Assembly (NCBI RefSeq): GCF_008630935.1
Contig: NZ_CP043908.1
Span: 744,001 to 808,000, forward strand
Reading direction: 5' to 3'
Origin: Thermodesulfobacterium sp. TA1
GTDB taxonomy: Bacteria; Desulfobacterota; Thermodesulfobacteria; Thermodesulfobacteriales; Thermodesulfobacteriaceae
Length of the DNA: 64,000 bases
Shown here piece after piece: positions 1 to 64,000 of the stretch. Each line of letters opens with the position of its first letter. Positions within the stretch are counted from its first letter, which is position 1. A program made the translations under genes and the position numbers. Under the pieces are notes generated by a model, which saw nothing but the letters and a program-made list of their open reading frames with translations, did no database searches and was not told the origin of the DNA.

Positions 1-996
1 GTAACAGAATTAGCGGAGGCTCAGAAGAGGACCGAGGAGAGACTAAATGAGTTAGCGGAAGCTCAGAAGAGGACCGAGGAGAGACTAAATGAGTTAGCGG
101 AAGCTCAGAAGAGGACCGAGGAGAGACTAAATGAGTTAGCGGAAGCTCAGAAGAGGACCGAGGAGAGACTAAATGAGTTAGCGGAGGCTCAGAAGAGGAC
201 CGAGGAGAGACTAAATGAGTTAGTGGAAGCTCAGAAGAGGACCGAGGAGAGACTAAATGAGTTAGCGGAGGCTCAAAAGAGGACTGAGGAGAGAGTAAAT
301 GAATTAGCAGAAAAAGTAAATGAGTTAGCGGAAGCTCAAAAGAGGACTGAGGAGAGACTAAATGAGTTAGCGGAGGCTCAAAAGAGGACTGAGGAGAGAG
401 TAAATGAATTAGCAGAAAAAGTAAATGAGTTAGCGGAAGCTCAAAAGAGGACTGAGGAGAGAGTAAATGGATTAGCAGAAAAAGTAAATGAGTTAGCAGA
501 GGCTCAGAAGAGGACTGAGGAAGAATTGAAAAGTCTTTCCCAAATCGTAGCAGAGCTTGTGGTATCTCATAAAAAGCTGGCAGAGGCTCATAAAATCACA
601 AGGGAACAACTCGGTGGTTTAGCACACACCGTAGGGTATGTTTTAGAAAACGAAGCGTATAAATACCTTCCTAAACTACTTAAAAGGGATTTTAACGTTG
701 AAGTTGAAGGAAGGATCATAAGAGACTATATAGAGGTTTTACCCAATAAATATGAAGAAATAAATATTTTAGGTAGGGGCAAACTTGGGGAAGAACCTGT
801 AGTTATTATAGGTGAGGCCAAGGCGCAGCTTAAAAAATCTGATATAGACCAATTTATCAAGCGAGTGCAAAGGTTAGAAAAGTTTTTCCCAGAGAAAAAA
901 GTGTTGGTCCTGGTTACCCATCAAACTTCTCCTCAAGTTAGAAATTATGCCGAGACCAAAGGACTAAAAATCTATTTTTCCTATGAATTTGATTAG
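1..996 (+). CDS. Coiled-coil protein with C-terminal nuclease-like domain (5' partial)
   Basis: The reading frame is open from the first base, so the true start lies upstream of the window; the GTG at 223 is only an internal codon. The N-terminal part is built of 14-residue (two-heptad) units of the type [14 protein letters not shown] and is certainly a long coiled coil. The last ~130 residues form a globular domain with a conserved Glu in NEAYKYL, then EEINILGRG and the strand VVIIGEAKA. This is the E...(D/N)...ExK layout of PD-(D/E)XK nuclease-like folds, as in proteins usually labelled DUF3782. The position that is often Asp in that fold seems to be Asn here (INILG), so catalysis is uncertain. 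Substrate and role are unknown. A gene of its own transcription unit follows after 132 bp. Confidence 0.8.
7..531 (+). repeat. 42-bp in-frame tandem repeat array with 21-bp half units
   Basis: Eleven 42-bp units (starting at 7, 49, 91, 133, 175, 217, 259, 322, 364, 427 and 490) each encode 14 residues. Three 21-bp half units (301-321, 406-426, 469-489) encode ELAEKVN or GLAEKVN. The first six units are almost identical at DNA level (acc/cag codons), while later ones use act/caa, so the upstream part looks recently expanded. The array continues to the window edge and its full size is unknown. All units keep the reading frame. Confidence 0.95.
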
Positions 997-1069
997 ATAA
1001 CTTTTCATGAAAACTCTTTGGTTACGTTTATAAATTTAAACTCACAATATTAATAGTATCTTCTAAAAA

Positions 1070-1097
1070 TTGACATAGAAAACTAACGTGTTATCTT
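1070..1097 (+). promoter_or_regulatory. Candidate sigma70 promoter for the znuA-like gene
   Basis: TTGACA at 1070-1075, a 16-bp spacer and TATCTT at 1092-1097. This would give a leader of about 25 nt that carries the Shine-Dalgarno-like AGGGAGA at about 1117-1123. The -35 is perfect and the -10 matches four of six. Confidence 0.45.
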
Positions 1098-1128
1098 TAA
1101 AACGATAAATAAGCTTAGGGAGAAGTTT

Positions 1129-1962
1129 ATGAAAGTCCTTAAAATTTTATGTGTTTTATTAATTTTTATTTTTTTGGGAAATAATAAAGTCTTAGCCCTT
1201 AATCTTGTGGTTTCAAACTCAGCTTTAGAAAAAATCGTAAAAGAAATAGTTTCTACCAAGCATCAAGTTATTACCTTACAATCTGAAAACAAAGATTTTC
1301 ATAGTTTTGAGCCTACTCCTTCTCAATGGAACTTTATTAGAAGGGCAGACTTGGTGATTATCGTAGGTACAGAACATTGGGCTATGAAAACCTATCAAAT
1401 AAGGGCTAATAAACCTTTACTAACTTTAGCGCAAGGACAAACCAGGTTTAAAGACCCGCATTTGTGGTTTGATTTAAGCAGGGTTAAGGCGCTCGTTTCA
1501 AATTTGGTTAATTTTTTAGAGACAAGAGACCCTTTTAACCGAGATTTTTATCATGAAAGGTTGCAGCTGTTTTTGCACAATCTTGTTAAATTAGAAGAAA
1601 AGGCTAAAAGCTTAAGAAATTGCAGGTATAAAGAGGTCTATATTTTAGGACATCCTGTGTTTGGATATCTATTAGAGCCTTACGGAATAAAAGAAAAAAC
1701 CCTTATTAAGGGACATCACAAAGAAGGGGAGCCTAGCGTAAAACTTCTTACAGAGATATTACAAAATGTAGAAAAAAGGCATCCTAAGGTTGTTTTTTTA
1801 ACCGACCCGGAGTTTGAACGCTATGTTTCTTGGTTTAAAAATAAAGGAGTAGAGGTGATAAAACTTTGGTCTGGAGGAACCTATAGGTTTCAAGGTAGCT
1901 TTATAGAACTTTTAGACTATAATCTAAGTTGGTTTAGTTATGCCTTAGGCTGTGGAAAATAA
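1129..1962 (+). CDS. Metal ABC transporter substrate-binding protein, ZnuA-like
   Basis: The 277-residue protein has a signal peptide (about residues 1-23, Lys then a hydrophobic core ending VLA). It carries the metal-ligand pattern of cluster-9 Zn/Mn binding proteins: His in DFHSFEPTP, His in DPHLWFD, His in GHPVFGYL and an acidic residue in LTDPEF. These proteins capture Zn2+ or Mn2+ in the periplasm and hand it to a permease. No permease (ZnuB) or ATPase (ZnuC) lies beside it, so its partners must be elsewhere. The His-rich loop seen in many ZnuA proteins is missing apart from GHHKEG. It starts at ATG 1129 with AGGGAGA upstream. It sits 18 bp before secDF and may be co-transcribed with it. 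Confidence 0.75.
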   Translation: MKVLKILCVLLIFIFLGNNKVLALNLVVSNSALEKIVKEIVSTKHQVITLQSENKDFHSFEPTPSQWNFIRRADLVIIVGTEHWAMKTYQIRANKPLLTLAQGQTRFKDPHLWFDLSRVKALVSNLVNFLETRDPFNRDFYHERLQLFLHNLVKLEEKAKSLRNCRYKEVYILGHPVFGYLLEPYGIKEKTLIKGHHKEGEPSVKLLTEILQNVEKRHPKVVFLTDPEFERYVSWFKNKGVEVIKLWSGGTYRFQGSFIELLDYNLSWFSYALGCGK

Positions 1963-1980
1963 GACATCAGGAGGTAAAGG

Positions 1981-4563
1981 TTGTCTCTAAAACTCAAGTT
2001 AAAAATCCTTTTTCTTCTTTTTTTGATAGGATTTGCCGGTCTCTTACTTTTACCTACTTTTGTGCCTAACCTTCCTCCTTGGTTCAAAAAATACGTCTAT
2101 CGAGGAGAGCTTAAGCTTGGACTTGATTTAAAAGGTGGGGTCCATCTGGTTTTACAGCCTGACATGGATAAAGCTATGCAAAACCAATTTGAAAACTATA
2201 TTCAAGACATTAAAGCTCAACTAAATAAATTAGTTTCCTCTACCTACGACGTATCGATAGATAGACTCAGCGCTGTTTTTAAGTTTAAAGACCAAAAAGA
2301 TGTGGTGGCTTTTAAGGAAGAGGTTCTAAAGGGTTTTAAAGAGATAACCATAGCCAAAGAATACCAAGAAGGTAGCGTCTTTTTAGTTGAGGTAACCTTA
2401 TCTAAGACACAGATTGATTATATAAAAGAAAACCTTTTAACCCAGGTTTTAGAAGTAATAAGAAACAGGGTAGACCAGTTTGGGGTTTCAGAGGCGGTTA
2501 TCACCAAACAAGGGAAAGACAAGATAGTCGTTCAGCTACCAGGGCTTAGAGACCCAGAAAGAGCTATAAATATTATAGGACAAACCGCTCAACTTGAGTT
2601 TAGGTTGGTAGACGAAGAGACGATGCAAAGGCTTGATTTAGAAGTTTTGGTTAGGTCTTTGGTAGAATCAGGTAAAATTTCTCTGGATGCCCCAATAGAA
2701 GAATGGAGAAAAGTCCTTTCTTCTTATATACCTCAAGATTCTCAATTTTATTTTGTGGTTGAAAAAGATAGGGAAACCGGAAAGGTTATCAAAAAGCCTA
2801 TCGTGCTAAAAAAAGAGGTCATGCTAACAGGAACTTATTTAAAAACCGCCCAGGTAAGGATTAATCCGCAGAATAACGAGCCTTATGTATGGATCCAGTT
2901 TGATTCAAGAGGAGCAAAGATATTTGAACTTATTACTGCAGAAAATGTAGGCAGGCGTTTAGCGATTGTGCTTGACGAAGTGGTTCGGTCAGCTCCGGTA
3001 ATTAAAGAAAAAATTTCAGGGGGAGAGGCCCAAATTACCGGAAGTTTTTCTATGCAAGAAGCCTCTGACCTGGCTTTAGTTTTAAGGGCAGGGGCTTTAC
3101 CAGCTCCGGTAAAGATTTTACAAAATATTACTATAGGTCCTTCCTTAGGTGCTGACTCTATCAAAAAAGGTATAATAGCAGGATTGATAGGAGCAACTGC
3201 GGTTATCGTCTTTACCTCTATTTATTATAAAATATCAGGGGTAATCGCGGTTATTGCTTTGGTGTTAAACGTTTATTTTCTTTTAGCCCTGCTTTCTGCT
3301 TTCCAAGCTACCCTTACTCTTCCAGGAATTGCAGGTATTATCCTTAGCATAGGTATGGGGGTTGATTCAAACGTACTTATTTTTGAAAGGATAAGAGAAG
3401 AATTAAGAACAGGAAGAACAGAGTTTTCTGCGATTTTTCAAGGATATTCTAGAACTTTTGTGACTATTTTTGACGCCCATGTAACCGTCCTTATCACCTC
3501 TTTAATCCTTTTTATCTTTGGCACCGGTCCTATCAGAGGGTTTGCAGTGACTTTATCTATCTCTATTTTAGTAAATCTTTTTACCGCTATCTTTGTAACC
3601 AAGATTTTTTACGAATATCTTTATGAAAAAGGTAAAGAATTTAAGGTAAAGTTTTTTGAATTAATCAAAAATCCAAACTTTAATTTTATGAAGTTTAAGA
3701 AACCTTTTGCTATTTTATCTTTAATCCTTTCTTTGATTGGATGTTTGGGGATGGTGCAGGCGTTTTTAGGTAAAGCCAATTTGGGCATTGATTTTACAGG
3801 AGGAACGATAATCTATCTTTCCAGTGAAAAAACCCCTAACTTAGAATTATTAAGAAAAACCCTCGAAGAAAATGGAATAAAAGATTTTATGCTCCAGGAC
3901 ATAAAAAAGGAAAACATGGTGCTTCTTAAGGTAAAAAGTAGTAAGGAAAGTCTTACAGATGAAGTAAATTATATTCTTTCAGTTTTAAATAAAAATTTAC
4001 CGGATTATAAATTTAGTGTGGTTGCCAAAGAGGAGATAGGGTCTACCATAAGTAAGGAATTAAAACACAAAGCCGCTTTAGCCATTTTAGGCTCACTTTT
4101 AGGTATTATCGTTTATTTAGCCTTTAGGTTTAACGTTTATTTTGGTATAGCTGCAGGTTTAGCGACTTTACACGATGTTTTAGTAACTTTTGCTTTGTTT
4201 TATCTTTTAGGAAAAGAAATCAACCTACTTTTTATTACAGCCCTTCTTACCTTGGCAGGTTATTCTTTAACCGACACGGTGGTAATTTTTGACCGTATCA
4301 GAGAAAACTTGCAAAAATACAGTTTTGCTAACTTTGATCAGCTTATCAACAAGAGTATTAACGATGTATTTTCTCGAACGATAATCACAGTGCTTACTAC
4401 TCTTTTTGGGTCTTTGAGCCTTCTTTTGTTTGGAGGGGTCGTGATAAGAGATTTTGCTTTAGCTTTAACCATAGGTTTTATCGTTGGAACCTACAGTTCT
4501 ATTTTCTTAGCTTCGCCTTTATTACAGGTGTTACATAAAGGAAAACTTCCGCAATTTAAATAA
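1981..4563 (+). CDS. secDF: Protein translocase subunits SecD-SecF fused
   Basis: An 860-residue fusion of SecD (about 1-560) and SecF (about 570-860), the proton-driven membrane proteins that help complete protein export at SecYEG. The SecD half has the periplasmic-entry motif LGLDLKGG (46-53) and the channel motif IGMGVDSNVLIFERIREE (from about 457). The SecF half repeats these as LGIDFTGG (from 601) and LAGYSLTDTVVIFDRIREN (from about 758). Twelve membrane helices are expected. Many bacteria encode secD and secF separately; the fusion is known from Bacillus and some other lineages. The start is TTG at 1981, supported by a strong AGGAGG at 1969-1974. No yajC is adjacent. The 3' end overlaps convergent fmt by 8 bp. 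Confidence 0.95.
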   Translation: MSLKLKLKILFLLFLIGFAGLLLLPTFVPNLPPWFKKYVYRGELKLGLDLKGGVHLVLQPDMDKAMQNQFENYIQDIKAQLNKLVSSTYDVSIDRLSAVFKFKDQKDVVAFKEEVLKGFKEITIAKEYQEGSVFLVEVTLSKTQIDYIKENLLTQVLEVIRNRVDQFGVSEAVITKQGKDKIVVQLPGLRDPERAINIIGQTAQLEFRLVDEETMQRLDLEVLVRSLVESGKISLDAPIEEWRKVLSSYIPQDSQFYFVVEKDRETGKVIKKPIVLKKEVMLTGTYLKTAQVRINPQNNEPYVWIQFDSRGAKIFELITAENVGRRLAIVLDEVVRSAPVIKEKISGGEAQITGSFSMQEASDLALVLRAGALPAPVKILQNITIGPSLGADSIKKGIIAGLIGATAVIVFTSIYYKISGVIAVIALVLNVYFLLALLSAFQATLTLPGIAGIILSIGMGVDSNVLIFERIREELRTGRTEFSAIFQGYSRTFVTIFDAHVTVLITSLILFIFGTGPIRGFAVTLSISILVNLFTAIFVTKIFYEYLYEKGKEFKVKFFELIKNPNFNFMKFKKPFAILSLILSLIGCLGMVQAFLGKANLGIDFTGGTIIYLSSEKTPNLELLRKTLEENGIKDFMLQDIKKENMVLLKVKSSKESLTDEVNYILSVLNKNLPDYKFSVVAKEEIGSTISKELKHKAALAILGSLLGIIVYLAFRFNVYFGIAAGLATLHDVLVTFALFYLLGKEINLLFITALLTLAGYSLTDTVVIFDRIRENLQKYSFANFDQLINKSINDVFSRTIITVLTTLFGSLSLLLFGGVVIRDFALALTIGFIVGTYSSIFLASPLLQVLHKGKLPQFK

Positions 4564-5488
4564 GGAGGTCTCCAGGTTTAAACCTTCTGCCGCAGGCAAA
4601 CTCAAACCCAGACATCTTTTTTTTTCCTTCTGGCTGGACTTCTATCAACAGAATAGCTCCTTCTGAGGTTGCCACCAAAAGCCCTTCTTGGTTTATTCTT
4701 AGAATTTTCCCTGGGATTTCCTTTTCGGAAGGTTGGGCTTTCGCCTGGTAAACCTTAAAGATTTTTCCCTGGATATAGGTATAGGCTGTAGGCCATGGGA
4801 TAAAGGCTTTTACCTTTCTTTCTATAAGCCAGGCAGGGTCTTCGAAGGTAAAAAATCCGTCCTCTTTTTTCAGCAAAGGTGCATAAGAAACCCCTTCATC
4901 AGGCTGAGGAGTAGGTTTTAATAAACCTTTTTTATGTAGTTCTATGGCTTCTAAGATAGCTTCTTTTCCAAGTTGGCTAAGCTTTTGGGATAAGGTTAAG
5001 GCGTTATCCTCTGGATTTATAGGTATTTTTTTTTGTAAAAGGATAGGACCGGTGTCTAAGCCTTCATCCATAAGCATGATGGTTATCCCTGTCTCTTTTT
5101 CTCCTTCTAAAATAGCCCAGTTGATAGGAGAAGCCCCTCTATACTTAGGTAATAAAGAAGCATGTATGTTCCAGCATCCAAACTTAGGGACCTCTAAGAC
5201 TTCCTTAGGTAAAATCTTCCCATAAGCGCAAACTACGATAAGCTCTGGAGATAAGTCTTTTAAAGCCTTTAAAAACTCTTCGTTTCCTTTTATCTTTGGA
5301 GGGTCTAATACATAAAGCCCTTTTCCTAAAGCCCAACTTTTTACCGCACAGGGTAAGGTTTTTAATCCTCTTCCTTGGGGCTTGTCTGGTTGGGTAACTA
5401 CTGCAAGAACTTTTTCTTTCTCATAAAGACCCTCAAGAGGATGGATGGCAAACTCTGGACTTCCAAAATAAACGATACGATACCTCAT
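4556..5488 (-). CDS. fmt: Methionyl-tRNA formyltransferase
   Basis: The 310-residue protein formylates initiator Met-tRNA with 10-formyl-tetrahydrofolate. The N-terminal formyltransferase domain has the catalytic Asn107 and His109 in NIHASLLPKYRGA and Asp145 in MDEGLDTGP. The C-terminal tRNA-binding domain follows residue ~205. Length is normal for the family. Start ATG has GGGAGA upstream. The usual partner def is not next to it. It stands alone on the minus strand, converging on secDF and diverging from uppP. Confidence 0.95.
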   Translation of the reverse strand: MRYRIVYFGSPEFAIHPLEGLYEKEKVLAVVTQPDKPQGRGLKTLPCAVKSWALGKGLYVLDPPKIKGNEEFLKALKDLSPELIVVCAYGKILPKEVLEVPKFGCWNIHASLLPKYRGASPINWAILEGEKETGITIMLMDEGLDTGPILLQKKIPINPEDNALTLSQKLSQLGKEAILEAIELHKKGLLKPTPQPDEGVSYAPLLKKEDGFFTFEDPAWLIERKVKAFIPWPTAYTYIQGKIFKVYQAKAQPSEKEIPGKILRINQEGLLVATSEGAILLIEVQPEGKKKMSGFEFACGRRFKPGDLLI

Positions 5489-5651
5489 TTTTTCTCCCTT
5501 TCTATTAAAAATCTTTTATAGGATCATCAAAATTGTTTGTTGTATAAACCAAAAAATCGATTATGTTTAATCAATTTAACAAAAGTTAAGAAAAATAAAA
5601 GGCTGGTTAGGTGAATAACTTGAAATATTTATCTTAATCAGGAGGTTCTTT

Positions 5652-6422
5652 ATGGATCTTATTCATGCGGCGATTTTAGGGATAGTAGAAGGTTTAACCG
5701 AGTTTTTACCTGTTTCTTCTACAGGCCATCTTATCCTTACCGCTCATATCTTAGGAATTCCTCATACTAACTTTACCAAGACCTTTGAAATAGCCATTCA
5801 GTTGGGTTCTATTCTTGCGATTTTGTTTCTTTATTTTGAGAGGTTTTTAAAAGATTTTGAAACTTGGAAAAGGATTATTTTAGCCTTTATTCCTACAGGG
5901 GTTTTAGGTTTTCTGCTGTATAAAATTATTAAAAAATTTTTTATAGGTAATGACCTTTTAGTAGTAATAAACTTAATTTTAGGAGGAGTAGTTCTTTTAT
6001 TTGTAGATAGACTCTTTCAGAAGGGTAAGAAAATGGAAGATGTTAAGGAAGTTAGCCTGAAGAAAGCCCCTTTAATAGGAATTTTTCAAGCTTTAGCGAT
6101 GGTTCCTGGGGTTTCTCGTTCTGCAGCAACCATCATAGGAGGGATGTTGGTAGGACTTAACCGAAAGGCTGCGGCGGAATTTTCTTTTATGTTAGCTTTT
6201 CCAACCATGTTTGCTGCAACCAGTTATGATTTATTTAAATCCTACTCAGAAATATCTTTCCAGGACTGGCAAACCCTTTTGGTAGGTTTTATCTTTGCCT
6301 TTATTACCGCTTTAATAACCGTTAAAACCTTTCTTAGGTTTATCGCTAAACATAGTTTTTTTGTCTTTGGGGTTTATCGAATTTTAGTAGGTCTTATTTA
6401 CTTTTTAGTTTTTTTAAGATAA
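5652..6422 (+). CDS. uppP: Undecaprenyl-diphosphatase (BacA/UppP family)
   Basis: A 256-residue polytopic membrane enzyme that dephosphorylates undecaprenyl pyrophosphate to regenerate the lipid carrier for peptidoglycan and O-antigen. Both signature motifs are present: GIVEGLTEFLPVSSTGHL (10-27) with the catalytic Glu residues, and PGVSRSAATI in the middle. Length is typical. AGGAGG sits 6-7 nt before ATG 5652. It fits functionally with the flippase, WecA-like and glycosyltransferase genes further along the window, but is not in their operon. Confidence 0.95.
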   Translation: MDLIHAAILGIVEGLTEFLPVSSTGHLILTAHILGIPHTNFTKTFEIAIQLGSILAILFLYFERFLKDFETWKRIILAFIPTGVLGFLLYKIIKKFFIGNDLLVVINLILGGVVLLFVDRLFQKGKKMEDVKEVSLKKAPLIGIFQALAMVPGVSRSAATIIGGMLVGLNRKAAAEFSFMLAFPTMFAATSYDLFKSYSEISFQDWQTLLVGFIFAFITALITVKTFLRFIAKHSFFVFGVYRILVGLIYFLVFLR

Positions 6423-6461
6423 AATTTTATATAAAAATAAAAATCGATAAGGATAACCCTT

Positions 6462-7358
6462 ATGATGAAAAAGATACTTGTGGTTGGTGGGACAGGTTTT
6501 GTTGGTGGTTATTTGGTGTCTGAACTGTTAAACCGAGGTTTTAAACCAACCCTCTTGGTAAGAGATTTAGAAAAAGTTAAAACTCGATTCTCAGGTTGTG
6601 ATTTTATCGTAGGAGATCCTGTAAAAGAAGGAAGTTGGCAAGCTGAAGTTCCGAAGTTTGAAGTAGTAATCAATTTAACCGGCCAAAACATATTTGGAAA
6701 ATGGACTGAAGAGTACAAGAGACTGATTTTAGAAAGCAGGATTAAATCTACAGAGAACATCGTTAACTCTTTAAAAGAAGGTTCTTTTTTAGTAAACGCT
6801 TCAGCCATAGGATATTATGGAGATAGAGGGGATGTTTTGGTAGACGAGACAGCCCCACCAGGGGATGATTTTTTGGCTAAGGTATGTGTAGAATGGGAAA
6901 AAAAGGCAAATGCAGCTAAAGAAAAAGGATGTAAGGTTGCTATAACTCGTTTTGGGATTGTGCTTGGAAAGGGAGGGATGATAAAGAAGGTTTTACCTGT
7001 GTTTAAATGGGGATTAGGAGGAACCTTAGGCAACGGAAAACAATGGTTTTCCTGGATACATATCCAGGATTTAGTAGCCGGGTTGCTTTTTTTGATAGAA
7101 ATAGACCTTGAAGGAGTTTTTAATTTTACTTCTCCTCAACCTGTAACCAACAAAGAATTTACCAGGGCTTTGGCTGAGGTTTTAAGAAAGCCTGCCTTTT
7201 TTAGGGTTCCTAAATTTATGTTAAAGTTAGTTTTAGGAGAACTGGCTGAAAGTATCCTTGCCAGTATAAAAGCTTATCCAGAAAGATTGATAAAAGAAGG
7301 TTTTACGTTTAATTATCCAGAAATAAAGAATGCTTTAAAACATATTATACAAAACTAA
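6462..7358 (+). CDS. TIGR01777-type NAD-dependent epimerase/SDR protein
   Basis: A 298-residue extended short-chain dehydrogenase. The nucleotide-binding GGTGFVGGYLVSELLNRG is at residues 8-25 and SAIGYYGDRGD provides the YY(G) active-site region of the TIGR01777 (YfcH/SulA-like) family. The C-terminal ~50 residues (KFMLKLVLGELAESILASIK and after) match the DUF1731 tail of the same family. The physiological substrate is not known for most members. ATG at 6462 or 6465 are both possible, with AAGGA about 11 nt upstream. It follows uppP by 39 bp on the same strand. Confidence 0.8.
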   Translation: MMKKILVVGGTGFVGGYLVSELLNRGFKPTLLVRDLEKVKTRFSGCDFIVGDPVKEGSWQAEVPKFEVVINLTGQNIFGKWTEEYKRLILESRIKSTENIVNSLKEGSFLVNASAIGYYGDRGDVLVDETAPPGDDFLAKVCVEWEKKANAAKEKGCKVAITRFGIVLGKGGMIKKVLPVFKWGLGGTLGNGKQWFSWIHIQDLVAGLLFLIEIDLEGVFNFTSPQPVTNKEFTRALAEVLRKPAFFRVPKFMLKLVLGELAESILASIKAYPERLIKEGFTFNYPEIKNALKHIIQN

Positions 7359-7389
7359 CCACCAAGGCAGTTTAAAGGTTTTTAAAAAA

Positions 7390-8494
7390 CTAAGTCAATA
7401 AATGGATATTACCTATAGATACCTTTTTTAAGCCTGCATTTTTTACAATTTCAATACAACGCAGGGCAAAAACTTTTGAGGTAAGAGGCAAATCTTTCAT
7501 ATAAAAATGGGGATAAAAGGCAAGCAACCTATAGGGAATTTCTGGATTTAAACTTGCAATAAACTTTGCTATTCCTTCCACCTCTTTTTCATCAACATAT
7601 CCTGGGACAAGAAGGGTACTTGCTGTAAGTAAAGGAACTTCGTTTCTCTGGTTAAAATATTGAGCTACCTCCGCAAAGTTTTCTAAAATTATTTCGTTTC
7701 CGTACCCAGTCAAGGCAAAATGAACTTCTTTACTAAAGGCTTTTAAGTCAAATTTAACGATCCCACCAGATTCTAAAGCAAGTTCTACCGCTTTTTTTAA
7801 AAAATTTTTTGAAAACAATCCGTTTGTTTCCCAGCAGATGCGAAGTATTTTATTTTTTTTTTATTTTTAAAGCTTTTTGGCTAAACTTTATGGCAAAGTG
7901 GGCTTGAGGAGATGGGTCCCCTCCAAAGAAACATACACAGGCTATCTTTTCATTAAGAATAGAAAGCATAGAGTCTATACTAACCCATTTACTCGAAAAA
8001 GTAAGCTCTCTAAAACGCCAGTTTTGACAGTAAAGGCAGTTAAGGTTACAGGCATGAAAGAAAACCGCAAGGTTATAGTAGCCTTGTTCAGCTGAAGGTT
8101 TGTAAGCGTATTGGGGATAACCTATACCTGTGCCTCCTGGACAAATCCAGTCTGCAACACAGTTTGTTGGTAAAGGGTCAAAATACCAAGAAACCTTAGC
8201 TAATCGTGCATCACAACCCGATAAAAAATTTTTTTTGTTTTTCTTAAGTCCGCAATATCCGAAACCTTCATCAGGAATTTTACAAGAGAGAGAACAGATT
8301 GAACAAGTTTTTCCTTCGCTTTCCTTAGGAATAATTTTAGGTAGATTAAAGATTTCTCTTGTTTTAGTATGTGCTTTTTGAATAAAGGGAATTGCTTCTT
8401 TAAACCTTAGCCTTACGCAGTCTATGCATACACCAATAGTTTGAGAAATAACCAGGCTTTGTTTTTTACAGATAAAGCAAGTTTTGATTTTCAT
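7390..8494 (-). pseudogene. Radical SAM protein, split by a frameshift in an A10 run
   Basis: The N-terminal part (8494 down to 7853, about 214 residues) has Cys pairs in the first 90 residues and the radical SAM cluster motif CNLNCLYC, followed by FFGGDPSP. It then runs into AAAAAAAAAA and stops at once. The other frame continues without a break as KILRICWETNG and 142 more residues (PGYVDEKEVEGIAKFI, FYPHFYMKDLP). RICWETNG is the expected next strand of a radical SAM barrel, so both pieces are one protein of ~363 residues. Removing one A from the run restores it. Either the gene is decayed, the run is a sequencing error, or the frame is restored by slippage on the A-run. The family is related to PflA-like activating enzymes; the substrate is unknown. 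No Shine-Dalgarno precedes ATG 8494. Confidence 0.8.
7853..7862 (-). other. A10 homopolymer at the frameshift point
   Basis: Ten consecutive A on the coding (minus) strand separate the two frames of the radical SAM gene. Nine A would give one continuous frame reading KIKKNKILRICWETNG; twelve would also restore it. Confidence 0.9.
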
Positions 8495-8650
8495 AAATTA
8501 AAATTTTAAAACAATATACCCATAAAATAAAGGGTCCACATCCGATACCTTAAATTCTATGATACAGCATGAAAATTTTGATAATGGAAAAGTTACTTAT
8601 AAAATTAAGGTAATGGGTAAAAGTTAAAAACCGGCTAAAATCAATATATT

Positions 8651-9514
8651 TTAAATTTTCTTAAATTGTATTACTATAGACTTGAGCTGCTTTTCTGTTA
8701 TCTCTAAATTTTTTGAAAGATTTAGCATGTTTTGAGTAATCTCTTCTGTAATTTTAGCCTGGTCTTCTATAGCTAAAAACATGTCGTTTATTAGATGTTC
8801 TACATTTTCTGCCATTTTATAGTTAGATTCTACGAAAGTATACAGTTCATTTAAGGTTTTTATGTTTTTATCTAAATTCTCTTTAAGGGTAAAGATTGAG
8901 TTAGTAAAAAAGTTGATGTTTTTTTCTACAGAAAGGATACTTTCGTTGATATGTTTGGCAAACTGATTGGTTTTATTAGCTAATTTCCTTATTTCTTCTG
9001 CAAGGACGGTAAAACCCTTTCCTGCAAGACCAACCCGTGCTGCCTCTATAGAGGCATTTAAAGATAGTATGGTTGTTTGTTCTGCGATGTTATGTATTTC
9101 TGTTAAAGAATTTTTAATCTCCTGAAAAGAGGTTTGCATCTTTTGAGAAGTTTCTACAAAAGATTTAAGACTACTTTCTATCACTTTTACCTCTTCTATC
9201 ATTACATTTATTTTCTTTTTAGATTCTTCTGATTTTTTAACCAAGTTGTCTGTTTCATTTTTAATCGGTAAAATTTTTTCAGAAAGGGTGTTTATGGCAA
9301 AATTAAACCTTTCTACCAAGTAGGAAATGTATTTTCCAGACTCTTGAGAAAGTTGTAAAGCCTTGATAAGCGCATTAGAAACATAATTTGAAAGACTTTT
9401 TATGTAAGAAAATTTCCAAAGTTTTTGTGCAATTTTTTTAACATTCTTAGGATAAGGGGAAGAGAATGAAGAGCTATCTATCTTTTTGTTTTCTTGTTTA
9501 AAGAATTTAAACAT
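8651..9514 (-). CDS. Soluble methyl-accepting chemotaxis-like protein
   Basis: 287 residues with no membrane segment and no sensory domain of known type. The middle contains the highly conserved hairpin tip of MCP signalling domains: [17 protein letters not shown] followed by [18 protein letters not shown]. This is the part that contacts CheA and CheW. Long helices on both sides give a short coiled coil, much shorter than a full transmembrane receptor. It is the last gene of a trio and starts 15 bp after the ODP gene, so the likely sensor input is that di-iron protein, acting as a separate subunit. Start ATG has GGGAG upstream. No cheA, cheW or cheY lies in the window. Confidence 0.85.
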
Positions 9515-9529
9515 GTTTTACTCCCTTAA

Positions 9530-10300
9530 TTAGTAGATTTGGTCGATAATGTCAAGTCCACAAGTAAGGGTTTCAAACCAGTTTAAGAATTTTTTCACGT
9601 TATCTCCCTTAAAGATGGCACCATGTTGAGGTGTTATCATGGTTGGATTAAGAGGTCTTACTAAATTTACCCATTTTTTGCATACCTTATTGCTTCCCAT
9701 ATACCTTTTATGGAAACCTTCCATTAGCTTTACATGATTTTCAAAGTTTTCCACAAAAAGATACCTTTCTCCTTTAGGAAAAACTGCAGCCCCTATATCT
9801 CCAGAAAACAGAATTTTACTTCTCGTATCAAAAACTGTAAAATTCCCTTTAGAATGAAGAAAATGAGCAGGAATAAAAAGAAGCTTATCTCCTGAAGGTA
9901 AGGTTAGTTCTCCTCCTTTGTCCTCTAAAGGAATGGTTCGTTTTAAAGAGTTATAGCCAAAATGAGGAATAAACCTTATCCAAAGTTTGCTTATGTAAAC
10001 TTTAGCGTTGGTATTTTCTAACCAGGTAATAATCCCTGAGCTTACGTCAGGGTCTTGATGAGAGAAAAAGATATAATCTATATTTTCTATGTCTATGTAA
10101 TTAGCAACAGCCGCTAAAACCCTTGGGAAAACATAAACTCCGCCTGGGTCAAGAAGGATTCCTCTTCCTTTATTAACGATTAAGTATTGGTTGGTTTGTA
10201 CTAACCCTTCTTCTTCCTCTTCTTCCCATCCTAACCAGATAAACTTATGGTCGCTGTCCTCGTAAAGGACTATCCCTTTTATCAACTGCTCTCTTTCCAT
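9530..10300 (-). CDS. Oxygen-binding di-iron protein (ODP), metallo-beta-lactamase fold
   Basis: 256 residues with the di-iron metallo-beta-lactamase ligand set of flavodiiron and ODP proteins: His81, Asp83 and Asp85 in SHQDPDVSSG, His146 in PAHFLHS, Asp168 in FSGDIGA and His226 in TPQHGAIF. The flavodoxin domain of a flavodiiron reductase is absent, so this is the stand-alone ODP form. In Treponema denticola such a protein binds O2 and feeds chemotaxis (established knowledge). Here it lies between two MCP genes on the same strand, which supports the same role in an anaerobe avoiding oxygen or NO. Start ATG has GAGGAGA upstream. A hydrolytic role is less likely, given the family. Confidence 0.82.
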   Translation of the reverse strand: MEREQLIKGIVLYEDSDHKFIWLGWEEEEEEGLVQTNQYLIVNKGRGILLDPGGVYVFPRVLAAVANYIDIENIDYIFFSHQDPDVSSGIITWLENTNAKVYISKLWIRFIPHFGYNSLKRTIPLEDKGGELTLPSGDKLLFIPAHFLHSKGNFTVFDTRSKILFSGDIGAAVFPKGERYLFVENFENHVKLMEGFHKRYMGSNKVCKKWVNLVRPLNPTMITPQHGAIFKGDNVKKFLNWFETLTCGLDIIDQIY

Positions 10301-10356
10301 ACCTTCTCCTCTTTTAACGGATTTTAATTAAAAATTATAACTAAAAATTAAAAAAG

Positions 10357-12072
10357 TTAAAGGGTAAAAACAGAGGTTTTTTCTCGTAATTCCTCTTCTA
10401 TCTTTTTAATATCTTCTGTAGTATCAAGAAGGATAGAAATGTTTTTCTTTAGTTCTTGCACACCTTCTGCAACGCTTCCTACATCCTTTGCCACAGCCTC
10501 AGACGTTACACTCATCTCTTCTGTTGCAGAAGCTATGCTCTGTATCATCTCTTGCAATCTCTCGGCAGCATCTGCTATCTTAGCTAAGATAGCAGCAGCA
10601 TCCTCAGAAAGTTTGGTACCGTTTTCTACCTTTTTACCTATGTCTTCTACCTCTTGTTTAACCTCAGAAACCACACCTTTTATCTCTCTTATCGTATTTG
10701 CTATCTCATCGGTAGACTTGTTGGTTCTTTCAGCAAGCTTTCTTATCTCTCCTGCAACTACGGCAAAAGATTTACCGTGTTCCCCAGCCCTTGCAGCCTC
10801 AATCGTTGCGTTTAAGGCAAGAAGGTTTGTTTGTTCGGCTACGTCTTTTATAAACTCTATTACGTTTTCAATGGCTTTAGTTCTTTCTTCTAAGGTATAC
10901 ATAACCTCTTTAAGCTTATTTGTGGTTTTTTCGATAATCTTTACTTCAGAGGCGGTTTTAAGAGTATAATTTTCTCCTTCTTTTGCGATTTCGGCGGTTT
11001 TCTTAGATTCTTCTAAGATGTTGGTTGTGTTTTTAGCAATGTCAACCACAGTTATGCTCATCTCTTCGGCAGCAGAAGCAATTTGAGAAGCTTTTTCTGT
11101 TTGCAAGTCCAAATTGTCTTTAAACTGATTAGAAGCATTTGTTAAACCAACGGCTAATTGAGATAAATTTTCTGAAACATCCTTTACACTAAAAATTATG
11201 GCTTTAAGATTATTGACAGCTTCGTCTAAACTGTTAGCAATCTTACCTATCTCATCTTTTCTTTGAGTTTTAAACTGAATGTTTAAATTGCCTTGTCCAA
11301 ACAGCCTTATTTTTTCTTCAAGTTCAGAAATCGGATTAGAAATGGACCGCACAGATAAAAAGGCTAATAAAACCACGATAAATAAAATACCAAAAATAAT
11401 TACAACCGTTTTTATAATGTTCCTTTTTATAGCCTGGGTAAAGGCTTTATCAACGTCGTCTATGTATATCCCTGTTCCGATATACCAGTTCCATGGTTCA
11501 AACTTAACCACATAAGAAAGCTTAGGATAAAACTCTTGGGTTACTCCTCCTTGTTTTAATGGTTTAGGCCATTTATACCACACAAAAGCATGTCCTGTTT
11601 TGGAGGCAGTTTCTACCAAAAGGGTAAAAAGGTTTTGGTTGTTAACCTTTTCTTCTTTAGCAGAAAGGTCTGTTTGTCTCATATAGGCTACATTAAACTT
11701 AGAATCAGAAAGAGGTTTTCCTTCAAGCTGAGGAACCGTTGGATGCATTATCATTATAGGATAAGGTAAAGTACCATCGTTTATCCAAAAATAGTTAATC
11801 CCTTCTTCATAGCGAAGACTTTTTAAGGTAAGCTTAGCCTTTTCTTTAGCCTCTTCCTCTGTAAGGTTTCCTGCTTGATAAAGGTTGTAATAATTTTTAA
11901 CCACAGAAAGGGCGATTTCTCCTTTGTTCATCAGGTCTAATTTCTTTTCTCTTAAAATTGCTTCTTTTAAATAAAAAGACTGCAATAAGAAAAAAATCAC
12001 ATAACCGATTAAAGAAAAAAGAATTAAAATCAAAAGCTTACCCTTGATACTTAAGTTTTCAAACTTTTTCAT
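10357..12072 (-). CDS. Transmembrane methyl-accepting chemotaxis protein with Cache sensor
   Basis: 571 residues. TM1 (about 12-33), then a periplasmic single-Cache-type domain (about 35-215, with [18 protein letters not shown] and [13 protein letters not shown]), TM2 (about 218-240), a HAMP region (about 241-295), and an MCP signalling domain. Its tip reads [20 protein letters not shown], followed by [19 protein letters not shown]. Cache domains of this kind often bind small organic acids; the ligand cannot be told from sequence. The C-terminus (EKTSVFTL) has no CheR/CheB-tethering pentapeptide. AGGAGGT precedes the start. It is the first gene of the MCP-ODP-MCP cluster, with a 56-bp gap to ODP. 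Confidence 0.92.
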
Positions 12073-12245
12073 TTCACACCTCCTGTTTATAACAACCTTT
12101 TTATATTTAAAAATTTAATAAATTTTAATTAAATATTAAAGGTAATGTGATTTTTTTAGCAAATATGGGTTTTCGTTATCTTTTTGTTACTTTTTATAAA
12201 AAACAACAAAAAACTGAAATCTTTTGATAAAGTCTTCATTAAGTC

Positions 12246-12274
12246 TTTACATCAATTCGTTAAGATGTTATAAT
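12246..12274 (+). promoter_or_regulatory. Strong sigma70 promoter giving a leaderless queF mRNA
   Basis: TTTACA at 12246-12251, a 17-bp spacer and a perfect TATAAT at 12269-12274. The queF ATG begins 7 nt after the -10, at the expected transcription start. No Shine-Dalgarno is present and no other in-frame start lies nearby. Confidence 0.75.
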
Positions 12275-12281
12275 TAAAAAC

Positions 12282-12653
12282 ATGGAAGAAAAAAGGTATG
12301 GTGAATTAGCTATAGAACAGGCAAAGCTTGAACCCTGGCCAAATCCTTATCCAGATAGAGATTACACCATAACCATTACTTTTCCAGAGTTTACTTGTCT
12401 TTGCCCCAGGTCTGGATATCCAGACTTTGCGGTTATCAAGATTGAATATGTACCAAATGAAAAAATAATCGAGCTAAGGTCTTTAAAACTGTGGCTCAAC
12501 AAGTTTAGAAATCGCTATATTTCTCACGAAGCCGCAACCAACGAGATTTTTGATGCCCTCTGGAAGGTTTTAGAACCTAAAAAATTAAAGGTAGTAGGTG
12601 ATTTCCATCCCAGAGGGAATGTTCATACGGTTATCACCGTAGAAAAGCCTTAA
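12282..12653 (+). CDS. queF: NADPH-dependent 7-cyano-7-deazaguanine reductase, QueF
   Basis: A 123-residue type I (single-domain) QueF that reduces preQ0 to preQ1 in queuosine biosynthesis. The catalytic Cys41 ([13 protein letters not shown]) and Asp48 are present. The QueF NADPH motif reads ELRSLKLWL, followed by FRNRYISHE with the substrate-binding His-Glu. Length fits the Bacillus-type enzyme. It is monocistronic, with a convergent gene after it. The ATG is apparently at the 5' end of the transcript. No other queuosine gene is in the window. Confidence 0.95.
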
Positions 12654-12716
12654 AACCTTAGCCTTAAAACCTTGGAAACTTTAAAACCGTAAAATTTTTA
12701 AAACTTCCTTAAATTT

Positions 12717-14378
12717 TTAAGGATTATTCCCTACGATAGCGCTATAAAGCTCTGTCTCCGTATCTATAGGATATTTCCCTTTAACTACCGTAAAATAAAT
12801 AAAGTTATCATAGACTCCAAGTCCGGTAATAAATCCTCTTTGTTCAGAAGTAAGGTTTTTGTAATAGAAGTTTCCTTCAAAACCCAAGACAAAGACTTGA
12901 GAGACAGCGCTGTCTAAAGGAAGATATTTTAGGTCCTTTTTAACCGTTTCTAAAGGAAAACTTGTTGAGGCAAAAAATACAGTGGTTTTATTCCCAACAT
13001 TTTGAACCACAGGGGCTACAAAAGGTAGCACTATTTTTTTTACAATTTCTTGACCTTTTTTCCCTTTTGTAAGCCTAACCTCATAAAAATGCTGGACAAC
13101 TGCATAAGGAGAGGTCCACTGAAGCTGGTTGTTTTTATAGATGCCTAACCTTCCGTCAGCAAGATAGGTTAAAATCTCTGGTTGTCCATCTAAATCAAAG
13201 TCTACAAAAACCGTTCCTATGTTTTGGTATTCTTCGTAAAGGTTTAATTTGGTTGCGTAGATAAGCTGGTTGTTTTCTCTCTTAAGAATAAAAACTTCTT
13301 TTCCAAAGAAGTTTTCAGGGTCAAAAGTTTGGCCTAAAAGGGTATCTTTTATCCCTCTTGCTGTGTAATCTACAAAGTTTAAAATTAGGTTTATGTTGGT
13401 GATAACCGGATTAAGGCCTTGGTTGGTATATTGTAGTACTTCGCTTTTCATCCCAACCCTTTCGTCGTAGACGTTTAAGGCTATCCATCCAGCAGGCCCT
13501 ACAGAAAAGTTTACTATTTTTCCTGAAGAGGGTTTATACTGGGCCAAAAGACCACCTTTTATCTTGATGATAAAAAGTCCTTGGGAATTAAAGTAAACCA
13601 TTTCAGGGGTTCCGTCGTTATCCATATCAGCAAACTCAGCCTGTACAACCTCTCCTTTGGTCTTACCTATAAGGGCAGGTTGTAAAACCCCTAAGGGTTT
13701 AGACTCTGCTTTGGTAGGTGAAGCAGGTTTAGAGTAAGTCGAGGCAGAAACTCTTTGATAAGAAAGGCCTCCATAGTATCTTATCAGGTCTAACTTTGAG
13801 TTGTAAACTTTAATATTGTTTTCCTCTTCTACAAAAAGGAGGTCAAATTTTTCGGCTAACAAGTATTCAGGGGTTATTTGGTTAAACCTAAGGTTTGGGT
13901 CAAAAATTATAGTACAGTCTGGAAGGTTGTTTTTTAAAATTAGAAAAAGGTTTTCTGTGGGGTTAGGATGTTCAGCGAGGATGAGGACCTTAAGGTCTGC
14001 ATATCTGGTAATCGGCATAGGAACAGTTAGAGGTTCTTTTTGATAGATAACTTTTGCGGTAGCAAAGTGTTCATCTACCCTAACTACTTCTATTTTAGCC
14101 ACAGGTTCTTTCAAATAACCTAAGGTTTTTTGAGTTTCAGGATGGACTATTTTTTTGCCTCTTTTATAAACCGTAAAGATGTCCTTATTTTTAACACCTT
14201 GCGCTAAACCTTTATCGATAATAAGCTCACGGTCTTCTATTCCAATAAGTAGCCCTAAAACAGGAGAAAAATCCTTTTTAATCTGTTCATAAATTTCAGG
14301 ACTAAGGCTACCAAACCCAGGTTTATAAACCAATAAAATAATAAAAAATAACGTTAAAAGTTTAAAGGTAGACCTCAT
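12717..14378 (-). CDS. Secreted protein with FG-GAP/VCBS-like repeats
   Basis: A 553-residue protein with an N-terminal signal peptide (about 1-23), so it acts outside the cytoplasm. Residues ~40-110 (DRELIIDKGLAQGVKNKDIF, then VYKRGKKI and a DEHFATAKV strand) look like the small beta-domain seen at the end of FlgT-like and other envelope proteins. The second half has calcium-loop-like repeats: FADMDNDGTPEMVYF and VFVDFDLDGQPEILTYL, typical of FG-GAP/VCBS beta-propellers. The function is unknown. The start overlaps the ftsH stop by 4 bp (ATGA), so it is translationally coupled to ftsH and is the last gene of the purL operon. Confidence 0.65.
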   Translation of the reverse strand: MRSTFKLLTLFFIILLVYKPGFGSLSPEIYEQIKKDFSPVLGLLIGIEDRELIIDKGLAQGVKNKDIFTVYKRGKKIVHPETQKTLGYLKEPVAKIEVVRVDEHFATAKVIYQKEPLTVPMPITRYADLKVLILAEHPNPTENLFLILKNNLPDCTIIFDPNLRFNQITPEYLLAEKFDLLFVEEENNIKVYNSKLDLIRYYGGLSYQRVSASTYSKPASPTKAESKPLGVLQPALIGKTKGEVVQAEFADMDNDGTPEMVYFNSQGLFIIKIKGGLLAQYKPSSGKIVNFSVGPAGWIALNVYDERVGMKSEVLQYTNQGLNPVITNINLILNFVDYTARGIKDTLLGQTFDPENFFGKEVFILKRENNQLIYATKLNLYEEYQNIGTVFVDFDLDGQPEILTYLADGRLGIYKNNQLQWTSPYAVVQHFYEVRLTKGKKGQEIVKKIVLPFVAPVVQNVGNKTTVFFASTSFPLETVKKDLKYLPLDSAVSQVFVLGFEGNFYYKNLTSEQRGFITGLGVYDNFIYFTVVKGKYPIDTETELYSAIVGNNP

Positions 14379-16222
14379 TGAGGAGTTCCTCCTTGTAGAT
14401 TTTGATAAAGCAGTCTTTCCAACTCTTCCCCTTCTAAAACTTCTTTTTCCATTAAAATCTTAACAATAGTTTCTAAAATTGCCATCTTTTCTGAAAGAAT
14501 TTTGGCAGAGGTTTCGTAGCAAGTTTTTAAAATGTGGCTTATTTCCTGGTCTATGAGTGCGGCGATTTCTTCAGATACCAGTTCTCTTTCCTTAAAAGGA
14601 ACGTCTAAAAACAGATGTTCTCTTTTTCTAAAGGTTTGAGGACCTAAAATTTCACTCATTCCGTAGTCCATTACCATAGCCCTTGCTATTTCTGTAGCCC
14701 TTTCTAAGTCGTTTTGAGCCCCGGTAGAAACCTCCTTGAAAATCAGTTCTTCTGCAGCCCTACCAGCTAAAAGGACTGAAATCTTGGATAATAGTTCGGT
14801 TTTGGTCATTAAATAACGTTCTTCTGTAGGAAGTTGAAGGGTATAACCTAAGGCAGATACCCCTCGGGGGATGATAGAGATTCTATGGACTTTTTCTTGT
14901 GGGGTTAATATAGAGGCTACTACCGCATGTCCTGCTTCATGATAGGCTATCCTGGTTTTTTCTTCGTGAGAAATATAACGATTTTTTTTGGCAAGTCCGG
15001 CGATTACCCTGTCTATGGCTTCTTCAAAATCTTCCATCTCAACCACACTTTTTCCTTTTCTGGCTGCAAGCAAGGCTGCTTCGTTTACTACGTTAGCAAG
15101 GTCTGCTCCCACCATACCTGGTGTTCTTGCAGCGATAACCTTTAAATCTACGTCTTTACCAAGTGGTATGTTTTGACAGTGCAATTTGAGGATTTCTTCT
15201 CTTCCTTTTAAATCAGGTCTATCGACCACTACCACCCTATCAAACCTTCCTGGCCGTAAAAGCGCAGGGTCCAAAATTTCTGGACGGTTGGTAGCTGCGA
15301 TGATAATAACCCCTTTTTTGGGATCAAACCCGTCCATTTCGGTTAGAAGTTGAGTAAGGGTGTGTTCTCTTTCTTCAGTGCCTCCTGCAGGGGAAACTCC
15401 TCTTACCCTCCCTACAGCGTCTATTTCGTCTATAAAGATGATGCAGGGAGCCATTTTTTCTGCTTGAAAAAACAGGTCTCTAACCCTTGCAGCTCCAACC
15501 CCAACAAACATTTCTACAAAGGAAGAGCCAGAAATAGAGATAAAAGGTACTCCAGCCTCACCGGCTACCGCCCTTGCAAGAAGGGTTTTTCCTGTTCCAG
15601 GAGGTCCTACCAACAACACCCCCTTAGGAATTTTAGCCCCAAGCTTAGTAAACTTTTCAGGATTTTTTAAAAACTCGATGATTTCCTTTAATTCTTCTAC
15701 AGCTTCATCTACCCCTGCTACATCCTTAAAAGTTACTTGAATTTCGTTTTCTACATAAATTTTAGCCTTGCTTTTGCCAAAGCTTATAATACCTCCGTCT
15801 GAGGAGGTAAATTTTTTAAAAAGGAAGAGCCAAAAACCAATAAGTATAATTAAAGGGATGAACCATGAAAGCAAACTAACCCAATGGTTGCTTTCGGGCT
15901 TAGCTTGGTATCTTATCCCTTTTTCTTCAAGTAGTTTTATTAGGTCAGGGTCTTCTGTGCGGTAAACCTTGAAAAAACCAGAAATTTTTACCGGTTTGTT
16001 TCTAAGCTCATAAAGTTTTTCTGCAGCTTGGGGGCGAAATTCCCCGGTTATTTCAAAACGCTTTAAAGTAAGGTTGTCTACCAAACCAAACTTTACCAGA
16101 GTTTTAAACTCACTATAAGTAAGGAGCTCATACTTAGGATAAAATTTTTCTAAAGCTACCAGAGAGACTAAAAGAATAAAAACAGAAAAAAGTATTAAGG
16201 TTAGCTTGTGAGCCCCTTTCAT
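14375..16222 (-). CDS. ftsH: ATP-dependent zinc metalloprotease FtsH
   Basis: The 615-residue membrane AAA protease that degrades misfolded membrane proteins and regulatory proteins. Two membrane helices (about 6-24 and 118-136) flank a periplasmic domain. Walker A GPPGTGKT is at 206-213, Walker [12 protein letters not shown] at 261-271, the second region of homology [18 protein letters not shown] at about 311-328, and the zinc motif HEAGH at 428-432. Length is normal. Start ATG forms a TGATG with the pfk stop. The downstream secreted FG-GAP gene overlaps its end, which may hint at a shared envelope role (inference). Confidence 0.97.
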
Positions 16223-17568
16223 CAGCTGTTTTTAAGTGGACCTTGCCCTGTAGATTCTAAAACAGATAACCAAAATCTGCCGTTAAGGTTAACCTGCTTT
16301 CTTTTTTTAACGGCTTCTTTTATAGGGATGTGTACAAACTGGTCGTTAAGGTAGCTTACCATAAGCCCTGTTTTTCCTGCCATACCTGCATGAACCGCAT
16401 ACTGAGCTAAAAACCCGCAAAAAATTCGGTCTTCTGCATTGGCAGGCACACTTCTAATGATGTAGCTTGGGTCTATATAACGTATTACTACAGGGATGTT
16501 TTTTTGTTTAAAATATTCCTCTATCTTTTCTTTTAAAAACTTACCTATATCACCTAACTTAAGGTTACCAGAGGCATCATATTCTGGGGGGTCCTTTTGC
16601 ACATACTTTTGGCCAGCTCCTTCTGCAACCACTATAACCGCATGTTTTCTTTTTTCTAATCTTTTTTCTAATTCTGTTAAAAGCCCCTTAGGTCCTTCTA
16701 AATCAAAGTCCATTTCTGGGATGAGGCAAAAGTTTACCTCTCTTGTGGCTAAAGTAGCTGCTGCAGCGATAAAACCCGAATGTCTTCCCATAAGCTTTAC
16801 TAACCCTATACCATTAGGCACTCCGATGGCCTCGGTATGAGCACACCTTATGGCATAACAAGCCATCTCTACCGCGGTGTTGAACCCAAAGGTTTTTGAG
16901 ACCAACCAAATGTCGTTGTCTATCGTTTTAGGAATACAGACCACCCCGATTTTTATCCCTCTTTTGTCTATTTCCTCTTTAATTTTATTGGCTGCCCTGA
17001 AGGTGCCATCACCTCCTATCATAAACAGAAGGTTTATGTTTAACCTTTCAAGGGTGTCAACTATCTCCTCTATCGGTTGATGGCCCCTTGAGGTACCAAG
17101 AAAGGTGCCTCCCATAGAATGGATATCCTTTACATTATCTGGGGAAAGTTCGATCACCTCATGTCCATACTTAGGGATAAACCCTTGAAGTCCGTACTTA
17201 AACCCTAAAATTTTATTTACTCCGTAAGAATAATATAAGGTCATAACCAAAGACCTTATCACATCATTAATCCCAGGACATAACCCTCCGCAGGTAACTA
17301 TACCTACCTTTACCTTAGAAGGGTCAAAATAGATGTAAGGTCTGGGACCGGCTACCTCTAAAGAAAGAACAGGCTTCTTTTGGTTTATTTGGGTTTTTAA
17401 ATAATCTACGTTAAGTCTCAAGGTAATACGGGTGCTATCTTCTATAAAACAAGAGGGAGAAAGTTGCATCGGGTTAGGTATTTTACAAGGACCTAAGGTT
17501 TCTATCTCGGTGGAGATAGGTTCTGTTATTTCTTCTAAAAATTCGTAATAACAAAAGGGGTCTTTCAT
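16222..17568 (-). CDS. pfkA: 6-phosphofructokinase, long form, probably ATP-dependent
   Basis: 448 residues, longer than the ~320 of E. coli PfkA, with an N-terminal extension of about 85 residues like plant and trypanosome enzymes. The start of the fold is GIVTCGGLCPGIND (89-102). The phosphate-donor motif is GGDGT (185-189); Gly at this place is the ATP type, whereas PPi enzymes have GGDD. PKTIDND (213-219) has Lys where E. coli has Gly, a mix known from ATP-using long PFKs. It phosphorylates fructose 6-phosphate in glycolysis. It overlaps hisD by 4 bp and ftsH by 1 bp. Confidence 0.88.
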   Translation of the reverse strand: MKDPFCYYEFLEEITEPISTEIETLGPCKIPNPMQLSPSCFIEDSTRITLRLNVDYLKTQINQKKPVLSLEVAGPRPYIYFDPSKVKVGIVTCGGLCPGINDVIRSLVMTLYYSYGVNKILGFKYGLQGFIPKYGHEVIELSPDNVKDIHSMGGTFLGTSRGHQPIEEIVDTLERLNINLLFMIGGDGTFRAANKIKEEIDKRGIKIGVVCIPKTIDNDIWLVSKTFGFNTAVEMACYAIRCAHTEAIGVPNGIGLVKLMGRHSGFIAAAATLATREVNFCLIPEMDFDLEGPKGLLTELEKRLEKRKHAVIVVAEGAGQKYVQKDPPEYDASGNLKLGDIGKFLKEKIEEYFKQKNIPVVIRYIDPSYIIRSVPANAEDRIFCGFLAQYAVHAGMAGKTGLMVSYLNDQFVHIPIKEAVKKRKQVNLNGRFWLSVLESTGQGPLKNS

Positions 17569-18890
17569 GACTCCCCCCTTTCTAAGTTTTTTAGTCTAAC
17601 CCTTATAGCCTCTGCATGAGAAGGTAGGTTTTCTGTTTCGGCAAGAAGTATAACCTTAGCAGCCTCTTCAGCCAAAGCCTCTTTTGAGTATTTCATAAAG
17701 TTTATTTTTTTTAGAAATTTTTCTGGGGAAAGGGAAGAAGAAAACCTTGCAAGTCCCATCGTAGGTAAGACATGGTTAGGTCCTGCGATGTAGTCTCCCA
17801 CCGCTTCAGGGGTAAAGGCACCTAAAAATACCGCACCGGCGTTTTTTACCCGAAAGAGATGTTCAACCGGATCTTTTATCATCAGCTCTAAATGCTCAGG
17901 GGCTATAAGGTTTGCAAGATAAAAGGCCTCTTCCAAGGTTTTTACCTTAAAAATTGCCCCCCTTTGCTTTAAGGCTTTTTCTGCTATTTCACTTCTTAGA
18001 CCCTTAGCTAAGGCTGTCGGGATAAGCCGCTTAACTTCTCTTATCAAGGCAGAAGAGGTGGTAATAAGGACTGAAAGGCTCATTGGATCGTGCTCTGCCT
18101 GAGCAAGAAGGTCCCAAACCACAAACTCAGGATTAGCTGTTTCATCGGCTATTATCAACACCTCACTTGGTCCTGCTAAGATGTCTATCCCTACTTGAGA
18201 GGAGACTAATTTTTTAGCTATAGTAACGTAAATGTTTCCTGGTCCGCAGATTACATCTACCTTAGGTAAGGTTTCAGTCCCATAGGCCAGGCCAAAAATA
18301 GCCCAAGGACCGCCTACTTTATAGATTTCGTCAACTCCAGCCTCTTTAGCCGCAACCAGAAGCCCTGGATGTAGGCTTCCGTCTTTTCTTGGGGGAGACA
18401 CCATCACCACTTTTTTAACCCCGGCAAGCTTAGCAGGCACAGCAGTCATAACTACCGTAGAAATCAAAGGGGTCTCTCCTGACATACCGCCTGGAATATA
18501 TACCCCTGCAGCTTCTACCGGAGTAATCATCTGACCAAGAAGCACCTCTTTTTCCTCTTTTATAAACCAAGAAGTAGGTAAATGCTTAGCATGAAACCTT
18601 CTAACCTTTTCTACCGCCAGCTTGATAGCCTTAACAAGGTCTTCTGAAACCTCTTGGTAGGCCCTTTCTATTTCGCTTTCCTTAACCTTTAAATCTGAAG
18701 GTTTTAATAAAACCTTATCAAAGGTCTGGGTAAACTCTAAAAGGGCTTTATCCCCTAACTTTCTTACCCTATCTCCTATGTTTTTGACGTATTTTTCTTT
18801 TTTTGCAGGAAAAGTTTCCACCCGGTTCAAAAGTTTCTTAAGATAGTTTTCTGCTTGTTTAGAAGGATAGGAGAAAACCCTTAGAGGCAT
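17565..18890 (-). CDS. hisD: Histidinol dehydrogenase
   Basis: 441 residues; it catalyses the last two oxidations of histidine synthesis, histidinol to histidine, with NAD+ and zinc. Recognisable blocks are AGVYIPGG, the GPGNIYVTIAKKLV segment, GIDILAGPSEVLIIADE, LLAQAEHDP with the zinc His, and GPNHVLPTMG with the second His. Length is typical. It sits 28 bp after purL and overlaps pfk by 4 bp. AGGGG precedes ATG. hisF lies 40 kb away in the window, so his genes are scattered. Confidence 0.96.
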   Translation of the reverse strand: MPLRVFSYPSKQAENYLKKLLNRVETFPAKKEKYVKNIGDRVRKLGDKALLEFTQTFDKVLLKPSDLKVKESEIERAYQEVSEDLVKAIKLAVEKVRRFHAKHLPTSWFIKEEKEVLLGQMITPVEAAGVYIPGGMSGETPLISTVVMTAVPAKLAGVKKVVMVSPPRKDGSLHPGLLVAAKEAGVDEIYKVGGPWAIFGLAYGTETLPKVDVICGPGNIYVTIAKKLVSSQVGIDILAGPSEVLIIADETANPEFVVWDLLAQAEHDPMSLSVLITTSSALIREVKRLIPTALAKGLRSEIAEKALKQRGAIFKVKTLEEAFYLANLIAPEHLELMIKDPVEHLFRVKNAGAVFLGAFTPEAVGDYIAGPNHVLPTMGLARFSSSLSPEKFLKKINFMKYSKEALAEEAAKVILLAETENLPSHAEAIRVRLKNLERGES

Positions 18891-18918
18891 GTTTTTGACC
18901 CCTTTATCAATCTTTTCT

Positions 18919-21900
18919 TTACCAATCTTTAAAAGGTTTTTGCCAGGCTTCTTTCAGTTCTTTAAGAGGTTCTCTAATCAATACTTTTTCTCCAAAGCCT
19001 TTTATCATCAGATAAGGTTCTTCGGTAGTCTCTCCTATAAGTGAAAAAGGAAGCCCCTGCATAAGGGCTTCAAAGTCTTGAGCTTTTTCTTTTTTTACCG
19101 TAACCACTATTCTTCCTGGGCTTTCGGAAAAAAGGATAAAGTCTTCTCTTTTTTCTCCTTGATAGGCAACGGCTGTGAGGTCTACTATTATCCCAAAACC
19201 ACCAGAAAAGGCCTTTTCAGCCAAACATACCGCTAAACCACCATCTGACACATCATGAGCCGAAGATACCAGCCCGGCATAGATGGCATTCCTTAATCTT
19301 AAATAGAGTTTTTTGTTAATAAAAGCATCAGGTTTAGGAACAAAACCTCCCTTTATTCCAACCAAATTTAAGTATTCTGAACCGGCAAGTTCTTCTTTGG
19401 TTAAACCTAAAAGATATACCAGATCTCCTGGAGCTTTTACCTCCATCGTTTGGGCAAAAGTAACCTTAGGAATGACGGCTACTACAGAAAAAAGAAGGGT
19501 AGGGGGGATAGAGATTTTTAAGCTTCCGTCAGGAAGTATAGTTCCTACACCATAGGGATTAGGTTCGTTTGGGTTTAACCCAAGTCCCATCAAATAGTCA
19601 TTTTTCATCGAGTCTTTTCCTGAAATACAAGGCACCCCATAGGCTTTAGTAAAATCGTAAAGAGCCATGTTAGCCCTTACTAATTGGGCTAACTTATAAC
19701 GTCCATCTGGATTTTTTTCTCCTTCTACAGGGTCACACCAACAGAAGTTATCAAGACCTGCCATATGTTCTAAGTCAGCCCCTACACATACAGCATTTCT
19801 TATAGCCTCATCGATAGCATTGGCAACCATCCAGTAAGTATCATAATCTGAAAACTTAGGACATATTCCATGAGAGACCACTATCCCACGTTCAGAAGTG
19901 AGGTCATAACGAAGGACAGCCGCATCACTTGGGCCGTCGTTTTCAGCCCCAACCAAGGGCTTGATCACACTCCCTCCTTGCACCTCATGGTCATATTGCC
20001 TTACTACATATTCTTTAGAACAGATGTTGTAAGAACTTAACAGATTTTTAAGGATATCTCCATAATCTTTAGGAGGTTCAAAATCAAGTTTTTCAGGATA
20101 ACTTGGGGTTTTCCATTCAGCAAAAAGTTTTAACTGAGGCACCCCTTCGTGTAAAAACTCTAAAGGCAAGTAGGCTACGGTTTGGTCTTGATATTTTACA
20201 TGAAAATAGCCAGAATCGGTAAACTTGCCTAAGACCGTAGCTAAAACCCCCATTTTTTCAGCCAGTTCTAAAAACCTTCTGATTTTATCTGGAGGCACAG
20301 CCAGGGTCATCCTTTCCTGACTTTCTGAAACAAGAATCTCCCAAGGACGTAGCCCAGGATATTTTAAAGGGGCTTTAGCCAAGTCTATCTCAGCCCCACC
20401 TGATTCCTTAGCCATTTCCCCTACAGAAGAGGACAAACCACCTGCTCCATTATCGGTAATAGAGGTATAAAGGTTTTCTTCTCGGGCCTTAAGGATAAAA
20501 TCTACCATCTTCTTCTGGGTGATAGGGTCTCCTATCTGTACCGCTGTTGCAGGAGAACCTTCATGTAAAGCCTCAGAAGAAAAGGTAGCCCCATGTATCC
20601 CGTCTTTACCTATTTTACCACCTATCATTACTACTAAGTCGTTAGGGTTAGCCTTTTTCTTCCAAGAAGGTTTATCTTTTAGGTAAAAAGGTAAAAGCCC
20701 TCCTGTTCCGCAGTAAACAAGAGGTTTGCCTAAATATCTTGGGTCAAACACGATAGAACCGTTTATAGTAGGGATACCGCTTTGGTTGCCTCCGTGTTCT
20801 ACCCCTTCTCTTACCCCTTCAAAAATCCTTTTAGGATGAAGGATCCTGGGAGGTAAAGGCTTGTTCCAGTTAGGCGGGGCAAAGCAAAACACATCGGTAT
20901 TAAAAATCAGCTTAGCCCCCATACCAGTGCCTAAGGGGTCTCTGTTTACCCCTACTATCCCGGTTAAGGCACCACCGTATGGGTCAAGGGCTGAAGGGCT
21001 GTTGTGAGTTTCTACTTTAAAGGCTAAAGCCCATTTTTCATCAAGCTTGATTACCCCGGCATTATCGACAAAAACAGATAGACAAAAATCCTTCTCTCCT
21101 TTTTCTCTTCTGATTTCCTCGGTTGAAGCCTTGATGTAAGTTTTAAAAAGACTGTCTATTTCTTTTTCTTCGCCGGTTTCTAAATCTTTGTAAAAGATTT
21201 TAGCGTTAAAGATTTTATGCTTACAGTGCTCAGACCAGGTCTGAGCAAGACTTTCAAGTTCAACGTCGGTGATTTCTTCTGAGAGCCCAACCGCTTTCCT
21301 TGCTTTTATAAACCCAGGGTTTGAAAAAAACTCCTGAATTTTTCTCATTTCTTCTAAATTTAAGGCTAAGAGCCTTTCTTTTGAAAGCTTAAGTAGTTCT
21401 TCGTCTGAGAGGGTTTTAAGATTAAAACGTTCCACCACCGGAGGAAAATATTCGGTAACCCTGGGCACAGGATAACTAAATCCGTTTTTTTCTAAAAACT
21501 CCTTTTTGTTGAGGATAAACCATCTTTCTATCAACTCATTGGCAAGTAGTTCCTTAGCTATCTTTTCTACATCATCTTTTGAAAGACTACCTTTTATTAA
21601 AAACTGCTTAGCAAAGTAAACACCTTCTTTTTGCGGGTCTAAAGGTCTTTCAAGAAGGTAAGACAGGGCCTCCTCAGCGGTTTTACCCTCGTTGTCCGTA
21701 ACCCCAGGTCTATATCCTATTTCTAAAGCCCAATCAAAATCAACCCCTAAATTTAGGGCAATCGGTTGAGCTAAGGTATAAACCTGAATGACCGGGTCGC
21801 AAAGGGCAGACTGAGCAAACCTTTCTAAAAGTTCAAAGCTAAAATCCCCTTCTATCAGATAAACCTTGATAAAAGTTACTTTTTCAACCTTAAGGTTTAG

Positions 21901-21987
21901 GTCTGTGAAAATCTTTTTTTGGACTTTAAGTCCAAAAACGTCTTTAATTTCTGGTTTAATCGCAACTTCTATTCTCACCGCTTTCAT
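18919..21987 (-). CDS. purL: Phosphoribosylformylglycinamidine synthase, PurS-PurL fusion
   Basis: About 1022 residues. The N-terminal ~210 residues (starting MKAVRIEVAIKPEIKD, with PGVTDNEGKTAEEAL) look like two PurS-type lobes. The rest is the ATP-dependent PurL synthetase with the SEHCKHKIFNAK and NGAGGLSSSVGEMAKESGG segments and AENDGPSDAAVL. The Cys-His-Glu glutaminase domain of the 1300-residue enterobacterial enzyme is absent, so a separate PurQ must supply ammonia. I choose ATG 21987, not ATG 22005, because the promoter -10 lies between them and residues before 21987 would not be transcribed from it. First gene of the purL-hisD-pfk-ftsH operon. Confidence 0.9.
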   Translation of the reverse strand: MKAVRIEVAIKPEIKDVFGLKVQKKIFTDLNLKVEKVTFIKVYLIEGDFSFELLERFAQSALCDPVIQVYTLAQPIALNLGVDFDWALEIGYRPGVTDNEGKTAEEALSYLLERPLDPQKEGVYFAKQFLIKGSLSKDDVEKIAKELLANELIERWFILNKKEFLEKNGFSYPVPRVTEYFPPVVERFNLKTLSDEELLKLSKERLLALNLEEMRKIQEFFSNPGFIKARKAVGLSEEITDVELESLAQTWSEHCKHKIFNAKIFYKDLETGEEKEIDSLFKTYIKASTEEIRREKGEKDFCLSVFVDNAGVIKLDEKWALAFKVETHNSPSALDPYGGALTGIVGVNRDPLGTGMGAKLIFNTDVFCFAPPNWNKPLPPRILHPKRIFEGVREGVEHGGNQSGIPTINGSIVFDPRYLGKPLVYCGTGGLLPFYLKDKPSWKKKANPNDLVVMIGGKIGKDGIHGATFSSEALHEGSPATAVQIGDPITQKKMVDFILKAREENLYTSITDNGAGGLSSSVGEMAKESGGAEIDLAKAPLKYPGLRPWEILVSESQERMTLAVPPDKIRRFLELAEKMGVLATVLGKFTDSGYFHVKYQDQTVAYLPLEFLHEGVPQLKLFAEWKTPSYPEKLDFEPPKDYGDILKNLLSSYNICSKEYVVRQYDHEVQGGSVIKPLVGAENDGPSDAAVLRYDLTSERGIVVSHGICPKFSDYDTYWMVANAIDEAIRNAVCVGADLEHMAGLDNFCWCDPVEGEKNPDGRYKLAQLVRANMALYDFTKAYGVPCISGKDSMKNDYLMGLGLNPNEPNPYGVGTILPDGSLKISIPPTLLFSVVAVIPKVTFAQTMEVKAPGDLVYLLGLTKEELAGSEYLNLVGIKGGFVPKPDAFINKKLYLRLRNAIYAGLVSSAHDVSDGGLAVCLAEKAFSGGFGIIVDLTAVAYQGEKREDFILFSESPGRIVVTVKKEKAQDFEALMQGLPFSLIGETTEEPYLMIKGFGEKVLIREPLKELKEAWQKPFKDW

Positions 21988-21995
21988 AAGTTTTG

Positions 21996-22024
21996 AATAT
22001 ATCATTTTTTAATCGTTTTTTCAA
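21996..22024 (-). promoter_or_regulatory. Sigma70 promoter for the purL operon, leaderless geometry
   Basis: On the minus strand TTGAAA (22024-22019), a 17-bp spacer and TATATT (22001-21996). The ATG at 21987 begins 9 nt downstream of the last -10 base, and there is no Shine-Dalgarno before it. Confidence 0.65.
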
Positions 22025-22100
22025 TCCCTAAAGACAAGGCTAAAAATTTTTTATTTTTTCCATCCCAGCTGTAAAGCAAAGGACCTTTTCTTTTCAAGTC

Positions 22101-22128
22101 TTGACTAAACGTAAGAAGGGTTTATTTT
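22101..22128 (+). promoter_or_regulatory. Candidate promoter for the fmdB-hemC operon
   Basis: TTGACT at 22101-22106, a 16-bp spacer and TATTTT at 22123-22128. A separate TATAAT at 22140-22145 has no good -35. Either would give a leader carrying GGGGGA before ATG 22188. Confidence 0.35.
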
Positions 22129-22187
22129 AAAATTCGTTTTATAATAAAACTTAAAAATTAAAAAGCTTATAAGGGGGATTAAGTTTT

Positions 22188-22403
22188 ATGCCTATTTATG
22201 AGTTTAAATGTGAGGAATGCGGAGAGGTTTTTGAAGAACTTGTTTTGGGTTCAACCGAAGAGATAAGATGTAAAAAATGTAAGAGCCCTAAGGTAACCAA
22301 GCTTATGTCTCAAGTAGCTTTTAAGACTGGGTCTAAGTTTGTAAGCTCGGCAGGTTCTGCCTGTAGCACCTGTAAAAGCGGAAAATGTAGTAGCTGTGGA
22401 TAA
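22188..22403 (+). CDS. FmdB-family zinc ribbon protein
   Basis: 71 residues beginning MPIYEFKCEECGEVFEEL with CxxC at the start and CKKC about 15 residues on, the FmdB/regulatory zinc-ribbon pattern. After the ribbon the tail has an extra cysteine group (SACSTCKSGKCSSCG), which is common in this family. Its role is unknown; FmdB was named as a possible regulator. GGGGGA lies 8-10 nt before ATG. It leads the hemC-cobA/hemD-tyrS run, 20 bp before hemC. A second copy type lies at 58279. Confidence 0.8.
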   Translation: MPIYEFKCEECGEVFEELVLGSTEEIRCKKCKSPKVTKLMSQVAFKTGSKFVSSAGSACSTCKSGKCSSCG

Positions 22404-22423
22404 ATGCTAAAAATGGAGGTTTT

Positions 22424-23338
22424 GTGGAGATAAGGGTTGGTACCAGAGGAAGTAAGTTAGCTTTAGCACAAACCGAGTGGGTAATCGCTCGTCTGAAAAA
22501 AGTTTTTCCAGACCTAACCTTTGAAAAGGTTATCATTAAAACTACAGGGGACAAAATTTTAGATGCTCCGTTAAGTAAAATCGGTGGCAAAGGGCTTTTT
22601 GTTAAAGAAATAGAAGAGGCGCTCTTAAGAGGAGAAATAGATTTAGCAGTCCATAGCCTTAAAGACGTACCTTCTTTTTTAGCCGAAGGACTGGAAATCT
22701 CTTGTATTCCTGAAAGAGAGTCTCCTTTTGATGTATGGGTTTCAGATTATGCCTTCTCAGAACTTCCGCCTAACTCAAAAGTAGGAACAAGCAGTCTGAG
22801 AAGGATGACCCAGCTAAAAAAACTTAGAAAAGACTTAGAAATTTTACCCTTAAGAGGTAATGTGGACACCCGTTTAAGAAAATGGAGAGAAGGACAATAT
22901 GCAGGCATTGTGCTTGCTGAAGCAGGATTAAAAAGATTAAGTCTATCTATAGAATACACAAGATTTACTATAGATGAGTTGATCCCAGCAGTAGGGCAGG
23001 GTGCCTTGGCGATAGAAACAAGAAAGGATGACCTTAAGATTAAAACTTTTCTTTCTGCCCTTCATCACAAGCCTACTGAAATATGTATAAGGGCTGAAAG
23101 GGCTTTTTTAAAAACCTTAGAGGGAGGTTGTCAGGTTCCTCTTGGGGCTTATGCCTGGCTTGAAGGTGATGAACTTTTTATGGTGGGTTTTATCAGTGAT
23201 TTAGAAGGAGAAAGGTTTTATAAGTATAAAGAAAAAGGAGACCCGCAAAACCCTGAAGCCTTAGGAGAAAGACTGGCTAAACACCTTCTGTCCTTAGGTG
23301 GAGATAAGATTTTAGCTGAAATATATCAGGGGATTTAA
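22424..23338 (+). CDS. hemC: Porphobilinogen deaminase (hydroxymethylbilane synthase)
   Basis: 304 residues; it joins four porphobilinogens into hydroxymethylbilane on a dipyrromethane cofactor. The cofactor-bearing Cys236 is in EGGCQVPLGAYAW. Other family blocks are RVGTRGSKLALAQTEWV (4-20), HSLKDVPS and GTSSLRR. Start is GTG at 22424, supported by GGAGG 7-8 nt upstream and by the usual N-terminus. It is followed 27 bp later by the methyltransferase/synthase fusion that uses its product. Confidence 0.96.
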   Translation: MEIRVGTRGSKLALAQTEWVIARLKKVFPDLTFEKVIIKTTGDKILDAPLSKIGGKGLFVKEIEEALLRGEIDLAVHSLKDVPSFLAEGLEISCIPERESPFDVWVSDYAFSELPPNSKVGTSSLRRMTQLKKLRKDLEILPLRGNVDTRLRKWREGQYAGIVLAEAGLKRLSLSIEYTRFTIDELIPAVGQGALAIETRKDDLKIKTFLSALHHKPTEICIRAERAFLKTLEGGCQVPLGAYAWLEGDELFMVGFISDLEGERFYKYKEKGDPQNPEALGERLAKHLLSLGGDKILAEIYQGI

Positions 23339-23365
23339 AAAGGGAACTTAGAAAGGAGATGTTTT

Positions 23366-24871
23366 ATGACCCAAGGGAAGGTATATTTAGTAGGTGCTGG
23401 CCCAGGTGACCCACAACTTTTTACCCTTAAAGGCAAAAAACTCTTAGAACAGGCAGATGTGGTGGTTTACGACTATTTGGCTAACCCAAAACTTCTTTCT
23501 TTTTGTAAAGAAGGGGTAGAAAAAATTTACGTAGGTAAAAAAGGGGGGGACCATACTTTACCTCAAGAGGAAATTAATAGACTGTTGGTTGAAAAAGCTA
23601 AGGAAGGAAAAATAGTAGTAAGGCTAAAAGGAGGAGACCCTTTTCTTTTTGGGAGAGGAGGAGAAGAATTAGAAGAGCTTTTTAAGGAAGGCATCCCGTT
23701 TGAGGTGGTACCTGGGGTTACCTCTGCTATAGCAGTTCCAGCTTATGCCGGTATTCCTGTTACCCATAGAAATTATACCTCAACCCTTGCCATCATCACC
23801 GGTCATGAGGCAGAAGGTAAACCTGAGAGCAAGATAGATTTTAAAGCCTTGGCAAGGCTTGGGACTTTAGTTTTTTTGATGGGGGTTAAAAATCTCCCTT
23901 ATATCGTAGAAAATTTGATAAAAGAAGGAAAAGACCCAAAAACTCCGGTAGCCTTAATTCAGTGGGGCACCTTACCTAAACAAAAGGTAGCTACCGGATG
24001 TTTAGAAAACATCGTAGAAGAGGCAGAACGGGTTGGAATAAAGCCTCCTGCCATAATAGTAGTAGGTGAGGTGGTAAAATTAAGGTCTCAGTTTAGTTGG
24101 TTTGAGAAAAAACCTCTTTTGGGTAAGCGTATAGCGGTTACCCGCACCAGAGAGCAGGCAAGCAAGCTTACTTCTTTGCTTGAAGAGCTTGGGTCAGAGG
24201 TGGTCGAACTTCCTTTAATAAAGGTTGAACCTATTTATGAGCTTAGTTTTTTAGAAAGACTAAACCTTTATGATTGGCTGGTTTTGACTTCAGAAAACGG
24301 AGTTAGGTTTTTTATAAAGGCCCTTTTAGAAAGCGGAAAAGACTTAAGAGCCTTAAAGGATATAAAAATAGCGGTGATAGGGAAGGCAACCGCTGAAGCT
24401 TTAGAAAAATGGGGAATTAGACCTGACCTTATGCCTGAGAAAAATTATACTCAAGAAGGACTTTTAGAGGCATTTTCTAAGGTAGACCTTAAAGGTAAAA
24501 AAGTGCTTCTTGCTCGGGCAAAAGAGGCAAGGGATGTTTTACCTCAGGGATTAGAAAAGTTTGGGGCTTTGGTAGATGTAATCCCACTTTATCAGACCGT
24601 TCTTCCAGAAGAAACCAGAGATATTTTTAAACAAGAGATAAAACACGGTATAGAGGTTATTACCTTTACCAGTTCTTCGACCGTTAAAAACTTTTTTAAG
24701 CTTTTGTCAGAACTAAACCAACCAGTAGACCTGAAAAATGTGATTTTTGCTTCTATCGGCCCTATAACTTCTCAAGAACTTATTAACCACGGCATCATCC
24801 CTCAGATTGAGGCTAAAGAATATACGATAAAAGGTTTGGTAGAAGCCCTTTTGAGTTATTTTAAAAGTTAA
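23366..24871 (+). CDS. cobA/hemD: Uroporphyrinogen-III methyltransferase / uroporphyrinogen-III synthase fusion
   Basis: 501 residues. The N-terminal ~245 residues are the SAM-dependent CobA-type methyltransferase ([18 protein letters not shown] at 6-23, [33 protein letters not shown]). The remaining part (from about 250, [33 protein letters not shown]) is HemD. Together they cyclise hydroxymethylbilane and methylate it to precorrin-2, the branch to siroheme, cobalamin and the siroheme-dependent haem route. A sulfate or sulfur reducer needs siroheme, which fits the proposed host. AAAGGAG precedes ATG 23366. It forms an operon with hemC. Confidence 0.95.
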
Positions 24872-24914
24872 ATCTTTTTAAAAACTTTTTTAAAGGATGA
24901 TAGGGAGGTAAAAG

Positions 24915-26123
24915 ATGAAAGAGGAAATTAAAAAGGCGTTAGACCTTATAAAAAGAGGAACGGTTGACCTGATAGAAGAAGAGGAGCTAATAAAGAAGCT
25001 TGAAAGGTCTTACAAAGAGGGGAAGCCTCTCAAAATAAAGGCAGGTTTTGACCCTACAGCCCCTGACCTTCATCTTGGCCATACGGTGCTTTTAAGAAAA
25101 ATGAAACAGTTTCAGGATCTTGGGCATGAAGTCTATTTTTTGATAGGGGATTTTACCGCCATGATAGGAGACCCTACCGGAAGGTCTGAAACCCGTCCAC
25201 CTCTTACTAAAGAGCAGGTTTTAGAGAATGCAAAAACTTATAAAGAGCAGGTTTTTAAGATTTTAGACCCTGAAAAAACCAAAATCGTTTTTAACAGTCA
25301 GTGGTTGGCTAAAATGAACGCCGAAGACATGATAAGACTTTGTGCTAAGTATACCGTTGCAAGGATACTTGAAAGAGAAGATTTTAAGAAAAGATTTGAA
25401 AGCGGGCTTCCTATCAGCATTCATGAGCTTATTTATCCTCTTTTTCAGGCTTATGATTCTGTTGCCCTTGAGGCAGACGTAGAGTTGGGAGGTACAGACC
25501 AGCTTTTTAACCTTTTAATCGGAAGGGACATTCAGAGAGAATACGGGCAAGAGCCACAGGTTATTCTTACGCTACCGATATTAGAGGGGCTTGACGGAGT
25601 TCAGAAGATGAGCAAAAGCCTTGGCAACTATGTAGGGATTATGGAGCCTCCTCAAGAGATGTTTGGTAAGCTTATGTCTATCCCTGATGAGCTTATGTGG
25701 AAATACTATCTCCTTCTTACTGAGTTTTCAGAAGAAGAGATAGAAAAGATGAAAACTTCGGTAGAGAAGGGAGACCTACATCCTAAGGAAGCAAAGAAAA
25801 GGTTAGCAAGCTACATAGTTTCTCAGTTTCATTCAAAAGAGGCAGCTCTTAAAGCAGAAGAAGAGTTTGAGAGGGTTTTTAGCAGAAAAGAACTTCCTAC
25901 CGAGGTGCCTACCATAAATATACCTGCAGGTAAGATATGGGTTCCTGGTTTGTTGAAAGATCAAGGTTTAGTAAAAAGTAATTCTGAAGCAAGACGTCTT
26001 ATTGCTCAAAAGGCTATAGATTTAAACAAAGAGGTTTTAACCCAAGAAGAAATAGAGCTCTCACCAGGAGAATATGTATTTAGAGTAGGAAAAAAGAAGT
26101 TTCTAAAGGTAGTAGTAATTTAG
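24915..26123 (+). CDS. tyrS: Tyrosyl-tRNA synthetase
   Basis: A 402-residue class I synthetase. The HIGH-type motif is HLGH (53-56) in [16 protein letters not shown], and the KMSKS motif is at 231-235 followed by LGNY. A C-terminal S4 RNA-binding domain covers about 335-402. The layout is that of the bacterial TyrRS class with KMSKS rather than KFGKT, often called TyrZ-like. GGGAGG lies 7-8 nt before ATG. It ends the fmdB-hemC-cobA/hemD-tyrS run. Confidence 0.96.
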
Positions 26124-26332
26124 TGTTAAGGTAAGAAGGTTGCGGACATAGGAGCTTTATTCCACTTGAGATTGTGGACTTAGAGACCTAAGGCAATGAT
26201 TTTATGAGAAAACTTTATACTTTATGTTGAAAGCGATATAGAGGTAATGACAAAGATACAAAACCAAAGGAAGGCAGAAAAATGAGATAATGAATAGCTA
26301 AAATAAATAAGTAAGTTGATAGGTAATTTGCG

Positions 26333-27652
26333 TTGAAATCTAAGATTAAACAAATTTTATCAGAGATTTTTGTCTTAAACACAAAACCTGAGAGTATAAG
26401 ATATGCCTTAATAAGATCTTCTTTTTTAAACCTTTTTGCAAGGTTTGCAGGTTATCTAAAGCACTTAGCTATTGCTATCCTTCTTGGCTTTAGCTATCAA
26501 ACCGATGCGGTTTTTATGGCTTTATCCCTGCTTGGGATTTTTCTTATCTTTGCTGATGTCTTTGACTCAATAGGAGTCCCAAATTTAGTTGAGGCAAGAC
26601 TCCAAGGAGAAGAAGCCTTTAAAAAGTTATCAGCCCTTTTACTTACCTTTACTCTAATTTTAGCTTCTTTTTTGTCTCTCCTTTCAATAGTGCTTTTTCC
26701 CCTTATAAAACAAATTCCTATAGGTTTTAGCAAAGAGGCTAAAGACTACTTAGAAGTTTCCTACTTTTTCCTTCTTCCATATCTTTTTTTAAACTTTATT
26801 TTTCATCATTTTGGGGCAATCCTAAGAAGCCTTCGCAGGTTTACTGAGTATTTTTTAGGAGAACTAATTTTTTCGGTTTCAAGTTTTATTTTAACGGCCT
26901 TAGGTCTTTATTTTTTTCGCGATTTTAGAGTGATTCCTATCTCTTTTTCGATTTCTCAAGGGTTAGCAACCCTTTTTTTGGTTTCAAGAGCAAGGGAATT
27001 TATTCATTTAAAGTTTTATGTTGATGAAAGGGTTATGCTAATTTTAAATCACTTTTTCTATCTTTCTGCTTTATATGGTGTTTTTCATCTTTATATTCTT
27101 GTTGACAGAGTTTTTGGTTCTCTTACAGGAGAGAAGGGGGTTTCTGCCTTAACTTATGGTTTAATGGTTGCAACAGTGCCTCGCAATGTAGTTAAGCTTG
27201 AGCACATGGCAATAACCGCTTTATCTGAAGTAAAGGCCTCTATAGAAAAAATAAACTTTTATATTAAGTATTCCCTTTTGATAGGTATTCCCTTTGCGTT
27301 AGGTATTTTTATTTTTGGTAAAGTAGCGGTTTCATTCATCTTTGGCTACGGAAGATTTAGCATGACGGATGTAGAACTTACAGCAGAAGCAACCAGATAT
27401 TATGCCTTAAGCCTTGCTTTTATGTTTATTTGGCCTATCATGTACCGTGCCTTTCAGGTGTTAAACTGGCTAAAGCCGGTTTTTTTCGTAGCGGTTGCTG
27501 GTGTCCTTGCCAATGCCTTTTTTAATTACCTTTTTGTCGTTGTGTATCGCCTTGGGATAAAAGGAATATGCTTAGGAACTTTTTCTGCATATTTTTTTAT
27601 TTGTTTATTAAGTTATTTTGTGCTATATTATAGGCAAAAAGAGGGGATCTGA
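26333..27652 (+). CDS. MurJ/MviN-like polysaccharide flippase
   Basis: 439 residues with about 12-14 predicted membrane helices. The N-terminus (FLNLFARFAGYLKHLAIAILLG, then YQTDAVFMAL) matches the MOP-exporter MurJ/MviN family. Position at the head of a glycosyltransferase cluster suggests it flips lipid-linked O-antigen or capsule units, not lipid II, but that is inference. The likely start is TTG 26333 with only a weak AGGT upstream; stops in frame just before it exclude a longer form. It ends in TGATG shared with the next gene. The 209 bp before it hold no gene I can recognise. Confidence 0.75.
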   Translation: MKSKIKQILSEIFVLNTKPESIRYALIRSSFLNLFARFAGYLKHLAIAILLGFSYQTDAVFMALSLLGIFLIFADVFDSIGVPNLVEARLQGEEAFKKLSALLLTFTLILASFLSLLSIVLFPLIKQIPIGFSKEAKDYLEVSYFFLLPYLFLNFIFHHFGAILRSLRRFTEYFLGELIFSVSSFILTALGLYFFRDFRVIPISFSISQGLATLFLVSRAREFIHLKFYVDERVMLILNHFFYLSALYGVFHLYILVDRVFGSLTGEKGVSALTYGLMVATVPRNVVKLEHMAITALSEVKASIEKINFYIKYSLLIGIPFALGIFIFGKVAVSFIFGYGRFSMTDVELTAEATRYYALSLAFMFIWPIMYRAFQVLNWLKPVFFVAVAGVLANAFFNYLFVVVYRLGIKGICLGTFSAYFFICLLSYFVLYYRQKEGI

Positions 27653-28659
27653 TGGGGACTGAAATTTTTTGTCCTATATGCGAGGAGAAAGTTTCTTTAG
27701 ATAGCTTCAGGGAGGTTTATGTATCTCCCTACAACAACCAAGAATACAAGCGCTACGAGTGTCCAAACTGCGATGTTCATTGGTGGGAGCCGTTAAAGAT
27801 TATCCCGGAGTTTTATGAAAGTGAAGTATTTGAAGTTTATGTGACTTTCCATGAAGGAATTAGAGAATTACCTGAACGGTGCAAACCTTTCTTTTATTTA
27901 TTTCCATCACAAGTGAGAGGCAGGCTACTTGACGTGGGATGTGGCGATGGTGTGTTTTTAAAACATGCAAAGAAAGCGAGTTTTGAAGTGTGGGGAATCG
28001 ATTTTGACAAAAAGTCTGTAGAAGTGGCAAGGAAAGCCTTAAACACAAACACCATCTATGCCATGAATCTTGAAGAGTTTTATGAGTACGCAAGGAAAGA
28101 AGGGCTTAAGTTTGACGTTATAACCTTCTTTGATGTTCTTGAGCATCAGGATAAGCCGAGGGAGTTTTTAAGAATGGTCAGGGAGCTCTTAAAGGAAGGA
28201 GGTTATATAGCTGGAACTGTGCCAAATAGGGAGAGGCCTTTTGCTAAAGATATTGATTGGAAGTATTTTCACGTTGATTATCCACCTCATCATTTTCTCC
28301 GTTTTTCAAAGTATTCTCTGGAAAAAGTTTTAAAGCTTTCTGGGTTTTCGGAGGTAAGCGTAAGAAGGCTGGATTTTACTTTTAAGGACTTGATTCTTTG
28401 TGTAGAAAGGAAGTTCTTTGGCGACTTACACGGCCTAAAGCATAAGCTTAAGGTAATGGTGCTTGGAAGCAAAAGAAGGGCAAGAGGGTATGCGGTGGAG
28501 GATTTGGACAAAGTATCTCAAAAGGTACGTGCTACAGTATTGAAGGCATTAAAGCTTGGAAGAAATTTGGCTCTTTTACCTTTTGCTCTCTTATACTTGG
28601 GAAAGCTTAAAGGGAATAAAGGGAATGGAAGTCATCTTTATTTTCAGGCTAAAGATTAA
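27652..28659 (+). CDS. SAM-dependent methyltransferase with N-terminal zinc ribbon
   Basis: 335 residues. CPICEE at 6-11 and CPNC at about 38-41 form a small zinc-binding ribbon, and LLDVGCGDGVFLKHA is motif I of a class I methyltransferase. FDVITFFDVLEHQDKPREFL gives motifs II-III and YPPHHFLRFSKYSLEKVL follows, a pattern found in polysaccharide-locus methyltransferases. It probably methylates a sugar or sugar nucleotide. Its start overlaps the flippase stop by 1 bp. The C-terminus (after ~250) is basic and of unknown role. Confidence 0.8.
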   Translation: MGTEIFCPICEEKVSLDSFREVYVSPYNNQEYKRYECPNCDVHWWEPLKIIPEFYESEVFEVYVTFHEGIRELPERCKPFFYLFPSQVRGRLLDVGCGDGVFLKHAKKASFEVWGIDFDKKSVEVARKALNTNTIYAMNLEEFYEYARKEGLKFDVITFFDVLEHQDKPREFLRMVRELLKEGGYIAGTVPNRERPFAKDIDWKYFHVDYPPHHFLRFSKYSLEKVLKLSGFSEVSVRRLDFTFKDLILCVERKFFGDLHGLKHKLKVMVLGSKRRARGYAVEDLDKVSQKVRATVLKALKLGRNLALLPFALLYLGKLKGNKGNGSHLYFQAKD

Positions 28660-28677
28660 AAAGTCAGGAGAAAGCTA

Positions 28678-29916
28678 ATGTTTTTAATACCACATTTATG
28701 GAGCGGAGGAGCAGAGAGAGTTTTAAAAAATCTTACAGATGGACTTAGGGATTACGAAAATTACATAGTTCTATTTGAAAATGTTGTTAAGTATAATGTA
28801 AATGGAGAATTAGTAATTCTAAATAGTCTAGCATCAAAAAATCTTGTCAAAAAACTTATCAATCTTCCCATTAGATACTACAAAATAAGAAAGCTAAAAA
28901 AGGAAATAAAACCATATGCAGTAGTGAGCCTGCTTGAGCCTGCCAACTTTTACAACGCCATAACTAAACTCAAAAACCAAAAAGTAATATTATCCCTACA
29001 CTCAAACTATACAACCACCTTTAAAGAAGATCCTTTTTTTGGGGACAACATAACAAGAAAAATCTTATTTTTTGTCTACAAGCTTGTTTTTAAAATTTTC
29101 TACAACAAAGCAGATTACATAGTTGCAGTATCAAAAGATGTAGCTTTGGATGCGGTAAGAAGTTTTGGGATGAACTCAGAAAAAGTGGTAGTTATTTACA
29201 ATCCTTATCCAATAGAAAACATAGAGGAGTTAGCAAAGGAGGATTTAGGGTGGTGGGAAAGGGTATTTGAAGGTCCAGTAATCATCACCGCTGGCAGACT
29301 AACCAAACAGAAAGGTCAGTGGTATCTCTTAAGAGTTTTTAGGCAGTTAAAAGAAACCTACAAAGATCTGAAGCTTGTCATACTTGGAGAAGGCGAGCTA
29401 AAGGAATACTTAGTAACGCTTTCGGAAGAGCTTGGACTGAGGACCTTTGTTTGGGACAGAGACAGCTTTTCTGAAGATTTTGACGTTTATTTTCTTGGCT
29501 TCCAAAAAAACCCTTTTAAGTTTATTGCAAGGTCAAAGCTTTTTGTCTTTCCATCACTTTGGGAGGGTTTTCCTAACGCTTTGGTTGAAGCCATGGCTTG
29601 TGGTGTGCCTGTTGTTTCTTCTGATTGTAGGAGTGGTCCAAGGGAGATACTGGCACCCAACACTGATGTGGAGTATCAGACTGAAAAGCCAGAGTTTGCA
29701 GAGTATGGTGTGCTTATGCCTGTTTTTGATGTAAAATTTAAATCAGCAAAGGAGCCGTTGGAAGAAAAGGAAAGGATGTGGGTGGAAATTTTAGAAAAGC
29801 TGATAAAGGATGAGGAGCTTAGAAAAGCTTATTCAATCAAGGGGAAACAAAGAGCTGAAGATTTCAGCTTGGAGAAAATTGTGGAAGAATGGAAAAGATT
29901 GATAGAAGGTGTTTGA
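28678..29916 (+). CDS. Family 4 glycosyltransferase (GT4), copy A
   Basis: 412 residues with a GT-B fold. The N-terminal acceptor domain starts MFLIPHLWSGGAERVLKNL, with the glycine-rich loop of GT4 enzymes. The C-terminal donor domain holds GRLTKQKGQWYLLRVF and the EX7E motif in FPSLWEGFPNALVEAMACG. The N-terminal half resembles copy B (33229) only as a distant family member, whereas bases 29191-29786 are nearly identical to 33721-34316. It probably transfers a hexose to the growing surface glycan. AGGAG precedes ATG; the gap to the next gene is 10 bp. Confidence 0.88.
   Translation: MFLIPHLWSGGAERVLKNLTDGLRDYENYIVLFENVVKYNVNGELVILNSLASKNLVKKLINLPIRYYKIRKLKKEIKPYAVVSLLEPANFYNAITKLKNQKVILSLHSNYTTTFKEDPFFGDNITRKILFFVYKLVFKIFYNKADYIVAVSKDVALDAVRSFGMNSEKVVVIYNPYPIENIEELAKEDLGWWERVFEGPVIITAGRLTKQKGQWYLLRVFRQLKETYKDLKLVILGEGELKEYLVTLSEELGLRTFVWDRDSFSEDFDVYFLGFQKNPFKFIARSKLFVFPSLWEGFPNALVEAMACGVPVVSSDCRSGPREILAPNTDVEYQTEKPEFAEYGVLMPVFDVKFKSAKEPLEEKERMWVEILEKLIKDEELRKAYSIKGKQRAEDFSLEKIVEEWKRLIEGV
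29191..29786 (+). repeat. Near-identical glycosyltransferase donor-domain block, copy A
   Basis: Equal in length (596 bp, no indels) to 33721-34316, with about 21 mismatches by eye, roughly 96% identity. Both edges are sharp: unrelated sequence precedes the shared GTTATTTACAATCC and identity stops after GGATGTGGGTGGA. Confidence 0.92.
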
Positions 29917-29926
29917 AATACCGTAA

Positions 29927-31846
29927 ATGTGTCGCATAGTTGGCTTCTTAGACCTTAACTATAAGCAAGATTATCTAATGGATAAAATCATTCTAAATAT
30001 GCGAGATACGCTCACTCACGGTGGTCCAGACGATGCAGGTGTTTATTTAGATAAAGACATACCTTTAGCCTTTGGACACAGGAGACTTTCCATTTTGGAC
30101 CTTAGCCCTCTTGGACGCCAACCTATGGAGTTTGAAAATCTGGTGATTACATACAATGGAGAGGTGTATAACTTCAGGGAAATAAGGCAAGAGCTTGAAG
30201 GAGAAGGTTACAAGTTTTTCTCAAGTTCAGATACTGAAGTAATCTTGAAGGCTTTTCACAGATGGGGTATGCAAGCGGTTCAAAAGTTTAGAGGAATGTT
30301 TGCTTTTGCCCTGTGGGACAAAGAAAAGAAAGAGCTTATTCTTTGTAGAGACAGGGTTGGTGTTAAGCCTCTTTTTTACTATTACAAAAATGGCCTGTTT
30401 ATGTTTGCCTCTGAGCTTAAGGCATTTCATAAACACCCAAAGTTTGAAAAGGAGATAGACCCTATAGGTCTGTCGCTTTATTTACAGTATGGCTACATTC
30501 CTGCACCATACACTATATTTAAAAATACCTTCAAACTAAAACCTGCCCATTTTTTGATCGTAAAACCAAATGGAGAGATAGAAGAGTTTCCTTTCTGGCG
30601 CATTGAAACTTTTTTTGAAGAGGGGAAATCTAAAAAAGATATTTGGCTAAAGAAGGGAGAAGATGAACTTGCCCAAGAGCTTGAAGACATTCTTATGGAG
30701 AGCTTTAAGCTTAGGCTTGTGTCTGATGTGCCAGTGGGAATGTTTCTCAGCGGTGGCATAGACTCCTCTACCGTTTGTGCCCTTTTGGCAAAGGAAGGAA
30801 TAAGGCTAAAGACATTCACCATAGGATTTTACGAGAAGGAATACAACGAGGCAGAATACGCAAAGAAGATTGCAAAGTATCTTGGAACAGAACACACAGA
30901 GCTTTACTGCACTCCAAAAGAAGCCTTTGAGATTATTCCCAAGCTTCCTGAAATATACGATGAACCTTTTGGAGATTCTTCAGCCATACCAACCTACCTT
31001 GTTTCTAAACTTGCAAGGTCCCAGGTAAAAGTTTCTCTTTCCGCAGACGGAGGAGATGAGCAGTTTTGCGGATATTCAAGTTATTGGCTAATTTCAGGCA
31101 GAATAAAGAAACTTTCAAAACTCCCTTTTTCAGGTTTAATATCTAAGTTTCTTGATGTTATCCATCCAGATTTTGCTCAAAAGATCTACAATACTTTAAA
31201 ACCAATACTGCCTAAATACACAAATTTTAGGGACAAGTTTATAAAGCTCAGAAATATCCTAAAAGTTAAGGATAGCATGGAGATGTATAACTTTGCGGTA
31301 AGCTACTTTTTAGAGGAGGACCTCAGAGAGCTTGGGCTTAATTCTTACAGAAGATTAACAGACTGGAGCAAAGAGCCAAAACTTGACCTTTTGAGCTCAA
31401 TGATGTTAACAGACCTAAAAACTTACCTGCCAGATGATATACTGGTAAAGGTGGATAGAGCAACCATGGCTGTTGCTTTGGAAGGAAGAGAGCCTTTTTT
31501 GGACCACAGGATCTTAGAATGGACCTGTCAATTGCCATCGGAATTCAAATACAAAAACGGAGTCAGTAAATACATCCTTAGAAAGGTTTTGTATAAATAC
31601 GTTCCAAGGGAGCTTTTGGATAGGACAAAGCAAGGTTTTGGAGTGCCAATGTATGAATGGTTTAAAAGAGATTTGAAGGAGCTATACATAGAATATCTAA
31701 GCGAACACAGGATAAGGTCTGCGGGTATTTTTGATTTTGTAGCAGTAAAAAGACTACTTGACGATTATCTTATGGATAGAGGAGTAAATCACAACAAGCT
31801 TTGGCTTTTGTTCGTGTTTGAATTGTGGAGGGAAAAATGGATTTGA
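29927..31846 (+). CDS. asnB: Asparagine synthetase (glutamine-hydrolysing) family protein
   Basis: 639 residues. The N-terminal glutaminase has the nucleophile Cys2 in MCRIVGFLD and LTHGGPDDAG. The C-terminal ATP-pyrophosphatase domain has the PP-loop SGGIDSSTVCALL and SADGGDEQFCGY. Length and layout are those of AsnB. Inside a polysaccharide locus such proteins often amidate uronic acids of the glycan (WbpS-like) and not aspartate. The dehydrogenase at 34436 would make such a uronic acid, so amidation of that sugar is a reasonable inference. Start ATG 29927 is fixed by the need for Cys at position 2. Confidence 0.88.
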   Translation: MCRIVGFLDLNYKQDYLMDKIILNMRDTLTHGGPDDAGVYLDKDIPLAFGHRRLSILDLSPLGRQPMEFENLVITYNGEVYNFREIRQELEGEGYKFFSSSDTEVILKAFHRWGMQAVQKFRGMFAFALWDKEKKELILCRDRVGVKPLFYYYKNGLFMFASELKAFHKHPKFEKEIDPIGLSLYLQYGYIPAPYTIFKNTFKLKPAHFLIVKPNGEIEEFPFWRIETFFEEGKSKKDIWLKKGEDELAQELEDILMESFKLRLVSDVPVGMFLSGGIDSSTVCALLAKEGIRLKTFTIGFYEKEYNEAEYAKKIAKYLGTEHTELYCTPKEAFEIIPKLPEIYDEPFGDSSAIPTYLVSKLARSQVKVSLSADGGDEQFCGYSSYWLISGRIKKLSKLPFSGLISKFLDVIHPDFAQKIYNTLKPILPKYTNFRDKFIKLRNILKVKDSMEMYNFAVSYFLEEDLRELGLNSYRRLTDWSKEPKLDLLSSMMLTDLKTYLPDDILVKVDRATMAVALEGREPFLDHRILEWTCQLPSEFKYKNGVSKYILRKVLYKYVPRELLDRTKQGFGVPMYEWFKRDLKELYIEYLSEHRIRSAGIFDFVAVKRLLDDYLMDRGVNHNKLWLLFVFELWREKWI

Positions 31847-32478
31847 TTTTTATTAAAGGAAAAATTAAAAGATTGATGAAATTAGGTCCTTTTGGAGCTT
31901 TTAAATGTTTGTATCATAGACATAAGATAAAGAGATTAGTAGAAAATATAGGTATAGATATTGATCCATGGCACATATACAATAATTTCTTTTGCAGATA
32001 TTACAAACGAATAGTTGTCAATATTGTAAACTCACTTAAACCAGAAATAGTAGTTGAAGTTGGGTGTGGCACAGGAGAGATTATAAGGAGAGTTAATGCA
32101 AGCACTAAAATAGGCATAGATATTAACAGCGATTTGATTAAGTTAGCTAAAATTATTAACCCTGAAGCAGAGTATATAGTTGGTGATTTTTCTACAATTC
32201 TTTCTTTGCCATTTAATAGAATAGATTGCCTACTTACCGTAAATGTAATCCATGGCATTTCGCAAGATGATTTAAGAAACTACATAAGGTCAATAATTGA
32301 TAAAAAGAAAGTTAAATATATACTTACTGATAATTACAAAGAAAGCTATCCATACGAAAATAAAACTTACTCTCATAATTTGGAAAGTTACGATGAGCGC
32401 ATTACGCTCTTAGAGATATTTGACGATGGAGAAGGATATAGAGATTTCTTTCTATGGAGAGTAGATTATGAGCGCTAA
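31837..32478 (+). CDS. SAM-dependent methyltransferase (small)
   Basis: A class I methyltransferase of about 213 residues with motif I VVEVGCGTGEIIRR, then GIDINSDLIKLAK and YIVGDFSTIL. ATG 31837 is preferred over GTG 31825 because GGAGGG (31827-31832) precedes it; the GTG would place the start inside the asnB tail with no ribosome site. It overlaps asnB by 10 bp and the next gene by 11 bp. The AT-rich codons differ from those of neighbouring asnB. The substrate is unknown, most likely a sugar of this locus. Confidence 0.75.
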   Translation: MDLIFIKGKIKRLMKLGPFGAFKCLYHRHKIKRLVENIGIDIDPWHIYNNFFCRYYKRIVVNIVNSLKPEIVVEVGCGTGEIIRRVNASTKIGIDINSDLIKLAKIINPEAEYIVGDFSTILSLPFNRIDCLLTVNVIHGISQDDLRNYIRSIIDKKKVKYILTDNYKESYPYENKTYSHNLESYDERITLLEIFDDGEGYRDFFLWRVDYER

Positions 32479-33232
32479 ATACTTAATCAGGCTTGATGAT
32501 GCTTGTCCAACTATGGACATAGAGAAGTGGAACCTAATAGAGCAATACTTGGATAAACATAATCTTAAACCTCTTGTAGCAGTTATTCCTTACTGTAAAG
32601 ATGAGAGCTTACACTTTAACGAACCTGTAAAAGACTTTTGGCAGATTGTAAAAAGATGGAAAAGTAAAGGATGGACTATTGGCATGCATGGGTATCAGCA
32701 TGTCTACGTCGAATTGAAAGACAAGAAAAAGTCTTTAATTCCCATACATAACAGAACTGAGTTTGCAGGCTTGCCCTATGAAGTTCAAAAGGAAAAAATT
32801 GAGAAGGCTTGGAAGATTTTCCTGAGTCAGGGCATTAAGCCAGATGTATGGGTGGCGCCAGCACATACTTTTGATTTAAATACTTTAAAAACTTTGGAAA
32901 AAGTTACAGAAATAAGAATTGTTTCAGATTGTTTTGCTTTTTATCCATTTAAGTATAATAATTTCTTCTTTGTTCCACAACAGCTGTGGAAATTTATAAG
33001 ATTTCCATTCGGTGTATGGACCATCTGCTTACATCCCAATACTATGTCAAAAGATGATTTTAATAAATTGGAGCTTTGGCTTCAAAGTAGCAGAGAACAG
33101 TTTGTAAATTTCTTCCAAGTTGAATTAAAAAACAGAAGTTGGACTGCTTTAGAAAGGTTTATTAACCACAACTTTTGGTTTGACGATAATAAGAAGAACT
33201 GGTTTAAAATTATCAAGCGCGTGATGAAATGA
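32468..33232 (+). CDS. Polysaccharide deacetylase-like protein (DUF2334 type)
   Basis: 254 residues beginning MSAKYLIRLDDACPTMD. The Asp-Asp pair (RLDDACP) and the HGYQH motif (GMHGYQHVYVE) are the metal ligands of carbohydrate esterase 4-like deacetylases of the DUF2334 group. APAHTF could supply a further ligand. It probably removes an acetyl group from an N-acetylated sugar of the glycan. It has no signal peptide, so it would act in the cytoplasm on a lipid-linked or nucleotide sugar. The start overlaps the methyltransferase and the stop overlaps the next start by 4 bp (ATGA). Confidence 0.7.
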   Translation: MSAKYLIRLDDACPTMDIEKWNLIEQYLDKHNLKPLVAVIPYCKDESLHFNEPVKDFWQIVKRWKSKGWTIGMHGYQHVYVELKDKKKSLIPIHNRTEFAGLPYEVQKEKIEKAWKIFLSQGIKPDVWVAPAHTFDLNTLKTLEKVTEIRIVSDCFAFYPFKYNNFFFVPQQLWKFIRFPFGVWTICLHPNTMSKDDFNKLELWLQSSREQFVNFFQVELKNRSWTALERFINHNFWFDDNKKNWFKIIKRVMK

Positions 33233-34443
33233 AAAGTCCCAATAGAAATATTTTCTTTCTTATTAATTCCTTAGCTGGGGGTGGGGCAGAGAAGGTTCTT
33301 GTTAGACTTCTGCATTATTTAAAGCCAGAGAAATTATTCCTTTTAGAAAAAGATATCGCCTATCAAATTGAAGAAGAACCTACACTTCTAAGCTCCCATT
33401 TAAAGAACACAAATCCTTTACTTAAGACTTTTTTTATCCCTGTATATGCCTATAGATTAGCAAAAAACATAGGAGAAAATTCCGTGGTAATATCCTTTTT
33501 AGAAAGGGCAAATTTTGTAAATGTCTTTGCTAAGCTATACAAAAAACACAAAACGGTAATTTCCGTTCGTACGGATCAAGTTAAAGGACATGTAGGATTT
33601 AGAAAGTTTAATAAACTGCTTGTTAAACTATTTTATCCAAGAGCAGACCTTTTAATCGCCGTAAGTGAAGGAGTTAAAAAAAGCTTGATATCACTTGGTA
33701 TAGAAGAAGGGAAAATAAAAGTTATTTACAATCCTTATCCAATAGAAAACATAGAGGAGTTAGCAAAGGAAGATTTAAGGGAGTGGGAAAGTGTATTTGA
33801 AGGTCCTGTAATCATCACCGCTGGCAGACTAACCAAACCGAAAGGTCAGTGGTATCTTTTAAGAGTTTTTAGGCAGTTAAAAGAAACCAAGAAAGATCTG
33901 AAGCTTGTCATACTTGGAGAAGGCGAGCTAAAGGAATACTTAGTAACGCTTTCGGAAGAGCTTGGACTAAGGACCTTTGTTTGGGACAGAGACAGCTTTT
34001 CTGAAGATTTTGACGTTTATTTTCTTGGCTTCCAAAAAAACCCTTTTAAGTTTATTGCAAGGTCAAAGCTTTTTGTCTTTCCATCCCTTTGGGAAGGATT
34101 TCCTAACGCTTTAGTTGAAGCCATGGCTTGTGGTGTACCAGTTGTTTCTTCTGATTGCAGAAGTGGTCCGAGGGAGATACTGGCACCCAACACTGATGTG
34201 GAGTATCAGACTGAAAAGCCGGAGTTTGCAGAGTATGGTGTGCTTATGCCTGTTTTTGATGTAAAATTTAAATCAGCAAAGGAGCCGTTGGAAGAAAAGG
34301 AAAGGATGTGGGTGGAGGAACTTGATAGAATGCTTAGGGATGAGAGTTTAAGGATGGAATATTCCACGAAAAGTAAAAAAAGAGCAGAAGATTTTAGGAT
34401 TGAGAGGGTTATACATCAGTGGATGGAGGTTTTGTATGGTTGA
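33229..34443 (+). CDS. Family 4 glycosyltransferase (GT4), copy B
   Basis: 404 residues. The acceptor domain (about 1-164) starts FFLINSLAGGGAEKVLVRLL. The donor domain has GRLTKPKGQWYLLRVF and the EX7E motif in LWEGFPNALVEAMACG. Bases 33721-34316 are ~96% identical to copy A, but the first 490 bp and the last ~125 bp are not, so the two enzymes share a donor domain and differ in acceptor recognition. Likely the same sugar donor and different acceptors in one glycan (inference). It overlaps the previous stop by 4 bp and the next start by 8 bp. Confidence 0.87.
   Translation: MKSPNRNIFFLINSLAGGGAEKVLVRLLHYLKPEKLFLLEKDIAYQIEEEPTLLSSHLKNTNPLLKTFFIPVYAYRLAKNIGENSVVISFLERANFVNVFAKLYKKHKTVISVRTDQVKGHVGFRKFNKLLVKLFYPRADLLIAVSEGVKKSLISLGIEEGKIKVIYNPYPIENIEELAKEDLREWESVFEGPVIITAGRLTKPKGQWYLLRVFRQLKETKKDLKLVILGEGELKEYLVTLSEELGLRTFVWDRDSFSEDFDVYFLGFQKNPFKFIARSKLFVFPSLWEGFPNALVEAMACGVPVVSSDCRSGPREILAPNTDVEYQTEKPEFAEYGVLMPVFDVKFKSAKEPLEEKERMWVEELDRMLRDESLRMEYSTKSKKRAEDFRIERVIHQWMEVLYG
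33721..34316 (+). repeat. Near-identical glycosyltransferase donor-domain block, copy B
   Basis: Partner of 29191-29786, offset by 4530 bp, same strand and same reading frame relative to the fold. Most differences are single bases, and several change residues at the 5' end of the block. Confidence 0.92.
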
Positions 34444-35731
34444 AAATTTAAAAATCTGCGTAGTAGGGCTTGGGTATGTGGGGCTTCCTTTGGCTGTAAG
34501 CTTAGCAAGACATTTTAGAGTAATTGGTTTTGACGTAAACAAAAAGAGGGTAGAGGAGCTTTTAAGCGGTGTGGATAGAACGGGTGAAGTGGAAGATGCA
34601 GAGGATTTAACTCAGGAAAACATAGAATTTACAAGCGACCCATCGCGCATTGGAGAGTGCAATTTCATTATCGTGGCTGTACCTACACCTGTGGATAAGC
34701 TAAAAAATCCAGACCTTTCTTTTCTCAGGTCTGCTTCAGAGACCGTGGGTAGGCATATGAAGCCTGGTAGTGTGGTGGTATACGAGTCCACTGTTTATCC
34801 CGGAGCTACAGAGGAGGTGTGTGTGCCAATACTGGAAAAAGAAAGCGGTCTTAAGTGGAAGAAAGATTTTTTTGTAGGATACTCTCCTGAGAGGGTCAAT
34901 CCCGGAGACAAAGAGCATACATTAGAAAAAATCGTAAAAGTGGTAGCGGGGGATACTCCCGAAACCCTTGAGCTTATAGCCGAGGTCTACGGAAAGATAA
35001 TTAAGGCTGGCGTTTATAAAGCCCCAGATATAAGAACCGCAGAAGCGGCAAAGGTTATAGAAAATATTCAAAGGGACATAAACATAGCCTTGATAAACGA
35101 GCTTGCCCTTATATTTCACCGGCTTGGGCTTGACACAAAAGAGGTGCTAAAGGCAGCTGGAACAAAATGGAACTTTTTGAAGTTTGAACCTGGATTGGTG
35201 GGGGGTCATTGCATACCAGTAGATCCATACTATCTTGCTCACAAATCCTTAGAAGTTGGCTATGTGCCAGAGCTCATACTGGCAGGAAGAAGAATAAATG
35301 AATTTATACCAATCTATATAGCCCACGAGCTTGTAAAATATCTTATTAAAACTGGAAAAAAAGTAAAGGATGCCAAAGTCTTAGTGCTTGGAGCTTCCTT
35401 TAAGGAGAATGTGCCAGATGTAAGAAACAGTAAAGTGTTTGAAATTTTAAAGGAGCTTAAGGATTTTCAAGTAAACACGATCCTATACGATCCGGTAACT
35501 AACAAAGAGGAGGTGAAGGAAGAGTATGGAGTGGACCTTGAAGAAGACTTTTTGCTTCATAAACCATACGATGCCATACTGTTTGTAGTTAGACATAAAA
35601 TATTTTTAGAAAAGTTTAATTTAGAAACTCTAAGAAAGCTTTGCAACGATCCTCCCATACTTTTTGATGTGAAAGGAGTGTTTGATAGGGAAGAGGCCAA
35701 AAAAATGGGTTTTGTATACTGGAGGCTTTGA
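34436..35731 (+). CDS. Nucleotide-sugar dehydrogenase (UDP-HexNAc type, WbpO/TviB-like)
   Basis: 431 residues from ATG 34436, which has GGAGG (34425-34429) 6 nt upstream; the longer frame from 34400 lacks one. The NAD-binding motif is VVGLGYVGLPLAVSLA and the catalytic Cys259 is in GGHCIPVDPYYLAHKS. VPTPVDKLKNPDLS and GEVEDAEDL resemble the Vi-antigen/WbpO group, which oxidises UDP-GalNAc or UDP-GlcNAc to the uronic acid. The exact hexose cannot be decided here. It supplies an acidic sugar that the asnB-like protein may amidate. It overlaps GT4 copy B by 8 bp. Confidence 0.88.
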   Translation: MVENLKICVVGLGYVGLPLAVSLARHFRVIGFDVNKKRVEELLSGVDRTGEVEDAEDLTQENIEFTSDPSRIGECNFIIVAVPTPVDKLKNPDLSFLRSASETVGRHMKPGSVVVYESTVYPGATEEVCVPILEKESGLKWKKDFFVGYSPERVNPGDKEHTLEKIVKVVAGDTPETLELIAEVYGKIIKAGVYKAPDIRTAEAAKVIENIQRDINIALINELALIFHRLGLDTKEVLKAAGTKWNFLKFEPGLVGGHCIPVDPYYLAHKSLEVGYVPELILAGRRINEFIPIYIAHELVKYLIKTGKKVKDAKVLVLGASFKENVPDVRNSKVFEILKELKDFQVNTILYDPVTNKEEVKEEYGVDLEEDFLLHKPYDAILFVVRHKIFLEKFNLETLRKLCNDPPILFDVKGVFDREEAKKMGFVYWRL

Positions 35732-35963
35732 TATGGAGGGTAAGCTAAAGTCTATTGATTTTTTGATATTATGGATAGTGTTTTATCTTTACTCTATATT
35801 TGTTGGCTTTTTAGTTCAATTCTTTGTTTTACCCGTGCTTTTTCCTTATGCCCATTGGAAGGATGGTCTGATGGTTGGTGGAGATTGGATACTCTTTCAT
35901 TCAGAAGCGGTAGAATTGGCAAAGAAAATAGAGCTTGAAGGATGGTCTGTTTGGAGTTTAAAG

Positions 35964-35970
35964 CCCCCCC
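35964..35970 (+). other. C7 homopolymer at the frameshift point
   Basis: Seven C separate the two frames of the membrane-protein gene; eight (or five) would restore one frame. Phase-variable surface genes in other bacteria use such tracts, though usually longer ones. Confidence 0.85.
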
Positions 35971-36493
35971 TCATTATCAATCTATGATAGGGATAACTGC
36001 CCTGTTTTACGCCTTGACTGGTATACACAAACCTTGGGTTATGTTGTTTTACAATGCATTTTTACATGCCAGTGCCGGAGTAATACTTTTTTATCTACTT
36101 ACGCTCTTCGAAGTTTCAAAAAAGTATGCTCTGATTTTTTCCGCTTTATTTGTAGTTTTTCCTACATCCCTTACCTGGGTTTCTCAAATTCACAAGGATG
36201 GTCTTTATATTTTGGGAATCTACTCTACTTTTCTTGCAATTGCCTTAGCATTTTCCAAAAATATATTTCAAAATTTGTTGGCTATATTGTTTGGAGCTTT
36301 AAGTGTTATTTCATTTTTAATCGTTGGTAGAGAGTATTCTTTAAAAATATTCTATTATTTTCACGGTTTTACAGTCTTAGTCGCTTTTATCATTATAGTT
36401 TTTCAGCTTTTTAGAAAAAACAAAGAAAAAGGACTCCAATACCTAAGAACCTTATCTGTAGCGTTTTTAATTTTTCTTTTCTTCGGGTATTTG

Positions 36494-36565
36494 CAACCAA
36501 CACAACAACCAGCACAGCAACCAGCACAACAACCAGCACAACAACCAGCACAACAACCACAACAA
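36494..36565 (+). repeat. 12-bp tandem repeat encoding QPAQ
   Basis: Six units of 12 bp (CAACCAGCACAA and variants) at 36494, 36506, 36518, 36530, 36542 and 36554. They encode a Gln/Pro-rich linker, QPTQQPAQQPAQ..., lying outside the membrane helices. The unit length keeps the frame, so copy changes would vary linker length only. Confidence 0.95.
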
Positions 36566-37056
36566 CTGCAATGGTTTTGGAACCCTTGGATACCAGATAA
36601 AGCGGAATACCTTTTTTACCAGTTAGCTTACTGGAGAAATGAGGTATGGACTAAGCATTTGGCGGGCCACGCTGGAGGTATAGACGAGGACATGAGGTTT
36701 TACAGTGTGTCTGACTTTTTGGAATATACGCCAAGAGCTTTTGTTGTAGGATTGTTTTCCCCTTTCCCAAGTTTTTGGTTTACAAAGGGCTCTACCACGG
36801 GTGGAACTATTGCCAGATACATAACCCCCTTTGAATCTGTTTATCTTTACATAGCCTGGATACTTTTGCCCTTTGCCCTTTGGAAGCATAGAGGGAAACC
36901 TTGGCTTTGGATTATACTTTTAATCTCTCTTGGTTTTATATGGTTTCACACAGTAGCAGAACCCAACATAGGTCCCATTGTAAGAAAAAGATACGGCTAC
37001 GTTATGTTTCTTTCTGCTTTAAGTTATAGCGTATTTCTTACAGAGGTTTTTAAAAG

Positions 37057-38172
37057 ATGGAAAAAATCATAGTATTTACTTCTAACACGGCATTTAGTCT
37101 TTATAACTTTAGACTTCATATAATGAGAGAACTAAAAATTAGAGGATATCGTGTAATAGCGGTATCTCCAAACGAAAGTGAGTATGCATCTTTTTTGGCT
37201 AAAGAGTTTGAGTTTTACCCAATAAAAAATCTTGACCGTAAAGGTAAAAATCCTTTTAAAGATATTTTACTTCTTTTTGAATATTTAAGACTATACAAAA
37301 GATTAAAACCACATTTGATAATAAACTTTACCATAAAGCCAAACATCTACAGCTCCATTGCGGGTGGTATTTTAGGCATTCCATCTATAAGTGTGGTCAC
37401 TGGTTTGGGGTTTGTGTTCATAAGTAAAACATGGCTTACAAACTTAGTAAAGTTATTATACAAAATAGCTTTTAGATTTAATAGAATTGTAGTTTTCCAA
37501 AATAGGGATGACTCTGAAGAGCTAAAAAGTTTAACTGATAGAAAGGCACACCTAATAGAAAGCTCTGGCGTGGATACTGATTACTTTTCTCCTTCTTTTT
37601 GCGAAGAAAACAAAAAAGAAAAATTTATCTTCCTTTTTGTTGGAAGATTCCTAAAAGATAAGGGACTTTTGGAACTCGTGAAAGCTTTTGAAAAATTAAA
37701 GGTTGAAAATTCAAAAGTAGAACTTTATTTAGTCGGTGATGTGGATGAGGGAAATCCTCAATCTATCAAAAGGGAGGAGTTAAAGCGGTGGTTAAATAAG
37801 GGTTTGGTTAATTGGATAGGCTTTCAAAAGGATGTCAGGCCCTTTTACTGCCTTGCAGATTGCGTAGTTTTGCCTTCTTACAGAGAAGGTATCCCAAGGG
37901 TTTTGTTGGAAGCTATGGCTATGGGAAAGCCCATAATCACCACGGACAGTGTTGGGTGCAGGGAAGTGTGTATTGATGGGGTTAATGGCTTTTTGGTTGA
38001 ACCGAAAAATTGGGAAAGTCTTTACGAGGCTATGAAAAGGATGGCTGAGCTACCGCTAGACCAAAGAAAGGCTATGGGTTCTGCAGGAAGGAATCTTGTC
38101 TTAAAAAAGTATGATGTAAAGATTATTGTAAGTAAGTATCTTGAACTGATCAAAGAAGTTAAAATTTTTTAA
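37057..38172 (+). CDS. Family 4 glycosyltransferase (GT4), WbbZ/PglA-like
   Basis: 371 residues, GT-B fold. It begins IIVFTSNTAFSLYNFRLHIM and has NFTIKPNIYSSIAGG and VVTGLGFVFIS, the acceptor-side pattern of GT4 enzymes that act early on undecaprenyl-linked sugars (PglA, WbpT types). The donor side has FVGRFLKDKGLLELVKAF and EX7E in SYREGIPRVLLEAMAMG. It is not similar at DNA level to copies A and B. It probably adds the second sugar after the WecA-like enzyme encoded further on. It overlaps the frameshifted membrane gene by 16 bp and is the last gene of the locus. Confidence 0.87.
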   Translation: MEKIIVFTSNTAFSLYNFRLHIMRELKIRGYRVIAVSPNESEYASFLAKEFEFYPIKNLDRKGKNPFKDILLLFEYLRLYKRLKPHLIINFTIKPNIYSSIAGGILGIPSISVVTGLGFVFISKTWLTNLVKLLYKIAFRFNRIVVFQNRDDSEELKSLTDRKAHLIESSGVDTDYFSPSFCEENKKEKFIFLFVGRFLKDKGLLELVKAFEKLKVENSKVELYLVGDVDEGNPQSIKREELKRWLNKGLVNWIGFQKDVRPFYCLADCVVLPSYREGIPRVLLEAMAMGKPIITTDSVGCREVCIDGVNGFLVEPKNWESLYEAMKRMAELPLDQRKAMGSAGRNLVLKKYDVKIIVSKYLELIKEVKIF

Positions 38173-38528
38173 ACTGCAAAGTTTTAATCAGATTTAGGCC
38201 TAACTTTTGTAACCTACCATCCCTTTCTGCTATAATATTTCTAATACTTCTTTTATTAGGTAAGTATTATTTTTAGGAAGGGCATGGTAGTCCTCAATTT
38301 AAGCTCTATTAAATCCTTTTAATCTTCTTGGTTAAGTCTCTCGTCTATTTCTTTAAAGATCAAGTATAATAACCTCTCAGCTTTACCTTTCTTTTTAAAT
38401 CTTCTGCAAATAAAATTCTATCTCTTACCCTCGGTTGATTTAAGCTACTTTCCTACTAAAAGACCAAGATTTTAGGAATAAACATAAGCGATTAAAAGGA
38501 AGAGTTGATAATTTCTGTCGAATAAGGA
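38173..38528. other. Gene-free spacer after the polysaccharide locus
   Basis: 356 bp with no credible gene. It holds the long hairpin at 38214-38290. On the minus strand, 38417-38319 has a 32-codon open stretch (FKKKGKAERLLYLIFKEIDE and after) that faintly resembles an IS256-type transposase fragment, but stops surround it. This may be decayed mobile DNA at the edge of the locus. Confidence 0.5.
38214..38290 (+). repeat. Nested inverted repeat / long hairpin
   Basis: Outer arms CTACCATCCCTTTC (38214-38227) and GAAGGGCATGGTAG (38277-38290) pair over 14 positions, with one mismatch and one G-U. Inner arms TAATACTT (38242-38249) and AAGTATTA (38262-38269) pair perfectly around a 12-nt loop. No T-run follows on either strand, so it is not a simple terminator. 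A structured RNA or a small MITE-like element are both possible. Confidence 0.6.
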
Positions 38529-39626
38529 TTATGTATTTTCTTTAAACTTTTTTAATAAATGTATCATTATTTTAGGGGTTTTAAAATTCACTATTCTAAA
38601 GTAAAGCCAGGTGTAAAAAACAATAAAAGCTAAGCTAAAAATCATCAAAACGTAAGTTTTGCTCCAGAAAAGTACTGCAGGGATCGTGCAAAGAAGTTGC
38701 ATAAACCATAAATAAGGTGAAGTAAGAGAATTTAGTAAAAAGTTGGGAAGTTTATTCCCAACAGTTAATTTTATTACTCTTCTGTAAATTATCGTATGAA
38801 GATGTACTGCATCTGGCTCAAAAGGAGAGGAGGACCTTAAAAATTTTCTTCTTACAATTGAAAATAAAGTTTCATAAATTGGATAAATTAAAAGTAAAAG
38901 AGGAAACCAGGCTGAAACTTCTTGGTGTCTTTCAACAAGTAGGACTCCTGTAAGACCTGCCAAGAAACCTAAAAGGTATGCTCCTCCGTCTCCTAAAAAG
39001 ATATACCCAAAAGGAAAATTCCAGAAGAAAAAACCAAAGATGGCAGAGGCTATGGTTAAGCTTGTATAGACAAGAAACATATCTCCTACTAAGAAGGATA
39101 CATAAGCATAAGATAGAAAAACCATAATAGAAACTCCGCTTGCAAGACCGTTAAACCCATCAATGATGTTTATGGCGTTGGCAACCCCTGCAAGGGCGAA
39201 AGCGGTGAAAAGGACAGAAAAAAGGAGATAACTTGCAAGTAAATAATCAAATCCCGGAAGGTCAACCCGGGTAAGGGTCTCTCCTAAAAAAAGATAAACC
39301 AAAAATCCAGAAAACATACCACAAAGAAGCCTAATTTTAGGACCAACCTTTTTGGTTAAGTCCTCAATAAATCCTCCTAAAAAAACGGGGATAGAAGATA
39401 CAACCAAAAGAATATGTAATTTTGCAAAGTCTTTTTGATCCAGAGTAAACGCTATGCTGACGGTTATCAAGGAAAAGATTATAGATAATCCACCAACCCT
39501 TACAGCATTCCACTGATGAAACTTTTGGACCCCTACTTGATTGTCAATAAAAGCTTCGTTAGCCTTCTTAATGAGAAAAAAGCAAGTAAAAAAGGATGTC
39601 AAAAAAGCGATAATTAAGAATAGCAT
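38529..39626 (-). CDS. wecA: Undecaprenyl-phosphate sugar-1-phosphate transferase (WecA/MraY family)
   Basis: 365 residues with about 10-11 membrane helices. The family motif NIIDGFNGLASG is at 153-164, and the Mg-binding acidic pair region reads FLGGFIEDLTKKVGP at about 82-96. HLHTIIYRR near residue 265 is the conserved cytoplasmic His loop. The enzyme puts a HexNAc-1-phosphate on undecaprenyl phosphate and starts O-antigen or capsule units. It faces the polysaccharide locus and very likely serves it. The gene symbol is by family only. No Shine-Dalgarno precedes ATG 39626; a TATAAT 8 nt upstream suggests a leaderless transcript. Confidence 0.85.
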   Translation of the reverse strand: MLFLIIAFLTSFFTCFFLIKKANEAFIDNQVGVQKFHQWNAVRVGGLSIIFSLITVSIAFTLDQKDFAKLHILLVVSSIPVFLGGFIEDLTKKVGPKIRLLCGMFSGFLVYLFLGETLTRVDLPGFDYLLASYLLFSVLFTAFALAGVANAINIIDGFNGLASGVSIMVFLSYAYVSFLVGDMFLVYTSLTIASAIFGFFFWNFPFGYIFLGDGGAYLLGFLAGLTGVLLVERHQEVSAWFPLLLLIYPIYETLFSIVRRKFLRSSSPFEPDAVHLHTIIYRRVIKLTVGNKLPNFLLNSLTSPYLWFMQLLCTIPAVLFWSKTYVLMIFSLAFIVFYTWLYFRIVNFKTPKIMIHLLKKFKENT

Positions 39627-39634
39627 GAAAAAAG

Positions 39635-39640
39635 ATTATA
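39635..39640 (-). promoter_or_regulatory. -10 element for wecA-like gene, leaderless geometry
   Basis: A perfect TATAAT on the minus strand with 8 nt (CTTTTTTC) before the ATG. No good -35 at 16-18 bp (TTTTAA is the best). It lies just after the terminator of the upstream gene, where a new promoter is needed. Confidence 0.45.
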
Positions 39641-39664
39641 ATTTAATTTTATAAAATTAAAAGA

Positions 39665-39712
39665 AAATAAGCTAAAAAATTTTTCGTCCTGCTTTCAAAG
39701 CAGGATGAAAAG
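39665..39712 (-). terminator. Intrinsic terminator of the 39718 gene
   Basis: Minus-strand stem CATCCTGC...GCAGGACG with loop TTTGAAA (39706-39684), extended by flanking T/A pairs. It is followed by AAAAATTTTTT. It begins a few bases after the stop of the small zinc-ribbon gene. Confidence 0.7.
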
Positions 39713-39717
39713 ACCTA

Positions 39718-39921
39718 TCAGCCTTTTTTGAGACATTCGATTATAAAGTCGCATTTAGTTTCTTTTTCATCAGGAACTTGCCTTACCATTACCTTTTGAG
39801 TGTTTAGGGAGCGACAAAAAGGACAGGTTATCGTTTTTGACATGAACGAGATTTCATTATCAGGAAACACCTTATCAAAGGTGCGCCTGCATTTAAAACA
39901 TTTTACCGTAACTACTATCAT
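39718..39921 (-). CDS. Small zinc-ribbon protein of unknown function
   Basis: 67 residues with two Cys pairs, CFKC at 8-11 and CPFC at about 33-36, plus two later Cys (ETKCDFIIECLKKG). The spacing fits a single zinc ribbon. It is not of the FmdB type by its N-terminus (MIVVTVKCFKCRRTFDK). Monocistronic: a terminator follows and hflX diverges upstream. Only weak ribosome-site bases precede ATG 39921. Function unknown. Confidence 0.65.
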   Translation of the reverse strand: MIVVTVKCFKCRRTFDKVFPDNEISFMSKTITCPFCRSLNTQKVMVRQVPDEKETKCDFIIECLKKG

Positions 39922-40125
39922 TTAATCTTTACTCTGTAAGTTTGTATGCAAACATTTTAACCATTTTTATAATAATATCAAGGTAGTAGAAAATTTCTTA
40001 GAAGAACCTTTAGCCCGGCGGCTTAAGATAATAAAGGAGGAATATTAAGAATTAAAAAGCCTAAACCTTTAAAGAAAATAAGTTTGTATTAAAATTAAAA
40101 TAAAATTAAAATTAAATAGAGGGGT

Positions 40126-41904
40126 ATGGGACATAACGTTTTTGGAAATACGGTAGGGTTAAAACCAAGTGAATTAAAAAACTTAGAGAGATTATATAGA
40201 AGAAGGGTGCCTCCTGCTTCTATCATTTCTCATGAACTGGCAAGAGAACTTGCACGGATATCAGCAGAGATAAACCGTCAAGTAGGCTTGCTTATCAACC
40301 GAAAAGGAGAAATAGACTACGTAGTAGTAGGTACCTTTAACCGTATTGAAATACCTGAGCTTAGAGGGTATCGTGACCATATCGCCAGATTAAAAGGATT
40401 ACGTTTTATCCATACTCATCTTTTAACTTCTAAATCTAATCAATCTGAACTCGACCAAGACGACCTGATAGACCTTGCTCTTTTAAGGCTTGATTTGGTT
40501 GGTGCCTTAGAGGTGAACCCCAACGGAGAGCCTGGTAAAATTCACATAGCCCACATTATCCCTGACCCAGAGTTTTTTACAGGAGGTCCTTTTTCAGAAA
40601 AAGAAAACCAGTTTTTTTATTTTTTAAAGCCCTGTTATGTCTGGGAATTAAGAGAAAACTTTTTAGAACTTATTAAAAACTTAGAGGATGAGCTTGAAAG
40701 GATAAAACCCCTTAAAGAAGTAGACGAGCAAAAGGATAGGGCTATTCTCATTTTCTTAAAAGAGTCTAACGAACCTTATTTAGAGGAAAGGATTTTTGAG
40801 TTAAAGGAATTGGCAAGGACTGCAGGGGTAACCGTAGTAGGGGAGGTGGTTCAGAAAAAGACAAGTCCAGACCCAAGGTATGTAATAGGTAAAGGAAAAC
40901 TGCTTGAGGTGATGGTGCTTGCCTTAAGGACCCGGGCTAATCTTTTAATATTTGATCGCGAGCTTACCCCATCTCAAGTAAGAGCCCTTACTGAAAATAC
41001 AGACTTAAGGGTTATAGACCGTACCCAGCTTATTTTAGACATCTTTGCCCAACGTGCTAAGTCTAAAGAAGGAAAAATTCAGGTTGAAATCGCCCAGTTA
41101 AAATATACCCTTCCCAGGCTTAGGGCTAAAGACGATGCCTTCTCCAGGCTTACCGGAGGTATAGGAGGAAGAGGACCCGGAGAAACCAAGCTAGAAATAG
41201 ACAGAAGAAGGATAAAAGACCGTATCGCTAAGCTGGAAAGAGAGTTAGAACAAATCTCTCAAGAAAGAGACCTGAGAAGAAAACGTAGAAAAAAGTTAGA
41301 ATTTAAAACGGTTGCTTTGATAGGTTATACTAACGCAGGTAAAACCACTTTGTTTAACACTTTGGCTAAAAGCCAATACTTAGCAGAGGATAAACTTTTT
41401 GCAACCCTTGACCCTGTAACCAAGGCTATTAGAACCCCAAACAATAGGGTATTTCTTATTACAGATACCGTAGGTTTTATAAGAAACCTTCCAGAAGAAT
41501 TAAAAAAGGCCTTTAAAGCTACCTTAGAAGAACTTTATTCGGCAGACCTACTTCTTCACATCGTAGATATAAGCCATCCAGAATTTGAAACCCAGATAGA
41601 AGCAGTAAATCAAATTTTAGAAGAAATGGGGCTTTTGCATTATCCTATGCTGATGGTTTTTAATAAAATAGACCTTTTATCCCCCTCAGAACTGCAGGCT
41701 ATAAAACTACTTTCCAGTCGTTATCAAGCCATTCCTATTTCAGCCAAAAAAGGAGAAAACCTTGACCTACTCTTAAATAAAATCGAAGAAAAACTTTTTA
41801 CTCCTCTTGGGTCTCTTGAAAAACCTCTTTTTGAGGTTGAGCCTGCTTTCGCGGAGGAGGAAAGTCTAACCAAAGTTCCTCCAGCGCATACATCTGACGT
41901 ATAG
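40126..41904 (+). CDS. hflX: GTPase HflX with N-terminal extension
   Basis: 592 residues, longer than the ~430 of E. coli HflX. The first ~200 residues (from GHNVFGNTVGLKPSELKNLE, with RFIHTHLLTSKSNQSELDQD) are an extra domain found in HflX from several thermophilic and delta-type bacteria. Next come the HflX domain (RYVIGKGKLLEV, GIGGRGPGETKLEIDRRRI) and the GTPase with P-loop GYTNAGKTT from residue 400 and NKID. HflX splits stalled 70S ribosomes under stress. GAGGGG precedes ATG 40126. The last ~35 codons overlap convergent rsfS by 107 bp. Confidence 0.93.
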   Translation: MGHNVFGNTVGLKPSELKNLERLYRRRVPPASIISHELARELARISAEINRQVGLLINRKGEIDYVVVGTFNRIEIPELRGYRDHIARLKGLRFIHTHLLTSKSNQSELDQDDLIDLALLRLDLVGALEVNPNGEPGKIHIAHIIPDPEFFTGGPFSEKENQFFYFLKPCYVWELRENFLELIKNLEDELERIKPLKEVDEQKDRAILIFLKESNEPYLEERIFELKELARTAGVTVVGEVVQKKTSPDPRYVIGKGKLLEVMVLALRTRANLLIFDRELTPSQVRALTENTDLRVIDRTQLILDIFAQRAKSKEGKIQVEIAQLKYTLPRLRAKDDAFSRLTGGIGGRGPGETKLEIDRRRIKDRIAKLERELEQISQERDLRRKRRKKLEFKTVALIGYTNAGKTTLFNTLAKSQYLAEDKLFATLDPVTKAIRTPNNRVFLITDTVGFIRNLPEELKKAFKATLEELYSADLLLHIVDISHPEFETQIEAVNQILEEMGLLHYPMLMVFNKIDLLSPSELQAIKLLSSRYQAIPISAKKGENLDLLLNKIEEKLFTPLGSLEKPLFEVEPAFAEEESLTKVPPAHTSDV

Positions 41905-42181
41905 GTTCATAGAAAAGATGTACGATCACAGAATCATAATCAAGGACTATCCATTGCCCAAGTTCAAAACCTTCTATTCCTAAGGGCTTAATCCCTATCT
42001 TTTCCAATTCGAACATCAAATGTTCAGATAGCCCTTGAGTATGTTTAGTAGAATGGGCACTGCATATGATAAAATAGTCGGCATAGTCTACCTTATCTCT
42101 TACATCAATAAGCAGTATGTCCTCTGCTTTTTTATCTTCAAGCAAAGTTAAAATCTCTTCTGCTAACACTTTGCTTTCCAT
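41798..42181 (-). CDS. rsfS: Ribosomal silencing factor RsfS
   Basis: 127 residues of the RsfS/Iojap family, which binds ribosomal protein uL14 and blocks subunit joining. Family blocks: DVRDKVDYADYFIICSAHSTKH, GFELGQWIVLDYDSVIVHLF and the end YALEELWLDFPP. The C-terminal tail of ~17 residues (RKQAQPQKEVFQETQEE) is unusual. Residues from about 93 on are encoded inside hflX on the other strand. It is the last gene of the long hpf operon, 3 bp after the DUF6485 gene. Confidence 0.92.
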   Translation of the reverse strand: MESKVLAEEILTLLEDKKAEDILLIDVRDKVDYADYFIICSAHSTKHTQGLSEHLMFELEKIGIKPLGIEGFELGQWIVLDYDSVIVHLFYEPIRQMYALEELWLDFPPPRKQAQPQKEVFQETQEE

Positions 42182-42184
42182 ATC

Positions 42185-42388
42185 TTATATTTTTCCCTCC
42201 GTTACCAACTTGGCAAAAAGTTCGAAGCTCCTGTTATAAGTTTTTTCATATTCTGGTGGGAAAAAGCACGCAGGTAGTTGTCTCATTTTTCTATGATAAT
42301 GCAGACATTCGCAGCAAATCCCCTTTTTAGGACAAGGTTCATAAGTGCAGTTACAGTTTTTAAGGTTTTTATCCCTTTTACACTCCAT
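42185..42388 (-). CDS. Cys-rich small protein, DUF6485 type
   Basis: 67 residues with eight Cys, mostly in the first 42: NLKNCNCTYEPCPKKGICC, then ECLHYHRK and LPACFFP. I recognise this as the DUF6485 pattern; the function is not known and metal binding is likely. GGAGGAG lies 6-7 nt before ATG 42388. It is placed between glmS (38 bp gap) and rsfS (3 bp gap) in the same transcript. Confidence 0.75.
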   Translation of the reverse strand: MECKRDKNLKNCNCTYEPCPKKGICCECLHYHRKMRQLPACFFPPEYEKTYNRSFELFAKLVTEGKI

Positions 42389-42426
42389 AGGTTTACTCCT
42401 CCTTGTAGTTTTTACTTAACCATTAC

Positions 42427-44271
42427 TTATTCAACCGTTACACTTTTGGCTAAATTTCTTGGTTTATCTACGTCACATCCTCTTAAAGTAGCTATCTCAT
42501 AAGCTAAAAGCTGAAGAGGCACGACATAAAAAATAGGTAAAAATTCATAAAAAGTCAAGGGTACCTCTATATATTCATCAGAAATTTTTTGAAATTCTTC
42601 TGCCCCTTCAGTTATCAAAGAAATGATAGGACCTCTGCGAGACTTAACCTCCTCAGCATTTGAGAGAGTTTTTTCGTAAACAATCCCGGTTTCTTTGGCT
42701 GCAAGGATTATGGTGGGCACTTTTTCTTCTATTAAGGCTATAGGACCATGTTTCATCTCGCCTGCTGCATAGCCCTCTGCATGAATATAGGAGATTTCTT
42801 TGAGTTTTAAAGCCCCTTCTAAGGCTATAGGATAAAGGATGTTTCTTCCAAGATAAAGGACGTTTGAGGCTTGATAATAATTTTGGGCCAAAAGTTTGAT
42901 TTTAGGATGGACTTTTTCTATAAAAAGTTTAAGCTGAGAGGGCAACTTGATCAAGGATTCTATCTTTTTTCCTTTCTCGTTTTCTTTAAAAAGGATTTGT
43001 TTTAGGTAAATGGTAAGAAGCACAAAAATTAAAACCTGGGTAGAAAAAGCCTTGGTAGAGGCAACGCTTATTTCTGGACCTGCTTTGGTATAAAGTACTA
43101 TCTTGCTTTCTCTGGCTATGGTGCTTCCCACTACATTACAGATAGAAAGGGTTTTAGCCCCCTTGCTTTTAGCTAACCGTAAGCTCGCAAGCGTGTCTGC
43201 TGTTTCCCCTGACTGAGAAATTCCTATAAAAAGGGTTTTTTCGTTTATTACCGGGTCTCTATACCTAAATTCAGAGGCTATATCTACCTCTACAGGAATC
43301 TTTAGTTCTCGTTCTATAAGATATTTAGCCACCAAACCAGCATGATAAGAGGTACCGCAGGCAACAAGGTAAAACCTTTGAATATCTTTAAAGAAATCTG
43401 CGGTCAATCCTTCTTTAGAAAAATCTACTTGATTTTTGTCTAAGTCAATCCTTTCAAGCATCGTATTTTTTACAGCGTCAGGTTGTTCGTAAATCTCCTT
43501 AAGCATGAAATGGGCAAAACCCCCTTTTTCAGCCGAGGCTATGTCCCAGGTAACATGATAAGGCTCTCTTAAAACCGGATTTTCTGATAGGTCGTATATT
43601 TCTACTTTATCCTTGCTAACTATCGCTACCTCACCATCGTTTAAAAACAACACCTCTTTAGTAAACGGCAAAAGGGCAGGGATGTCAGAGGCTATAAAAT
43701 TTTCCTGATTCCCTAAACCTATGACTACAGGACTTTGGTTTCTACCGACTAAGATTAAATCAGGGTGGTTTTTATGGATTAAGGCTACTGCATAAGCTCC
43801 CTTAAGCGTTCTTAAAGCTTTAAAAAAGGCCTGTTTAAGAGATAGACCCTGGTTTAGAAAATCTTCTATCAAATGAACGATAACCTCGGTATCTGTAGCT
43901 GAAACAAACCTATGACCTTTGGCTAAAAGCTTGGTTTTTAGTTCATAATAGTTTTCTATGATCCCGTTGTGAACCAAGGCAAAAGATTTATGGCAATCAA
44001 AATGGGGATGAGCGTTTTCGTCAGAAGGTTCTCCGTGGGTTGCCCAACGGGTGTGTCCAAGACCAGGGGCCTTAGCTTTAGAAGGAAAAGGTTTAAAAAG
44101 TTTTTCCTCTAAGTTTAGAATTTTTCCTTTGGTTTTAATGACTTTTATTTCGTTTTTCTCAAAAAAAACTACCCCTGCTGAATCATACCCTCTGTATTCA
44201 AGCCTTCTTAAACCTTCTAATAACACAGGAATAACCTGTCTATCCCCTATATATCCTATTATCCCACACAT
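42427..44271 (-). CDS. glmS: Glutamine-fructose-6-phosphate aminotransferase (isomerising)
   Basis: 614 residues; it makes glucosamine 6-phosphate for peptidoglycan and lipopolysaccharide. The N-terminal glutaminase has Cys2 in MCGIIGYIGDRQ and GHTRWATHGEPSDENAHPH. Two SIS domains follow, with CGTSYHAG and SQSGETADTLASL. The C-terminus ends DVDKPRNLAKSVTVE, the usual active-site tail. GAGGGA precedes ATG. It follows the HNH gene after 1 bp. rapZ, the E. coli regulator of glmS mRNA, is in the same operon here. No glmS ribozyme can fit, because the upstream sequence is coding. Confidence 0.97.
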   Translation of the reverse strand: MCGIIGYIGDRQVIPVLLEGLRRLEYRGYDSAGVVFFEKNEIKVIKTKGKILNLEEKLFKPFPSKAKAPGLGHTRWATHGEPSDENAHPHFDCHKSFALVHNGIIENYYELKTKLLAKGHRFVSATDTEVIVHLIEDFLNQGLSLKQAFFKALRTLKGAYAVALIHKNHPDLILVGRNQSPVVIGLGNQENFIASDIPALLPFTKEVLFLNDGEVAIVSKDKVEIYDLSENPVLREPYHVTWDIASAEKGGFAHFMLKEIYEQPDAVKNTMLERIDLDKNQVDFSKEGLTADFFKDIQRFYLVACGTSYHAGLVAKYLIERELKIPVEVDIASEFRYRDPVINEKTLFIGISQSGETADTLASLRLAKSKGAKTLSICNVVGSTIARESKIVLYTKAGPEISVASTKAFSTQVLIFVLLTIYLKQILFKENEKGKKIESLIKLPSQLKLFIEKVHPKIKLLAQNYYQASNVLYLGRNILYPIALEGALKLKEISYIHAEGYAAGEMKHGPIALIEEKVPTIILAAKETGIVYEKTLSNAEEVKSRRGPIISLITEGAEEFQKISDEYIEVPLTFYEFLPIFYVVPLQLLAYEIATLRGCDVDKPRNLAKSVTVE

Positions 44272-44272
44272 C

Positions 44273-44581
44273 TTATCCCTCTTCTACATTAGTAATTTTA
44301 AGTCTTTTAACGTACTCCTCCCATTCCCAGGGTAACAAGTATTTTTTCTTGTTATTACACTCCTTACAACAAGGAACGATGTTAATCCTGTCTGAGGTTC
44401 CCCATCTTGAAAGAGGGATTTTATGGTCCATCGTAAGGTTTTTGGCACCTACCTCTTTTCCGCAGTAATAACATACCCCTTTTTCTAATTGACGTCTCCA
44501 CCATCTGGTTTGTCTAAGTTTGCGGGCTTTTTCCTTTTCTTTTTTTATAAACTCTTCTAAGCTTAAAAACTTTTCTTTCAT
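44273..44581 (-). CDS. HNH endonuclease domain protein
   Basis: 102 residues. A zinc-type HNH module: CYYCGKE, then LTMDHKIPLSRWG with the catalytic His, NIVPCCKECNNKKK with the second Cys pair, and a final Asn/His region. The N-terminus (LEEFIKKEKEKARKLRQTRWW) is basic and helical. It could nick or cut DNA, but stand-alone HNH genes inside housekeeping operons have no settled role. It overlaps cmk by 4 bp and precedes glmS by 1 bp, so it is part of the operon, not a recent insertion by appearance. Confidence 0.85.
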   Translation of the reverse strand: MKEKFLSLEEFIKKEKEKARKLRQTRWWRRQLEKGVCYYCGKEVGAKNLTMDHKIPLSRWGTSDRINIVPCCKECNNKKKYLLPWEWEEYVKRLKITNVEEG

Positions 44582-45267
44582 GCTTTCTCTAAATTCTCTA
44601 AATGGCTAAGAATTTTTTGTAAAACCTCTTCAGGGGAAAGGTTAGAGGTGTCTAAAACCAGAGCCTCTTCTGGTATGGTTAAGGGAGCAACTTTTCTTGT
44701 ACTATCAAGCTGGTCTCTTTTTTTAAGGTTATCTATAACCGTTCCGTAGTGCAGAACTTCTTTTTCAACTTTTTCTTTATATCTTCTTTCAGCCCTAACC
44801 TGTTCATCTGCCGTAAGAAAAACTTTCAGTTCTGCTTCTTTAAAAACTACACTTCCCATGTCTCTTCCTTCAGCCACCACTAAACGATGGTCAACAAGCC
44901 TCCTTAAAAAACCGGTGATAAACTCTCTTACTTCAGGTATGGCAGCTACTACTGAAACCCTTTCTTCTACCTGAATTTCTCTAAGTTCGTGATTAATCTC
45001 TTTTCCTTCATAAAAAATCTGGGTAGCCTCTGGGGTAAGTTTTACCGTAACCGAAGAGAAAATTTTTTCTAAGGTATCTTTGGGGTCCAATTTTTTTGAG
45101 ATAAAATCTTCGTAAAAGTTATGTTTTAAAAGCAAACAAGTAACCAACCTATAAAAAGCCCCTGATTCTAAAAGGGAATATCCAAGGGTTTTAGCCAAAA
45201 GTCTGGCAACGGTAGTTTTCCCAGAGGCTGCAGGTCCGTCTATGGTGATTACCTTAGGCTTTTTCAT
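44578..45267 (-). CDS. cmk: Cytidylate kinase
   Basis: 229 residues; it phosphorylates CMP and dCMP. Walker A DGPAASGKTTVARLLA at 10-25, and the family block VAEGRDMGSVVF. Length and ending (VLDTSNLSPEEVLQKI) are typical. It overlaps nusB by 14 bp and the HNH gene by 4 bp. Confidence 0.95.
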   Translation of the reverse strand: MKKPKVITIDGPAASGKTTVARLLAKTLGYSLLESGAFYRLVTCLLLKHNFYEDFISKKLDPKDTLEKIFSSVTVKLTPEATQIFYEGKEINHELREIQVEERVSVVAAIPEVREFITGFLRRLVDHRLVVAEGRDMGSVVFKEAELKVFLTADEQVRAERRYKEKVEKEVLHYGTVIDNLKKRDQLDSTRKVAPLTIPEEALVLDTSNLSPEEVLQKILSHLENLEKA

Positions 45268-45682
45268 CTTTGCGTACCTTTATTTCCTTTTTATAGATGC
45301 TGTCTAATACCCCGTTTACAAAAGCAGGAGAATCGTCTGTGCCGTAAAGTTTGGCAAGCTCAACAGCTTCGTTGATAGAAACCACTTCAGGAATGTCAGG
45401 CCTAAAAAACATTTCATAAACCGCTATCCTAAGAATGTTTTTATCTGTGATGTTTATTCGGTCTAAAGGCCAGGAAGGGGTATATTTTTGGATAATACCA
45501 TCTATAAACTCTAAGTTTTCTGAGATTCCCCTCACCAATTCTTCGCCAAAACTTAAAGCCTCAAGGCTGTTTATGTTAAGAAATTTTTTATACAAATTAA
45601 TAGCTTCTTCGGTAGAGGCCTTAGATAGCTCTTTTTGGTACAAAATCTGTAAAGCTATTTCTCTACCTTTTCTTCTAATCAT
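45254..45682 (-). CDS. nusB: Transcription antitermination factor NusB
   Basis: A 142-residue all-helical protein that, with NusE, takes part in rRNA antitermination. Family features: RRKGREIALQILYQ at the start, INITDKNILRIAVYEMFF, then SINEAVELAKLYGTDDSPAFVNGVLD. Usual partners ribH/ribE are absent; here it lies between gap (15 bp gap) and cmk (14 bp overlap). Confidence 0.95.
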   Translation of the reverse strand: MIRRKGREIALQILYQKELSKASTEEAINLYKKFLNINSLEALSFGEELVRGISENLEFIDGIIQKYTPSWPLDRINITDKNILRIAVYEMFFRPDIPEVVSINEAVELAKLYGTDDSPAFVNGVLDSIYKKEIKVRKDEKA

Positions 45683-45697
45683 ATCCTACTTATCTAC

Positions 45698-46918
45698 CTA
45701 TATCATCTTTTCTGCTATGTAGACTGTAAGGTCTCCTAACATATTAGTATATGACCCAAGCTCGTTGTCATACCATCCATAAACTACTACCTGAGTAATA
45801 GGAATTTCTACGTGGGTGCAGACTGTGCCTACTTCTGGTAGTGCTTTGCAGATGTCAACTTTGGCGGTGGCTGTCCTGGTATGGGTTTCGCTTCCTTCTA
45901 TGATGGCTGCAGCCTTAGGATAGCCTATGACATCTGAAGAAACGTTTTGTTCTGTAGTAAAAATTAGAAAGTCTTTGTACTTAGTAGCGGCAGCTTCTTT
46001 GTAGATGTTATTGATAAGTTCTCTGTCTATATGGTTTTCTATGCTTTCATCCTGAATGTTTATCGTGAGTATGATTAAACTTCCTGTGGTTAAAGGAACT
46101 CTCACGCTTTCTGCCATAAAACCTACTTTTTTCATCTCAGGTATAACCAAGCTAAGGGCCTCTGCTGCACCGGTAGTTGTAAGTATGATGTTATTAAAAA
46201 CGCTTCTCATTCTTCTAAGGTCTTTAGTGCCTTCCTTAGGTAGACGGTCAAGCACTACTTGTGAACTAGTAGCAGCATGCACGGTAACCATCGAGGCTGA
46301 AAGTATACGGTCTACTCCAAAATAATCTAAAAGTGGTTTGACCATAAAAGCCAAACAGGTGGTAGTACAAGAAGCGGCGGAGATAAGGTTATGTTTGTTA
46401 GGTTGATAAACCTCTTCGTTTATCCCATAAACTACTGTAACCGCATCCTCTGGAATACCTTTTTCTTTTTCTTTAACCTTAAACGGTGCGGAAACGATTA
46501 CTTTTTCAGCACCTCCCAAAAAATGTCCTCTAACAGCACCTTTAGAACCTTCTGGGTCTGCGTTTGGGTCTCTAAACTTTCCGGTGCAATCAATCACCAA
46601 CTTAACCCCTTCTTCTCTCCAGTTTATTTCCTTAGGATTCCTACTGGTTCTCAAGATTTTTACCTTTACCCCGTCTATATACATCGTTCCTTCTTTTTCG
46701 TCTAAATTTTCAATAACCCTTTTTCCTTTATGTCCGTAAAGATAAACAGGAAGCCATCCATAGGTGCTGTCTTTTTCTAAGTAGCTTGCTATATCTGAAA
46801 AAGAAGTTCCCACTTCTCTTCCAACATTTACTACAATTTCATCAAAATACTTTCTTGCTATATGATGCCACAAAGTAAGTTTACCAATTCTTCCTAAACC
46901 GTTTATGCCTAACTTCAT
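45698..46918 (-). CDS. gap: Glyceraldehyde-3-phosphate dehydrogenase, long divergent form
   Basis: 406 residues, about 70 more than usual GAPDH. INGLGRIGKLTLWH opens the Rossmann fold. The catalytic Cys184 is in SAASCTTTCLAF (usual SNASCTTNC) and the His214 motif reads TVHAATSSQ (usual HSYT). The NAD-selecting Asp after the second strand is replaced by Gly-Arg (VNVGREVG), which may mean NADP use (inference). TTTGAAEALSLVIPE and WYDNELGSYTNML show it is a real family member. Glycolysis or gluconeogenesis is likely. It overlaps the PPDK-like gene by 4 bp, so the two are co-translated. Confidence 0.85.
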   Translation of the reverse strand: MKLGINGLGRIGKLTLWHHIARKYFDEIVVNVGREVGTSFSDIASYLEKDSTYGWLPVYLYGHKGKRVIENLDEKEGTMYIDGVKVKILRTSRNPKEINWREEGVKLVIDCTGKFRDPNADPEGSKGAVRGHFLGGAEKVIVSAPFKVKEKEKGIPEDAVTVVYGINEEVYQPNKHNLISAASCTTTCLAFMVKPLLDYFGVDRILSASMVTVHAATSSQVVLDRLPKEGTKDLRRMRSVFNNIILTTTGAAEALSLVIPEMKKVGFMAESVRVPLTTGSLIILTINIQDESIENHIDRELINNIYKEAAATKYKDFLIFTTEQNVSSDVIGYPKAAAIIEGSETHTRTATAKVDICKALPEVGTVCTHVEIPITQVVVYGWYDNELGSYTNMLGDLTVYIAEKMI

Positions 46919-49900
46919 AATACACCTCCTATATGGTTATATTTTGAAGCCTTGGTTAAAAGGTCGATTTTTCCTTTGAAAACTTGACCGGTTATTCCGT
47001 TTAAGGTGATCCAATCCCCTAACCTAAGGACATGTCCGTTAATTTTGGCTTCTTTCTTTACTTCGTCTATACTTAAGTTTTCACAACCAACCACACAGAT
47101 CTTCCCCAGTCTTGAAGCTACTATGGCAGCATGTGAGGTTTGTCCGCCTCTTGCCGTAAGAATACCATCTACTCTGTGGATTTCTCGTATGTTGTCTGGC
47201 ACTGTATCGTATCTTACCAATATCAAGGGTTCTCCTGTATCCATGCTTAAAATATCTTCCCATCCAAAAGCTATCTTACCTGAAATCAACCCACCGGTAA
47301 CACCTATACCTTTACCTATGTATTCTAAGTTTTTAAGTAATTCTTTGCTAAAGAAGGGTATTTCTCTTTCTTCTCTAAGAATTATATCCCTTACTTGTAA
47401 AATATAAAGGGAATTTGGGTCATTTCCTTCAAAAGTAAACTCAATTTCTTGGTGGCCCCATCCTTTTTCATACACTAAATAATAGGCTAAATCAAGTAAA
47501 GCTTTATAAACATCAGGAAAAGCTTCTTGTAAAGAAGGTCCTTCTCTTTCTTCTATCTTCTTTTGTTCTATAGAAATAGGATAGGCATTTACCAGCCCTG
47601 AGACGATGTCTTCTCCTTGGTTATAAGAGGTGTAGTCTCCCCAGAGGATAATCCTCGGAAATTTTCCTACCGGAGAGGTGGTTAACGTAACCCCTGTTCC
47701 TGTTAGGTCTCCCATGTTTCCAAAAACCATCTGCTGAACGATGACCGCTGTACCCCATTCGTCAGAAAGCTGCATTATTTCACGATAAGACCTTGCCTTT
47801 TCATTAAACCAAGAGGTTAAAATAAGTTCAATACCTTTAAAAAGCTGTTCCCAAGGGTCATCTAAAACAGGAATTCCTAATTCTTGAACACTTTTTCTGT
47901 ATAACAACGCAAGTTCTTTCATCTGTTCTCCGCTAAACTCCCTTTTTTTCTTTACCTTATACTTTCTTTTATGCTCCCGCATAAGATGGTTGAAAAAATC
48001 CCTCTGTACCCCAAAAGCCATCGCCCAGCTTTGGATAAACCTTCTATAAGTATCCCATGCAAACCATAGATTTCCAGAAACCTTAGCCAACCCTTCTACC
48101 GTCTCAAGGTTTAACCCTACGTTTAAGATAGAGTTCATCATCCCAGGCATAGAAAGAGCAGCCCCACTTCTTATACTGACTACTAAAGGATTTTCTTTTC
48201 CTCCAAAAACTTTTTGAGAAATGTTTTCTAACAGATTGATATTATATTTAATTTTTTCTGTATAATCATTCCACAGCTCTGGATATTTTTGGATAAGGGG
48301 ATAACATCTAAAAACTTCGGTGGTTAAGATAAATCCTGGAGGGATTTTATTTTTTATTCCTTCTTCTTGGGCTAATATAGTAAGGATATAACCTTTATTA
48401 CCGAGATAGATTAGGTCGGTTACTAAGGAGTTAGGTTTATGGATAAAAGAAACCGTTCTCCTTGGGTCATAACTCATAAGCAAGTTTAGGTCCTGTTTAG
48501 CTATTTTTTCTAAGTAAGAAGAAAGGATGTCGTAGATTTTTTTGAGAAACCGGTCTAAATGGGTTAAGCCAAAGGCCTCCCCTATGATATCTTTTATAAC
48601 CACCTCACTTATACAAAAATAAATTTGTTCTCGTTCTAATCCACAAAAACATTTTTTATATTTTGATAAAATCTCTTCCTCGTTTAAGGTTTGAAAAACT
48701 AAAGGAAAAACCTTAAGATAGGGGTTAACATAGTAAACTTTAACTATATGCTGAACGCCCTCTAAAAGTCCTCTAAAGATATCTAAGTATTGATTGTAAG
48801 TGAGAGGATAACTTTTTAGCGAATATTCTAAAAGGTTTAGGGAGGATTCAAACTTTTGCGAAAAAATTCCGTCTATTTCAAGGGCTTTTTTGAAAAGTTT
48901 TAAAATTTTTAGGATTTTAAAGAAAGATGCCCTGGTAATAAACTGTAAATCAAAGCCCTCTATTAGTTTTTCAAATAAAAGGTTGGCTAAGTATTCAAGA
49001 CGAAAGGTGAGACCTAAGGCGTCAAACTTTTTTTCTTTATACCTTCCATACATAGAGGGGATGTCTGCAGCTATGTGCCTTTTTTGCAAAATTTCTTCTA
49101 AAGGAGGATAGGTTTGTTGAGATAAAATGACCCCTTTAAGCTCTTCCATCCAGCCTAAAATCTTTTCTAAGAGCAAATACAAATCCTTGGGTTCTTCTTG
49201 AAGCAGTGTCTTTAGTTCTTTGATAAAAGGATATTCTCTTTCATCATACTGCATCAACAAAAGGTTTACATCTTTTAGAACCCCAAAATATTTTTGATAC
49301 TCTAAATGGTATAAATAAACGGTAAGATAAAACTTTTTCTTATAGCTTTCGTCAAAATCTATGTTTTTAAGGGCTTTTTCCAAAGAATAAAGGTCTATAT
49401 TTAAAAGGTCTTCAAAGTCCTTTAGGTTTGCTTCCTGAAAAACCTTTTGGATTAATTTTTGCATTTGAACATGTAATTCTATTTCTTCATTTTTTATTTT
49501 ATTATGAACTGTTTCCGGAACATATTTAATAATATGTGTATCATCTAAGGTAAACCAGAATTTAAGTATATTTTGGATAAACTCAACGGCTAAGCTTGAG
49601 TTTTCGATGTGGATAAATTTTCTTAAAAAGTGGATTAAGGTGTCTCTTCTTTTGAAAAGCTCGTCAAGTTCGGTTGAAAGGTCTCTTATAAGGCCTTCAG
49701 CTCCGATTTCGTTGTAATAGACAGGCAATAGTTTACAAAACTGTTTTGTAAGGTTATATACCGGTTTGATAGGTGCATTAAGTAGATGAGTAATCTCTTT
49801 TTGAAAAAGGTCGGTATCTTTGATAGAAATGCCGTAAAGTTTTAGGTTAAGTATCATCGCAGCAAGAAGACTGCTACACCATTCAGGATTAACCTTAAAG

Positions 49901-51096
49901 ATCTCAAGCCAAGTTTTTATGTTAATAAGATGATGAGGATTTTGGATTATCTTCCAGTTAAGACCAATTCCCCTGATTTGGGGAGGTTGAAAACCAAACT
50001 TAATGATTTCGTTTATTAACACCTCTATAAGATAGACTTCTTTTTTGTTTAAAATACAAATTCCGATGTTTTTTATGCATTCAAGGACAGTTCGAGGATA
50101 AAGATTAAGTTTTTCTTTAAGGATACCAAAAAATTTTATGATAAACTCATCTAAGTTTTGAGAAGGTTTGGAGTTTATAAGTAAAATCAAGTTTCGGTTT
50201 ACTTCTTTGATCAGTTCTTCATGGATAAGCCTAAGTAGAGGAGCTTTTATCAAATCAAAAAGAAAATTAATCTTTAATTCATCTGAGATATGATGTTGGT
50301 TTAGTTGATTGATAGAAGATATAAAATTTTTTAGCTTTTTAAGTAGGTCTAAATGGTCTGGAAAGGACAAAAGTTGAGACAAATTAACCGTTTCTTCGTT
50401 TAAACATTTAAGAAGGTCGTTAAAATAACTTGGGGTTAAAAAGTATTCTTTTATATTACTTTCAGAAAGTTTTTGAATAAGATTAACCTCACAGGTTTCT
50501 GCTAATTTTTCCCACAAAGTATAGGTTAAAATATAGGCTTTTTTAAAAAGGTCTATGTAAACTAACTCAAGTTCTCGCGAAAGGGAAAGTTTGGTTAATT
50601 TTTGTATTAAACGTTTAAAAGAGTAATAGTTTTCTAAAAAATTTAAAAAATATTCTTCTGGAAGATTGGTTATGGCCTTTAAAATTTCCTTAAAAACCGG
50701 GATTAATTCATAAAAACTTTCCTGGTCTATAAGGTCAGCCGTTTTGTCAAGGATAGAAAAGATAGTTTCTGCGGTCTTGATGTTAACGTCCTGGTCCTTA
50801 CCAAAAAACTTAAACAAAAGGTCAAAAATCAACCAATAAGCTCTGTTTCTGTAAGGATGTTTGATTAATAAAGAAAGATTGGCTAAAAAGAAACTTCTTA
50901 GTTCTTCTAAAACAAGAGCACTGTTTTTATAAGGGTGAAAGCTTTCTTTTAAAAGATGTTCTATTTGCTGCCTAAGTCCCGGAAATTTCGCATAAATTTC
51001 TAAAAAAACATTATATTTAGGTTCATATTGGACGTCTTCTACGAAAGTATAGGCTAAGTTGGCTAATAGAGCTTTAGACGTAAACTTTTCCATCAT
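46915..51096 (-). CDS. PPDK/PEP-synthase-like protein lacking the PEP barrel, with giant N-terminal domain
   Basis: 1393 residues. The first ~870 are alpha-helical, Leu/Lys/Glu rich and of no family I know. From ~900 comes a pyruvate phosphate dikinase-type nucleotide-binding domain: LVVSIRSGAALSMPGMMNSI (Met983 starts MPGMM) and QQMVFGNMGDLTGTGV. The phosphohistidine domain has the catalytic His1322 in TARGGQTSHAAIVASRLG. The protein ends about 70 residues later, so the C-terminal TIM barrel that binds PEP/pyruvate is missing. It could transfer phosphate from ATP to another partner or acceptor. It is coupled to gap downstream. No clear ribosome site precedes ATG 51096; rimI ends 12 bp before. 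Confidence 0.75.
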   Translation of the reverse strand: MMEKFTSKALLANLAYTFVEDVQYEPKYNVFLEIYAKFPGLRQQIEHLLKESFHPYKNSALVLEELRSFFLANLSLLIKHPYRNRAYWLIFDLLFKFFGKDQDVNIKTAETIFSILDKTADLIDQESFYELIPVFKEILKAITNLPEEYFLNFLENYYSFKRLIQKLTKLSLSRELELVYIDLFKKAYILTYTLWEKLAETCEVNLIQKLSESNIKEYFLTPSYFNDLLKCLNEETVNLSQLLSFPDHLDLLKKLKNFISSINQLNQHHISDELKINFLFDLIKAPLLRLIHEELIKEVNRNLILLINSKPSQNLDEFIIKFFGILKEKLNLYPRTVLECIKNIGICILNKKEVYLIEVLINEIIKFGFQPPQIRGIGLNWKIIQNPHHLINIKTWLEIFKVNPEWCSSLLAAMILNLKLYGISIKDTDLFQKEITHLLNAPIKPVYNLTKQFCKLLPVYYNEIGAEGLIRDLSTELDELFKRRDTLIHFLRKFIHIENSSLAVEFIQNILKFWFTLDDTHIIKYVPETVHNKIKNEEIELHVQMQKLIQKVFQEANLKDFEDLLNIDLYSLEKALKNIDFDESYKKKFYLTVYLYHLEYQKYFGVLKDVNLLLMQYDEREYPFIKELKTLLQEEPKDLYLLLEKILGWMEELKGVILSQQTYPPLEEILQKRHIAADIPSMYGRYKEKKFDALGLTFRLEYLANLLFEKLIEGFDLQFITRASFFKILKILKLFKKALEIDGIFSQKFESSLNLLEYSLKSYPLTYNQYLDIFRGLLEGVQHIVKVYYVNPYLKVFPLVFQTLNEEEILSKYKKCFCGLEREQIYFCISEVVIKDIIGEAFGLTHLDRFLKKIYDILSSYLEKIAKQDLNLLMSYDPRRTVSFIHKPNSLVTDLIYLGNKGYILTILAQEEGIKNKIPPGFILTTEVFRCYPLIQKYPELWNDYTEKIKYNINLLENISQKVFGGKENPLVVSIRSGAALSMPGMMNSILNVGLNLETVEGLAKVSGNLWFAWDTYRRFIQSWAMAFGVQRDFFNHLMREHKRKYKVKKKREFSGEQMKELALLYRKSVQELGIPVLDDPWEQLFKGIELILTSWFNEKARSYREIMQLSDEWGTAVIVQQMVFGNMGDLTGTGVTLTTSPVGKFPRIILWGDYTSYNQGEDIVSGLVNAYPISIEQKKIEEREGPSLQEAFPDVYKALLDLAYYLVYEKGWGHQEIEFTFEGNDPNSLYILQVRDIILREEREIPFFSKELLKNLEYIGKGIGVTGGLISGKIAFGWEDILSMDTGEPLILVRYDTVPDNIREIHRVDGILTARGGQTSHAAIVASRLGKICVVGCENLSIDEVKKEAKINGHVLRLGDWITLNGITGQVFKGKIDLLTKASKYNHIGGVL

Positions 51097-51108
51097 TTTA
51101 TCATGATT

Positions 51109-51543
51109 TCAAAGGGTTTTAGTCATTACTAAAGCGTCTGTATTTTGATAGTATCCTTTCCTAAGATAAACCTCTTGAAAACCCATTTTTTGATATAGTT
51201 TAAGTGCAGGTTGATTGTCTACCCTTAATTCTAAATGGATTTTTTTTAGCCCATTAGTTTTTAAATATCTCAAAAACTCATTTAAAAGAAAGGTTCCTAA
51301 CCCCTTTTTTTGATGCTCTTTTTTTATACCTATTCTTAAAATTTCTGCCTCATCTAAAATTTGTCTAAAAATAAGATAACCGAGCTTTTCTTCTTGATGT
51401 TTAAGGATCCAGATTTTAGAAAAGGGGTTTTTAAACTCAGCCCAAAGAGTTTGGTAATCCCAAGGTTCTTCAAAAAGCTCTTTTTCTAACCAAGCTATAA
51501 ATTTAAGGTCTTCTTCTTGTTGTAACTCCTCTATCTTACTCAT
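51109..51543 (-). CDS. rimI: Ribosomal protein bS18 alanine N-acetyltransferase RimI (GNAT)
   Basis: A 144-residue GNAT acetyltransferase. EAEILRIGIKKEHQKKGLGTFLLNEF holds the acetyl-CoA loop (H-Q-K-K-G-L-G), and HLELRVDNQPALKLYQKMGF is the RimI-type C-terminal block. Members acetylate the N-terminus of S18, though some act on other proteins. It overlaps rapZ by 8 bp. Confidence 0.85.
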   Translation of the reverse strand: MSKIEELQQEEDLKFIAWLEKELFEEPWDYQTLWAEFKNPFSKIWILKHQEEKLGYLIFRQILDEAEILRIGIKKEHQKKGLGTFLLNEFLRYLKTNGLKKIHLELRVDNQPALKLYQKMGFQEVYLRKGYYQNTDALVMTKTL

Positions 51544-52408
51544 CTTTATTTATGTCTCTGTGAGATACAATAATTTCTACATCCGATGAAAAATTCTTTA
51601 ATTCATCTTTTAAATGGTCTATCAAAGCTACGGAACGGTGCCTTCCACCTGTACAGCCTATGGCTAAACTAAGATAGCGTTTGTTGCTGTTAGAATAAAC
51701 AGGGATTAACCAGTTTAAAAAATTTTTTAAATAATCTAAAAATTGTTGGGTAACCTCAGATTTTAACAAATATTCTTTAATGAGTCGATTTTCTCCGGTA
51801 AGAGGTTTTAGTTCAGGGTCAAAATAAGGGTTAGGAAGCATCCTCGCATCAAATACGTAGTCTGCTTCAGGTGGAAGCCCATATTTATATCCAAAAGAAA
51901 TAAAGTGCAACACAAGGTTTTTAAAATCGGTCCTTTTTCTATATCTGTTAAAAATTTCGTTTCGTAGTTGATGGATGTTATAATTAGAGGTATCGATGAA
52001 AAGAGTAGCCAGTTGTCTGATCTCTGCAAGAAGTTTTTTTTCAAGTTCTATTGCCTCTTCTAATCCTAATTCTTTTTCTTTTAAAAGGGGATGTAACCTT
52101 CTTGTAAGGTTAAACCTTGAGATGATAACCTTAGTTCGGGCGTCAAGAAAGACGAGTTCCCAGAAATAACCTAAGCTTTTTATTTGAGTAAGCACATATT
52201 TAAACTCAGATAAAAAATATTTATCCCTTATGTCCATTACCAAGGCTACCTTGTCTGCAGACAAACTCTCCTTAACCTCTTTTAAAAAAGAAACCAAAAG
52301 TCTGGTAGGAAAGTTGTCTATGGCAAGGTAGCCTAAGTCTTCAAAAGCTTTTAAGGCTGTGCTTTTCCCGGAACCAGAGGTTCCGCTTATGATGATTAAA
52401 TTAGGCAT
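51536..52408 (-). CDS. rapZ: RNase adapter protein RapZ
   Basis: 290 residues. Walker A ISGTSGSGKSTALKAFEDLG (7-26), the YLAIDNFP block, FGYKYGLPPEADYVFDARML and the C-terminal CTGGRHRSVAL are all diagnostic. In E. coli it binds glucosamine 6-phosphate and guides RNase E to the sRNA GlmZ, so controlling glmS. Whether this host has such sRNAs is unknown. It sits 3 bp after hpf, an arrangement also seen in rpoN-hpf-rapZ loci, with glmS ~8 kb downstream in the same transcript. Confidence 0.95.
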   Translation of the reverse strand: MPNLIIISGTSGSGKSTALKAFEDLGYLAIDNFPTRLLVSFLKEVKESLSADKVALVMDIRDKYFLSEFKYVLTQIKSLGYFWELVFLDARTKVIISRFNLTRRLHPLLKEKELGLEEAIELEKKLLAEIRQLATLFIDTSNYNIHQLRNEIFNRYRKRTDFKNLVLHFISFGYKYGLPPEADYVFDARMLPNPYFDPELKPLTGENRLIKEYLLKSEVTQQFLDYLKNFLNWLIPVYSNSNKRYLSLAIGCTGGRHRSVALIDHLKDELKNFSSDVEIIVSHRDINKDE

Positions 52409-52411
52409 CTT

Positions 52412-52921
52412 TTAAGCAAACTCTGGAACAAGAACCACAGGTTTATCGTCTTTTATATAGGCTACGCATAGTTTATCATAGTCGGTATTATAAAAAATTA
52501 AGAAACTCTCTTTATGGTTTTTCTGAAGCCATTTAATAGCTTCTGTGGTAGATAGATGATTGACCTCAATTTTTTTGATTTCGTAGTTTGGACTAGAAGC
52601 TTCTTCAGATATTTCAACAGTTTTTCCTTTCCTAAATTCTTTACGTTTTTCTTTTAACTTTTTAACCTGTTTTTCTAAGGTTTCATAAGCAAGGTCTATA
52701 GCTTCATAAATGTCTGAAGTTTCCTCTTTTGCTACTAATACTTCTCCATCTCCTTTAAGAATTATTTCAACAATTTCTCTAAATTTTTCTCTTCTAAACA
52801 CTATCTGTACGTTTACCGGACCTTCAAAATACTTTTCAAATTTACTGATTTTTTTTTCTGCATACTGTTTGATAGCTTCTGATGTATCAAGACCCTTAAA
52901 AGTGAAATTAAAATCCATCAT
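52412..52921 (-). CDS. hpf: Ribosome hibernation promoting factor, long form
   Basis: 169 residues. The N-terminal ~100 residues are the HPF/RaiA fold (FNFTFKGLDTSEAIKQYAEK at the start and VAKEETSDIYEAIDLAYETL), and the C-terminal ~55 (IKKIEVNHLSTTEAIKWLQK, then YIKDDKPVVLVPE) form the dimerising tail of the long form. It stalls and pairs 70S ribosomes in slow growth. AGGAGGT is 6 nt upstream of ATG 52921. It appears to be the first gene of the eleven-gene operon that ends with rsfS. Confidence 0.95.
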   Translation of the reverse strand: MMDFNFTFKGLDTSEAIKQYAEKKISKFEKYFEGPVNVQIVFRREKFREIVEIILKGDGEVLVAKEETSDIYEAIDLAYETLEKQVKKLKEKRKEFRKGKTVEISEEASSPNYEIKKIEVNHLSTTEAIKWLQKNHKESFLIFYNTDYDKLCVAYIKDDKPVVLVPEFA

Positions 52922-52993
52922 TCAAAAACCTCCTTGAATAAAATTTTATTATCTTTTATGATAAAGTTTACCAATTTTCATATAAAATTCAAT

Positions 52994-53040
52994 CCCTATC
53001 CCTTATACCTTTTTCTTAAAAATAGGTATAAGAGATAGGG
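52994..53040 (-). terminator. 17-bp inverted repeat between clpB and hpf
   Basis: Arms CCCTATCCCTTATACCT (52994-53010) and AGGTATAAGAGATAGGG (53024-53040) pair at 16 of 17 positions around a 13-nt loop. It lies 12 bp after the clpB stop. The T-run after it is weak, so termination is likely but not certain; RNA stabilisation of the clpB end is another option. Confidence 0.5.
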
Positions 53041-53052
53041 TAAGGAGGAGGA

Positions 53053-55644
53053 TTAATGAAGCGGTTGTTTTTTGAATTCAAATTCTCCAAGTTCGTTTAC
53101 ATCAACGATAATCTTATCACCTTCTTCGAAGGTACCATCAAGGATTTTTAAGGCCAAGGGGTTTTCGATATAACGCTGGATAGCCCTTTTGAGAGGTCTT
53201 GCTCCAAACATCGGGTCGTATCCATAAGAAGCTATCAGTTCTTTTGCTTTTTCTGTAAGTTCTAAACTCATATTCTTTTCTGCCAACCTCTCGTTTAAGT
53301 ACTTAATCTGGATGTCAACTATTTTTATGATATGTTCTCTCTGCAGGTTGTTAAAGATAATGATTTCATCTATTCTGTTTAAAAATTCAGGTCTAAATGT
53401 AGCCTTTAGAAGTTCGTTTATCTTTGTTTCTATTTCAGTATGGTTTAAAGAAAGGTCTTGGAAGTAGAAACTACCTACGTTTGAGGTCATGATGATGATA
53501 GTGTTTCTAAAATCAACAGTTCTGCCTTTTCCGTCAGTAAGTCTTCCGTCGTCAAGCACCTGTAAAAGGATGTTAAAAACATCTGGATGGGCCTTTTCTA
53601 TTTCATCAAAAAGTATTACCGAATAGGGCCTTCTTCTTACTGCTTCTGTAAGCTGGCCACCTTCTTCATAACCTACATAGCCCGGAGGAGCACCTATCAA
53701 CCTTGAGACAGAATGTTTTTCCATGTATTCGGTCATGTCTATTCTAATCATTGCATCCTCAGTATCAAACATAAACTCAGCCAACGCCTTGGCAAGCTCG
53801 GTTTTACCTACCCCTGTAGGTCCTATAAACATAAAGGAACCGATAGGTCTATTGGGGTCTTTTAGGCCAGCTCTTGCCCTTCTTAAGGCATTAGCAATCA
53901 CCGTTATCGCATGGTCTTGCCCAACCACACGTTCCTTTAGTTTTTCTTCTATTTTTAAGAGTTTTTCTCTCTCGCTTTCAAGAAGTTTGCTTACCGGGAT
54001 CCCTGTCCACTTAGAGATGATTTGCGCTATGTCTTCTGCGTCTACTTCTTCTTTTAAAAACTTATGTTCTGTTTGAAGCTCGGCAAGTTTACGATTTTCT
54101 TCATCAAGTTCTTTTTGGAGCTGAGGTATGATACCATAGATAATCTCTGCTACCCGGTTTAAGTCGCCCTTTCGCTCAGCCTGTTGAGCTTCAACCTTTA
54201 ATTGGTCTATTCTTTCTTTAAGTTTTCTTATTTTTTGAATAATTTCCTTTTCTTTAAGCCATTGTTCTTTTAAAGTAGCTACCTTGTTTTTAAGTTCTTG
54301 AAGCTGCTCTAAAATTTTAGCAAGTCTTTCCTGTGCTTTGGGGTCTGTTTCTTTTTCCAAAGCAACTTTTTCTATTTCTAACTGTTTAATTTTTCTTTCT
54401 ATTTCGTCTATTTCTGTAGGCATAGAGTCTATTTCAATCCTAAGTTTGGCAGCTGCTTCATCTATAAGGTCTATAGCCTTATCAGGTAAAAATCTATCAG
54501 TAATATAACGATGAGAAAGCATTACAGCAGCTACGATAGCATTATCGGTAATTTTTACTCCGTGATGGACCTCGTATTTTTCTTTTAGACCTCTTAAGAT
54601 GGCTATAGCCTCTTCGGGAGAAGGTTCATCTACATATACAGGTTGAAAACGTCTTTCTAAGGCTGGGTCTTTTTCTATGTATTTACGATACTCGTCGATG
54701 GTGGTGGCTCCGATACATCTCAGCTCGCCTCTGGCTAAAGCAGGTTTTAACATATTGGCTGCATCCATCGCCCCTTCAGCCGCACCAGCCCCAACTAAGG
54801 TGTGGATTTCATCTATGAAAAGGATGATTTCTCCCTCACTTGCCTGAACCTCTCTTAACACCGCCTTTAATCTTTCCTCAAACTCTCCCCTAAACTTAGT
54901 ACCTGCTATCAAGGCACCCAGGTCTAACTGAATGATTCTTTTATTTTTTAATATTTCAGGTACATCTCCTGCTACTATCCTTTGAGCTAAACCTTCTACT
55001 ATAGCTGTTTTTCCTACTCCTGGCTCTCCAACCAACACAGGATTGTTTTTAGTTCTTCTGCTTAAGATATGCATAACCCTTCTTATCTCTTCATCTCTAC
55101 CTATTACAGGGTCGAGTTTACCGGCTTTAGCAAGGGCAGTAAGGTCTCTTCCAAACTTCTCTAATGACTGATACTTTTCTTCTGGGTTTTGATCTGTAAT
55201 CCTTTGTCCTTTTCTTATTTTATTAATAACATCTTTGGTATTGCTAAAACTTACTCCCCTTTTTCTTAAGATTTCTCCTGCTTTGGTTGGACTATCTATG
55301 ATAGCCAGGAAAAGATGTTCGGTTGAAATGTATTCATCTCTCATTTCTCGGGCTAATGCCTCGGCTTTGTCTAAAATTTGCTTAAGGTTTAAAGAAAGAT
55401 ATAACTGATAAGCCCCTTGAGTAAGTTTAGGAAACTTATCTATAATTTCTTCAAGCTCTGTAGCTATAATTTTTGAGTTTACACCCAACCGATCAAGTAT
55501 GGTTGGGATAATGCCCCCTTCTTGGGTGACCAAAGCTAATAGAAGATGCTCGGGTTCTAATTGAGGGTTATTTCTTGCTTCAGCTAATTTTTGGGCTTCT
55601 TGTAAAGCTTCTTGCGCTTTAAACGTATACCTATCAAGCTTCAT
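53053..55644 (-). CDS. clpB: ATP-dependent chaperone ClpB
   Basis: 863 residues; a hexameric disaggregase that works with DnaK. Clp-N domain (1-145), first AAA with Walker A GEPGVGKT at 206-213, a long coiled-coil middle domain (about 405-525), and a second AAA with GPTGVGKT at 608-615 and [20 protein letters not shown]. The middle domain separates it from ClpA and ClpC. GGAGGT precedes ATG. It is transcribed away from hsp20, with a shared 185-bp region. I found no CIRCE element there. Confidence 0.97.
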
Positions 55645-55662
55645 TTTTTTACCTCCACATAT

Positions 55663-55691
55663 TTTATAATTAATTTAAAAGTTAAATACAA
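55663..55691 (-). promoter_or_regulatory. Candidate clpB promoter
   Basis: Minus strand TTGTAT (55691-55686), 17-bp spacer, TATAAA (55668-55663). The -35 is weak. Confidence 0.3.
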
Positions 55692-55764
55692 TATTGAGAG
55701 TTTCAATAGATATAATCCCTAAAATTTCACAATAAAATTTTGATATTTTTGTGTCAAAAAGAAC

Positions 55765-55792
55765 TTGAAATTTTTTTCTACATACTTATTTT
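55765..55792 (+). promoter_or_regulatory. Candidate hsp20 promoter
   Basis: TTGAAA (55765-55770), a 16-bp spacer and TATTTT (55787-55792). CTTGAAA also matches a sigma32 -35, but no CCCCAT-like -10 follows. A TTTTGA...TCAAAA inverted repeat lies just upstream, at about 55738-55760. Confidence 0.35.
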
Positions 55793-55829
55793 GTTATCAA
55801 AAAATATAATCAAAAAATTATAAAAGGAG

Positions 55830-56282
55830 GTGATTAATATGGCAGACATAATCCTTTGGCGTCCATTACAAGAATTAAAAAAAGAAATGGACCGTATATG
55901 GCAGGATTTTTTTGGTAAAGAAGTGATACCAGAAAGATGGGAAGGTATAAGTTGGGTTCCTGCCGTAGATATTTCGGAAACAGAAGATAATGTTATCGTA
56001 AAAGTTGATGTACCAGGTGTAAATCCTGAGGATATGGAAATTAGCATTGTAGACAATGTTTTACTTATTAAAGGTGAAAAGAAAAAAGAAGAAGAGGAAA
56101 AGAAGGAAAATTTCTATAGGGTAGAAAGGTTTTATGGAAGTTTTATGAGGTCTATTCCTATTCCCTGTGAAGTTGACGTTGAAAAGATTGAGGCTACTTA
56201 TAAAGATGGTGTATTGAAAATAGTTTTACCTAAAAAACCAGAAGAGAAGAAAAAAGTTATTAAAATTAATGTAGAAAAGTAG
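55830..56282 (+). CDS. Small heat shock protein, Hsp20/alpha-crystallin family
   Basis: 150 residues; an ATP-independent holdase. The alpha-crystallin domain covers about 45-140: WVPAVDISETEDNVIVKVDV, DNVLLIKGEKK and the signature YKDGVLKIVLPKK. The C-terminal IxI-like motif (VIKINV) that links dimers into larger assemblies is present. A very strong AGGAGGTG precedes ATG 55838... the frame's first ATG is at 55830-55840 and the protein then reads ADIILWRP; this short N-terminal tail is uncertain by a few codons. A terminator follows. It diverges from clpB, and joint heat-shock control is likely. Confidence 0.92.
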   Translation: MINMADIILWRPLQELKKEMDRIWQDFFGKEVIPERWEGISWVPAVDISETEDNVIVKVDVPGVNPEDMEISIVDNVLLIKGEKKKEEEEKKENFYRVERFYGSFMRSIPIPCEVDVEKIEATYKDGVLKIVLPKKPEEKKKVIKINVEK

Positions 56283-56314
56283 GTCGTTAAACCGAAGATA
56301 GGTGTTTAGGGTTT

Positions 56315-56348
56315 AGCCCCGGGAAAACCTTTCCGGGGCTTATTTTTT
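56315..56348 (+). terminator. Intrinsic terminator of hsp20
   Basis: GC-rich stem AGCCCCGG (56315-56322) / CCGGGGCT (56333-56340) with a 10-nt loop, followed by TATTTTTT. The T-run overlaps the end of convergent thiL. Confidence 0.9.
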
Positions 56349-57281
56349 AAAATGGTCAAAACCTTCAGGTTTAATTTTTATCTTTTTTCCTTCTGAGGTA
56401 ATAAGATAAAGATTTTTTTCAGATAAAACCCTTCCTATGCAAAAAATTTTTCGTTTAAGCTTTTTTTCAACCTTATCTATTTGATTTACTTTAGAAGGTG
56501 AAACTGTAAAAAGAAGGGCGTAGTCTTCTCCTCCTGAAAGAGCTTCTTCAAAAGTGGCGCCTTTTTCTACAGGGATGGCCTCTTGGTTCAATTCAGCTCC
56601 TACACCGTTTTCTTCGCATATACGCCAAAGGTCAATCAACAGTCCATCAGAAAGGTCTATGGCTGAAGTGGCTAAAGCTTCGTTAGAAAGTGCTTTTCCT
56701 AAAGCTATTTCTGGCTCAGGATAAAGATGAGCTGTCTTTAAGTTTTCTGGAATGTCTTTTAAAGGATAGGTTTTAATCATTCTTAAAAAAGCTGAGCTTC
56801 CTCCTAATGGCCTTGATACAAAGATAAAATCCCCTTCTTTGGCCCCTTTACGTAAAAGAGGATTTTTGGTTTTACCAAACAAAGTAAGGCTAAAAAAGAA
56901 AAAGGGGCTTCTAACCGTATCCCCTCCTACCAAAAAGGCACCAAATTTGGCTAAACTTTGGGTAAGTCCTTGGATAAAAGGTTCAGCCCAGGTGAGGTCT
57001 ATAGGGATAGGACTTCCTAAGGTAAGGAGAGCCCATTCGGGCTTCCCTCCACAAGCGGCTATGTCGCTTAAGTTGGAGTTGGCTAACTTAACCCCTAAAT
57101 CAAAAAAAGAATAATAATCAAGCTTAAAATGAACACCTTCTACTAAAGCATCGGTGGTAAAAAGTAAAAATTCCCTTTTCCCTTTTTGAATAACCGTGCA
57201 GTCCTCATTATAGGTTTTAACTACCGGAGGTTTTTCAAAAAGATATTTCTTTAAGTAGTTTATCCATTCTTTTTCGGTCAT
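56340..57281 (-). CDS. thiL: Thiamine-monophosphate kinase
   Basis: 313 residues of the PurM-like ATP fold; it makes thiamine diphosphate from the monophosphate. Blocks: VIQKGKREFLLFTTDALVEG, LANSNLSDIAACGG, LVGGDTVRS and AIDLSDGLLIDL, all in the usual order. Length is normal. Start overlaps the ndk stop by 1 bp (TAATG). Confidence 0.94.
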   Translation of the reverse strand: MTEKEWINYLKKYLFEKPPVVKTYNEDCTVIQKGKREFLLFTTDALVEGVHFKLDYYSFFDLGVKLANSNLSDIAACGGKPEWALLTLGSPIPIDLTWAEPFIQGLTQSLAKFGAFLVGGDTVRSPFFFFSLTLFGKTKNPLLRKGAKEGDFIFVSRPLGGSSAFLRMIKTYPLKDIPENLKTAHLYPEPEIALGKALSNEALATSAIDLSDGLLIDLWRICEENGVGAELNQEAIPVEKGATFEEALSGGEDYALLFTVSPSKVNQIDKVEKKLKRKIFCIGRVLSEKNLYLITSEGKKIKIKPEGFDHFKK

Positions 57282-57703
57282 TATTCAGCAGAAAGGAGTT
57301 CGTAGTCGCTAAAGAAAAAGGGTATTTCTTTAGCGGCTGATTCAGGGCTATCTGAACCATGCACCGTGTTTTTTTCTTTGTCTATAGCAAAAAGTTTTCT
57401 TATAGTTCCTTCCTTAGCCTCTTTGGGGTCGGTTGCTCCCATGATTTCGCGAACTCTGGTGATGGCGTTTTCTCCTTCTAAAACCATAGCAACCACAGGA
57501 CCAGAACTCATGTAGTCGGTTAGACTTTCAAAAAAGGGACGTTCTTTGTGAACCGCATAGAATTGCTTCGCCTGCTCCTTAGAAAGTTTAACCTTTTTTA
57601 AAGCCACAACCTTAATCCCGTTTTCTTCAAAAAGGCTGATAACCTTTCCTATAAGGTTTCTTTGAACCCCATCTGGTTTGATCATAACTAAAGTCCTTTC
57701 CAT
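57281..57703 (-). CDS. ndk: Nucleoside diphosphate kinase
   Basis: 140 residues; it exchanges the gamma-phosphate among nucleotides through phospho-His115 in [34 protein letters not shown] opens the protein. Length is typical. AGGAGGGAGG lies upstream of ATG. Co-transcribed with thiL. Confidence 0.97.
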
Positions 57704-57733
57704 ATGCTCCTCCCTCCTAAAAAATTTTTCTCA

Positions 57734-57761
57734 ATTATAAAACTTTTTTGCTTTTTTCCAA
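57734..57761 (-). promoter_or_regulatory. Sigma70 promoter for ndk-thiL
   Basis: Minus strand TTGGAA (57761-57756), 16-bp spacer, perfect TATAAT (57739-57734). Leader of about 25 nt with the ribosome site. Confidence 0.55.
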
Positions 57762-57797
57762 CAGAGAGGAAACAGTTTAGTTTTTGTAAAATGTTTT

Positions 57798-57825
57798 TTG
57801 TAGAATTAAAAAGTTAGATTATAAT
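57798..57825 (+). promoter_or_regulatory. Candidate promoter for cutA
   Basis: TATAAT at 57820-57825 with a poor -35 (TTGTAG at 57798-57803, 16-bp spacer). Confidence 0.35.
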
Positions 57826-57887
57826 TAAAACTTAACTTCTTTAAAAGTCGATAAAAGAGTTGATAAAAATTAGAGAGGAGTATAGGG

Positions 57888-58220
57888 ATGGGCAAGGATA
57901 AAGTGATTTTTGTTTACATAACTTTTCCTAACTCTGAAGAAGCCTTAAAAATAGGAAAACTTCTACTTGAAAAGAGACTTTGTGGATGTATCAACCTTTT
58001 GTCCAACATCACTTCTATGTACTGGTGGGAAGGGAAAATAGAGTCTTCTCAAGAAGCGGTTTTAATCGTGAAAACCAGAGAATCTCTTTATTCAGAGGTA
58101 GAAAAAGAGGTGCTTAAACATCATTCTTATTCTTGTCCTTGTATTGCTAAAATCGAGGTTTCTGAAGTTACTCCTTGTTTTTTAAAATGGCTTTTTAAAG
58201 AAACAGGGCTTGAAATTTAA
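57888..58220 (+). CDS. cutA: Divalent-cation tolerance protein CutA
   Basis: 110 residues forming the trimeric ferredoxin-like CutA1 fold. KVIFVYITFPNSEEALKIGK, LCGCINLL, SMYWWEGKIESSQEAVLIVK and HSYSCPCIAKIEV are family blocks. Linked to copper tolerance in E. coli, though its exact role is unsettled. GAGAGGAG precedes ATG. Confidence 0.93.
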   Translation: MGKDKVIFVYITFPNSEEALKIGKLLLEKRLCGCINLLSNITSMYWWEGKIESSQEAVLIVKTRESLYSEVEKEVLKHHSYSCPCIAKIEVSEVTPCFLKWLFKETGLEI

Positions 58221-58278
58221 AAAATCTTTATTATTTTACTACGAAGCTAAATTTAAGGATAAAGGGAGGAGAATGGTT

Positions 58279-58482
58279 ATGCCTATTTATGAGTTTAGGT
58301 GTTATGATTGTGGAAGGATTTTTGAAAAACTTGTGTTTGCCAAAGAGGATGAAAAAGAGGTTAAATGTCCTTTTTGTAGCTCAGAAAAGGTTGAAAGGGT
58401 GGTTTCTAATGTATGTTCTATAACCAAGGGCTTAGGAGATTATAAAAAGAATTCTTGTGGAGGAGGTTTTGGTTTTAGCTGA
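58279..58482 (+). CDS. FmdB-family zinc ribbon protein (second copy type)
   Basis: 67 residues from ATG 58279: MPIYEFRCYDCGRIFEKLVF, with CPFC about 17 residues on. GGAGGAG (58265-58271) is 7 nt before this ATG and too close to the ATG at 58273; the paralogue at 22188 also begins MPIYEF. The tail NSCGGGFGFS has one Cys, unlike the Cys-rich tail of the other copy. Role unknown. It lies between cutA and hisF. Confidence 0.78.
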   Translation: MPIYEFRCYDCGRIFEKLVFAKEDEKEVKCPFCSSEKVERVVSNVCSITKGLGDYKKNSCGGGFGFS

Positions 58483-58567
58483 TGTTAAAAAATTAAAAGG
58501 CAGGTTGCCTTTTAAAATGTTTGGGTTAGAAATACCTTTGTTTAGAAATCCTAAAAAGGGGTTTTAG

Positions 58568-59347
58568 ATGTTAAGTAAAAGGATTATCGTATGTCTGGAT
58601 GTAAAAGATGGGAAAACCACGAAAGGGGTTAAGTTTAAAGATAATGTTGAGGTAGGCGATCCGGTAAAAATGGCAGAAAAATATTATCAAGAAGGGGCAG
58701 ATGAGGTAGTGTTTTATGACATCACCGCTAGTGCCGAGCATCGGGGTATTATGATAGAGGTGGTTAGAAAGACCGCGGAAAGGATTTTTATTCCTTTTTC
58801 AGTGGGGGGAGGTATTAAATCTGTAGAGGATATGAGAGAGGTTTTATTGGCAGGGGCTGAAAAAGTCTCAGTAAACACTGCGGCTGTGCTTAATCCTAAA
58901 CTGATTTATGAAGGGGCTAAGGCTTTTGGGTCTCAGTGTATCGTTCTTGGTATGGATGTTAAAAAGGTAGAACCTTCTTCTAAAATACCTTCTGGATATG
59001 AAGTATGGATAAAAGGTGGAAGACAGCCGATGGGGATTGATGCTGTTTGGTGGGCAAAAGAGGCAGAAAATTTAGGGGCTGGAGAAATCTGTCTTAATTC
59101 TATAGACGCTGACGGAACCAAAGAAGGCTATGAGCTCACCATTACTAGGATGATAGCAGAGGCGGTTAATATCCCAGTTATTGCCTCAGGCGGGGCAGGG
59201 CACCCAGAACATTTATATCAAGTCCTTACCGAAGGTAAGGCAGACGCAGCCCTTATAGCCTCTATGGTCCACTATGGAATGTATACCATTAAAGAAATCA
59301 AAGATTATTTAGCCCAAAAAGGAGTAAAAGTAAGGACTAAATGGTAG
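58568..59347 (+). CDS. hisF: Imidazole glycerol phosphate synthase cyclase subunit HisF
   Basis: A 259-residue TIM barrel that, with glutaminase HisH, forms imidazole glycerol phosphate in histidine synthesis. The catalytic Asp11 ([10 protein letters not shown]) and Asp130 (VLGMDVKK) are both present. [23 protein letters not shown] and [14 protein letters not shown] follow the family. hisH and the rest of the his genes are not adjacent. No strong ribosome site (GGGG). It overlaps convergent VTT gene by 11 bp. Confidence 0.93.
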
Positions 59348-59942
59348 GGTCTTTTTCTAACCAATTTTCTATCCTCTTTTTTATTAACAAAAAAATTAGA
59401 AAAACGATAGCAAAAACTAAGGTTACTATGGTTATTTTTTGAGGGTGACCTCCAAACACTACGTCTCCTTGCAAAGAAAGGGCAAAAGTCCCAGGTATCC
59501 TTCCTAAAAAACAAACTACCATAAATCCTTTTATAGAAACAGGCATAAAACCGAGTAAATAGTTGAGAAAATCTTTAGGAAAACCAGGAAAAAGGTACAG
59601 CAAAAACATACCAGTAAGGCCGTGCTTTTGGAAAACCTTTTTTACTTTTAAATAAGTAGGAGAGTTTTTATATTTTTTAAAAAATTTTTTCCTTAAAAAT
59701 CTTGCTATATAAAAGGAAACCAAGGAACCTAACATCAAACCTAACATACTTAGCACAAATCCATAGATACCCCCAAAAAGAAAACCAGCCAAAAAACCGG
59801 TTAATTCTCCAGGAAGAGGGGCTAATACTACTTGTAAAGCTTGAAGGACTACAAACAAAAAGGCACCAAGCACCGGATGTTTTTCAACAAAAAACCTTAT
59901 TTCTTCTCTATGGTTCCAGAGGTTTAAAAAGTTTTCAAACAT
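59337..59942 (-). CDS. VTT-domain (TVP38/DedA-like) membrane protein
   Basis: 201 residues with about five membrane helices. The VTT core reads [20 protein letters not shown], then [12 protein letters not shown], and [14 protein letters not shown] is the second family block. Such proteins move or scramble lipids; some relatives transport undecaprenyl phosphate (established for DedA/UptA), which would suit the envelope genes upstream in this operon. Specificity here is unknown. It starts 2 bp after radA. Confidence 0.8.
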
Positions 59943-59944
59943 TT

Positions 59945-61276
59945 TTACCTGAAAAGTTTTTCACAAACCTCTATTAATCTTTTACAAGGGAATATCTCTA
60001 AAGAAAGACTGTGATTTGAAAGGTCAATCCTTTCAGGCACAAAGGCTTTTTTAATTCCCTTTTTCTCTGCTTCTTTTAACCTAAGCACTATATCTCTTAC
60101 CGGTCTTATCTCTCCTGAAAGTCCGACTTCTCCTATGAAAAGGGTTTTAGGAGGAAGAGGTTTTTCTAACAGGCTTGAAACCAAAGAAACCGCTACCGCC
60201 ATGTCTGCAGAAGGATCGGTAATTTTTAAACCCCCTGAAACCTTTACATAGATGTCTTGATTGGTAAAGTTAAAATGAAATTTTTTTTCTAAAATGGCAA
60301 CCAATAGAGAAAGCCTTATAGGGTCAAAACCTACCGCTGTTCTTCTTGGTACAGCAAGAAAACTTTTGGCTACCAAAGACTGCACTTCAACCAAAAGAGG
60401 TCTTGTGCCTTCTATTACACAAAAGATAGCGGCGTTTTCCTCTCCGGACAAAAAAAGGTCTTCATACTGAGCATGGGGAGCAAGGCCTTTAGAGGTCATC
60501 AAAAAAACCCCTATCTCGTTTACCGGACCGAACCGGTTTTTAACCGCCCTTAAAAGTCTAAACCCTGTTTCCTTTTCTCCTTCTAAATACAGGACTACGT
60601 CTACTAAATGTTCTAAAACCTTAGGTCCTGCTATAATTCCGCCTTTGGTGATATGTCCTACCACGATGGTTATTACCCCTTGTTCTTTTGCAAAGCGCAT
60701 AAGAACATTAGCACACTCTCTTATTTGAGAAACCCCTCCCGGAGGACTTTCTAATTCAGGTAAGAAAACCGTCTGTATTGAATCTACTATCAGAAGGTCT
60801 GGTTTTAAGGTCTTTAATTCCTCTATCACTGCTGAAAGGTTGTTATCCCCTACAAAAAAGACTTTAGCCCCTAAGCCTAATCTTTCAACCCTTAGTTTTA
60901 CCTGTTCAGCCGACTCCTCAGCAGAAAGATAGACCACCTTTAATCCCTTTTCTGCAAGAATACCGGCTACCTGCGTAAGCAGGGTTGATTTGCCTATTCC
61001 CGGGTCCCCTCCTATAAGAATAAAGGACCCGGGAACGATTCCTCCTCCTAAAACTAAATCAAACTCGCTAATTCCGGTTAAAATCCTTGGTTTTTCTTCA
61101 TACCTTATGTCTGAAAGTTTTAAAATTTTTATTTCCTTAGTTTCTTGCTTGAGTTTATTCTTTGATTTTATAAGACTTTCTTTTTCTTCGACCAAGGTAT
61201 TCCAGCTACCACATTCAGGGCAGCGTCCAAGCCACTTAAGGCTCTTGTATCCACACTCTTGACAAAAATAAGCCAT
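59945..61276 (-). CDS. radA: DNA repair protein RadA/Sms
   Basis: A 443-residue RecA-like ATPase helping branch migration in recombination. Zinc finger C5-C8-C19-C22 in CQECGYKSLKWLGRCPEC, Walker A GGDPGIGKST at 89-98, the KNRFG motif, and a C-terminal Lon-protease-like domain (about 280-443, with DPSADMAVAVSL and FIGEVGLSGEIR). It is placed in an operon with envelope genes; spacing is 2 bp on both sides. Confidence 0.97.
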   Translation of the reverse strand: MAYFCQECGYKSLKWLGRCPECGSWNTLVEEKESLIKSKNKLKQETKEIKILKLSDIRYEEKPRILTGISEFDLVLGGGIVPGSFILIGGDPGIGKSTLLTQVAGILAEKGLKVVYLSAEESAEQVKLRVERLGLGAKVFFVGDNNLSAVIEELKTLKPDLLIVDSIQTVFLPELESPPGGVSQIRECANVLMRFAKEQGVITIVVGHITKGGIIAGPKVLEHLVDVVLYLEGEKETGFRLLRAVKNRFGPVNEIGVFLMTSKGLAPHAQYEDLFLSGEENAAIFCVIEGTRPLLVEVQSLVAKSFLAVPRRTAVGFDPIRLSLLVAILEKKFHFNFTNQDIYVKVSGGLKITDPSADMAVAVSLVSSLLEKPLPPKTLFIGEVGLSGEIRPVRDIVLRLKEAEKKGIKKAFVPERIDLSNHSLSLEIFPCKRLIEVCEKLFR

Positions 61277-61278
61277 TT

Positions 61279-62688
61279 TTATACTTCTTTATCCCAAATT
61301 CCTTTCCAGATATAAAACTCTTTATATGACTTTTCTGATATTTTAACTCGGACTTCTCCAATTTTAACAGGGTTTTTAAGTTTTTTGGGAGGATTAGGGT
61401 TTTTTTGAATATAGATAATTTCTTTTCCTATTAAATCAACCTCCTTTCTCCAAAGATGATACTGATTTTCTGGATAAGTTTTTTTTTGGACTACGTAAAC
61501 TTCTGGATGGGATTTCAAGTAAAAGGCTAAAGATGAGGCTATGTCCCTGTAAGAGACAACGATGGGGGTCTTTCCGTCGTAAAAAGTCTCTACATAAGAA
61601 GCAAGTTCTCTCCAACCTAAAAATTTTTTTAAAATCTCTCTGGTAAAGTCAGGAAACCTCTCAGGAAAAGCCCCAAACAAACAGGCTAAAACTAAAAAAA
61701 CAGCCCCATAAATTAAGTTTAGTCTTAAAAAAATGTTTGCCTTTGAAAAAGAAAGGTTATAAACTACCCATAAAAGCCCAGAGACTACAAAAGGTAATAT
61801 CCAGTTTGCGTTTATTTCTACTACAAAAGAAAGCCCTAAAAACGCTAAGGAAGGTAAACCAAGAAAATAGATAAAATCTTTGGTTTTAAAGAGTTCTCTT
61901 TTTAAGTTTTTAAGAGAAAACCAGATAAAGGCCCAAGCTAAAGGGGTGTAGAGTAATAATACTTCTATTATAAGTTTTATACCTTTAAGAAAGTCTATTC
62001 CGGTCCTTGAAAAATGTTCCTCTGTATGTCTAACCATCACAAACCCGTTTATATAGTTCCAATAAAGGTTAGGTAAAAACATTAAAAAAGGTAATCCAAA
62101 CATCAGGTAGGTAAAAGGATTTTTTAAAAAATCTCTTTTAAAAACCAACAGATAGAAAAAAGCTATCAACACAAAACTTAGCATCGTTTGCTTGGTAAGG
62201 ACCCCAAGTCCCATAAAAAGACCTGTTAAAAAGGCATGCTTTAGGTTGGATTTTTCTAAATAGTTTAGAAAAAAATAAAGCGAGGCTGTCCAGAAAAGTA
62301 AAAGAGGTGGGTCTATCGTTATGATAAAGCTGTAAACAGTAAGTATAGGAATTAAACTAAGACAAGCTAAGGCTAAGAAAAGTTTATTTTCAGAAGGTAA
62401 GCGTTTTTTAAGGATAAGATAAAAAAACAAGGTTGATAAAGAAATAGAAGAAAGGGCAGGTAAGCGCACTATCCATTCAGAAACCCCTAATAAAGAAGTA
62501 AAAAGACCGATCAACCAGGCAACCATCGGGGGTTTACTATAATACCCCCAGTCAAGATGCCTTGACCAATCCCAATAGTAAGATTCGTCATAGGAAAGAG
62601 GAAGGTTTAAAGAGAAAAGATAAAAAAGTTTAAACAAGAACAGAAAAATCAAAAAAATGAGAGGTTTAGGCAGTCTTTTTGGTGCCAT
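61279..62688 (-). CDS. ArnT/PMT-like family 39 glycosyltransferase
   Basis: 469 residues with about 11 membrane helices in the first 345 and a periplasmic C-terminus. LPLSYDESYYWDWSRHLDWGYYSKPP has the catalytic Asp-Glu of the GT39/ArnT superfamily just after TM1, followed by MVAWLIGLF. Such enzymes move a sugar from an undecaprenyl carrier to lipid A or other targets. Beside a PAP2 phosphatase it may modify lipid A (inference). It overlaps the PAP2 gene by 23 bp. Confidence 0.85.
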   Translation of the reverse strand: MAPKRLPKPLIFLIFLFLFKLFYLFSLNLPLSYDESYYWDWSRHLDWGYYSKPPMVAWLIGLFTSLLGVSEWIVRLPALSSISLSTLFFYLILKKRLPSENKLFLALACLSLIPILTVYSFIITIDPPLLLFWTASLYFFLNYLEKSNLKHAFLTGLFMGLGVLTKQTMLSFVLIAFFYLLVFKRDFLKNPFTYLMFGLPFLMFLPNLYWNYINGFVMVRHTEEHFSRTGIDFLKGIKLIIEVLLLYTPLAWAFIWFSLKNLKRELFKTKDFIYFLGLPSLAFLGLSFVVEINANWILPFVVSGLLWVVYNLSFSKANIFLRLNLIYGAVFLVLACLFGAFPERFPDFTREILKKFLGWRELASYVETFYDGKTPIVVSYRDIASSLAFYLKSHPEVYVVQKKTYPENQYHLWRKEVDLIGKEIIYIQKNPNPPKKLKNPVKIGEVRVKISEKSYKEFYIWKGIWDKEV

Positions 62689-63259
62689 ACAAAAGTTTGT
62701 TTAAAAGGGTTTTAACCAAAAGATAAAACGTCCATCCCCAAAAACCACCCCAAAGAAAACCAAACAGCACATCAGAAGGGTAGTGGTGCCCTAAGTATAT
62801 TCTTGACCAACCTACCAAAAGCATAAACAAAGTCCAACCCCAGACAAACGGGGGGTAAAAAAGGCTTAAATAAACCGAGGCAAAAGAAACGTTTGAGGCA
62901 TGGTTTGAAGGAAAACTATAGCTTGATTCCTTTTTTATTGGTTGATTAAGGTAGCGGTAGCTTTGGTTGGTGTAGTAATATACTTTTTCTTGGGCTAAAA
63001 AGGGTCTTGGTTTTTGAAAATAGGGTTTTAAAAGTTTAGCACAACTAAAGTCTACCCAGAGATAGCCTAAAACCAAAAAGAGCCATATTAGTAAACTTTG
63101 CCAAAGGTTTTTCTTTTTAAGGATAAGCCACCCAGTGATTACAAAGAACACATAAATAAAATCTGGGTGGCTAAAATAAGGTAAAATAAAATCTAAAACT
63201 CTGTTTCTAAAATGATTGACGATATAAAAAAGCTTTAGGTCTAACTGGTATAAAAGCAA
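62666..63259 (-). CDS. PAP2-family lipid phosphatase
   Basis: 197 residues, six membrane helices. All three PAP2 motifs are visible: KPYFQKPRP, PSNHASN (usual PSGH, here Asn) and SRIYLGHHYPSD. It may remove a phosphate from lipid A (LpxE-like) or from undecaprenyl pyrophosphate; the sequence does not decide. The start appears to be TTG 63259; no ATG is nearby and the exact start is uncertain. It follows tal by 35 bp. Confidence 0.82.
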   Translation of the reverse strand: MLLYQLDLKLFYIVNHFRNRVLDFILPYFSHPDFIYVFFVITGWLILKKKNLWQSLLIWLFLVLGYLWVDFSCAKLLKPYFQKPRPFLAQEKVYYYTNQSYRYLNQPIKKESSYSFPSNHASNVSFASVYLSLFYPPFVWGWTLFMLLVGWSRIYLGHHYPSDVLFGFLWGGFWGWTFYLLVKTLLNKLLYGTKKTA

Positions 63260-63294
63260 GGCAAACTTTAAAAGTTTCAGGTTTATAATCAGGT

Positions 63295-63951
63295 TTATAA
63301 GATAGAAATGTTAGCTTTTTTAGCATCTTCTAAAAACTTGGTAAGGCCTATATCAGTAAGAGGGTGTTTAAACATCTGTTCTATTACTTTAAAAGGAATG
63401 GTTGCAATATCAACCCCTAAAAGGGCACATTTTCTTACGTGGTCTACATGACGTATGCTTGCGGCAATGATCTCGGTTTCAAACCCATAAGCTGCATAAA
63501 TCTGAAGTATTTCCTCTAATACAGAAATACCATCATAAGAGATATCATCTATCCTTCCTACAAAAGGAGAAACATAGGTAGCTCCGGCTTTCGCGGCAAT
63601 AAGGGCCTGCATAGGGGTAAAGACCAGCGTAACATTAGTAGGAATTTCTTCTGCAGCTAAGGCTTGAACCGCTTTTATCCCCTCAACGGTAAAAGGGATT
63701 TTGATTACCACATTGTCTCCCATCTTGGCAAGTTCTTTGGCCTCTTTAACCATGCCTTCAAAGTCTGTAGCTAAAACCTCTAAAGACACAGGTAAATCAG
63801 GTACCTCTTTTAAAATTTCAATGGCAGCCTCTTTCCAGGGTTTACCTGTTTGAGAAAGAAGGGTAGGGTTGGTGGTCACTCCGTCGAGAATTCCCCATTC
63901 TTTAACCTTTCTTATTTCTTCGATTTTAGCGGTGTCAACAAAGATTTTCAT
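63295..63951 (-). CDS. tal: Transaldolase, small (TalC/FSA-like) type
   Basis: A 218-residue TIM barrel of the short transaldolase/fructose-6-phosphate aldolase subfamily. The Schiff-base Lys84 lies in [19 protein letters not shown] and SPFVGRIDD are family blocks. It acts in the non-oxidative pentose phosphate pathway. GGAGGA precedes ATG 63951. It seems to be the first gene in view of the tal-PAP2-PMT-radA-VTT operon; its promoter may lie outside the window. Confidence 0.95.
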
Positions 63952-64000
63952 AGTCCTTCCTCCTCCGATAGGTTGTAAATTTTTAATCTTAATCCCTGAA

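Follow-up and report, generated by a model that had tools for sequence, protein, structure and literature searches.

A conserved gene pair for an oxygen-binding di-iron protein and a soluble chemoreceptor in Thermodesulfobacterium sp. TA1

In a 64,000-nucleotide stretch of the Thermodesulfobacterium sp. TA1 genome, which we call the window, three adjoining genes encode a membrane chemoreceptor with a Cache sensor, an ODP di-iron protein and a small chemoreceptor that lacks a sensor of its own. We consider it very likely that this locus is the known ODP chemotaxis unit, in which the ODP would signal O2 to the soluble receptor and from there to the array and CheA, with the Cache receptor as an ordinary neighbor. 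The locus illustrates a known system well and is no new version of it; what it adds is one more genus with the pair, preceded here by an additional receptor gene.

Gene organization of the locus

The genes lie on the minus strand in the order Cache MCP, ODP and 287-residue MCP, and their ORF coordinates leave gaps of 56 and 15 nt. The first encodes a membrane chemoreceptor of 571 aa (positions 10357–12072) composed of a Cache sensor, a HAMP domain and an MCP signaling domain, with Pfam matches to dCache_2 at 1.6e-38, sCache_2 at 1.4e-29, HAMP at 1.1e-7 and MCPsignal at 2.7e-38. It is followed by the 256-aa ODP (9530–10300, minus strand) and by the 287-aa soluble receptor that is its likely partner (8651–9514, minus strand). 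The first-pass annotation had described three genes with this domain content at 8651–12072, and both the coordinates and the Pfam domains bear it out.

A purine-rich stretch precedes the start of each downstream gene: an AGGAG-like stretch in the 56-nt, A+T-rich gap between the Cache MCP and the ODP (10301–10356, minus strand), and GGGAG, which resembles a ribosome-binding site, in the 15-nt gap between the ODP and the soluble receptor (9515–9529, minus strand). From this spacing, the ODP and soluble receptor genes are probably co-transcribed. The Cache MCP may share a transcript with them, and the 56-nt gap could be a candidate promoter site for the pair. Sigma-70-like matches (16 against 12.6 expected) and terminator-like matches (3 against 2.4 expected) were not taken as evidence. 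The host genome is a single contig of 1.83 Mb. At positions 7390–8494 of the window, a radical SAM gene is apparently split into minus-strand frames at 7850–8494 and 7390–7818 that cover consecutive parts of the profile (3–68 and 91–165, the second match below the cut-off); a frameshift or a sequencing error is possible.

Identity and iron site of the ODP

Homology identifies the window protein as a true ODP. It matches PF19583 at 1.8e-78 over profile positions 1–194 of 194, with a score of 263.3 bits against a cut-off of 27.2, and also matches Lactamase_B at 3e-20. Among PDB sequences it matches the ODPs of Treponema denticola (6qnm, 4.1e-105) and Thermotoga maritima (6qrq, 5e-104). The AlphaFold2 model has a pLDDT of 90.8, and ODP crystal structures fill ranks 1–10 of its structural matches, headed by the T. 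maritima ODP (6qwo/6qrq), to which the window protein is 59% identical. Its closest named relatives are the ODPs of Thermodesulfobacterium hveragerdense (92%) and T. thermophilum (91%), among the best 80 of 394 relatives.

The window protein has every di-iron ligand listed in the first-pass annotation (H81, D83, D85, H146, D168 and H226), and each of them is conserved in 82/82 aligned ODPs; for H81 to D83 the count is to some extent circular, since HQDP is part of one of the two scan patterns. The same count holds for V86 and for Q225, which is characteristic of ODP coordination and is missing from the annotation's list. By our own mapping, we take V86 and Q225 to occupy the published positions that distinguish ODPs. 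For relatives of this protein, O2 is known to bind at the di-iron site as a peroxo adduct, according to the title of PDB entry 6r9n. The flavo-diiron proteins (1vme, 1e5d and others) share the fold of the window ODP, but the latter lacks a flavodoxin domain and its metal site carries Q225 and V86. Pfam finds only ODP and Lactamase_B matches in the 256 residues, with no C-terminal flavodoxin domain.

A soluble receptor without a sensor

The 287-aa receptor is a plain signaling hairpin. It matches MCPsignal at 1.4e-30 and has no sensor domain above the Pfam cut-off, and its best 19-residue Kyte–Doolittle mean of 0.93, as against 3.3 in the Cache MCP, gives no membrane-type stretch. The AlphaFold2 model is helical over residues 23–286, and residues 1–18 have a pLDDT below 50; the best structural matches are chemoreceptors, including the soluble T. 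maritima receptor 3g67. Pfam, hydropathy and the helical model thus agree with the earlier description of an MCP without its own sensor. A pattern search did not find the full methylation motif in this receptor; the pattern is crude, being also absent from four of the genome's six membrane MCPs, and it was found in 10 of 79 soluble receptors.

Aligned with those six membrane MCPs, the soluble receptor shows no heptad-sized gap around the tip. The tip itself is recognizable but substituted ([25 protein letters not shown] versus [23 protein letters not shown] in the six other MCPs), so that entry of the receptor into the array is not certain; its long branch in the gene tree also counts against entry. 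The host genome encodes a single copy each of CheA, CheR and CheB, together with CheW domains and FliM/FliN-type matches. Because there is a single CheA, and because the tip aligns with the six membrane receptors without heptad-sized gaps, the ODP pair most likely feeds the common chemotaxis array of the cell.

Conservation of the pair across genomes

A scan of named genomes with the ODP alignment yielded 394 relatives, and we retained the 80 best (52–92% identity). A sensorless MCP lies directly downstream of the ODP on the same strand in 77 of these 80 loci; since they are the best of 394, the fraction is valid for close ODPs (52–92% identity). The MCP profile was seeded with four of the host genome's own seven MCPs (L004–L007). 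The pairs have a median gap of 6 bp, some gaps being distorted by the choice of start (minimum −460 bp), and a median receptor length of 288.5 aa where the receptor is complete; among the downstream MCPs listed, none has a predicted transmembrane segment. Their hosts, as labeled in the trees, include Aquificota, Spirochaetota, Thermotogota, Synergistota, Nitrospirota and Campylobacterota. The three exceptions are L069, where the contig ends; L103, with no MCP domain by Pfam in the three downstream proteins; and L068 (Nitrospirae bacterium S146_64, 1–9164), where the ODP sits in a che operon of the order cheA-cheW-mcp-mcp-ODP-cheR-cheD-cheB whose receptors are membrane proteins only, with no soluble one. 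The conserved, inherited unit is therefore the pair of ODP and soluble receptor, not a three-gene set. The link between ODP homologs and MCP genes, together with the retention of iron ligands, had been named as the point on which the first-pass annotation would stand or fall, and at the level of sequence these counts do not refute the link.

Within the genus, the same 4 of 14 Thermodesulfobacterium genomes hold both a stand-alone ODP (at least 264 bits) and the soluble receptor (85–100% identity), and CheA and FliM/FliN-type proteins occur in all 14. The genome search that had been proposed for the same gene pair and for cheA and cheW thus recovers the pair in 4 of 14 congeners and both cheA and CheW domains in the host. 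In the ODP and receptor trees (79 rows each), Thermodesulfobacterium and five Aquificaceae loci (L054, L055, L056, L059 and L062) form a nine-row clade among the rows listed in both cases (supports 100/94 and 99), a pattern that fits joint transfer of the pair between thermophiles. The adjoining epimerase gene is found in 13 of the 14 congeners. We compared 5 of the 9 ODP-less epimerase loci (L137–L141, outside genomes G000, G001, G007 and G013) as candidate empty sites; in all five the epimerase alone matches the window neighborhood, and therefore no empty site can be defined.

Comparison with characterized systems

In T. denticola, the ODP (TDE2498) is genetically coupled to TDE2496, a receptor without transmembrane and sensing modules, according to PMC7666581. 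The window pair resembles it in the ODP family (59% identity), the ligands, the sensorless partner and the single CheA of each organism. It differs in a strongly diverged receptor, only 16–20% identical to the aligned Spirochaetota receptors, and in the Cache MCP that stands upstream. The first-pass annotation had seen in the stripped soluble receptor a distinct version of the T. denticola arrangement; that view does not hold, given that TDE2496 is equally stripped and that all but 3 of the 80 best loci contain the same pair. Its proposal that the soluble receptor is the probable partner of the ODP is supported by homology.

At L107, a Thermotogota locus, the receptor adjoining the ODP matches 3g67 at 4.8e-65, and by this likeness the soluble T. 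maritima chemoreceptor (3g67/3g6b) looks like the ODP-coupled kind. Unlike the window, the Thermotogota loci among the best 80 have no upstream MCP. The five Aquificaceae loci, whose ODPs are 66–71% identical to that of the window and which are its sister rows in both trees, have the same gene order for the pair; in contrast to the window, none of them has an MCP on the same strand in the 400 bp upstream of the ODP.

The Cache receptor and alternative readings

The first-pass annotation had grouped all three genes as an oxygen-sensing trio, and here the comparison goes against it. On sequence grounds, the Cache MCP is a local neighbor and not a conserved part of the ODP unit, and among our results none points to oxygen sensing by the Cache domain. 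A real trio would have the ODP also talk to the Cache MCP, for instance in mixed receptor trimers, with a joint readout of oxygen and an external ligand. The two genes do adjoin in the window, in G001 and in G013, and the L068 operon joins an ODP to membrane MCPs only. Yet a same-strand MCP lies within 400 bp upstream of the ODP in just 3 of the 80 best loci (L052, L053 and L068), the Cache MCP frame of G013 is open over residues 107–571 only, and in G007 a different, 540-aa MCP adjoins the ODP, with a copy of the Cache MCP about 2.7 kb further up. We therefore regard a functional trio as unlikely. A related idea, to which we give equally little credence, is that the acquired pair has become tied to the Cache receptor in Thermodesulfobacterium and that its ODP could plug into membrane receptors, directly or through mixed trimers, combining oxygen with outside ligands, for which L068 may be compared. 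In G007 (L042:1345–5737), the Cache MCP is 78% identical to that of the window, two other genes stand between it and the 540-aa MCP, and the matched part of the latter is 58.6% identical and spans the signaling half; this arrangement looks like a local receptor duplication or exchange.

Two other explanations set aside signaling by the pair itself. Decay of a laterally acquired pair, with a soluble receptor that no longer signals, would be in keeping with the unusual tip and with a branch of 1.39 for the Thermodesulfobacterium soluble receptors in the gene trees, as against 0.22 for their ODP partners. The 287-aa frame is nevertheless open in four genomes at 85–86% identity, and all four congener ODPs retain the iron ligands, which makes decay very unlikely. 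Less probable still, to the point that we give it hardly any weight, is an ODP that acts as an enzyme, reducing O2 or NO or carrying out a hydrolysis, beside an incidental receptor gene. The fold shared with flavo-diiron proteins (1vme, TM-score 0.73) and the Lactamase_B match speak for it; against it stand the missing flavodoxin domain, the ODP-type Q225 and V86 in every aligned sequence, the fixed receptor neighbor and a 407-aa frame elsewhere in the genome that has a weaker ODP-profile match and the size of a flavo-diiron protein.

Proposed function and significance

The reading we prefer is accordingly that of the ODP chemotaxis unit. By analogy with studied relatives, the ODP, with its metallo-β-lactamase fold and no flavin domain, would bind O2 at the di-iron site. 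Contact between ODP and receptor and an effect on CheA are described in the T. denticola work (PMC7666581 and PMC6978683); on that model, the soluble receptor encoded by the next gene would read the state of the ODP through direct contact and would in turn alter CheA activity. We infer that the receptor would enter the array through its conserved tip; for the T. denticola array, PMC7666581 reports no obvious place for the ODP. The Cache MCP, encoded in front of the pair, would be a standard membrane receptor that detects an external ligand.

The genus Thermodesulfobacterium comprises thermophiles that reduce sulfate anaerobically. A cell with this unit would steer relative to oxygen, and for an anaerobe the direction, judged from the lifestyle of the genus, would most likely be away from it. 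A studied oxygen-sensing unit is now placed in this genus, and its presumably heat-stable proteins could help to solve the ODP–receptor complex. In a literature search for Thermodesulfobacterium and chemotaxis, neither term appeared in the titles and abstracts found; the 2019 ODP survey could list the pair.

ODPs in other contexts

According to PMC7319448, the 2019 work reported that ODP and MCP genes share operons, in either of two orders, and that ODPs also occur with other signaling genes or as fusions to signaling domains. Other genomes of the same phylum as the window have more distant ODPs, 46 and 45% identical in L048 and L049, whose loci lack the soluble receptor. At the L047, L048 and L049 loci that we examined there is no MCP-like neighbor, and the ODP as such is therefore not tied to chemotaxis. 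The stand-alone ODP of L048 (L048:3363–6883) lies 17 bp ahead of a signaling gene of another kind, whose product of 917 aa combines HDOD, HD, PAS and histidine kinase domains.

Long frames at ODP matches, two in G008 and one in G068, had been candidate ODP–MCP fusions and were rejected as such, since Pfam gives ODP plus GGDEF. G008 is a Thermodesulfobacterium relative without the ODP–receptor pair. The ODP–GGDEF fusions (L044:5021–6814, L045:5444–7144 and L046:4637–6391) suggest oxygen control of cyclic di-GMP.
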